In this document: positions 1-33,843 of the stretch, one piece after another
Layout: each line of letters starts with the position of its first letter
How positions within the stretch are numbered: position 1 is the stretch's first letter
NCBI GenBank assembly: GCA_018435125.1
Contig: JAHDNZ010000066.1
Coordinates: forward strand, 1 to 33,843
DNA: 33,843 nt
Direction: 5' to 3'
DNA from: Bacillota bacterium
GTDB taxonomy: Bacteria; Bacillota; DTU065
Made by a program: the position numbers and the translations under genes
Notes under the pieces: generated by a model
What the model was told of the DNA's origin: nothing
Database searches by the model: none
What the model saw: the letters and a program-made list of their open reading frames with translations, nothing else

Positions 1-1
1 A

Positions 2-646
2 TTTATCATTGACATTGATGTTGACAGTATGAATGCTGTCGCTGATGAAATCACAGCTTTCGGCGGTAATGCGGTAGCGCATAAGGCCGATGTTTCAAAG
101 GAACATGAAGTATCGGATGCGGTCGCCCGCTGCGTTGAACTTTTCGACTCTATTGAATATGCCCACAACAACGCTGCAGTCATTATCAGCAAATCGACTG
201 TGAACTGCACCGAAGATATTTGGAACGCTACAATGAACACAAATTTGAAAGGCTATTGGCTCTGTATGAAGCATGAAATTTTACAAATGCAGAAGCAAGG
301 TCACGGAAATATCGTAAACACCTCTTCCATCAGCGGTCTTATCGGACGCGCCGGAGATATGCCGTACAATGTCAGTAAGTTCGGCATTATCGGCTTGACC
401 AAAACTGCCGCTTTGGAAAATGCTGACAAAAATATCCGTATCAACTGCGTTTGCCCCGGAGCGATACAAACGCGGGAATGGAACGACCGTGTTCTTAAAA
501 AGTTAGGTGGATTGCATCCCATGAACCGGATCGGACAGCCGGAGGAAGTGGCAAACGCCGTTATGTGGTTGTGTTCAGATAATTCTTCTTTTATCACAGG
601 ACACAGCTTGGTTATCGACGGTGGCCGGATTGCGGGAGAGTGGTAA
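2..646 (+). CDS. SDR family oxidoreductase, 5' end cut by the window
   Basis: NAD(P)-dependent short-chain dehydrogenase/reductase, cytosolic. The reading frame is open from base 2, so the gene starts before the window; the first glycine-rich nucleotide-binding strand is missing. Visible SDR signatures are the acidic residues after strand beta-2 (IIDIDVDS), the D of KADVS, an NNAA version of the NNAG motif, the catalytic serine region NTSSISG, the YNVSK active-site Tyr/Lys pair, the PGAIQT loop and the C-terminal SSFITGHSLVIDGG. The first in-frame ATG is at 29, but homology clearly extends upstream of it. The substrate cannot be read from sequence. A decayed sugar-isomerase-like gene follows, so a sugar or polyol catabolic operon is a reasonable guess. 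Family assignment is firm; substrate is unknown. Confidence 0.93.
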   Translation, partial: FIIDIDVDSMNAVADEITAFGGNAVAHKADVSKEHEVSDAVARCVELFDSIEYAHNNAAVIISKSTVNCTEDIWNATMNTNLKGYWLCMKHEILQMQKQGHGNIVNTSSISGLIGRAGDMPYNVSKFGIIGLTKTAALENADKNIRINCVCPGAIQTREWNDRVLKKLGGLHPMNRIGQPEEVANAVMWLCSDNSSFITGHSLVIDGGRIAGEW

Positions 647-867
647 TGAGGAATGAAAATTATAGTTTTTAAACTTTTTGATTTAGAATTGGTAGGTTGC
701 CAATGGGTTCATCCACACTGGGACAAAGAATTTTGAACGTCGGCCGTTTACGGTGGGATATAAGGAGCGGAGCATATGAGTAGACGGTAGACGGGTTATT
801 TCGCTCAGTAGAATGGATTAATAAAAGGGGTATGCTCTAAAGGGAGATTAATGATTGTCGCTGACCT

Positions 868-1175
868 TGGTGGCACTTTTTAGAATATGTGTTAAGCCAT
901 GTAGATTCCGCGCGAGCTGGATACTGTTATGACAGCGGATATCATAACTACCGAACCCCAAACGAGGATTTGTTGTCACGAATAGTTTACGCCAGATGGC
1001 TCTGCATCTGCATGACAACGACAGAAGCGCTTAGCATTGATTACCGTTTGGCGGTACGATTGATTGGTCGTTCGCTATGAAAAAAATAGTCCAAGCTGGT
1101 TATACAGGTGCAGTTGCACTAGATTCTGCAACTGGTAAGTTTTCCAGGGCGTTTTTGGCAAGAAATGAGCTGAGC
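868..1175 (+). pseudogene. Decayed sugar phosphate isomerase/epimerase-like TIM barrel (C-terminal part)
   Basis: Two overlapping frames together spell the C-terminal half of an AP-endonuclease-2/xylose-isomerase-like TIM-barrel protein. One frame gives SHVDSARAGYCYDSGYHNY followed by TPNEDLLSR, the family's conserved Cys-Tyr-Asp-x-Gly-His segment. From about 985 another frame gives MALHLHDND, then two in-frame stops where the family has a DQH-like segment, then LPFGGTIDW and AGYTGAVALD. The frame switch plus two nonsense codons show the gene is dead, and nothing of the N-terminal half was recognised between 647 and 868. The intact enzyme would act on sugars or sugar acids and would fit beside the SDR gene. 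A short open frame at 889-1080 is only part of this remnant. Confidence 0.7.
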
Positions 1176-1244
1176 AAAGGTCACTCTGTGAACTTTTTAT
1201 TTTTTGTGGGCCTATTATTTTTTTAAAATATTATCATACTCACA

Positions 1245-1273
1245 TTGACAAAACTTGATTTGATGCATATATT
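1245..1273 (+). promoter_or_regulatory. Sigma-A type promoter of the arsR-like gene
   Basis: TTGACA at 1245-1250 and TATATT at 1268-1273 are separated by exactly 17 bases. Transcription would start near 1280, next to the palindrome at 1282-1297. The TTG of the -35 box could be read as an upstream in-frame start codon, but it lies in the promoter. Confidence 0.72.
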
Positions 1274-1281
1274 TATAGCAT

Positions 1282-1297
1282 ATCAAATATTTTTGAT
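1282..1297. promoter_or_regulatory. ArsR-type operator, copy 1
   Basis: Perfect inverted repeat ATCAAA-TATT-TTTGAT, just downstream of the -10 box and ahead of the ribosome binding site of the ArsR-family gene. The same arms and spacing recur at 1662-1677 before the permease. The shared half-sites and placement support autoregulation by the ArsR protein. Binding is inferred, not shown. Confidence 0.68.
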
Positions 1298-1310
1298 GCG
1301 AGGTGATAAT

Positions 1311-1622
1311 TTGGAGACGGTTTATGAGGAACACGCAAAAGTTTTTAAAGCCTTTTGCGACGAAAAACGACTGCGAATACTTGAATTATTATGTAGCGGT
1401 GAAAAATGTGCTTGCGTATTATTGCAACAGATAGATTTGGGGCAGTCAGGGCTTTCCTACCATATGAAAATATTAGTCGAGTCGGGTATTGTGGAGAACC
1501 GACAGGAAGGTAAATGGACACATTACAAAATCAGCGAAAAAGGCAGCACTTATGCTATAGCTTTGCTAAAGGAGCTGACAACGCCAAACACAGTTATAGG
1601 AAAAAATAATTGCTGCAAATGA
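1311..1622 (+). CDS. ArsR/SmtB family metal(loid)-responsive repressor
   Basis: Small winged-helix repressor that releases DNA when it binds a metal or metalloid. I chose the TTG at 1311 because GAGGTGA (1299-1305) sits five bases upstream; the longer frame from 1245 would translate the promoter. The 103-residue product has the family order: helix with FCDEKRLRILELL, then EKCAC (Cys33 and Cys35, the position of the arsenic-sensing CxC of ArsR proteins), recognition helix QSGLSYHMKILVESGI and wing NRQEGKWTHYKI. The C-terminus ends Asn-Cys-Cys-Lys, giving further possible ligands. It is followed by a permease and a Cys-rich thioredoxin-like protein, a set often found in clostridia. Arsenic or antimony is the likeliest inducer, but the actual metal is unproven. 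Confidence 0.9.
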   Translation: METVYEEHAKVFKAFCDEKRLRILELLCSGEKCACVLLQQIDLGQSGLSYHMKILVESGIVENRQEGKWTHYKISEKGSTYAIALLKELTTPNTVIGKNNCCK

Positions 1623-1625
1623 TAA

Positions 1626-1647
1626 GGCCATCCATTTGATGGCTTTT
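1626..1647 (+). terminator. Short intrinsic terminator or attenuator after the arsR-like gene
   Basis: Stem GCCATC/GATGGC with a five-base loop, followed by TTTT. It is weak (6 bp, four T). It lies between the regulator and the second operator, so it may only reduce read-through into the permease. Confidence 0.45.
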
Positions 1648-1661
1648 AACAGGAAGAATAC

Positions 1662-1677
1662 ATCAAAAGATTTTGAT
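1662..1677. promoter_or_regulatory. ArsR-type operator, copy 2
   Basis: Perfect palindrome ATCAAAA-GA-TTTTGAT, sharing the ATCAAA/TTTGAT arms and 4-base spacing with the site at 1282-1297. It lies 33 bases before the permease start. No convincing -35/-10 pair overlaps it, so it may control a weak internal promoter or act as a roadblock. Confidence 0.65.
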
Positions 1678-1709
1678 ATGATTGTCCATTTTAGAAAGAG
1701 GGTTATCTG

Positions 1710-2723
1710 ATGCCAGTGTTAAAAGCAGTCTGGGATTTTTCACAAGACAATATCCTTGGCATGAAATGGCTGAATGATTTAATTGGAGGAGTGTTATCTT
1801 TTTTCGGGTTGGATACCTCCAGTCGCTGGATCGGGAGCATTCAGTTTTTCATTTATGATGTTATAAAAATTGTGGTTCTTTTATGCTTCCTGATCTTTAT
1901 TATCAGCTATATCCAAAGCTACTTCCCGCCGGAACGCAGCAAGAAGATATTAGGACGGTACCACGGTATCGTGGCGAACTCTGTTGCAGCCTTGCTTGGA
2001 ACGGTAACGCCGTTTTGTTCCTGCTCGTCCATTCCGTTATTTATAGGCTTTACATCCGCAGGTTTACCACTCGGAGTCACTTTTTCATTCTTGATTTCTT
2101 CGCCAATGGTAGACTTGGGTTCTCTTGTCCTGTTAATGAGCATATTTGGAGCAAAAGTCGCTATTTTATATGTAATATTCGGTTTGGCAATTGCTATAAT
2201 TGGTGGCACTCTAATCGAGAAAGCGCATATGGAAAAGCATGTTGAGAGCTTTATCTTGACGGCCGGAAGTGTTGATATTGAGTCACCGGATCTTACAAGA
2301 AAAGACCGGTTGATCTATGCAAAGGAACAAACGCTGTCTACATTTAAAAAGGTTTTCCCATACATCCTGATCGGTGTTGGTATAGGTGCCGTTATTCACA
2401 ACTGGATACCCGAGGAATGGGTGGTATCCCTGCTTGGAAGTCAAAACCCCTTCGGCGTAATCTTAGCGACACTCATAGGTGTGCCGATGTATGCTGATAT
2501 CTTTGGCACAATTCCGATTGCTGAAGCACTGCTCTTAAAAGGTGCAAAGCTGGGTACGGTGCTGTCTTTTATGATGGGTGTCACCACGCTGTCTTTGCCA
2601 TCTATTATAATGCTTCGCAAGGCAGTTAAGCCAAAGCTGCTGGCGCTGTTTATTGCCATATGTACGATGGGAATAATTATTGTCGGATATCTATTTAATA
2701 CTTTACAGCCACTTATTATTTAG
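1710..2723 (+). CDS. COG0701/UPF0718 family permease (ArsP-like)
   Basis: Integral membrane permease of 337 residues, probably exporting a metalloid or organo-metalloid. It has about eight to ten hydrophobic segments. The family hallmark TPFCSCSSIPLF (Cys103 and Cys105) is followed by GFTSAGLPLGV and FLISSPMVDLGS; a second half holds GVPMYADIFGTIPIAEALL and a matching hydrophobic repeat. Some family members are proven organoarsenical efflux pumps (ArsP); others have no known substrate. Start ATG 1710 follows AGAGGG. The upstream ArsR gene, the matching operators and the downstream Cys-rich thioredoxin-like protein support metal(loid) resistance. The substrate remains inference. Confidence 0.88.
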   Translation: MPVLKAVWDFSQDNILGMKWLNDLIGGVLSFFGLDTSSRWIGSIQFFIYDVIKIVVLLCFLIFIISYIQSYFPPERSKKILGRYHGIVANSVAALLGTVTPFCSCSSIPLFIGFTSAGLPLGVTFSFLISSPMVDLGSLVLLMSIFGAKVAILYVIFGLAIAIIGGTLIEKAHMEKHVESFILTAGSVDIESPDLTRKDRLIYAKEQTLSTFKKVFPYILIGVGIGAVIHNWIPEEWVVSLLGSQNPFGVILATLIGVPMYADIFGTIPIAEALLLKGAKLGTVLSFMMGVTTLSLPSIIMLRKAVKPKLLALFIAICTMGIIIVGYLFNTLQPLII

Positions 2724-2998
2724 GAATGGCGAAGACCTGGTTTTCTGCTATTTATTAGCTGACTCGTATAGAGTACGGCACCTTGGTTGTGAAGTGGGTT
2801 TTCGGTAGCGTATACGTTGATGGCTTGCCCTTGAGGTGGTAGTAATTGCCCGAAAACTTGAAAAACTTCTTCAGTAGCAAGAAAAATAAATGTGTTTGCA
2901 GAGGTAACTTCTGCTGTTGGAGCAAAAGCTCTTTGAACCAGCTGGTTGGATTTAATATGTTTTATCTGGGATTCTAAAAACGAGAGGAGATATTTATT

Positions 2999-3355
2999 AT
3001 GGCACTGTTTGGAAAGAAAAATAAAAAGCCTCACAAAACCAACTCCTGTTGCTGTGGAGGTAGCTGCGATGCTGAAAGTATGGTAAAGGCAGAAGAAGCG
3101 AAAACCGAAGGCGCAAGTGTGAAAGTTCTTGGAAGCGGTTGCGCAAAATGCAATCAGCTTGAAGCGGCGGCAAAAGCGGCACTTGAACAATTGGGCATGG
3201 ACGTAACGATCGATCATGTGACCGATTTTGCTCAAATCGCAGCTTACGGTGTGATGACTACTCCTGCCCTTGTTGTAGACGGAAAAGTCGTCTCTTACGG
3301 CAAGGTTCTTAAAACTGATGAGGTTGTGAAAATATTAAAAGAAGTTAGAGGATAA
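2999..3355 (+). CDS. Thioredoxin-fold small redox protein with Cys-rich N-terminus
   Basis: A 118-residue thioredoxin-like protein of the redox-active disulfide protein 2 type. Residues 1-40 form a charged leader holding a Cys cluster (Cys17-19, Cys23 in CCCGGSC). The thioredoxin fold follows: VKVLGSGCAKC with active-site Cys48 and Cys51, LEAAAKAALEQLG, and the cis-proline loop TTPALVVDGKVVSYG (Pro89). GAGAGGAG precedes the ATG. Genes like this regularly accompany COG0701 permeases and ArsR regulators, and the protein may reduce or pass on a thiol-bound metal at the membrane. The N-terminal cluster is suggestive of metal binding, but that is inference. A 275-bp gap separates it from the permease, unusually wide for this pair. 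Confidence 0.88.
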   Translation: MALFGKKNKKPHKTNSCCCGGSCDAESMVKAEEAKTEGASVKVLGSGCAKCNQLEAAAKAALEQLGMDVTIDHVTDFAQIAAYGVMTTPALVVDGKVVSYGKVLKTDEVVKILKEVRG

Positions 3356-3359
3356 GTAT

Positions 3360-3482
3360 ATGGAAAAAAAAGCAAATGAGGAAGCAACTCAGCGAGAAGC
3401 CACTTCTTTAATAGATATCTTTAGTTCAGCTTACTCCATTGACCGCCCCTTAACCGTTTATTACTCATGGGTGAGCATTTAA
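3360..3482 (+). CDS. Short orphan ORF of 40 residues, doubtful
   Basis: An open frame starts with ATG five bases after the thioredoxin-like gene and encodes 40 residues rich in Glu, Ala and Thr at the start. No convincing ribosome binding site lies in the short gap, and no family is recognised. It could be the truncated start of a longer lost gene, since the next 300 bases hold another gene remnant. Confidence 0.2.
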   Translation: MEKKANEEATQREATSLIDIFSSAYSIDRPLTVYYSWVSI

Positions 3483-3511
3483 GCGGTATTTGCGTAAAAA
3501 AATAAGCTTAG

Positions 3512-3783
3512 GAAGCAAAAAAAGAGAATCAAACCGCTCAGTTTGCTTCCTATTTGCTTATGCCACCTAAAGACACTTTCCGAAAATGATAAAGAGCGTA
3601 AAAAAGTCAGATTCAAACAAACTGTCAGTAAAGGATGTCGTGCATTGTAAGCATCATTTTGGTGTAAGCAGACAGACAATGGTAATATTATTCCAAAGCC
3701 TGTGTACAACAAGTTGTCTTATCCCGGAATCGGAATATTTAAAAGCTTATTGCAATCCGAGATTCGATGTGATAGTATTGTAA
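3512..3783 (+). pseudogene. ImmA/IrrE metallopeptidase remnant
   Basis: Two frames spell the end of an ImmA/IrrE-family peptidase. From 3512 the first reads ENQTAQFASYLLMPPKDTF, the family's conserved segment after the zinc site, and ends at a TGA. From 3586 the next frame continues with LSVKDVVHCKHHFGVSRQTMVI, the usual helix with VSRQAMxIRL, then a degenerate tail. The HExxH zinc motif is absent upstream. In intact form such enzymes cleave an Xre-type repressor in mobile elements or toxin-antitoxin modules, so this may be the scar of a lost element. The TetR promoter lies over its last bases. Confidence 0.62.
3750..3778 (+). promoter_or_regulatory. Promoter of the TetR-family gene
   Basis: TTGCAA at 3750-3755 and TAGTAT at 3773-3778 with a 17-base spacer. 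The expected start point falls on the palindrome at 3781-3792, as expected for autorepression. Confidence 0.6.
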
Positions 3784-3792
3784 CGAACGTTA
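3781..3792. promoter_or_regulatory. TetR operator, copy 1
   Basis: Palindrome TAACG-AA-CGTTA directly after the -10 box and 18 bases before the TetR start codon. The same core recurs at 4427-4440. Binding is inferred from the match and the positions. Confidence 0.72.
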
Positions 3793-3809
3793 GATAGAGA
3801 GGTGTTGGT

Positions 3810-4370
3810 ATGGCAGAAAAGGATATGAGAGAAAGAATCAAAGAAGTAGCAGTAGAACATTTTAACATTAATGGTTACCATGGAACAACGATCCGCAACA
3901 TAGCAAAAGACGTAGATTGCTCCTTGCCAATGATTTATTACTATTACCATAATAAAAAAGATCTGTTTGATGAGATCATAAAAAAGGAATTTTTCGAACT
4001 GTTAAAAAGGCAGGTATCACTCTTGAGGACAGATAACATCATAGAGCTTTATACAAAGTTTGTGAATGATTTAAATTTCTTGAGCGACTATGATAAAAAG
4101 GTTTATCGCCTTGGAATCAAAGTTTATCTGTCCTTTGATGGCGATGAGGAACTGATGGAGATCATGGATGAGTGGGAAAAGACTATACTTCCAAGGCATT
4201 ATCAGATATTAAAATCACATTTAAAGAACGTAGACAATGATATTGCAGTTATACGAACATTAATACATTTATTGGAAACATTGATAGAAAGTATTGTCGT
4301 CAAAAACAGGTATCTACCTGAAGAAGAAATCCGGGAAGAGATTTCGATCGTTCTTCGTGGGTGTGAATAA
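3810..4370 (+). CDS. TetR/AcrR family transcriptional regulator
   Basis: A 186-residue one-component repressor. Residues 1-50 carry the TetR DNA-binding domain: RIKEVAVEHFNINGYHGTTIRNIAKDVDCSLPMIYYYYHNKKDLFDEII, with the typical G-(F/Y)-x-x-T-x-I turn and YYYYHNKKDLF after the recognition helix. The remaining 130 residues form an all-helical ligand domain with no recognised subfamily. AGAGAGGTG precedes the ATG. Matching palindromes sit at its own promoter and at the promoter of the next gene, so it probably represses itself and the ATC-hydrolase-like gene. The ligand is unknown. Confidence 0.92.
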   Translation: MAEKDMRERIKEVAVEHFNINGYHGTTIRNIAKDVDCSLPMIYYYYHNKKDLFDEIIKKEFFELLKRQVSLLRTDNIIELYTKFVNDLNFLSDYDKKVYRLGIKVYLSFDGDEELMEIMDEWEKTILPRHYQILKSHLKNVDNDIAVIRTLIHLLETLIESIVVKNRYLPEEEIREEISIVLRGCE

Positions 4371-4414
4371 TTGCTATCTGCAGGTGGAGATTTAATTTAA
4401 ACTGTTATGATTGT

Positions 4415-4443
4415 TTTTCATAGTGGCTAACGAACGTTAGAAT
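4415..4443 (+). promoter_or_regulatory. Promoter with embedded TetR operator, copy 2
   Basis: A candidate promoter, TTTTCA (4415-4420), 17 bases, TAGAAT (4438-4443), has the palindrome CTAACG-AA-CGTTAG at 4427-4440 in its spacer and -10 box. The palindrome extends the core found before the TetR gene by one base pair on each side. The -35 box is poor, but the operator match is exact over 12 bases. Confidence 0.68.
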
Positions 4444-4470
4444 AAATAACATATTAGGAGAGAAGAAAAA

Positions 4471-4920
4471 ATGGATATTGAGAAGAGATTGGCCTTATTA
4501 CAAAATACCTATGCGGCATCTATAGCAGAGACTGTAAACACTTATGATAAGTTACAGGTGCTTGAAACAATCGTAGAGAGAAGAAAAGAGAGGCAAGCAC
4601 AGACAGCAACCTTTTTGAATCAACAACTTGGCATTGAAATCGTTGAGGATGTTTTTGGTAAGCTTTCAGAAATTTATGGGTGTGCTAACTGGTCTGTGGA
4701 AAAAAAAGACGATGGCTATATCGCTACGGCAATATCGTGTAAGTTATGTGCGCTAGCTAAGAAAATGGGAGGAGCAAATCCTTGTAATGGATGGTGCTTA
4801 GATCCTATGTTTGCTATGATCACTGCCATAGAAAAAACCGATGTTGAAAGCATAGTTGTTGAAAGCACTTTAATGGCCGGAGATTGTTGTAAAGTGCTTG
4901 TAAATACCCATATAGAATAA
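4471..4920 (+). CDS. ATC-hydrolase-like Cys-rich protein (PF14196 type)
   Basis: A 149-residue cytosolic protein resembling the family named after L-2-amino-thiazoline-4-carboxylate hydrolase. The N-terminal half is helical (RLALLQNTYAASIAETVNTY). The C-terminal half has the conserved cysteines: Cys90-x-x-Cys93 in SCKLCALAKKMGG, Cys105 and Cys109 in NPCNGWCLDP, and Cys139-Cys140 in MAGDCCKV. AGGAGA precedes the ATG. The gene is preceded by a TetR operator shared with the TetR gene, so it is probably induced by that regulator's ligand. Most family members in clostridia have no proven reaction, and the six cysteines may bind a metal instead. Family call is moderate; substrate unknown. Confidence 0.68.
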   Translation: MDIEKRLALLQNTYAASIAETVNTYDKLQVLETIVERRKERQAQTATFLNQQLGIEIVEDVFGKLSEIYGCANWSVEKKDDGYIATAISCKLCALAKKMGGANPCNGWCLDPMFAMITAIEKTDVESIVVESTLMAGDCCKVLVNTHIE

Positions 4921-5100
4921 AAGATGTTACTAAAATACCATCGACATATGGAAAATGAGAGAGAAATGTATTTATTTTATTATGAAAATGAGAAACTCAA
5001 CAAAATCTTAGTTATGGTATAAGGGTTTTTTGTTTAGGCGAGAGAGTAAAAAAGAGTATATGAAGTCTTTATTAAAGAGGCCTTGAGGAGTTGGTTGAAA

Positions 5101-5841
5101 ATGGAAAAGAAACAAGCCGATCAGAAAAAAATATTGTTATATGGAATTATGATTTTTCTGCTCCTTATTTTTCAAGAAGTTCTAGGCAAGGTGGGGAGAA
5201 GCGTCGCTGATTTACTCTCCTATGAGAGAGTTGATCCCTATAAAGCCTTTGCATGGGTTTCTGTTCACCATATCACTATGATGCTAATTACCCTTGCTGT
5301 AATTATGGTACTAAGCAAGCTGTTGAAAGTTGATTTTGGTTTTAGCCTTGGTGACAAGAAAACAGGGACCAAATATGTAGTTATGTATACGGCCATATTT
5401 ACAGGGGTTACCCTTGTTTTACATATACTTATGCTGATCAATAACAGGCTACCAGTATATGACTTCCCCCTAAACAAAAAGAATATTCTTGGCACGCTTG
5501 GCTTTCAATTGTTCTTAAGCGGGCCTGCTGAAGAGATTCTGTATCGAGCGCTCCCCATAACAATACTTGTGCATGTACTGGGAAAGAGTGTCAAAGTAAA
5601 GTGGGGAATTACATTAGAAACAATCATTGCCTCATTATTATTTGCCATGGCACATATGAAATGGTCTTTATTCCCGTTAACATTTGAAGCGGATTACTTC
5701 AGGTTGTTTTATGCTTTTGTGTTAGGCATTATCCAGGGCAAAGCTTACCAAGATAGTCGTAGTATTTTGTATCCGATGTTTATGCACAGTATCAGTAATG
5801 TGTTAATGGTTGGAATAGGGTATCTGTTTCTTTTACTATAA
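5101..5841 (+). CDS. CPBP family intramembrane metalloprotease (CAAX protease/Abi-like)
   Basis: Membrane protease of 246 residues with about seven to eight hydrophobic segments. The family motifs are present: GPAEEILYRALPI (Glu144, Glu145, Arg149), FAMAHMKW (His185) and FMHSISN (His229, Asn233). ATG 5101 was chosen because TGAGGAG (5084-5090) lies ten bases upstream; TTG codons at 5083 or 5095 are possible but less likely. CPBP proteins cleave within the membrane and serve in prenyl-protein processing, bacteriocin maturation or immunity, or signalling. No bacteriocin gene is visible beside it. It may be co-transcribed with the TetR-controlled gene upstream. Confidence 0.87.
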   Translation: MEKKQADQKKILLYGIMIFLLLIFQEVLGKVGRSVADLLSYERVDPYKAFAWVSVHHITMMLITLAVIMVLSKLLKVDFGFSLGDKKTGTKYVVMYTAIFTGVTLVLHILMLINNRLPVYDFPLNKKNILGTLGFQLFLSGPAEEILYRALPITILVHVLGKSVKVKWGITLETIIASLLFAMAHMKWSLFPLTFEADYFRLFYAFVLGIIQGKAYQDSRSILYPMFMHSISNVLMVGIGYLFLLL

Positions 5842-5959
5842 GACAGGCACATTAACAGCGTTTTTGAATCTAGCTTGTGGTAATAATAGTTGTTGATAAT
5901 TAATAAGGGTCAAGTTATGAATTCTCTTTTTCCTAGGACTCGCCGATAGGTGGCCAGTG

Positions 5960-6542
5960 ATGAGTCTCAAAAGGCGGAAGCAAATACTGGAAAAACAAGG
6001 GAAGATAGGAGATAAAAACGACGAGCATCAAAACGATTAAGCAGCAATATATTGCTGCTTACTTCAGCAGGGCTATCAGCCTCAACATATTATATTTGCT
6101 GGAGATTCTGTGGGAGGGGGGTATTAAGTCTGGTACGCTTCTAAAGCTTAAGGATGATAACATTCCACTACCAGCTGCTTGTGTGGCATTTTCCCCCTAT
6201 CTTGACATGACAATGTCGGGGCAAACGCATCGAACTCGTGCCAAAGTTGATCCTTATACACCCAAAGGCATTACCGAAACTTATTTTGATTATTATGTGA
6301 GCGATGGTGATCCAAAACACCCTTATACTTCACCTCTTTTTGGTAATCTTGAAGGTTTGCCACCAATCATGATTCAGGTTGGCAATAACGAAACTTTGCG
6401 TGATGATTCTATTATGTTTGCTAAAAAAGCGAAAGAGGCAGGAGTAAAAGTGGAGATAAAGGTTTGGGAGGGGATGTTTTATTGCTTCCCTTTGCTCGCC
6501 CCAATGTTCCAGGACGCGACTGAAGCACTTTATGAAGTATGA
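5960..6542 (+). pseudogene. Alpha/beta-hydrolase fold-3 (HSL-type) esterase pseudogene
   Basis: The C-terminal half of a hormone-sensitive-lipase-like esterase is readable across two frames. From 6041 one frame reads GYQPQHIIFAGDSVGGG, the nucleophile elbow, then hits a stop. After a run of six G (6116-6121) the other frame continues KLKDDNIPLPAACVAFSPYLD and then LPPIMIQVGNNETLRDDS, which holds the catalytic Asp. Five G would restore the frame. The expected catalytic His (GMxH) is Tyr in GMFYCF. The HGGG oxyanion-hole segment is absent; a short frame from 5960 (MSLKRRKQILEKQGK) may be a residual N-terminus. A frameshift, a lost His and a missing front half make this a true pseudogene. Confidence 0.78.
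6038..6061. repeat. 24-bp perfect palindrome
   Basis: TAAGCAGCAAT, AT, ATTGCTGCTTA reads identically on both strands. It lies at the junction where recognisable esterase homology begins. It has no T-run, so it is not a standard terminator. It could be an operator, a short mobile repeat or a chance fold-back made by the deletion. Confidence 0.75.
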
Positions 6543-6734
6543 TAGTTTTCTGGTAAAAATTAAATATTTTTTCAACAAATTTAGGCTTGCATCTGAAATG
6601 CTAAACCAGCTGTATAAAAACGAGTTACAAATAACGATTAATATAATACTGCAAGGTCTACCGCCATAAGATATTAAGAAATACAATATCCACCATACCT
6701 CATATATGCTAGAAAGGGAAAGGAATTAAAAAAA

Positions 6735-7628
6735 ATGAAGCCATCTGTGAAACTATTAGTTATTGTTTCTTCTCTGTGCGCAATTATTTCAGCATGCCTG
6801 GGTGTATTTTATTCGTTCGACGGAACAGCTAAAACAGTAACGAATATATACGGACAGGAAATTACCCTGTTTGGAGATGGTATTTACGCATACAATTCAA
6901 TCATGAAGGCGGGAGCTACAAAGGGAACAGACATTGTTATCATAATCACAGCTTTATTGCTGCTTTGTGTTGTGTTGTTTTTTAACCAGAAGAAATACGC
7001 GCCTTTTCTTCAAAGCGGGTTGCTGTCTCTTATTCTTTACGCTTCGACCTGCTTGATCATGGGTGTTAGCTTTAACAGACTGTTTTTGCTTTACACATTG
7101 CAATTTGGAAGCACATTATTTGCATTTATTTTATCAATGGCTGAATTGCTAAAAAATAAATCCTTTAATGATATGGTGTATGCCAAGAAATTAACAGGGA
7201 CAGCAATCTTTATGATCATTTGCGGGTGTTCAGTTCTTGTATGGATGATGTTTATCATTCCATCTGTTGTTTCAGGAAAACCAATGGAAATCATAGATAT
7301 ATACACCACTGAACCAACCTTTGCCATCGATTTGGCTATTATCTTACCATCGGCAATGTTTTGTGGTATCGGGCTGCTAAAGAAAAAAACGGTTGCTTAT
7401 CAGCTTGCGCCTGTCCTACTTACACTATTAACAGGAGTAGGAATTTGTGTTATTTTGCAAACGATAGTCCAATCTGCTTTGGGTATTGTCTTAGATAAGG
7501 GCCAGTTGTTTGGACTGGTGATATCGTTTGTGATACTTGGTATAATTGCTTTTTTATTGAATATCAAACTACTAGCCCAAGTTTCGACTATAAAAGAGGA
7601 AAAAACTGAAGTTACTATTTCCAAATAG
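6735..7628 (+). CDS. Multi-spanning membrane protein of unknown function
   Basis: A 297-residue protein with about eight transmembrane segments. The first starts near residue 7 (LLVIVSSLCAIISACLGVFYSF). A roughly 40-residue outside loop, IYGQEITLFGDGIYAYNSIMKAG, separates it from the next, and the protein ends in a charged tail (TIKEEKTEVTISK). GGGAAAGGAA precedes the ATG, spaced for use. No transporter or enzyme motif is recognised. It is flanked by an esterase pseudogene and a DUF998 membrane protein, which gives no functional clue. It looks like a genuine gene by composition and ribosome binding site. Confidence 0.72.
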   Translation: MKPSVKLLVIVSSLCAIISACLGVFYSFDGTAKTVTNIYGQEITLFGDGIYAYNSIMKAGATKGTDIVIIITALLLLCVVLFFNQKKYAPFLQSGLLSLILYASTCLIMGVSFNRLFLLYTLQFGSTLFAFILSMAELLKNKSFNDMVYAKKLTGTAIFMIICGCSVLVWMMFIIPSVVSGKPMEIIDIYTTEPTFAIDLAIILPSAMFCGIGLLKKKTVAYQLAPVLLTLLTGVGICVILQTIVQSALGIVLDKGQLFGLVISFVILGIIAFLLNIKLLAQVSTIKEEKTEVTISK

Positions 7629-7674
7629 GCAAACCATTGATAAACCCACCTTGATTTTTGAAAGCTAGAAAATA

Positions 7675-7887
7675 GTGACCTATAGTTATTTACATTTGCT
7701 AATTGTATTGACTCTGTATCGACAATATGCCATGCTGATGCTGGATAATCTTGTGATGGGTTATTATCGTAACGCTTCGTTTCTGTGCACTATTTCTGCT
7801 TTTGATAATGTGTTACAGTCAGTCGTAAAAGAACAAGAAGCAACAGCACCAATTAAAAAAGCATTCCATCAGTTTATTAAATGTTAA
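7675..7887 (+). CDS. Short ORF, perhaps a truncated gene
   Basis: A GTG-started frame of 70 residues with no clear ribosome binding site. The first part is hydrophobic; the last part (FDNVLQSVVKEQEATAPIKKAF) looks like an amphipathic helix of the sort seen at the ends of TetR-type ligand domains. That resemblance is weak. It may be the residue of a lost regulator or a chance frame before the DUF998 gene. Confidence 0.22.
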   Translation: MTYSYLHLLIVLTLYRQYAMLMLDNLVMGYYRNASFLCTISAFDNVLQSVVKEQEATAPIKKAFHQFIKC

Positions 7888-7914
7888 AGAACATCGGAAG
7901 GACAGGGATAAAGC

Positions 7915-8541
7915 ATGAAGATGAATAAAAATCGCATTCAATGGCTGGCACTGATGGGCATGGTAGGATTAATCTTTTACTTTCTCCATGTAATCTTAGG
8001 TGAAATAAGCTATCCGGGCTATAATCCTTTGTCGCAGGCTGTAAGCGACCTTACCGCTGCTACAGCGCCATCAAGGGAAATAGCATCAGCTTACTCTACG
8101 GTCTACGCCTTTTTCACCGTCGCAGCTTGTACCTTACTTTGTGTGTTTTATCAGGGAAGAGTAAATAAAGTTTTCCGCCTTGGAATTTACTTGTTCGCTG
8201 TTATGGAATGGACTTCAGCTATAGGTTACACCCTGTTTTCTTTATCCGATAGCGGCTACGCTGGTACTTCCCAAGATGTAATGCATATGGTTGTAACAGC
8301 TTTTGTGGTGTTGCTGTCCATTGTTTCAATGGTTTTGATAGCGGTTGGATGTTTTAAAAGCAAAGTACATAAACAATTTGGCATTTTAACGATGGCTGTT
8401 TTAGGGCTCATGGCACTTGGCTCCATCGCAACGGGCATTGTACCGGTTGGATATTTCGGTATAGCGGAGCGGTTAAGTGTGTATTCGGTTGTCATTTACA
8501 GCGCAGCGCTATCGCTGTTTACTTTTAGGTATCCGATATAA
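7915..8541 (+). CDS. DUF998 family membrane protein
   Basis: A 208-residue membrane protein with six hydrophobic segments. The DUF998 signature is clear near the N-terminus: segment 1 (LALMGMVGLIFYFLHVILG) is followed by YPGYNPLSQAVSDLTA. A second conserved-looking turn is SLSDSGYAGTSQDVMHMVV. GGAAGGACAGGG precedes ATG 7915; ATG 7921 is an alternative. DUF998 proteins have no established biochemical role. No partner gene is obvious. The likely transcript end is the hairpin at 8638-8671. Confidence 0.85.
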   Translation: MKMNKNRIQWLALMGMVGLIFYFLHVILGEISYPGYNPLSQAVSDLTAATAPSREIASAYSTVYAFFTVAACTLLCVFYQGRVNKVFRLGIYLFAVMEWTSAIGYTLFSLSDSGYAGTSQDVMHMVVTAFVVLLSIVSMVLIAVGCFKSKVHKQFGILTMAVLGLMALGSIATGIVPVGYFGIAERLSVYSVVIYSAALSLFTFRYPI

Positions 8542-8637
8542 ACGTTGCCCCTTTTTCCCTGTAATGCAACGCCTAAAAAGACATGAAGTATCTGTATTAA
8601 AATTCAAGAACTCTTTCAAAATTATTGTAGAGTGACT

Positions 8638-8671
8638 AAGCACTTACTAAATAGAAGGTAGGTGCTTTTTT
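8638..8671 (+). terminator. Intrinsic terminator about 100 bases after the DUF998 gene
   Basis: AAGCACTTACT pairs with AGGTAGGTGCTT through G-U wobbles and is followed by six T. It marks the right edge of the accessory block. Confidence 0.68.
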
Positions 8672-8961
8672 CATGCTTATTTTGGGGAAACAGTTAAGAT
8701 AGGTAACTTAATTTAAAAGGTTGCTTAAAAGACCTGTTTATTGATGGTCAGGGTGTAATGGAACTATTGATTATACTTTCCGGTAATCAGGATAAATGCT
8801 AAGATACATGATTAATGGATAGTACTAGAGTATTATCTGATCTCTAAGATAGGGTAAACTGGTTTTTATTTTTAGTTAGAGAATAGGGTTTTTGATTTAT
8901 TGCTTCTAGCCCTAAAGAAACATATAACTATATTGACCATGTTAGAGAGGAGAGTTTTATA
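8672..8961. other. AT-rich intergenic stretch without a recognised gene
   Basis: About 290 bases with no supported gene. It probably carries the promoter of the small peptide gene at 8962. CATATAACTA near 8928 faintly resembles a sporulation-sigma -10 box, but it is too weak to call. Confidence 0.5.
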
Positions 8962-9060
8962 ATGGCAACTGCTAGTGACGGTCAAGGTGCAGCCGGCTTG
9001 TTCTTAATCCTGATTCTTCTTGTTATCATGACAATGAATGGCAAGGGTGGTCTCTGGTAA
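8962..9060 (+). CDS. 32-residue hydrophobic peptide, YjcZ-like
   Basis: ATG 8962 follows AGAGAGGAGAG with good spacing, and the 99-base frame is closed by a strong terminator 36 bases later. The peptide has a short polar head (MATASDGQG), one hydrophobic segment (AAGLFLILILLVIMTM) and a Gly/Trp tail (NGKGGLW). Size, single membrane span and glycine-rich ends resemble the YjcZ-type small sporulation proteins of Firmicutes, but the sequence is not a clear member. The ribosome binding site, dedicated terminator and lack of overlap support expression. Role unknown. Confidence 0.62.
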   Translation: MATASDGQGAAGLFLILILLVIMTMNGKGGLW

Positions 9061-9096
9061 ACAGTTAAAAGGAAACCACTATAAATTTGTTAAGAA

Positions 9097-9134
9097 AAAG
9101 AAGCAACCTTTTTAAAAAGGCTGCTTCTTTAATT
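9097..9134. terminator. Strong, probably bidirectional terminator
   Basis: A 17-bp stem (AAAGAAGCAACCTTTTT pairing with AAAAAGGCTGCTTCTTT, one A-C mismatch) is flanked by A-rich and T-rich runs. It can end the small peptide gene on the plus strand and the convergent ligase-like gene on the minus strand. Confidence 0.8.
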
Positions 9135-9206
9135 TGCAAACGGGTTTTTAGTTAAGATTATTTTATTCCCTGCTTGAATTCGTATATGAATAAAGGATAC
9201 CTACTT

Positions 9207-9968
9207 TCAAGCACCTATTTTGCTTTTTAAAGATTTGGGTTTTTGTGAAGGCAGTGGAAGTTTAAGAATTATTTTAACCTTTCTGATTATTCCAATGGGA
9301 GTCTGTTGAGTAGATTGTCCAAGAGGATTATCTTTAATAGCAGCTTTTATAAATTCGTTATTTAAAGATGAAGTTGATTTGCCGACTATATCAACACCTA
9401 AATCATTGGCATCAACGATAACAATACTTGTGCCAATTACTTCGCTTAATTCTTTGGCGATTTTATTAGGTTTGGCCGGAGCTAAAACAGCATATTTATT
9501 GTAGGGAGGCAAGGTGTAAGAACAAGGACCATCGATAGCGGCAATATTCTTTCCTGCGATTTTGTAAAAGACTCCTTTAATTCCTAAAGGTTTTGTTATG
9601 GCCGCAGCAAAGGCTGCAAAAAGAATTTTAAAATAACCAGCTTCTCGCAGTGCCAGTTCCATAGTCCACGGACTTCCAAGACCAATTCCATATGGAGATT
9701 TGTAAACGTATTTGGCTAATAATTTGGCAGTAAAAGATGGTTTTATATCATCAATGCAATATCCTCTGCCCTGAGTAATGGCTATCATTTTTTCACTGAT
9801 AAAAACAGTATCATCTGGACAAAGATGGGGTTTTACATAGTTTATTAAAACCTCACTAATATTATCACCACTTTTTAGAACAGGAGTTTTAATAGGAAAA
9901 CGAGCATAATAATCTTCGTTTACTTTAATCAGCAGCTTTTTCCCAGGATTCGCTTTTAGTTTCTCCAT
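9207..9968 (-). CDS. Coenzyme F420-0:L-glutamate ligase-like protein (CofE/PF01996 type)
   Basis: A 253-residue cytosolic protein matching the F420_ligase family: an N-terminal PIKTPVL strand, DDTVFISEKMIAITQGRG, then LAKYVYKSPYGIGLGSPWTMELALRE and IAAIDGPCSYTLPPYNKYAVLAP, ending with SIVIVDANDLGVDIVG. GGAGGTG precedes the start. True CofE adds glutamates to F420-0, but no other F420 biosynthesis gene is visible here and many Bacillota carry lone homologues. This copy may therefore ligate glutamate to another acceptor or act in another pathway. Monocistronic, convergent with the small peptide gene. Family call good, reaction uncertain. Confidence 0.78.
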   Translation of the reverse strand: MEKLKANPGKKLLIKVNEDYYARFPIKTPVLKSGDNISEVLINYVKPHLCPDDTVFISEKMIAITQGRGYCIDDIKPSFTAKLLAKYVYKSPYGIGLGSPWTMELALREAGYFKILFAAFAAAITKPLGIKGVFYKIAGKNIAAIDGPCSYTLPPYNKYAVLAPAKPNKIAKELSEVIGTSIVIVDANDLGVDIVGKSTSSLNNEFIKAAIKDNPLGQSTQQTPIGIIRKVKIILKLPLPSQKPKSLKSKIGA

Positions 9969-10206
9969 CTAATTCACCTCCGAGTTTAATATCAGGATAG
10001 CTGTTTAGTAGGATTTTATTTGTAATTAAATGTAAATTATTCTATTTGACACATTAAGAATATCATTCCTTGGCTAGGTAGTCCATTTATATTTGTTATT
10101 TAACCGATATAAGTCTCTAAAAAAACTCCTGTCTGGCTCTGGAAGGGAATTTAATTGATCGAAGGAAATCTATTAAATAACAAAAAGGTAAAAGGAGATT
10201 ACATAA

Positions 10207-11904
10207 ATGAACAGCAGAGTCAAGATTTACCTATTTTTCCTAATATTGGTATTTAATATACTTATTAGAGCTGATTCTAATCTATCTATAGATAACCTCC
10301 AAAAAAGGATGGTTAATATTCAAAAGAATATTAACCTACTTGGAAATGCTCTTGAACAAAAGCTCACAGCTAAGTTTACACTTGAACAAGAAAGAGCGAT
10401 ACAGTTTTTAGACATGACCGAAGCATTTTTAGATGAAGCAGAAGTTTACTTAGAATTGAATGATCTCTATGAAGCCGATCTAAGGATAACATTCGCAGAG
10501 ACAATGTTAAAAAAGACCTTGGTGCCTCTGGCTACATCACCCTTAGTTGAAGGCAGGATTATTTCTCTGGACGCTACAACCTTAAGCCAGAAAGCTATGG
10601 CCAACCAGATTGCAGATCTTGTAGAGGAAATTGCTAATGCAAACTTCAATACGATCTTTGTTGAAGTAATCCGTGGTGATGGCTATTGCGTATATCCTTC
10701 AAAGTTTCAAGTGCAAACAGAAGAACTCTTGGGCCAAGATCCGCTTTTAGAATTAATAGACAGAGCCAAGCAGTATGAAATTGATATTTTTCCTTGGGTA
10801 AAAATGTTTTATGCCACATCTAATAAGACTCCCGGTCCTATTTTAATTAACCATCCTGAATGGATAGCCCTTGACCGTTATGGTAATGGTTATGAAAAGG
10901 CCGGTTTAGTCTGGTACAATCCCGCTCATCCTCAAGCACGCGATTTTATTTACAACTCAATTTTGGAATTATTTCAAAACTACGACTTTGCCGGCTGTCA
11001 ACTCGATTATGTTAGGTATCCTGTCAATCTAACTGAAGACAATGATTTCAGTTATGATGTCTATTCCAGAGAACTTTTTCGAAGTTTCTATGGTATAGAT
11101 CCAATTAATATCCCCTATGTACCTTACAGCATCAGAGCCCAAAGCGATTATCAAAGAGGGGATAGTGGTTCACTTTTTGCCAGTTGGCTTTCTTTTCGTG
11201 AAGAAATGGTAACATCTTTAGTTGGCAGAGTAAGTATTGCTCTAAGATCAATAAAGCCGGATCTGCCAATCAGTATAGGTATTATAACTGCCTTATGGGG
11301 TGGAGGAACGATACAACAAGCTTGGTTTAGAATGCAAAACTGGCCAATCTGGTTAGAAAATCATTATGCCGACTATCTTTCTCCCATGATCTATCAGGAT
11401 GATGCTAATGTGGTAGAGCGTGAAGTAAAAGCGATAACTGAACTTATCAAAAACCGTGCTTTGCAATATCCTAGTCTAGGAGTACATGCTATGACAGATC
11501 CCTATCAGCTGATTAAGCAAATTGAGATTATTAGAAATAGTGGTATCGCCGGTATGAGGATTTTTGCATATCCACATCTAAAACAGGAACATTTCAGAGC
11601 TTTAATAGAAGGACCCTTTAGAGAGAAAGCCATACCACCACATAGAGATGTGATAAAAGCTTCACTGCTAAGAGCAAATGAACTAACAGATTTATTTCCG
11701 CAAGAAACAGACCTTATATTACTAGTTCAAGCTTTAGACAGTATACCGAAAAACCATGGCTATTCCAGGTATAATACTATCAAAAAAGCCCTAACTACAG
11801 CAAAAAAATTAGGTAAAATTGAAAACCAACGCATCCAATACGAGCTAAATTATATCTGCAGTTACCTGGAAGTTGCTCTTTATACAGAAAGACTCTATAA
11901 ATAG
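10207..11904 (+). CDS. Secreted GH10-like/YngK-type glycoside hydrolase (COG1649)
   Basis: A 565-residue exported protein. Residues 1-22 form a Sec signal (KIYLFFLILVFNILIRA) without a lipobox. Residues 25-110 are helical and charged with no known domain. A TIM-barrel glycosyl-hydrolase-like 10 domain (PF02638 type) follows from about 118: IADLVEEIANANFNTIFVEVIRGDGYCVYPS, DIFPWVKMFYA, GLVWYNPAHPQARDFI, CQLDYVRYP, and later YLSPMIYQDD. Relatives act on amino-sugar or other glycans, often in cell-wall or glycan turnover; the substrate here is not known. AAAGGAG precedes the ATG. The next locus is a broken hexosaminidase, which hints at an amino-sugar theme. A hairpin at 11930-11966 ends the unit. 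Confidence 0.83.
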   Translation: MNSRVKIYLFFLILVFNILIRADSNLSIDNLQKRMVNIQKNINLLGNALEQKLTAKFTLEQERAIQFLDMTEAFLDEAEVYLELNDLYEADLRITFAETMLKKTLVPLATSPLVEGRIISLDATTLSQKAMANQIADLVEEIANANFNTIFVEVIRGDGYCVYPSKFQVQTEELLGQDPLLELIDRAKQYEIDIFPWVKMFYATSNKTPGPILINHPEWIALDRYGNGYEKAGLVWYNPAHPQARDFIYNSILELFQNYDFAGCQLDYVRYPVNLTEDNDFSYDVYSRELFRSFYGIDPINIPYVPYSIRAQSDYQRGDSGSLFASWLSFREEMVTSLVGRVSIALRSIKPDLPISIGIITALWGGGTIQQAWFRMQNWPIWLENHYADYLSPMIYQDDANVVEREVKAITELIKNRALQYPSLGVHAMTDPYQLIKQIEIIRNSGIAGMRIFAYPHLKQEHFRALIEGPFREKAIPPHRDVIKASLLRANELTDLFPQETDLILLVQALDSIPKNHGYSRYNTIKKALTTAKKLGKIENQRIQYELNYICSYLEVALYTERLYK

Positions 11905-11929
11905 TACTTTATTTTAATTTATGTGTTTA

Positions 11930-11966
11930 GAAGAGAAAGACTCGCATTTTGAGTTCTTCTCTTTTT
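11930..11966 (+). terminator. Intrinsic terminator after the YngK-like gene
   Basis: GAAGAGAAAGACTC folds with GAGTTCTTCTC (one bulge) and is followed by five T. Confidence 0.65.
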
Positions 11967-12030
11967 AATGATCAATTAATTATTAACGTCCAACCTTTGG
12001 AAAACCCATAGTTTTAACATCCGGGACTGT

Positions 12031-13115
12031 TTAGGAGTAAACATTGGTATCAGCAAGCAATTGGATGGCATCACCAATTTTACTACTATCTAAACCTAAA
12101 AGTGCTTTACTAAAACGACGTTTAAGGCCACCGAGGTCTGTTTTTCCACCTTTCCAGGCTGATTCACCGGCAATAGCAACACCAAACCAATTGGGCCCAA
12201 AGAGAGTTTCTCCATCGTCATCCCAAGATGTCACTAAAATCCCTTCGGTACCATAAGCTACACCTTGAAAGGCATAATCTTTGATATTGTAAAAAGAATG
12301 ACTATATGCCGGGAATAGATTCATCCAGTTTGAAATGCCAGGTGCCCCCCCATTGCCTTAAACCTGTATCTTGGAAAGGCTTTAATCTGCTGGGAATACT
12401 AGCACTATCCATATAATGCCAGTTAACAACGACGGCATCTTTAGGAATATGTTTGATAATCTCTTGGTGATTTAAAGCCATATCACCCCAAAACATAGCG
12501 GTTTTGCCATGCTTATTAACAATATCGATTACTTTGACTAAGTGTTGGAGATAGACTTCACTAATACCACCTATCTCTTTAGCCCAGGCCCCGCTTTTAC
12601 CATAGGGTAGTTCCCAAGCCTCATCACAGTTAATATGGATAAAATCAGAGGTGGTTACAGCTGCATATTTAGCTATGATTTCATCTAAGAACTCAGAAAC
12701 TTCGGGATTAGTGGGATCAAGTTGTACGCTAAAAGCACTGGGACTGTTAGAAAACTTATTGAATTCTGGTATCTCCAGAAACAGATTGTTATGTCCAAAG
12801 GTTTGGATCGAGGGGATAATCTCTACATGAAAGTCTTTGGCATATTCAACTAGTTCTTTTAATTCTGCTACCGTAAATGTTGCATCGGGGTTATCGATAC
12901 CTTCCAAAACATGAAGTTCCATATAGGGAGAAAAAACATTTAGCTTTAGCTCACTCATTATCAAAAAAGAAGTGTTCCTCATCAAAGGTTTCTATCTTTG
13001 GTGGCAGTGGTAAAAGCCTTCTGGTTGGTCTTGTAAGATTGAGTTCATCTGTCAAGACTACAATGCTAAAAATATAAAGACACAACAAAAAGAGCCCGAG
13101 ATTTTTTAGATTCAC
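12031..13115 (-). pseudogene. Broken GH20-type beta-N-acetylhexosaminidase-like gene
   Basis: Three pieces in different frames reassemble into one secreted GH20-like enzyme. The front piece (13115 down to about 12955, GTG start) has a signal-like stretch (LGLFLLCLYIFSIVVL) and RPTRRLLPLPPKIETFDEEHFFF. It then stops, and the next piece (12985-12302) resumes at MSELKLNVFSPYMELHVLEG, so about a hundred residues between the small domain and the barrel are missing. This piece holds SIQTFGHNNLF and INCDEAWELPYG, the Asp-Glu catalytic pair region. A run of seven C at 12345-12351 (G on the coding strand) shifts frame; six would join QWGAPGISNWMNLF and the final SWDDDGETLFGPNW. Deletion plus frameshift means it is inactive. 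It diverges from the regulator at 13588. Confidence 0.8.
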
Positions 13116-13169
13116 CTTTAATCAACATTCCACGATGAAATGTGAGATTGGCATTTAATGAATTCCTAT

Positions 13170-13313
13170 TTAAGCAGCTTGTTTAAGGCTTTTCATTTTG
13201 AACCAAGGTTTATGGGTTATCTTCGTATCAGGGTTAAATTTACTATGAATGGTATTTAAAATATCACCCTTTGAAAAAGAAAGTCGAAAAGTCCTGGTAC
13301 TTTTTTTAGCCAT
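13170..13313 (-). CDS. Small ORF of 47 residues, unassigned
   Basis: ATG at 13313 to TAA at 13172-13170 encodes a very basic peptide (MAKKSTRTFRLSFSKGDI, then a Lys-rich end). Its composition looks protein-like, but the upstream sequence has no good ribosome binding site. It could be the start of a lost DNA-binding or mobile-element protein. No family recognised. Confidence 0.25.
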   Translation of the reverse strand: MAKKSTRTFRLSFSKGDILNTIHSKFNPDTKITHKPWFKMKSLKQAA

Positions 13314-13587
13314 AATTTAGGGTTGAGTTTTGGCCTTTGAATTTTGTCCTAGCTCTATAACAAATTAACTAGTAGCTATTTTTAATTACCTAATATAGAG
13401 AATTAGAACTTTAATCATGTGGAGCTTGTTTTTTTATAAAGTAGGAAAGTTACTTTAAATAATAATAGGATTCTCACTTGAATTTCGTTATAAATAACAT
13501 ATACTTAAACTGAGTTAGATTTTATTTTGCTAAACAGAAATGTTCTATAACAGTTAGCATATTGATTAAATTGAAAGGAGATATAAG
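13314..13587. other. AT-rich upstream region of the GntR/LacI-type regulator
   Basis: About 270 bases without a supported gene. It should hold the promoter of the regulator at 13588 and possibly its operator, but I found no convincing long palindrome or canonical -35/-10 pair. Confidence 0.45.
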
Positions 13588-14736
13588 ATGGCATTTAATG
13601 AAGAAAAACCGAGATACATCAAGGTTAAGGAAGCTATTTTAGAGCAGATTCTAAGTGGGCATTTGCAAGTTGGTGAGAAAATGCCAGGTGAACGTAAAAT
13701 CGCTGACAAGCAAAAAGTCAGTCAAATGACAGCTAATCGTGCTATTCAGGAATTAGTTAAAGAAGGATATTTAGAAAGAGAAATGGGAGTAGGTACATTT
13801 ATAATCTCTAAAGACCCTGTACGCAAGGTTGCTCCCAAAGTAAACATTGTACTCTTTGGTGAGATTGGCAAAAGAGAAGATAATTATAATCGAGCTTATG
13901 AAGCAACCTACCTTACGGTGGAATATCTTTCTAAGGATATTTATATGGGCACTATGTTAAGAAGCTTGATGGAAGCTGGGTATGCATATGGATGCGAATT
14001 TGCATTTTTAACTGTTGCCCAACCTTATGAATTAGAAATGTATCTACAACAGGCAGATCGTAGTCGTGAAAGTTTTGTGCTTATCAACCCACTTGAGAGT
14101 TGGACAGAGAGTATTAGACTTATTGGTAAAACTGAAATGCCTGCAGTTGCGATAAGTGCTCACTGGGAGAATATGGGAGTGCCTTATGTTGATACGGATA
14201 ACTATAACGGTGCTAAGATAGCTATAAAGCATCTATTTAGCTTGGGACATAGACAGATAGCAGTTTTTTACTCTTGGCCTGAAACAGCTAACACAAGAGA
14301 TCGCATTATGGGTGTTAAAGACACCATGCAAGAATTAGGCTTAAAGCTCGATGAGGAAATGTTTTGCAATATACTTGGCACCGATTTACAAGGAATTGTT
14401 GATGTCAAAAAGGCTCTTGGAAATATTATTGCAAGTGGTAAAACGCCTACTGCTATATTTGCAGCTGGTTTTGAATTAGCTTTAGCTATCAATACAGCGC
14501 TTAGGTACTATAATTTATCTATTCCGGAGGATGTTTCTTTAATAGGATTTGACGATTCACCAGCAGCTATTTATTTACAACCACCTTTAACTACAATTAA
14601 GCAACCTCTTCATGAGATGGCTAAAGAAGCTATTTCAATAATTATGTCAAAACATAAAGAAAGTCGTTCTAAGACTATTCCGGTAGAATTAATTTTGAGA
14701 AATTCAACAGCCGTTATCAAAGAACCGAAAATATGA
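13588..14736 (+). CDS. GntR-type DNA-binding regulator with LacI-type sugar domain (AraR-like architecture)
   Basis: A 382-residue cytosolic regulator. Residues 7-75 form a GntR winged helix: RYIKVKEAILEQILSGHLQVGEKMPGERKIADKQKVSQMTANRAIQEL with wing EREMGVGTFI. From about residue 85 to the end is a periplasmic-binding-protein-like effector domain of the LacI type: AIKHLFSLGHRQIAVF, ANTRDRIMGVKDTMQELG, PTAIFAAGFELALAINTAL, DVSLIGFDDSPAAIYLQPPLTTIKQP. The same architecture occurs in arabinose repressor AraR. AAAGGAGAT precedes the ATG. It diverges from the broken GH20 gene, so it may once have controlled amino-sugar or glycan use. The effector sugar is unknown. Confidence 0.9.
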   Translation: MAFNEEKPRYIKVKEAILEQILSGHLQVGEKMPGERKIADKQKVSQMTANRAIQELVKEGYLEREMGVGTFIISKDPVRKVAPKVNIVLFGEIGKREDNYNRAYEATYLTVEYLSKDIYMGTMLRSLMEAGYAYGCEFAFLTVAQPYELEMYLQQADRSRESFVLINPLESWTESIRLIGKTEMPAVAISAHWENMGVPYVDTDNYNGAKIAIKHLFSLGHRQIAVFYSWPETANTRDRIMGVKDTMQELGLKLDEEMFCNILGTDLQGIVDVKKALGNIIASGKTPTAIFAAGFELALAINTALRYYNLSIPEDVSLIGFDDSPAAIYLQPPLTTIKQPLHEMAKEAISIIMSKHKESRSKTIPVELILRNSTAVIKEPKI

Positions 14737-14809
14737 GCAAGCGTTATATAACTTTTTATTTGATTCTCTAAACTTTTATAAATCCCTTTTGTAATGAAAT
14801 AATAAGAAA

Positions 14810-14841
14810 GGTTCGTGAGCGATTTATAGCTCTCACGAACC
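14810..14841. terminator. Ten-bp perfect hairpin after the regulator gene
   Basis: GGTTCGTGAG pairs perfectly with CTCACGAACC around a 12-base loop. The plus strand has no T-run after it; on the minus strand the 3' side is T-rich but interrupted. It may be a weak terminator or an mRNA end stabiliser. Confidence 0.45.
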
Positions 14842-14962
14842 AATAAGGCTACAGTGGTTGTGTGAAAAAATTACAATCACCTAGACCTCACTAAATAATA
14901 TTACATCTTTTCGGGTTAATATGCTTAAACTGAAAAAAATATTTTATGAGGGGACAAGAGTC

Positions 14963-15361
14963 TTGAAAAAGATGTCTTTTTTGGGTGTTTTTGTAGCTGT
15001 CATAGTTTTGGTGGTACTTGGCATTGCTTTAAGAATTAAATCAGCTTCTAAAATAAAACAGGTGGAAACTGAGACCGTTAAGTTTTTAATTGCTAAATAC
15101 AAAGATGATATAATTCTTCTTGATGTGAGAGAAAAAGAAGAATATAGAGCTGGTCATATACCCAAATCAGTTTTAATTCCTTTAGGTGAGCTGGCCTTAA
15201 GACTAAATGAATTAGATAAACAAAAAGCAGTTTTAGTTATCTGTCGTTCAGGTAATAGAAGCCTAAGAGCAGCCGAAATCCTTATTAAAAATGGTTTTAA
15301 TGAAGTTTTTAACTATAAGGGTGGTATGCTAAGTTGGGATGGAGATATTGCCTTTGATTAG
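14963..15361 (+). CDS. Membrane-anchored rhodanese-domain protein
   Basis: A 132-residue protein with one N-terminal membrane span (FLGVFVAVIVLVVLGIALRI, residues 6-25) followed by a single rhodanese domain: IILLDVREKEEYRAGHIPKSVLIP, then the active-site loop CRSGNRS with Cys94, and GFNEVFNYKGGMLSWDG at the end. TTG 14963 is preferred because GAGGGG lies nine bases before it; ATG 14921 would add 14 residues but has no good ribosome binding site. Such proteins move sulfane sulfur or act as thiol relay. The catalytic domain probably faces outward. An FMN-binding protein follows after about 70 bases, suggesting a shared redox setting. Confidence 0.86.
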   Translation: MKKMSFLGVFVAVIVLVVLGIALRIKSASKIKQVETETVKFLIAKYKDDIILLDVREKEEYRAGHIPKSVLIPLGELALRLNELDKQKAVLVICRSGNRSLRAAEILIKNGFNEVFNYKGGMLSWDGDIAFD

Positions 15362-15434
15362 TTATTTCTTGTATAAACTTATCTTATGAGGGTAGTCTAA
15401 ACACAGGACATTTTATTAAGGAGATGATCCTAGT

Positions 15435-15890
15435 TTGAATCGTACTGTGATTTGGCTTCTAATAATAGTTGTAGTTGTAGTGGGTCTATTTCTTATTTTC
15501 CGCAGACCTCCGGGAAAAGATGAAATGAAAGAGCAAGCAGAAGATCTTGAAGAAAAGACAGAGGATCTGACCAAAAGACCTGAGGGAGGTCTTACTGATG
15601 GCACCTTTAATGGCCGAAGTGACACAGATGATCATGATAATTATGGTTCTATTGATATTAAAATAGAAAACAACAAAATAACCAATGCATCTTATACCGA
15701 ATATCTTGATACTGGTGAACCCAAAGGTGCAGATTACCCTTATCAAGTGGCTTTAGAGGCCTTTCCGAAGTTAGAAGAGCAACTTATTGATAAACAAGAC
15801 CCAGATGAGGTAGATGATATCGCTGGAGCAACAGGTACAAGTGAAAAGTTTAGAGTTGCAGCTAAACGAGCGTTAGAAAAAGCTAAGTAG
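15435..15890 (+). CDS. Membrane-anchored FMN-binding domain protein
   Basis: A 151-residue protein with an N-terminal span (VIWLLIIVVVVVGLFLIF), a charged acidic linker (residues 27-50) and an FMN_bind domain: DGTFNGRSDTDDHDNYGSIDI with IENNKITNASYTEY, then DDIAGATGTSEKF (Gly131-Ala-Thr133). This GAT-[GS]-TS stretch resembles the site where NqrC/RnfG-type proteins receive covalent FMN through Thr. AAGGAG precedes TTG 15435. Small secreted proteins of this type usually work in extracytoplasmic electron transfer or serve as FMN acceptors for ApbE; no Rnf or ApbE gene is visible here. It probably shares a transcript with the rhodanese and ends at a strong terminator. Confidence 0.83.
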   Translation: MNRTVIWLLIIVVVVVGLFLIFRRPPGKDEMKEQAEDLEEKTEDLTKRPEGGLTDGTFNGRSDTDDHDNYGSIDIKIENNKITNASYTEYLDTGEPKGADYPYQVALEAFPKLEEQLIDKQDPDEVDDIAGATGTSEKFRVAAKRALEKAK

Positions 15891-15917
15891 CCCCTTCAAC
15901 TAGCAAGGGGCTTTTTT
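15890..15917 (+). terminator. Intrinsic terminator after the FMN-binding gene
   Basis: GCCCCTT/AAGGGGC stem with an eight-base loop, then six T. Confidence 0.88.
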
Positions 15918-15975
15918 GCTAAGTTTAGTTGGTAGATTATAGCAACATTGCCAGTTTATTGGAGGTTTGATAAAT

Positions 15976-16875
15976 ATGTTACTAGAAAACGGACTAAATC
16001 CAGCTCCCTTTTTCCAAGGAGTAGTTTTGCCTACTGAGGATAACTGGCAAGTTCAGACGGTATTAAAAAAACATTATTGTTTTTCGACTGGACTAATGCG
16101 ACAAGTAAAAAACAATGGCTTGTTATTAGTTAATAAAAAGCAGGTACCTTTTACAATTTTTGTCAAGGCTTGGGATAGAATTGAGATTTTTTTATTTCAT
16201 AAAACCAAAGTAGAACCAGAAAACTTACCTCTAGATATCAGATACGAAGACAATGAAGTTTTAGTCATAAACAAACCGGCCGGTCAGGTAGTTCATCCGA
16301 GACATCAATATGTTACAGGCACTTTAGCCAATGGCATAGCCGGTTACTTAAAAAGACATAAGGAGCAACCATCTAGTTATCTAATAAACCGTCTTGATAA
16401 AGGTACTTCAGGGTTGTTATTAGCTGCTAAAAATCCTTTAGCAGCTGTGATTCTTTCTCAAGAGATATCTCAAATTAATAGAGAGTACTTAGCATTAGTC
16501 AGTGGTGATTTAAATGCCAATGAGGGTATTATTAAACTTCCTATATATACATCTCAAGCTAGTATCAAAAGGGTTATAGCTAGCGAAGGTAAGGCCTCAA
16601 CCACAAGATATGTTGTTCTCAAAAGGTATACTAATTGTACCCTTTTAAGACTTTCACTAGAAAGCGGTAGAACTCACCAAATAAGGGTGCATTTAAGCGC
16701 TATAGGCCATCCTATTTTAGGTGATTTTCTTTATGGAGAATTAGTAGATGGGTTACAAAGACCACTTCTGCATGCCTCTTTTATTTCTTTTAGCCATCCT
16801 AAAACAGGTGTTAGGTGCAGGGTTGAAGCACCTCTCCCAGATGATTTCCAAAACTATTTAAAAGCTAGGCCTTAA
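15976..16875 (+). CDS. RluA/RluD family pseudouridine synthase
   Basis: A 299-residue enzyme that isomerises uridine to pseudouridine in rRNA or tRNA. ATG 15976 is chosen over the TTG at 15967 because GGAGG (15961-15965) is ten bases upstream. Residues 20-75 resemble an S4-like RNA-binding region (LLVNKKQVPFTIFVKAWDRIEI). The catalytic core has LPLDIRYEDNEVLVINKPAGQVVHP, then NRLDKGTSGLLLAAKN with Asp141 as nucleophile (the usual His before Arg is Asn here), RYVVLKRY and SGRTHQIRVHLSAIGHPILGD. The target base cannot be told. No obvious operon partner. Confidence 0.92.
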   Translation: MLLENGLNPAPFFQGVVLPTEDNWQVQTVLKKHYCFSTGLMRQVKNNGLLLVNKKQVPFTIFVKAWDRIEIFLFHKTKVEPENLPLDIRYEDNEVLVINKPAGQVVHPRHQYVTGTLANGIAGYLKRHKEQPSSYLINRLDKGTSGLLLAAKNPLAAVILSQEISQINREYLALVSGDLNANEGIIKLPIYTSQASIKRVIASEGKASTTRYVVLKRYTNCTLLRLSLESGRTHQIRVHLSAIGHPILGDFLYGELVDGLQRPLLHASFISFSHPKTGVRCRVEAPLPDDFQNYLKARP

Positions 16876-17010
16876 ACAACTTCATTCCAATGTGTAGATA
16901 ATGTTCTTATCTTTTTTCGACTTAGAACAAAACGTTAATAAAACTACCTTAAAAGAGAATTAATTTCTTCATCCCTTAGTGAAGTTAGGTTTAAAATTTC
17001 AGTATTTGTT

Positions 17011-17042
17011 AAAAAATAAAGCAGCTTGTTAAAAGCTGCTTT
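17011..17042 (-). terminator. Intrinsic terminator of the small acidic protein gene
   Basis: On the minus strand AAAGCAGCTT pairs with AAGCTGCTTT around a five-base loop and is followed by A then six T. It lies 15 bases after the stop codon. Confidence 0.82.
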
Positions 17043-17056
17043 ATAAAGATATTTAA

Positions 17057-17407
17057 TTATTCATCTTCATCGTCAGAATCTGAGAAGTCGCGTTCTAATT
17101 GCTTCAGCCTGGTTAAAGCGATAGCTTCCCGGGGAGATAGTTCTCCTTGGGCTAACCTATGATAGATATCTACAGAATCGCTTAGTGTTTCAGATAGCTG
17201 ATCTGACATTATTTGAAAGGCTAACCAGATTGCTATGGGTGAGTAATCATCATTGGACAAATCGTCAACCTGCTGAGATAATTTCTCTAAAACCAAGTTG
17301 GCTTCAGTCTGCAATTGTTCTTCATCGAGCCCAAAGTACTCCTTAAGCAACCATTTTGGCAAGCGAAAACCATCCGGAATCCTACGATTGTGCAGAAAAT
17401 CAAACAT
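17057..17407 (-). CDS. Small acidic protein of unknown function
   Basis: A 116-residue soluble protein. ATG 17407 is chosen because AAAGGGGGAA lies just upstream; a farther ATG would put the ribosome binding site inside the gene. The N-terminus is basic and aromatic (MFDFLHNRRIPDGFRLPKWLL), the middle helical (LQTEANLVLEKLSQQVDDLSND), and the end very acidic (DFSDSDDEDE). No domain recognised. It has its own terminator and stands alone on the minus strand. It could be a small regulatory or adaptor protein, but nothing shows that. Confidence 0.72.
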   Translation of the reverse strand: MFDFLHNRRIPDGFRLPKWLLKEYFGLDEEQLQTEANLVLEKLSQQVDDLSNDDYSPIAIWLAFQIMSDQLSETLSDSVDIYHRLAQGELSPREAIALTRLKQLERDFSDSDDEDE

Positions 17408-17655
17408 ACGACTTCCCCCTTTCAAGTACTCTAGAGATTAAAAACCAAGAGTACTTTGCCTATTTTAGAACAAACCAAACCTAGTGTCAAGTCATGGTAA
17501 TTGAGCTCTTAATTATATACCAACATTTTTCTTATTATCACCAAAAAAAATTAAAACTTGATTTAAAAATTACCTGCTAATAATAAAAGAAAGTGTTTAC
17601 CAATCAAGGTATTAAGTTTTTTATAGAGAAAAATAGAATCAAAGGAGGGGGTAAA

Positions 17656-18330
17656 ATGTTAAAAAAACTCTGGAAGGCTGGTTTAATTATAATGTTAATT
17701 AGTATGTCTAGTTTAGGGGCAGAAAAGACTTTTAACGATTATGTTTTGAAACAAATAAAGACCTACCCAACTGATGGCTCATATACCTATGAGTGGTCTA
17801 ATTATCCAGGGGTTACTCAAGATTTAGTCTACCAGGGCATAACTTTAGTCAAAGGCGATCCGAGACATCGAAGTTACTGTTCAGGTATTACTTTTGAAGT
17901 ATTTTTCATCTCCTACATGAATTATGTTAAAGCTAATGGACTGCCTGATTCAATCGGGAATTTAAGTTTTGCTCAAGTAGAGTTTTTTAGAAGAGCCTGG
18001 TATGGCACGAGTGGAGATCGTAAAACAATCAAAACTGCTTTAGAGGCCTGGGGTCTAGGGTGTGAAATAAATGACTGGGAGAAAGTACGGCCTGGTGATT
18101 TTGTGCAAATCTGGCGTCATAGTGGTAGCGGGCACACTGTTATATTTCTTGAATGGCTGAAAAATACCTCTAATGAGATAGTTGGAATTAAATATTGGTC
18201 TAGCAATTACGGCCTCGGACCTAGTGAAGCTCAAGAGTATTTTGGGTTAACCGGTAAGTCTATTATAAAAGAACAGACATATTGTTTAAGAGTTATCGAA
18301 CCAAAAGACTGGTGGGAAAAAAATGGCTAG
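17656..18330 (+). CDS. Secreted NlpC/P60- or CHAP-like cysteine hydrolase
   Basis: A 224-residue exported protein. ATG 17656 follows AAAGGAGGGGG closely; a GTG at 17593 would place this site inside the gene. Residues 1-22 are a Sec signal (LWKAGLIIMLISMSSLGA). The mature part has a candidate catalytic pair in the NlpC/P60 order: Cys75 in RSYCSGITFEVFF, then PGDFVQIWRHSGSGHTVIFLEW with His160. Those enzymes cut peptidoglycan peptides or act as amidases. The spacing suits the fold but the overall sequence matches no named subfamily, so it may be a divergent cell-wall hydrolase. The YgiQ-like gene starts 75 bases after it and may share its transcript. Confidence 0.66.
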   Translation: MLKKLWKAGLIIMLISMSSLGAEKTFNDYVLKQIKTYPTDGSYTYEWSNYPGVTQDLVYQGITLVKGDPRHRSYCSGITFEVFFISYMNYVKANGLPDSIGNLSFAQVEFFRRAWYGTSGDRKTIKTALEAWGLGCEINDWEKVRPGDFVQIWRHSGSGHTVIFLEWLKNTSNEIVGIKYWSSNYGLGPSEAQEYFGLTGKSIIKEQTYCLRVIEPKDWWEKNG

Positions 18331-18405
18331 AAATTTTGCTCCAATTACAAGATAAGATATGTTTCTGGGATTCAAAAAGCTACTGTGGTAATAAGGCGGG
18401 AAGAT

Positions 18406-20226
18406 ATGTCAAAAACGAAATTTTTACCAATGAGTCAAGAAGAAGTTTTTGCTTTGGGGTGGGATAGATTAGATGTAGTTTTAGTAACAGGTGACGCTTA
18501 TGTAGATCATCCTGCTTTTGGAGCAGCCTTGCTTGGCAGATATCTAGTAAGCCTAGGTTACAAGGTGGGTATAATTGCTCAGCCTGATTGGAGAAGCAAG
18601 ACAGATTTTCAAAAGTTAGGCTCCCCCAGACTTTTTTTTGGGGTAACTGCAGGAAATCTTGATTCAATGGTAGCCAACTATACAGCTGCCAAACGACCCC
18701 GAAAGGAAGATTTCTATTCACCAGCAAAAAAAGCAGGGCAAAGGCCCGATAGAGCTAGTATTGTCTATACTAATCGCTTGAAAGAATCATATCCTGATGT
18801 ACCGATAGTCTTAGGTGGTATAGAAGCAAGCATGCGCCGCTTAGCTCATTATGACTATTGGAGCAATAGTGTAAGACGCTCGATTCTAGTTGATGCTAAA
18901 GCAGACCTTTTAGTCTATGGTATGGGAGAAAAACAACTAGCCAGTATTGCAGAGAATCTGGCTATGGGCTTAGGTATAGAAAGTCTTTATGGGCTATTGG
19001 GTACGGCTCATATAGAAAAAAATCCCTATCTTAGTAAAGATACAGTGGTGTTGCCACCTTATAGTGCGTTGACTGATAAAAAACAGTTTAACTTGGCTTT
19101 TAAACTTTTTTACGAACAATTAGATCCACTAAGAGGTCAGACAGTAGTGCAAGAGCAACAAGATGGTTGGTTTATAGTAATTAATCCTCCTGCCAAACCA
19201 CTTTCTAGCACTGAGCTTGACTACATTTATAGTCTACCCTTTTTAAGGAAGGCACATCCTTACTATGATGCTAAAGGGGGTGTGCCGGCCATAAGAACTG
19301 TACAGTATAGTATTACAACTCACAGAGGTTGTCCAGGCGAATGTTATTTTTGTTCTTTGGCTCTCCATCAAGGGAGAATTGTCCAATCAAGAAGCGAGGC
19401 ATCAATTATTAATGAAGCCGAAATCATTGCCAAGGACAAGGAGTTTAGAGGCACCATAGATGATGTCGGTGGCCCTTCTGCTAATCTTTATCTGGCGAGC
19501 TGCTCTTTACAGAATAAGCGTGGAGTATGTATCAAAAGGCATTGCCTGACACCTAAGATATGTCCACATTTGGAGTTAGCCCAGGATAAGTATTTAGATC
19601 TTCTAGAAAGGATACGTAACATTAAAGGTATAAATAGAGTCTATATTCACTCTGGAATACGTTTTGATGTAGCCCTAAAAAGCAATAGATTTCTTAGAGA
19701 TTTGTGTCGCCACTATGTTGGTGGGCAGTTAAAAGTGGCACCAGAACATATTGCAAGTAATGTTTTAAAACAGATGAATAAGCCTGACTTTGGAGTTTAC
19801 GAAAAGTTTTGTCAAGAATATACTCAGATTTGTCAGCAAGAAGGCCAAACGGCGTACCTAATACCCTACCTTATTTCCTCTCATCCGGGCAGTACATTAG
19901 ATGATGCCATCGAGCTGGCTATATATTTGAAAAAACAAGGACGATATTTTGAACAGGTTCAGGATTTTATTCCGTTACCGCTTACAGTTTCGGCAGCAAT
20001 GTGGTACACCGGTAAAAATCCCTTTACAGGCGAAGCAGTGCATATCCCCAATGAGAGTGAAAAAAGGATGCAAAGAGCACTCTTGCAATTTCAAGACAAA
20101 CGCAATTGGCCTCTAGTACGCAAAGCCCTGTTATTAGCCGGCAGAGAGGATCTTATAGGTTTTTACAACCAATGTTTGGTACCACCTGAAAAAAAGTCCA
20201 ACCCAAAGGTAAGAAAAAAAAGGTAA
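18406..20226 (+). CDS. ygiQ: YgiQ family radical SAM protein
   Basis: A 606-residue cytosolic protein of the YgiQ (UPF0313) radical SAM family. An N-terminal domain with YgiQ hallmarks (GDAYVDHPAFGAALLGRYL, GYKVGIIAQPDW, VLGGIEASMRRLAHYDYWSN) precedes the radical SAM barrel, whose 4Fe-4S motif is RGCPGECYFCSL (Cys309, Cys313, Cys316). Family-typical downstream pieces are GGPSANLY, CLTPKICPHL, KVAPEH, LIPYLISSHPGSTLDDA and FIPLPLTVSAAMWYTGKNPF. ATG 18406 follows AAGGCGGGAAG; a GTG at 18385 is less likely. Length suits the family. The reaction is not established. Next gene starts 43 bases later with no clear terminator between. Confidence 0.94.
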   Translation: MSKTKFLPMSQEEVFALGWDRLDVVLVTGDAYVDHPAFGAALLGRYLVSLGYKVGIIAQPDWRSKTDFQKLGSPRLFFGVTAGNLDSMVANYTAAKRPRKEDFYSPAKKAGQRPDRASIVYTNRLKESYPDVPIVLGGIEASMRRLAHYDYWSNSVRRSILVDAKADLLVYGMGEKQLASIAENLAMGLGIESLYGLLGTAHIEKNPYLSKDTVVLPPYSALTDKKQFNLAFKLFYEQLDPLRGQTVVQEQQDGWFIVINPPAKPLSSTELDYIYSLPFLRKAHPYYDAKGGVPAIRTVQYSITTHRGCPGECYFCSLALHQGRIVQSRSEASIINEAEIIAKDKEFRGTIDDVGGPSANLYLASCSLQNKRGVCIKRHCLTPKICPHLELAQDKYLDLLERIRNIKGINRVYIHSGIRFDVALKSNRFLRDLCRHYVGGQLKVAPEHIASNVLKQMNKPDFGVYEKFCQEYTQICQQEGQTAYLIPYLISSHPGSTLDDAIELAIYLKKQGRYFEQVQDFIPLPLTVSAAMWYTGKNPFTGEAVHIPNESEKRMQRALLQFQDKRNWPLVRKALLLAGREDLIGFYNQCLVPPEKKSNPKVRKKR

Positions 20227-20269
20227 AGAAAAATAAAGAGGGAATTTTTAAACGGAGGGGGAGGGTTTT

Positions 20270-21550
20270 TTGAAAAAGTATTGGCTTTTAGCTTTATTTC
20301 TTTTGCTAGCGGTAGCTATACAAGCTGTAACTTTAGAGATGTGGTTTACTCGCGATAATGAGGTAGGAAATGTTATTAAGACAATGACTTCTGAGATTTT
20401 TACTCCTAAAACCGGTATTGATGTCAATATCACTATTATGAATTATGATGATCTGTGGAGCAAAGCAATGCTAGCTCTTGCTTCAGGAGATACACCTGAT
20501 TTGGCTAGTTTTGGTTCGGAATGGCCGGCAGAGTTTGGCATGCGTGGGGGTTTAGTTGATCTAAAAGCTGCTTTTCCCAAAGATTTTGCATCCATGGAAA
20601 AAAAGATGTACCCCGGTCAGATGAGATCACTTGAATTCATGGGAACAGCTTTTGGTATACCAATCGAGTTTGGCTTTGGTCTGATCTATTATCGCACAGA
20701 CATTTTTGCCGAAAATGGTTGGGCTTATCCTGAGACCTGGGATGAAGTTCGGACCTTACTTCCCAAAATGCAAGCTAAGAAAATGAATATGGGATGTATT
20801 TCACAGTATCTCTTGCCAGAATGGCAGACTACACTTAATTTTGTCTGGCAAAATGGTGCTGTTTATGTGAATGAAGATGGCATTAGCTGTGGGCTTAATG
20901 CGCCGGGAGCGATAAAAGGTTTTAAGGAAATGATGGATCTTTTTATCCATTATAAGCTGCCGCAGGAGTTTATACCAATTAGTGCTTTTGCCAATGGTGA
21001 ATATCCAATCGTATCCGGTGGGAATTGGAATTACTCAGCGGTTGACCAAGGATTTCCTAATATACGTGGGAAATGGTCTCTCGGGCTATATCCGGGTACA
21101 AGGCAGCCTAATGGTTCGATAAACCATGCTGTTTATAACGGCCCGCTACCTTTTGGCATTTTTACTTATTCTAAGCACCAAAAAGAAGCCTGGGAGTTTA
21201 TTAAATGGTTTTTTCAAGATGATATTCAAGCTGAATTTGGTAGTAGAATAATGAAGAGAATTCCGGCTGCTTTCTTCTTTTCGGCTAATATGGAAGTAGC
21301 TAAAAAAATCGATTATTTCCCTAAAGAGCATATTAAAACCATGTACGAACAATCTTATCAGTCAATGGCACCAAGATATGGGTTAGGTTCGGTGGTAGGG
21401 TATCGTTTTGTTAGAGATGCAGCGATGAGTGTTTTGTTACAAAATACAAAACCGGAAGAAGCACTAACTAAAGCCTATAAACAGGTAGATGCCGAGATGA
21501 AGCGCAAGGTAGGCGAATTCGAGCGTTTTATAAAACGTATTAAGAAATAA
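20270..21550 (+). CDS. Extracellular sugar-type solute-binding protein, periplasmic
   Basis: A 426-residue binding protein of the COG1653 (UgpB/MalE-like) class. GGAGGGGGAGGG precedes the TTG start. Residues 1-22 form a Sec signal (YWLLALFLLLAVAIQA) with no lipobox. The mature protein has LEMWFTRDNEV at the front, TPKTGIDVNITIMNYDDLWSKAMLALASGDTPDLASFG, ETWDEVRTLLPKMQAKKMN and the hinge-side KEAWEFIKWFFQD. It is probably the sugar-capturing part of an ABC importer, but no permease or ATPase lies within 10 kb on either side. It differs from the pair at 26625 and 28036. Substrate unknown. Confidence 0.9.
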   Translation: MKKYWLLALFLLLAVAIQAVTLEMWFTRDNEVGNVIKTMTSEIFTPKTGIDVNITIMNYDDLWSKAMLALASGDTPDLASFGSEWPAEFGMRGGLVDLKAAFPKDFASMEKKMYPGQMRSLEFMGTAFGIPIEFGFGLIYYRTDIFAENGWAYPETWDEVRTLLPKMQAKKMNMGCISQYLLPEWQTTLNFVWQNGAVYVNEDGISCGLNAPGAIKGFKEMMDLFIHYKLPQEFIPISAFANGEYPIVSGGNWNYSAVDQGFPNIRGKWSLGLYPGTRQPNGSINHAVYNGPLPFGIFTYSKHQKEAWEFIKWFFQDDIQAEFGSRIMKRIPAAFFFSANMEVAKKIDYFPKEHIKTMYEQSYQSMAPRYGLGSVVGYRFVRDAAMSVLLQNTKPEEALTKAYKQVDAEMKRKVGEFERFIKRIKK

Positions 21551-21553
21551 ATA

Positions 21554-21585
21554 CTCGGAGGGCTTAAAGCTCTCCGTTTTTTTTT
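21554..21585 (+). terminator. Intrinsic terminator after the first binding-protein gene
   Basis: CGGAGGGC pairs with GCTCTCCG (one mismatch) around a short loop, then nine T. Confidence 0.85.
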
Positions 21586-21637
21586 GTACAATATAAATAA
21601 GACGATTAAGCACTTATATTTATAACGAGGTGTAAAA

Positions 21638-22975
21638 ATGAATTCTATCTACATTATAAGTCCTATAATAGGTGGTATAATTGGTTATTTCACTAACTGG
21701 ATTGCGATTAAAATGCTCTTTCGCCCCTACAAAAAACTCTCGTTTGGTCCATTTACCTTACCCTTTACCCCTGGCCTAATACCAAAAGAGCGGGCTCGAA
21801 TTGCTGAGAGTATTGCTACAGCTGTCGGCGACAATCTTCTCAATCCTCAGTTTCTAGCTCAAGAAGCTGTTACACCCGATAAAACCGAAGCCATTAAAGA
21901 GTTTTTAACTAACAAAAGAGCAGAGTTACAAGCAAGTGAGTGGACTATAGAAGATATTCTTGAAAGGATATTTAAGGAGACAAAAGAGGAGAAGCTAGCT
22001 GATTTGGCTACCGTTTTAGCAAAAAAGCTAACCTCGAAAAGCTTTTTAGATCAATATTTATGCCCACTGCTTGCTAGCGTTAGCGAAAACCTAGCTGGCT
22101 ATTTGGTAGAGAATACAATACTAAAAGAACGCATAAAGTCCAGCCTATTAGATAGCATTTTGGATGAACAAAAACAATTAATAGATTTACTACCTGCAGA
22201 TGTTTTAGATCTGTTATCTGAGTTTGCTCTTAGAGCTGCTAAGATTATTATCAACGAAGCTACTTGCTATGTACAAAGGCCACAAACCAAAAGCCTTATT
22301 AAAAAGCATATCGATGCTTATCTAAAAAAAGGCACCTTAAGATCTTTTGTGGGAATATTTATAGATACCACAACATTAGCTGATCAAGCTAGTGAAGCTC
22401 TGTTGAGTTACTTGGCTGATACGGAAAATGAAACTTATGTTGCTAAGGTAATTTTAAATAAAGTTAATGATCTTTTAGCAAGAAAGCCTAGCGAAATAAT
22501 AGGTCTACTAGGCGATTACAAGGCTAATCTAGTGCTTGAGACTGGAATAGATTTATTAATTACCAAGGTTTCTCAAGGCAAGCTTTTCTCTAAAGAGCTG
22601 ATCATAAATCTGCTGGGATCAGAGCAGGTGACTTATTCTCTTAAAAGGTATCTTCTAAAATTGTTGGCTCAGATTAGGCCACTTAAGCTAACTTCACTTT
22701 ATAATTATTTAGATGCTAAAAAATGGGCTACAATAGAAGACAAACTTCTATGTTTATATATAGATAAAGCTCCCGCTTTTATAGAAAATATCGTTTCGGA
22801 GTTTAAATTAACTCAGGTTATTCAAGATAAAATTAATTCTTTTGATCTAGCTGAGCTTGAAGAGATGCTTTTTGGTCTGGCTAAAAAGGAGCTTGCTGCT
22901 ATAACTTGGTTGGGAGGACTATTAGGTTTTTTAATGGGTCTTATTACACCTCTTTTAAGAATTTTTCTGGATTAA
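21638..22975 (+). CDS. DUF445 family membrane protein
   Basis: A 445-residue protein of the DUF445 (YheB/PF04286) family. The family signature fills the front: IISPIIGGIIGYFTNWIAIKMLFRPYK, FTLPFTPGLIPKERARIAESI, VGDNLLNPQFL. The long middle is helical and charged; the protein ends with a second span (ITWLGGLLGFLMGLITPLLRIFL), so the large domain is held by membrane segments at both ends. GAGGTG precedes the ATG. First gene of a four-gene unit. The biochemical role of the family is not established. Confidence 0.92.
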   Translation: MNSIYIISPIIGGIIGYFTNWIAIKMLFRPYKKLSFGPFTLPFTPGLIPKERARIAESIATAVGDNLLNPQFLAQEAVTPDKTEAIKEFLTNKRAELQASEWTIEDILERIFKETKEEKLADLATVLAKKLTSKSFLDQYLCPLLASVSENLAGYLVENTILKERIKSSLLDSILDEQKQLIDLLPADVLDLLSEFALRAAKIIINEATCYVQRPQTKSLIKKHIDAYLKKGTLRSFVGIFIDTTTLADQASEALLSYLADTENETYVAKVILNKVNDLLARKPSEIIGLLGDYKANLVLETGIDLLITKVSQGKLFSKELIINLLGSEQVTYSLKRYLLKLLAQIRPLKLTSLYNYLDAKKWATIEDKLLCLYIDKAPAFIENIVSEFKLTQVIQDKINSFDLAELEEMLFGLAKKELAAITWLGGLLGFLMGLITPLLRIFLD

Positions 22976-22990
22976 GGATGGTGAGCTATT

Positions 22991-24052
22991 TTGCCTTTAA
23001 GAATTGCTGTAGTAGGAGCTGGATACTGGAGTGAAGAGTGTCATGTACCAGGATTAAGACTAGCTAAAGAAGCTGAAGTTGTAGCTTTGGTTGGCAGAAG
23101 AAAGGAATTGGCTTTAGAACAAGCTAAGCGCTTAAAGATACCCAATGTTTATAAGGACTATCTTGAGATGTTAGAAGTTGAAAAACCAGAGGCTATTACT
23201 ATCTCAACTTCAAATAACAGTCATAAGGAGATTGCATTGGAAGCTATGCAAAGGGGGATCCACGTTTTTTGTGAAAAACCACTGGCCTTAGATGCCAAAG
23301 AGGCATTAGATATGGTTAATGGAGCTTTGGAAAGTAATGTAGTTAATCATGTTGGTTTTACATTCAGGTTTCTTCAAAGTACCATTAAGGCACGTGAGTT
23401 AATAATGGAAGGGTTAATTGGAAGAATTTTTCATGCCAGATTATGGGCGGAAAATGATGCCGGCCTTTTTATCAGGCCACCTCTTTGGCGCGATCATAAA
23501 GACCTAGCAGGCTCAGGACAGCTAGGGGATATGGGCTCTCATCTGTTTGATTTATATCGCTACCTTACCGGAGATGAGTTTACTAGTGTCTATGCCCATT
23601 CACAAACTATTAATCCGGAACGAAAAAAAAGGAGTAGAAAATTTTTAATATCGGTAGATGATTTTAACTCAATCCTTTTTGAAACTAAAAACCAGGTTTC
23701 AGGTATGGCTGTAGCCAGCAGGGTTACCAGAGGTTTAGGTAGCTCAAGTATTGAACTTTTTGGATCAGAGGGTGGACTAAGGGTTGTCTATTCACGAGGG
23801 TTAAAAGACGAACTCTGGTATGCCAAAAAAGGCGAAGAATTCCGTATGATTGGCCTAAGTTATATTCCTGGTGATTTTGCCATGTTACACATGATGGAGG
23901 CGTTTGTAGCAGATATTGTAAAACGTAGAGCAATTACGGCTGCTCTGCCGGCTACTTTTTTGGATGGTCTTAAAGCCCAGGATGTTATTGATGCCACCTT
24001 GGTATCAGCTTATACTGCATCTAATACTCGAGTGAAGCGTTCTGTATATTAA
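22991..24052 (+). CDS. Gfo/Idh/MocA family oxidoreductase
   Basis: A 353-residue NAD(P)-dependent dehydrogenase of sugars, sugar acids or inositols. TTG 22991 follows AAGGATGGTGAG, which overlaps the previous stop codon, so translation is probably coupled. N-terminal Rossmann fold: RIAVVGAGYWSEECHVPGL; then VEKPEAITISTSNNSHKEIALEAMQRGIHVFCEKPLALDAKEA, with the catalytic-region EKP motif at residues 95-97. The C-terminal domain has GQLGDMGSHLFDLYRYLTG, the usual D-x-x-x-H signature. The aldo/keto reductase gene follows 18 bases later. Substrate unknown. Confidence 0.92.
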   Translation: MPLRIAVVGAGYWSEECHVPGLRLAKEAEVVALVGRRKELALEQAKRLKIPNVYKDYLEMLEVEKPEAITISTSNNSHKEIALEAMQRGIHVFCEKPLALDAKEALDMVNGALESNVVNHVGFTFRFLQSTIKARELIMEGLIGRIFHARLWAENDAGLFIRPPLWRDHKDLAGSGQLGDMGSHLFDLYRYLTGDEFTSVYAHSQTINPERKKRSRKFLISVDDFNSILFETKNQVSGMAVASRVTRGLGSSSIELFGSEGGLRVVYSRGLKDELWYAKKGEEFRMIGLSYIPGDFAMLHMMEAFVADIVKRRAITAALPATFLDGLKAQDVIDATLVSAYTASNTRVKRSVY

Positions 24053-24070
24053 TTTAAGGAGGTAGACAAA

Positions 24071-25057
24071 ATGGAATTTGCTTCGGACCGTTATAAAAAG
24101 ATGATTTATAGAAGATCTGGGCGTTCAGGACTTCATCTTCCCGCAATTTCTCTTGGAGCTTATGAAACATTTGGCACTTATATTTCTCTTGAGGAGACCA
24201 GGAAGTGTCTTTTTCGAGCTTTTGATTTGGGCATAACTCATTTTGATCTGGCTAATAATTATGGTAATCCTCCAGGTAATGCCGAGACACTAGTTGGTAA
24301 GGTTATTAAAGATATGCCCCGGGATGAGCTGGTTATTTCTACCAAAGCGGGGTGGAAGATGTGGGAAGGTCCTTATGGAGAATGGCTTTCAAAAAAATAT
24401 CTAGTGGCGAGTTTAGATCAGTCCCTAAAAAGGCTGGGGCTTGAATATGTAGATATCTATTATGCTCATAGACCTGATCCAATAACTCCACTTGAAGAAA
24501 CTATGGCAGCTTTAGATTTAATTGTCAGACAGGGGAAAGCTCTATATATTGGAGTTTCGAGTTTTTCGGGAGCTCATTTTGAAAGAGCTTTTAATGTGGC
24601 CAGCTCAGCTGGATATGCTCCTATTTTATTACATCAGCCGGCTTACAATATGTTACACCGAGAGATTGAATGGGATTTGCTTGATCATACCGAGAGTAGA
24701 GGAACAGGGGTTATTGTTTTTGCACCTCTAGCTCAAGGGCGTTTAACAGATCGTTATTTAAGAGGTATTCCTAAGGATTCAAGAGCCTACAATGTCTGGG
24801 GGAAAAAAGAGGAGGAGAATATCTTTCTGCCTGATATTAAATCAAAAGTAGTAGCCCTAAATGAAATAGCAAAAAGGAGAGGGCAAACTTTAGCCCAGAT
24901 GGCGATAGCTTGGACATTGAGGTTACCACAAATTACCTCTTGTTTAATTGGTGCATCGCGTATAGAGCAAATTGAGGAGAATGTCAAGGCTTTAGATCAG
25001 CTTTCTTTTAGTGAGGAAGAGATAAAAGAGATTGATAAGATCACACTTTCGCAGTAA
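24071..25057 (+). CDS. Aldo/keto reductase (YghZ/Kv-beta-like)
   Basis: A 328-residue NADPH-dependent carbonyl reductase. AAGGAGG precedes the ATG. The catalytic tetrad is visible: Asp and Tyr in THFDLANNYGNPPGNAE, Lys in VISTKAGWKMW, His in VDIYYAHRPDP. The insertion WKMWEGPYGEWLSKKYL and the end region SCLIGASRIEQIEENVKAL are typical of the YghZ/potassium-channel-beta-like branch. Likely natural substrates are small aldehydes or methylglyoxal-type compounds, but sugar aldehydes are possible given the neighbouring Gfo/Idh/MocA gene. Third gene of the DUF445-led unit. Confidence 0.93.
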   Translation: MEFASDRYKKMIYRRSGRSGLHLPAISLGAYETFGTYISLEETRKCLFRAFDLGITHFDLANNYGNPPGNAETLVGKVIKDMPRDELVISTKAGWKMWEGPYGEWLSKKYLVASLDQSLKRLGLEYVDIYYAHRPDPITPLEETMAALDLIVRQGKALYIGVSSFSGAHFERAFNVASSAGYAPILLHQPAYNMLHREIEWDLLDHTESRGTGVIVFAPLAQGRLTDRYLRGIPKDSRAYNVWGKKEEENIFLPDIKSKVVALNEIAKRRGQTLAQMAIAWTLRLPQITSCLIGASRIEQIEENVKALDQLSFSEEEIKEIDKITLSQ

Positions 25058-25094
25058 AATAAATGGAGGTATTTTTGCAGAAGGAGGACAACTA

Positions 25095-25307
25095 ATGGAT
25101 AACAAACTTGAAGCAATAATAGTAGCACTTGATAAGCTGACAGAAAGAATTGAAAACTTGGAAAATAGGCTTGCAACACTAGAACTATCAAAAAGAGACG
25201 AAGAGCTATTTGTAATTAAAGATGATCTAGAAACATTGCGAACAGATATTGAAGACGAGTTAGATGAATTGCATGAGAGATTAGATTATCTGGAGTCTAA
25301 TCTATAA
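25095..25307 (+). CDS. Small coiled-coil protein
   Basis: A 70-residue protein, ATG 25095 after a perfect AAGGAGG at 25081-25087. Almost the whole length has heptad spacing of Leu/Ile: LEAIIVALDKLTERIENLENRL, then LETLRTDIEDELDELHERLDYL, separated by a short charged stretch. It is strongly acidic. No domain name fits; similar short coiled coils are SlyX-like, but the family motif is not clear. It ends the DUF445, oxidoreductase, reductase transcript, and a strong terminator follows. It may scaffold or multimerise with one of these proteins. Confidence 0.75.
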   Translation: MDNKLEAIIVALDKLTERIENLENRLATLELSKRDEELFVIKDDLETLRTDIEDELDELHERLDYLESNL

Positions 25308-25337
25308 ATACTGTCGAATAAAAATTATTGATATAAA

Positions 25338-25370
25338 AGAACGCCAGGGGACTGACTGGCGTTCTTTTTT
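25338..25370 (+). terminator. Strong intrinsic terminator of the DUF445-led operon
   Basis: AGAACGCCAG pairs perfectly with CTGGCGTTCT around an eight-base loop, followed by five T. Confidence 0.92.
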
Positions 25371-25544
25371 AAGGAAAGAGAAACATAAAGAGGAAAGTAG
25401 GTAATTACTGAGGAGTAAAACAATTCAGCAGATATTTCACTCTGCTAGAAAGCACTCTTTATAAGGCTTTCATTTTTATTGACGCTTACTAATTTAAAAA
25501 GTTCGATTTTTAGAAGAAATAACTAAGCTGGTAAAACCCTACCT

Positions 25545-26414
25545 TTATCTTGCAAGCCCCTTAAGGAGATTTTCGTAGTTGCTTTCCATAAGCTGAATAT
25601 AGCTTTGTTTAGCTAACAAAAGAGGTGAGAGATAAACTAGTTCTGCTTTTGTTTCTTTAGCTAAGGTTGAAGGCAAAACTGAGGAAAACTGCTTTTCAGC
25701 GACAATAACCTTTATTTGCATCTTTTTAATAAGGGTTGCAAGACTAACCATTTTCTTGGCTGAAGGTTCTTGACCGTGATTTTCTTCTCCTCTGGCTACT
25801 TCTTCTAGTCCCATCTCCTTAAAGAGATAGGGGTATGAAGCTGGAAAAGAAACTAAGCGTTTATCTTTTAAATTGAGAAACTGAGGTTGGTATGTAGTTT
25901 CTAGTTCCTGTAGCATGAGAAGATAATTTTGAGAGTTTTTTACATAAAAATTAGCATTGTCAGCATCTAGTGAAGAGAGAATCTCAGATAGCTTAATAAC
26001 CATGGCTTTAGCATTGTTTAGACTAAGCCAAACATGGGGATTAGTATGATGACTGTGATTAAGAGAATCATTTTCTTCTTCTTCTTCGATTAGTTTAAGA
26101 CTTTCGGATAGATAAAAAACGGGGAGGTTGTTATTACCAGAGCTTTTAAGCAGTGGTTGAAGCCAGCTTTCAAGACCTAAGCCAATACCAATAAAAGCAG
26201 TGGCTTTTTTAATGGCTAAAGCATCACTAGGGCGAGGCGAGTAAGTATGGGGCGTTTCTAAGCCTGTAACTAGGGTAGTAACTTCAATTTTGTCTTCACC
26301 AATGATCTTAAGCCAGTCGCTTAATACATTTATCGAGGTAACAATTTGCATTTTTGCAGAGCCTAAATTAGCTAAAACCAAGACAAGTAATAGTTTTATA
26401 AGAACCTTTTTCAT
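25545..26414 (-). CDS. ZnuA/TroA-like metal-binding protein with degenerate metal site
   Basis: A 289-residue exported protein of the cluster A-I metal-binding family. Residues 1-20 are a Sec signal (VLIKLLLVLVLANLGSA) with no lipobox. The first metal-ligand His is kept (His56 in ETPHTYSPRPSD), and a short Glu/His loop (EEEENDSLNHSHHTNPHVWL) holds the second (His127). Two usual later ligands look lost: the family's His in HDAFxYF is a Pro in SFPASYPYLF, and the Asp of LDPL is Ser in YLSPLLL. AGGAGG precedes the ATG. No ZnuB or ZnuC gene is near. It may bind metal through the His loop only, deliver metal differently, or have left metal transport. Confidence 0.85.
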   Translation of the reverse strand: MKKVLIKLLLVLVLANLGSAKMQIVTSINVLSDWLKIIGEDKIEVTTLVTGLETPHTYSPRPSDALAIKKATAFIGIGLGLESWLQPLLKSSGNNNLPVFYLSESLKLIEEEEENDSLNHSHHTNPHVWLSLNNAKAMVIKLSEILSSLDADNANFYVKNSQNYLLMLQELETTYQPQFLNLKDKRLVSFPASYPYLFKEMGLEEVARGEENHGQEPSAKKMVSLATLIKKMQIKVIVAEKQFSSVLPSTLAKETKAELVYLSPLLLAKQSYIQLMESNYENLLKGLAR

Positions 26415-26435
26415 CGCTCACAATCCTCCTAAATG

Positions 26436-26450
26436 AAAACAACTTTCAAT
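26436..26450. promoter_or_regulatory. Short palindrome before the metal-binding-protein gene
   Basis: TGAAA-ACAAC-TTTCA lies just upstream of the ribosome binding site of the minus-strand TroA-like gene. It does not match a classic Zur, Fur or MntR box, so any regulatory meaning is open. Confidence 0.3.
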
Positions 26451-26624
26451 TGGCTTATATTTATTATAACCATAAAAACTGTTATTAGCTAGAGAAGAAA
26501 GATTATCTGTTTTTGGATCAATCTGGCAGGGAAACAGCTTAACTTTGGTGTATATATAAGTAAGAGAAGTCTTGTCAGGAAATATTATCTTAATCATGTT
26601 TAAGGAGTGTAGGAGGTTGTGAAA

Positions 26625-27914
26625 TTGACAAAGAAATTGTCAGTCATTCTTTTAGTTTTAGCTTTACTTAGTACAATGACCTTAGCTGCAGACAAGATCA
26701 CAGTCTGGCTAACTGGTCACAACAATGAAGAGATGGGTATAATTAAAGATGTAACAGAAGCAAGCTTTACTGCTAAAACCGGAATTGCAGTTGAATACAC
26801 CAACCTTTCTTGGGGCGATTTTGAAACTCGCTTTCTGTTGGCAGCTGCTTCTGGCGAGGCACCTGATGTGGGTGGAGCTGGCGCTTTGTTTATTCCCGAA
26901 TTAGGTCTTAGAGGAGCAATGATGGATCTCTCTAAGATGCCAGGATTTAATGAGGTATATAATCGGGCTTATCCGGGATTTTATCGCTCACTTCAGTATC
27001 AAAATATAACTTTTGGTGTTCCTTATTCAGCAACAGTTTCGACTGCTTTTCAAAGAGATGATATCCTTAAGGATCTGGGCATAAAAAGCATTAATACCTG
27101 GGATGAATTAAAGCAGGTTTTGCCCAAGATGCAGGCTAAAAACACCAATTTTGCTTTGCAGTGGTATTTAACCGAAACTCTCTATGCCGATGTCAATATG
27201 TTTATGTGGCAAAGAGGCGCCGATGATTATAATGCGGATCTGACTAAATCAGGTTATGACGATCCACAGTGTATTATCGCTTTTAAGGATTTTGTTGAGT
27301 TTTATACTAAATACAAAATACCAAAGGAACTTCCTCATCATCAGGCATTTGTCAGTGGAGATTTAGCTCTGCTTATTCAATATCCTAATTTCTACCAAAA
27401 TCTAATCCATGCAGCTCCTCAGATAGCCGGTAAGTGGAGTATGGTTCAAGCCCCCGGTTATAACATTGGCGGTAAAATAAACCGCACCACAACCGGTGGT
27501 GGCTCCGCTCTTGGTATTTTTAACGCATCTAAGAAGAAGAATCAAGCCTGGGAATTTATTAAATGGATTACCGATGAATCGGTGCAGCTTGAGTTTTCCA
27601 AACGTATTATGGATCAAATAAAAGGCTCAATGTTCCTGCCTTCAAACCGCGGTGCCATAAGCAAAATTTCTATTGATGCCAAAGCTGCCGAAGTCTTTAA
27701 TACGGCTCTTAATACCAGCAAAAGCTCTATTTATGGTCTGGTAGCTCCTAAACATCGTCGCCGCTATCTCCAGATGGCTGCACAAAGATGTATCTTGGAA
27801 GGGGAAGATCCGGAAAAATCTATTCGTAAAGCTGCAGATGAACACAATGAAGAGCTCAGAAGAAAACAGGTTGAATATAATAGGTATATCAAAGAACTGC
27901 TTAAGAAGAAATAA
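26625..27914 (+). CDS. Extracellular sugar-type solute-binding protein, paralogue A
   Basis: A 429-residue COG1653-type binding protein. AGGAGG (26611-26616) lies eight bases before TTG 26625; GTG at 26619 is closer than usual and would only add two residues. Sec signal LSVILLVLALLSTMTLAA without lipobox. Motifs shared with the next gene: ITVWLTG, TNLSWGDFETRFLLAAASGEAPD, PELGLRGA, MFMWQRGADD, APQIAGKWSMVQAPG, QAWEFIKWIT, and the basic C-terminal APKHRRRYLQMA with a helical tail. Both probably bind oligosaccharides or sugars in the periplasm. No transporter membrane genes adjoin. The 27926 terminator separates it from paralogue B. Confidence 0.9.
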   Translation: MTKKLSVILLVLALLSTMTLAADKITVWLTGHNNEEMGIIKDVTEASFTAKTGIAVEYTNLSWGDFETRFLLAAASGEAPDVGGAGALFIPELGLRGAMMDLSKMPGFNEVYNRAYPGFYRSLQYQNITFGVPYSATVSTAFQRDDILKDLGIKSINTWDELKQVLPKMQAKNTNFALQWYLTETLYADVNMFMWQRGADDYNADLTKSGYDDPQCIIAFKDFVEFYTKYKIPKELPHHQAFVSGDLALLIQYPNFYQNLIHAAPQIAGKWSMVQAPGYNIGGKINRTTTGGGSALGIFNASKKKNQAWEFIKWITDESVQLEFSKRIMDQIKGSMFLPSNRGAISKISIDAKAAEVFNTALNTSKSSIYGLVAPKHRRRYLQMAAQRCILEGEDPEKSIRKAADEHNEELRRKQVEYNRYIKELLKKK

Positions 27915-27925
27915 GATTGCTAATA

Positions 27926-27965
27926 AGGATGCCAGTTACTGAATTAAGTACTGGCATCCTTTTTT
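27926..27965 (+). terminator. Intrinsic terminator between the two paralogous binding-protein genes
   Basis: AGGATGCCAGT pairs perfectly with ACTGGCATCCT around an 13-base loop, then T-run. Confidence 0.92.
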
Positions 27966-28035
27966 GATTGGACCTAATGCAAAAGGATAATGCTTCAATA
28001 AATAGAAATATAACACTACTTAAAGGAGGATCTAT

Positions 28036-29328
28036 ATGAAAAAGTTTCTTTGCTTGTTATTAACAGTAATTATTTTTAGCTTTATAATTAGCGCTAAGCC
28101 ACTTGAAGTTTGGTTAACTGGTTTGACTAATGAAGAATTGAGTATCTTCAGAGAGATGGCAATAGATTACACTCAAAAATATGGAACCGAAGTAGTACTA
28201 ACAAATCTGAGTTGGTCTGATTTTGAAAATCGCTTTATCCTAGCAGCAGCCTCACACGAGACACCCGATATCGGAGGTATGGGACCTCTTTTTGCTCCTG
28301 AGCTAGGTCTTAGAGGCGCAGTTATCGACTTAAAAGCCAATTTTAGCGATTTTAGCGAAGTTGCATCACGTGTACCACCTAATTTTTTCCGAGCATTATC
28401 ATACCAGGGTTCGATCTTTGGAATCCCCTACAATGCTAATGTCACTGTTGGTTTTCAGAGAAATGATATATTACAACAGTTAGGTTTTTCTACGGAGCTT
28501 AAAACTTGGGATGAAATAAGAGCAATTCTACCAAAAGCTCAAGTTAAGGACAGTAATATAGCTCTGCAATGCGGTTTATCAGAAAATGTGTATGCTGATC
28601 TTAATATATTTATGTGGCAACATGGTGGGGACGATTTTACTCCTGATCTTAGAAAATCCGGTTTCGATTCACCTCAGTCTATCAAAGCCTTTAAGGAGTA
28701 TGTTGAATTATATACTAAATATAAGATACTTAAAGAGGTACCGTTTTTTCAAGCTTTTAGTACAGGAGAGCTCTTTTATATGCTCCAATATCAAAACATG
28801 TACACCAATTTAAAAACAGCAGCACCTCAAATTGCAGGTAAATGGAATATGGTCCAGGTGCCTGGTACTTACCAGGGAAAAGATTTAAAAAGAACTGCCT
28901 CAGCCGGCGGAGCAGCACTTACCATCTTTAGGGATTCCAAAATGAAAAAAGAAGCTTGGAACTTTATTCGCTGGATAACTGAAGTTCGAGTACAAGCGGA
29001 GTTTTCCAAGCAAGTGACGACAAAGATCCCTGGCTCTATTTTTGTGCCATCAAACCGTGAAGCAGTTTTGAAGCTAGATATGCCCCAAGAGGCTATACAG
29101 CTAATGTTAAAGGCTGTAGATGAGGGATCTATTTCCATTTATGGCTTAGTTGCACCTAAGCTTCGCCGCAGATACCTCCAGTTTGCAGCCCATGAAGCTA
29201 TCCTACAAGGCGTAGATCCTGAAACTGCTATCCGCAAGTATGCTGATGAACATAATGTTGAGATTAAGAAAAAAGAAAAAGAATATGCTCGCTTTATCGC
29301 CACTCTTCTAAAAGAGCAAGGTAAATGA
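28036..29328 (+). CDS. Extracellular sugar-type solute-binding protein, paralogue B
   Basis: A 430-residue protein that is a clear paralogue of the preceding gene. Shared stretches include LEVWLTGLTNEEL, TNLSWSDFENRFILAAASHETPD, PELGLRGAVIDL, IFMWQHGGDDF, AAPQIAGKWNMVQVPG, EAWNFIRWIT and APKLRRRYLQFAAHEAILQG. Sec signal FLCLLLTVIIFSFIISA; its Cys6 is not in a lipobox. AAGGAGGATCT precedes the ATG. The two genes have separate terminators, so they can be expressed apart. Divergence in the ligand-side loops suggests different sugars. Confidence 0.9.
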   Translation: MKKFLCLLLTVIIFSFIISAKPLEVWLTGLTNEELSIFREMAIDYTQKYGTEVVLTNLSWSDFENRFILAAASHETPDIGGMGPLFAPELGLRGAVIDLKANFSDFSEVASRVPPNFFRALSYQGSIFGIPYNANVTVGFQRNDILQQLGFSTELKTWDEIRAILPKAQVKDSNIALQCGLSENVYADLNIFMWQHGGDDFTPDLRKSGFDSPQSIKAFKEYVELYTKYKILKEVPFFQAFSTGELFYMLQYQNMYTNLKTAAPQIAGKWNMVQVPGTYQGKDLKRTASAGGAALTIFRDSKMKKEAWNFIRWITEVRVQAEFSKQVTTKIPGSIFVPSNREAVLKLDMPQEAIQLMLKAVDEGSISIYGLVAPKLRRRYLQFAAHEAILQGVDPETAIRKYADEHNVEIKKKEKEYARFIATLLKEQGK

Positions 29329-29340
29329 GGCATTAAAACC

Positions 29341-29368
29341 AAAAAGAGACCCGTAAAGGTCTCTTTTT
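29341..29368. terminator. Bidirectional intrinsic terminator
   Basis: AAAAAGAGACC and GGTCTCTTTTT form an 11-bp stem with a six-base loop. A-run and T-run allow it to end both the plus-strand binding-protein gene and the convergent minus-strand gene at 29440. Confidence 0.9.
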
Positions 29369-29439
29369 AATTGCGTAAGGTAACCTATAGAAAGTCTCGG
29401 TAAAGGATAAAAGTCAATTAAAGAACTTAATTATTAATT

Positions 29440-30513
29440 CTATTTTCGGTTCTCATTTAGATATTCTTGAGGAAGCATTTTTAGGGTTAGTAAATACCAG
29501 CCGGCTTCCGAGGAGTGCCATGGCCAAGGGTAGTCCATACTACCATAAGTAAACTCAATTGAGTTTAGGTAGGCAAGTACTTTTTCCCAGTCACCGACTT
29601 TAGCACCGGCATAAACCATTAACGACCAGGGAAAACTATCAGGATGACCTAGCCTAGTCCACTTAGGAAAACGGTTATTAAAATCAGACCAGATAAGCTC
29701 AGCCTGTTCTTTTGATGTTAAGTTAAAAGCTATAGCCATCAATTGAGCTGTCATATCGGGATAGAATTTGCCTGTATTGGTCGGAAACAATTTACCTGTT
29801 TCATCTTTCGCAAAAGCAAAACATTTGCCAAGCCACATCTCTTGGAGACTCCGGTATATCAACTCAGCATCTGCAGAGATTTTCTCAGCTTTATCAGGCT
29901 GGTTATAGACATTTTCAAGAAGGTAAGCCCAGTCTTTAAGACCTGCAAAAACCTCAAGGTTATCCATTAGATATTTAATGCGGTAGTTTATTTTAGCATA
30001 AGTTAATCCGTCTTTGGGGTCTAAGGTGCTATAGATCGCTTGAACTACTAAATTTAACTCCGGTTCCAGTTCCAATAGAAATATTTTATCTTGGCTGGTC
30101 TGATAATAGCGTTTAACTAAACTAAGAAAAGTGGCTCCATATGAGTCAGAAGAGTCATAATCTTGAGCGGAAACTATTTCACTACTGCTTTTTACTTGGT
30201 AATCATAGATAGAACCTGTTACACCAAATCTATCGGGCTTGTTTAAATGTTTAACATACCAAAGAATCCATTTTTTAACTGTGGGGCTGTAAGCAGGGTT
30301 GTCAACGATACCCCAAAGGGCAATATTGTTAAAGTAAGGGTTGATCTTAGTATTGAAGGGAGTCATAGAAAGGTAGCCCTCTTCACTTTGCAGGCTTTTT
30401 ACATACTCTTCTTGCCGCGACAATACTTCAGGCCAGGGAAAGCTTTCGGCTGCGGTTTCTTTTGACCCTAAGAAACAGAAGAACAAAAAAGATATTAAGC
30501 CGATACTATTCAT
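29440..30513 (-). CDS. Secreted alpha/alpha-toroid (six-hairpin glycosidase-like) protein
   Basis: A 357-residue exported protein. GGAGGG precedes the ATG. Signal segment IGLISFLFFCFLGSKETAA; Cys13 there has FFCF around it, not a lipobox. The mature part is helical with repeating aromatic/acidic turns typical of six-hairpin glycosidase folds: PYFNNIALWGIVDNPAYS, QDYDSSDSYGATFLSLVKRYY, DPKDGLTYAKINYRIKYLMDN and HPDSFPWSLMVYAGAKVGDW, ending MDYPWPWHSSEAGWYLLTL. Catalytic acids cannot be assigned. It stands next to two sugar-binding proteins and probably works on a polysaccharide outside the membrane. Fold call is by pattern, so moderate. Confidence 0.62.
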   Translation of the reverse strand: MNSIGLISFLFFCFLGSKETAAESFPWPEVLSRQEEYVKSLQSEEGYLSMTPFNTKINPYFNNIALWGIVDNPAYSPTVKKWILWYVKHLNKPDRFGVTGSIYDYQVKSSSEIVSAQDYDSSDSYGATFLSLVKRYYQTSQDKIFLLELEPELNLVVQAIYSTLDPKDGLTYAKINYRIKYLMDNLEVFAGLKDWAYLLENVYNQPDKAEKISADAELIYRSLQEMWLGKCFAFAKDETGKLFPTNTGKFYPDMTAQLMAIAFNLTSKEQAELIWSDFNNRFPKWTRLGHPDSFPWSLMVYAGAKVGDWEKVLAYLNSIEFTYGSMDYPWPWHSSEAGWYLLTLKMLPQEYLNENRK

Positions 30514-30573
30514 TAAAATCCCTCCATAATATACAAATTAGGAATTAAAAAGGGGAACTCCTTCTTTGGAGGG

Positions 30574-31458
30574 TCAATGTATTATGTTTTTAGGTTTTTC
30601 TGCAAACATCACAAATTGCATGGCTAAAAGTATAATAATAATACCAACAAATTTATTCCAAGTAATCGTTTCTCTTAAGAAGACCCAAGCTAGAATTGAA
30701 GCAAATACAGGTTTGGCAAAAAAGACACTAGAGCCCGCTGTTGTATTGAGCAGAGCAAGTCCGTTGAAGAAGGCATAATAAGCTATGCCGGTAACAAAGA
30801 CCCCAAGATAAATAAGCTTGAGATAGTTCTCACTTGTAACTTGCCATAAAGATTGATTATTGATTAATACCCAAAGCCAGTTTATAGCTCCGCCAAAGAG
30901 AAAGGAAATACTGTTTACCGTCAAGCTACCCAGCCTTATCGTAAGGTTTTTCCCAGCAACAGTATAAAGGCCAAATAAAGCTGCAGAGCTAAGTGTCAAA
31001 AGCGGCCCTATTAGACTCGTTGCCTTTATTCCGCCTGTTACAAAAATAGAACCGATAAAGCCTAAAAAGATGCCAAAAAGTTGACGCGAAGAAGGTCTTT
31101 CTTTTAGTATAAAAGAAGAAAACAAGGCTACAAAAATCGGATTTGTACTAAAGAGAATTGCTGTTGTAGAAGCGGGAGAATACTTAAGACTAAGTTGTAA
31201 TAGATTCATGGAAAAAACTGCGTTTAGAAGCCCTAGCAAAAGAAGGCCACGAAAATCCTTTTTGCTTAATTTTACGTCTTTTTTTTGTAGGTGAAGTATT
31301 GCAAATGGTAGTAATACTAACCCACCTAAAAAAAACCGAAATGCATTGACAAAGGCTGTAGTTGTAGTTTTTGTTAAAGTATGACTAACAATTTCAAATG
31401 TACTAAACAGAAAGACGGTGAGAAATAGCCAAAGATAACCTTTTAATTTTTGCGACAT
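30574..31458 (-). CDS. EamA/DMT family transporter
   Basis: A 294-residue inner-membrane transporter with ten spans in two EamA repeats. Repeat 1 runs from GYLWLFLTVFLFSTFEIVSHTL to about residue 135 and contains AFRFFLGGLVLLPFAI and the typical SPASTTAILFSTNPIFVALFSSFILKERP. Repeat 2 starts near IGPLLTLSSAALFGLYTVAGK and has LLNTTAGSSVFFAKPVFASILAWVFLRE. Such proteins export or import metabolites such as amino acids or nucleosides; the substrate is unknown. It is 60 bases downstream of nothing on its strand except the alpha/alpha-toroid gene, which it precedes, so the two may be co-transcribed. Confidence 0.92.
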   Translation of the reverse strand: MSQKLKGYLWLFLTVFLFSTFEIVSHTLTKTTTTAFVNAFRFFLGGLVLLPFAILHLQKKDVKLSKKDFRGLLLLGLLNAVFSMNLLQLSLKYSPASTTAILFSTNPIFVALFSSFILKERPSSRQLFGIFLGFIGSIFVTGGIKATSLIGPLLTLSSAALFGLYTVAGKNLTIRLGSLTVNSISFLFGGAINWLWVLINNQSLWQVTSENYLKLIYLGVFVTGIAYYAFFNGLALLNTTAGSSVFFAKPVFASILAWVFLRETITWNKFVGIIIILLAMQFVMFAEKPKNIIH

Positions 31459-31568
31459 CTAAATCACCCTTTGTTATTTAATTACTTAGTATATTTTGCG
31501 ATTCCAATATGGTAATCCTGTAGGAATTTACTTTTCATGGGAGAATATAAAAAATGGAGGTGGACTTA

Positions 31569-31883
31569 ATGCGTTTTGAAAATGAGAAGGGCAAAATAAC
31601 AATTAACGGAAGAGAATTAAAAAGCCCTGTTCTTCGTTTATTTTTAGGAATAGTGAGTTTATTTTTAGCTGCACTTATTGTAACAATTGTAGTTGCAGTT
31701 TTACTGCCTGTTTTTGGTCTTTCTTTTAATATTAGTGTTCCCTTCTATTTTGCTGTTGTGTTGGCTGTTCTTGTTATTATTCCTACGATTTTAGCTGGAA
31801 GCCTGATTACAGGTATAGTAACTGGCTCGATAGAGGTGTTTGCTAAAGAGAAGAAGAAAAATACCCCTAAAAAAGACAAATAG
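31569..31883 (+). CDS. Small membrane protein of unknown function
   Basis: A 104-residue protein. ATG 31569 is chosen because GGAGGT (31556-31561) sits seven bases before it; an ATG at 31554 overlaps that site. An N-terminal charged stretch (MRFENEKGKITINGRELKS) precedes two hydrophobic segments (LRLFLGIVSLFLAALIVTIV and FYFAVVLAVLVIIPTIL), then a basic tail (KEKKKNTPKKDK). No family recognised. It lies divergent from the EamA gene and before the tRNA promoter. Confidence 0.72.
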   Translation: MRFENEKGKITINGRELKSPVLRLFLGIVSLFLAALIVTIVVAVLLPVFGLSFNISVPFYFAVVLAVLVIIPTILAGSLITGIVTGSIEVFAKEKKKNTPKKDK

Positions 31884-31938
31884 AAACTTGTGCTAATATT
31901 ACTCTAACCAAGATAAGAAGATTATAAGGTACTGTTTG

Positions 31939-31967
31939 TTGACTCTATAGAAGTTGCGCAGTATAAT
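31939..31967 (+). promoter_or_regulatory. Sigma-A promoter of tRNA-Val
   Basis: TTGACT (31939-31944) and TATAAT (31962-31967) with an exact 17-base spacer; the tRNA begins 13 bases after the -10 box. Confidence 0.88.
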
Positions 31968-31979
31968 AAAAATGGTTAT

Positions 31980-32055
31980 GGAGGATTAGCTCAGTTGGGA
32001 GAGCGCCATCGTCACAAGGTGGAAGTCACAGGTTCGATCCCTGCATCCTCCACCA
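31980..32055 (+). tRNA. tRNA-Val (anticodon CAC), CCA encoded
   Basis: The cloverleaf closes: acceptor GGAGGAT/ATCCTCC, D-stem GCTC/GAGC, anticodon stem CCATC/GGTGG with loop GTCACAA (U33 then CAC), five-base variable loop, T-arm with TTCGATC, discriminator A and genomic CCA. The T-stem first pair is A-C, a mismatch. CAC reads valine GTG. G at position 32 is uncommon. Reading the loop as GTC (Asp) would break the U33 rule. Confidence 0.93.
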
Positions 32056-32068
32056 TATGATAAAGCAT

Positions 32069-32098
32069 AAACCCTGTGTTAAATACATGGGGTTTTTT
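32069..32098 (+). terminator. Intrinsic terminator after tRNA-Val
   Basis: AAACCCTGTG pairs with CATGGGGTTT (two G-U pairs), followed by a T-run; it ends the single-tRNA transcript. Confidence 0.82.
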
Positions 32099-32222
32099 GT
32101 TATCTGTGTTTATGGGTGTATAAATATTTCATTTAAATTAGTACAACTGTCTCATAGTGCTTTTAGCACTTGAGAGGTATATCTTACGTAGTCTATAGGG
32201 AACAGGAAGAGAGGTGTTATTT

Positions 32223-33632
32223 ATGGCAGAATGCCAAGGCACAATCTATACTGTGCGAAAAGGCGATACTCTATGGGAAATTGCTCAAAAGAATAATTTG
32301 ACTGTTGAAGCCATATTAAATGCGAATCCTCAAATTAATGACCCGGCGAAACTGCAGATTGGTCAGGAAATATGTCTTCCGACTGCAACTCCGGGGCCGC
32401 CTCCACCAGCACAATGCCCTGGCCAATACTATACAGTGCAAGCAGGCGATTCTTTGTATAAGATTGCACAGCGTTTTGGCACTACGGTTGATGCTATTTT
32501 AAGAGTGAATCCCCAAATAACTGATCCTAACCGGTTGCAGGTAGGTCAAATTATCTGTATCCCGGTAGGACCACCAGGTCCCACTCCTCCGCCTCCACCA
32601 GCACAATGCCCTGGCCAATACTATACAGTGCAAGCAGGCGATTCTTTGTATAAGATTGCACAGCGTTTTGGCACTACGGTTGATGCTATTTTAAGAGTGA
32701 ATCCCCAAATAACCGATCCTAACCGGTTGCAGGTAGGTCAAATTATCTGTATTCCGGTAGGGCCACCAGGTCCCACTCCTCCGCCTCCACCGGCACAATG
32801 CCCTGGCCAATACTATACGGTGCAAGCAGGCGATTCTTTGTATAAGATTGCACAGCGTTTTGGTACTACGGTTGATGCTATTTTAAGAGTGAATCCCCAA
32901 ATAACCGATCCTAACCGGCTGCAGGTAGGTCAAATTATCTGTATTCCGGTAGGGCTACCCTGTCCGGGTCAGCTCTATACAATCCAGGCAGGTGATACAC
33001 TCTTTAGTATAGCTCAAAAATTTAACGTAACGGTGGATGCTATTATAGCGGCCAATCCCGGTATAGATCCTAACAATCTTCGTATAGGTCAGGTTATCTG
33101 TATTCCCACAGGTATACCAGAGTGTCCCGGAATAATATACACCATTCAAGCAGGTGATACTTTATATAACCTAGCCATTCGTTATAATACTACTGTAAGC
33201 TGTATTCTGCGTTTCAATCCGGGTTTAGATCCCAATAGACTCCAGATTGGTCAACGCATCTGCATTCCTACAGGACCATGCGATATCGTGGGCAAAAGAT
33301 GTCAGATATTGATGAGAACTAATTCAGCACCACTTGCTGACGGATTTGGTATATATGACTATGACGCTAACACAGTATCTGTATTAGCAACTGGTCTTCC
33401 CGATCCGGAAAGTTTAGGTGGTATGGTCTATAGAGTCTTTGTTAGAGATAAAGCTAGCCAACAATGGCAAGCAGCTACAATGTATATTACGCCTGATGGG
33501 GTATGGGCGGGTATAGTACGCTTACCTAAAGCTATAGAACTCTATGATTTTGTTTATGTATCTGCTGAGCAAAGAGATTCAACCAGCCCAATTGGGGTTA
33601 TAGTTCTAAGAGGAGATATCTCTAAAGCTTAA
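32223..33632 (+). CDS. Six-LysM protein with unassigned C-terminal domain
   Basis: A 469-residue protein, probably of the cell surface or spore coat. ATG 32223 follows GAGAGGTG; no signal peptide is seen. It holds six LysM domains: the first (IYTVRKGDTLWEIAQKNNL) is divergent; the second to fourth are near copies beginning CPGQYYTVQAGDSLYKIAQ and joined by Pro-rich linkers (GPTPPPPPAQ); the fifth and sixth (CPGQLYTIQAGDTLFSIAQ, CPGIIYTIQAGDTLYNLAI) are again distinct. Each repeat has Cys near both ends, so disulfides are possible. The last 115 residues (CDIVGKRCQILMRTNSAP... to LRGDISKA) look beta-rich and unrelated to LysM. LysM binds peptidoglycan or chitin-like glycans. Confidence 0.88.
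   Translation: MAECQGTIYTVRKGDTLWEIAQKNNLTVEAILNANPQINDPAKLQIGQEICLPTATPGPPPPAQCPGQYYTVQAGDSLYKIAQRFGTTVDAILRVNPQITDPNRLQVGQIICIPVGPPGPTPPPPPAQCPGQYYTVQAGDSLYKIAQRFGTTVDAILRVNPQITDPNRLQVGQIICIPVGPPGPTPPPPPAQCPGQYYTVQAGDSLYKIAQRFGTTVDAILRVNPQITDPNRLQVGQIICIPVGLPCPGQLYTIQAGDTLFSIAQKFNVTVDAIIAANPGIDPNNLRIGQVICIPTGIPECPGIIYTIQAGDTLYNLAIRYNTTVSCILRFNPGLDPNRLQIGQRICIPTGPCDIVGKRCQILMRTNSAPLADGFGIYDYDANTVSVLATGLPDPESLGGMVYRVFVRDKASQQWQAATMYITPDGVWAGIVRLPKAIELYDFVYVSAEQRDSTSPIGVIVLRGDISKA
32401..32953 (+). repeat. Three tandem 192-bp repeats inside the LysM gene
   Basis: Units start near 32401, 32593 and 32785 and differ at only a few bases (for example AACTGATCC versus AACCGATCC). Each codes one LysM plus a Pro-rich linker, 64 residues. 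The last unit lacks its linker. Such high identity marks recent duplication or gene conversion. Confidence 0.9.
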
Positions 33633-33636
33633 TATC

Positions 33637-33672
33637 AAGGAGTGCTAGCTTAGCTAACACTCCTTTTTTTTT
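33637..33672 (+). terminator. Intrinsic terminator after the LysM gene
   Basis: AAGGAGTG plus CTAGC pairs with GCTA plus CACTCCTT, then eight or more T. Confidence 0.88.
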
Positions 33673-33803
33673 AATATAAGTAAAAGACAATTGTGTTTAA
33701 AACGAGAATTTCAAGTATAAGTTAGCCACCAATGTGCCCAAATTTCTAAGAATTATTCTCTAAGCATTGAGGAGTAGTGAATGAACTTAGCATAGTAGTT
33801 TCC

Positions 33804-33825
33804 AACTGGCTGGGCCCAGCCAGTT
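33804..33825. repeat. 22-bp perfect palindrome near the window end
   Basis: AACTGGCTGGG and CCCAGCCAGTT read identically on both strands, followed by TT. No gene is recognised around it in the last 170 bases. It may be a terminator for a gene beyond the window on the minus strand, or an operator. Confidence 0.7.
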
Positions 33826-33843
33826 TTAACTATGACAAGGCAG

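Follow-up and report, generated by a model that had tools for sequence, protein, structure and literature searches.

A predicted TetR-family repressor module with conserved operators before tetR and an ATC-hydrolase-like gene in Bacillota

The window, that is, the whole stretch of 33,843 nucleotides that was analysed, contains a tetR gene followed by a gene for a cysteine-rich protein (atcH) and a gene for a CPBP intramembrane protease (cpbp). The features considered here are the following:

3750..3778, + strand: predicted tetR promoter, TTGCAA-17-TAGTAT, with 8 of 12 consensus matches
3780..3793, + strand: operator 1 (GTAACGAACGTTAG), covering the predicted tetR transcription start
3810..4370, + strand: TetR-family regulator of 186 aa (PF00440, E=2.6e-9, 37.2 bits against a cutoff of 24)
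4415..4443, + strand: predicted atcH promoter, TTTTCA-17-TAGAAT, with operator 2 in its spacer
4427..4440, + strand: operator 2 (CTAACGAACGTTAG), in the predicted atcH promoter
4471..4920, + strand: AtcH, Cys-rich, 149 aa, a remote relative of PF14196 (ATC_hydrolase) with a predicted V4R/TRAPP-like fold
5083..5841, + strand: CPBP (Rce1-like) intramembrane protease (PF02517, E=9.2e-13, 48.7 bits against a cutoff of 22.4)
6735..7628, + strand: polytopic membrane protein with no Pfam family, conserved in L055, close to the module, and in L173, immediately 3' of atcH

A metalloid-type cassette, unrelated to the tetR module, lies just upstream (1245-3355) and encodes an ArsR-type regulator, an ArsP-like permease and a small MTH895/ArsE-family thioredoxin. 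A hormone-sensitive-lipase-type esterase ORF (6096-6542) matches only the C-terminal part of its family and is probably a truncated gene. Three related extracellular sugar-binding-like proteins are encoded within a 9-kb stretch (20270-21550, 26619-27914 and 28036-29328), and the LysM protein encoded at 32214-33632 has tandem repeats that are nearly identical.

The TetR protein was modelled as all-helical, with ten helices, a C-terminal ligand/dimer domain and a pLDDT of 90, and the Foldseek matches of this model were TetR-family structures, with E-values to 2.9e-5 and TM up to 0.78. Its best relatives among curated families are of the RefZ and AcrR types, and none comes near its equivalog cutoff; the best NCBIfam match is RefZ (2.6e-13), and identification as RefZ (NF037937) was rejected at 50.3 bits against an equivalog cutoff of 180. 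The best PDB profile matches include RefZ (6mj1) and IcaR (3geu, 2zcn). Orthology to IcaR was also rejected, given that the IcaR operator (ACCTANCTNNC/GNNAGNTAGGT; PMC8019970) is a different, longer palindrome. The profile alignment to QacR extends over nearly the full QacR length with an E-value of about 1e-10, and the TetR_N domain, the all-helical fold, the predicted operators in promoters and the neighbouring target gene are shared with autoregulated repressors of the QacR/qacA type. Unlike in those systems, the predicted target in the window is an AtcH-like protein and not an efflux pump, and the operator word is short, at 12-14 bp.

The operator word and its promoter geometry

The window contains the word TAACGAACGTTA at two places and no others, 3781-3792 (+ strand) before tetR and 4428-4439 before atcH, and no copy was present in any of 100 dinucleotide-preserving shuffles of the window. 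The earlier note had reported the word at the first position and its form extended by one base on either side at 4427-4440, and both coordinates hold exactly. Throughout the whole genome (2,547,125 bases), the only exact copies are these two at the tetR-atcH locus, compared with one occurrence of the reversed control pattern. When three mismatches were allowed, 28 matches were observed against 28.9 expected, which is background, so only exact or near-exact copies of the word are informative. Since near matches with up to three mismatches were at or below the control count, no additional target is claimed in the window's genome. No occurrence of the word was found in the published literature searched.

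The operator consists of two inverted half-sites, 5 bp each and 6 bp at the second copy, around an asymmetric central AA, and owing to this asymmetry it is not a perfect palindrome. The orientation of the AA relative to the gene is kept at nearly all promoter sites, non-homologous promoters included, as seen at both sites of the window and at L045 5206, L109 3012, L110 3005 and L117 3287. Such a fixed orientation is not required by a symmetric dimer.

Operator 1 begins 2 bp 3' of the tetR -10 box and ends 17 bp 5' of the ATG at 3810; its description in the earlier note as lying at the start point of tetR is right for the predicted transcription start and wrong for the start codon. The 2-bp spacing between the -10 box and the operator is kept in nearly all relative loci, and the tetR promoters of several relatives are a perfect TTGACA-17-TATAAT. 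The predicted atcH promoter is weaker by consensus than that of tetR. The last two bases of operator 2 are the first two of the atcH -10-like hexamer TAGAAT, and several relatives also have the operator in the spacer of the atcH promoter, flanked by -35-like and -10-like boxes, a geometry that we infer from these weaker consensus matches. Sites over +1 or between the -35 and -10 boxes are typical repressor positions. By eye, a terminator-like hairpin (CGGCA...TGCCGTTTTATATT) was seen between tetR and the atcH operator in L042, L046, L048, L050 and L056, where atcH would have to use its own promoter.

Conservation, specificity and transfer

A search of the genome collection with AtcH as query returned 27 loci, mostly from Bacillota bins, with the cultured Syntrophaceticus schinkii (L034) among them. 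In nearly all 27, tetR lies directly 5' of atcH and is preceded by the operator, and most carry a second operator before atcH; this second copy has one mismatch in L030, L032, L033, L034, L037, L043 and L047, and no recognisable operator was found before atcH in two of the 27 (L051 and L052). The earlier note had named the lack of a conserved palindrome near tetR orthologues as one outcome that would refute the reading; the palindrome is kept before both tetR and atcH in most of these loci, and the reading was not refuted. The search of related genomes that the earlier note had proposed shows it recurring at about 30 loci of distantly related anaerobes, which belong to many Bacillota families and to bins labelled Thermotogota and Atribacterota. 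In the alignment of the tetR upstream regions of about 30 loci, the 12-mer is the most conserved block, and upstream of atcH the main conserved block is formed by the operator and the ribosome-binding site.

In three diverged versions of the module, operator variants match at both promoters: CTAACGAACGTAAG occurs twice in L171 (G305), and ATAACGAACGTTAT stands at both promoters in L128 (G039), where TetR is 29% identical, and in L173 (G365). The same variant at both sites is the trace expected of one protein reading both. What these loci share is a pair of conserved, co-varying predicted operators at fixed promoter positions, together with the co-occurrence of tetR and atcH, and the proposal that TetR controls its own gene and the ATC-hydrolase-like gene is supported, at the level of sequence, by such operators before both.

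Pairwise distances of TetR and AtcH are correlated (r = 0.72, with a permutation maximum of 0.39), indicating that tetR and atcH travel together, and the genes outside tetR-atcH-cpbp vary from locus to locus, the pattern of a moving cassette. Bins of different taxa are intermingled in the TetR tree, which has little support; transfer of the cassette between genomes is therefore likely, short of proof. Given that most loci come from metagenome bins, misbinning may overstate the taxonomic spread. No AtcH relatives were found in plasmid and viral collections, and so nothing there points to plasmids or phages as vehicles; a scan of viral contigs with the 14-mer gave 43 stretches.

Frameshifted or stop-containing copies were observed for atcH in L004/G003, L055/G101 and L054 and for tetR in L172/G402, one of these broken copies being from a member of the window's own family. 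L031 is rearranged (4853-7447), with two operators before atcH, then a MATE transporter fragment and then tetR with its own operator; one of the two atcH-side operators resembles an old tetR promoter.

In a phylum set of 399 genomes, 13 of which carry this TetR, the composite of a -10 box, 2 bp and TAACGAACGTTA was detected in 11 genomes, including 9 of the 13 (Fisher p = 6e-14); with one extra base between the -10 box and the operator, only 1 of the 399 genomes matched. In the other two genomes with the composite, G143 and G379, it stands before a different TetR gene, followed in G379 by a nitroreductase-like gene, and in G134 the operator precedes a third TetR gene at a slightly different spacing. 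By locus, the sites before other TetR genes, which are only distantly related, lie in L113 (4095), L126 (3066) and L247 (1509), the last followed by a nitroreductase-like gene. Since several TetR groups share the operator word, finding it is not enough to identify this regulator. Two candidate extra targets were rejected: the site in G078 (L112) lies within a coding frame, as do those in G105, G007 and others, and was taken as chance, and the contig-end site in G083 (L115) belongs to that genome's own tetR promoter, which the assembly had split.

The CPBP gene and the AtcH protein

The CPBP translation contains the EExxxR (EEILYR) and FxxxH (FAMAH) motifs. In the window, no operator lies directly before cpbp, which follows atcH after a gap of about 160-180 bp, so that control there would be by read-through. 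Two relatives do have an operator directly before cpbp, L045 (G071) and L117 (G109), which supports the guarded suggestion of the earlier note that the protease gene might also be controlled; in L117, the order is tetR, operator and cpbp, and atcH is absent from the locus. In G071, further operators stand before an ABC exporter gene pair (L109) and a nitroreductase gene (L110), both unlinked to this locus, and at these two sites and the one before cpbp the -10 box has exactly the same spacing. The two additions to the regulon in this one relative, the exporter being of the multidrug/lipid type, suggest that the compound responded to is toxic and possibly electrophilic or membrane-active. Nothing relevant to a TetR/CPBP regulon was found in the published literature searched.

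It is conceivable, although we think it the less probable case, that TetR controls only itself and atcH, with cpbp a cassette neighbour that has its own promoter and is unregulated in the window. The operator-free gap before cpbp is consistent with this, as are the other genes that lie between atcH and cpbp in L046, L051 and L056 and the several loci that have no cpbp within the DNA covered. However, the operators directly before cpbp in the two relatives argue against it, in many loci cpbp follows atcH at a distance of no more than about 1.1 kb, and a scan detected no + strand terminator between atcH and cpbp. Inclusion of cpbp in the regulon, probably by read-through in the window, is the reading that we retain.

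The polytopic membrane protein at 6735..7628 is a possible accessory of the module. In about ten relatives, a small conserved ORF of about 40-78 aa (YEYEKxNKxxYDxxREFCLCEKxNEEYxRSLIKK) follows either atcH, ahead of cpbp, or cpbp itself (for example, L034 5582-5791, L037 5503-5688 and L033 5510-5620); only the degenerate start of it is left in the window, at 4965-5021.

The earlier note had called the product of atcH a Cys-rich ATC-hydrolase-like enzyme. The enzyme label has weak support. Four cysteines (C90, C105, C109 and C140) are kept in all of ten diverged sequences, and a homologue that is 37% identical (L174) passes the PF14196 threshold (30.6 bits against a cutoff of 28.1), but the window protein itself does not reach this gathering cutoff, with 16.2 bits, and its predicted fold is V4R/TRAPP-like. 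The AtcH model has a pLDDT of 93, and its Foldseek matches, weak though consistent with one another, include TRAPP Bet3, the V4R domain of MopR (TMq 0.56) and YslB, with E-values of 0.02-0.8 and none below 0.001; BcsD slightly outscored these V4R/TRAPP-type matches. No solved structures related to AtcH by sequence were found. ATC hydrolase, V4R and HNOB have been grouped together, with a three-cysteine cluster in common, in a wider V4R/HNOB-like group that contains PF14196 and includes sensor domains (PMC5847659). AtcH resembles the V4R (PF02830)/HNOB/MetOD1 group in its conserved cysteine cluster (PMC5847659) and PF14196 in its remote profile similarity, and it differs from them in scoring below the Pfam cutoff, in being free-standing and in its predicted regulation by TetR. 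The best reading is that AtcH is a ligand- or metal-binding protein, hydrolase being only a name, and its conserved cysteines would probably bind a metal.

That AtcH could be a true L-2-amino-thiazoline-4-carboxylate hydrolase, and the module a switch for thiazoline or cysteine catabolism, appears improbable. The remote similarity to PF14196 and the homologue above the cutoff speak for it, whereas the window protein's own score, the placement of PF14196 in a wider group with sensor domains and the lack of any recognised gene for a cysteine or thiazoline pathway beside atcH or in the regulon all count against it.

A diverged atcH gene adjoins a gene of about 230 aa in four genomes that lack this TetR. 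This neighbour was identified as an ECF sigma factor gene in L174 (5120-5812), L175 (3813-4499) and L176 (4943-5632), while its counterpart in L177 (4894-5595) is such by position and size only. The ECF sigma factor may represent an alternative regulator for the AtcH family.

Regulatory model and significance

We consider it probable that the locus is a self-contained TetR repressor module acting on its own gene, on atcH and, probably by read-through, on cpbp, and relieved by a ligand. A TetR dimer would bind operator 1 over its own transcription start and thereby repress itself, and binding to operator 2 between the -35 and -10 boxes of atcH would repress atcH and with it cpbp. A small molecule in the C-terminal pocket of TetR would then release the DNA and turn the genes on, and AtcH, with its predicted V4R/TRAPP-like fold and relation to PF14196, would probably bind or process the inducing compound or a related one. 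We infer repression as opposed to activation, the ligand mechanism, the activity of AtcH and the role in stress. Judged from the sequences compared, this is very likely a genuine control circuit of an ordinary kind, and the most likely reading is a local, ligand-relieved TetR regulon for stress or detoxification that is often transferred as a cassette.

Some TetR-family proteins activate transcription, and in most relatives atcH matches the -35/-10 consensus less well than tetR does, as might be expected if TetR were an activator or dual regulator at atcH. This seems unlikely, however, because the operator lies within the promoter spacer and overlaps the -10 box, a position that normally blocks polymerase, and because the operators of tetR, cpbp, the ABC exporter and the nitroreductase lie over the start site. 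An explanation of the two sites as a mobile repeat element or a repeat arisen by chance, in place of operators, is refuted computationally by their absence from shuffles, their fixed promoter geometry and their conservation and co-variation across diverged loci, even though the exact word also occurs within coding sequences of unrelated genomes.

Beyond the repressor module itself, we put forward more tentatively that a free-standing, V4R-fold AtcH could serve in metal/cysteine-based detoxification or ligand handling for an unrecognised toxic class, with TetR sensing the compound. In that case, tetR-atcH(-cpbp) would be a transferable resistance unit of anaerobic Bacillota, and the AtcH proteins linked to ECF sigma factors would represent a second control route.

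The operator word and its promoter geometry make annotation of the regulon possible across genomes, with TANNNTNNTAACGAACGTTA as the search word for listing it in genomes that carry this TetR. A regulatory context is now attached to a barely studied PF14196-like, V4R-fold family, whose usual name refers to an activity that may be absent from these members.
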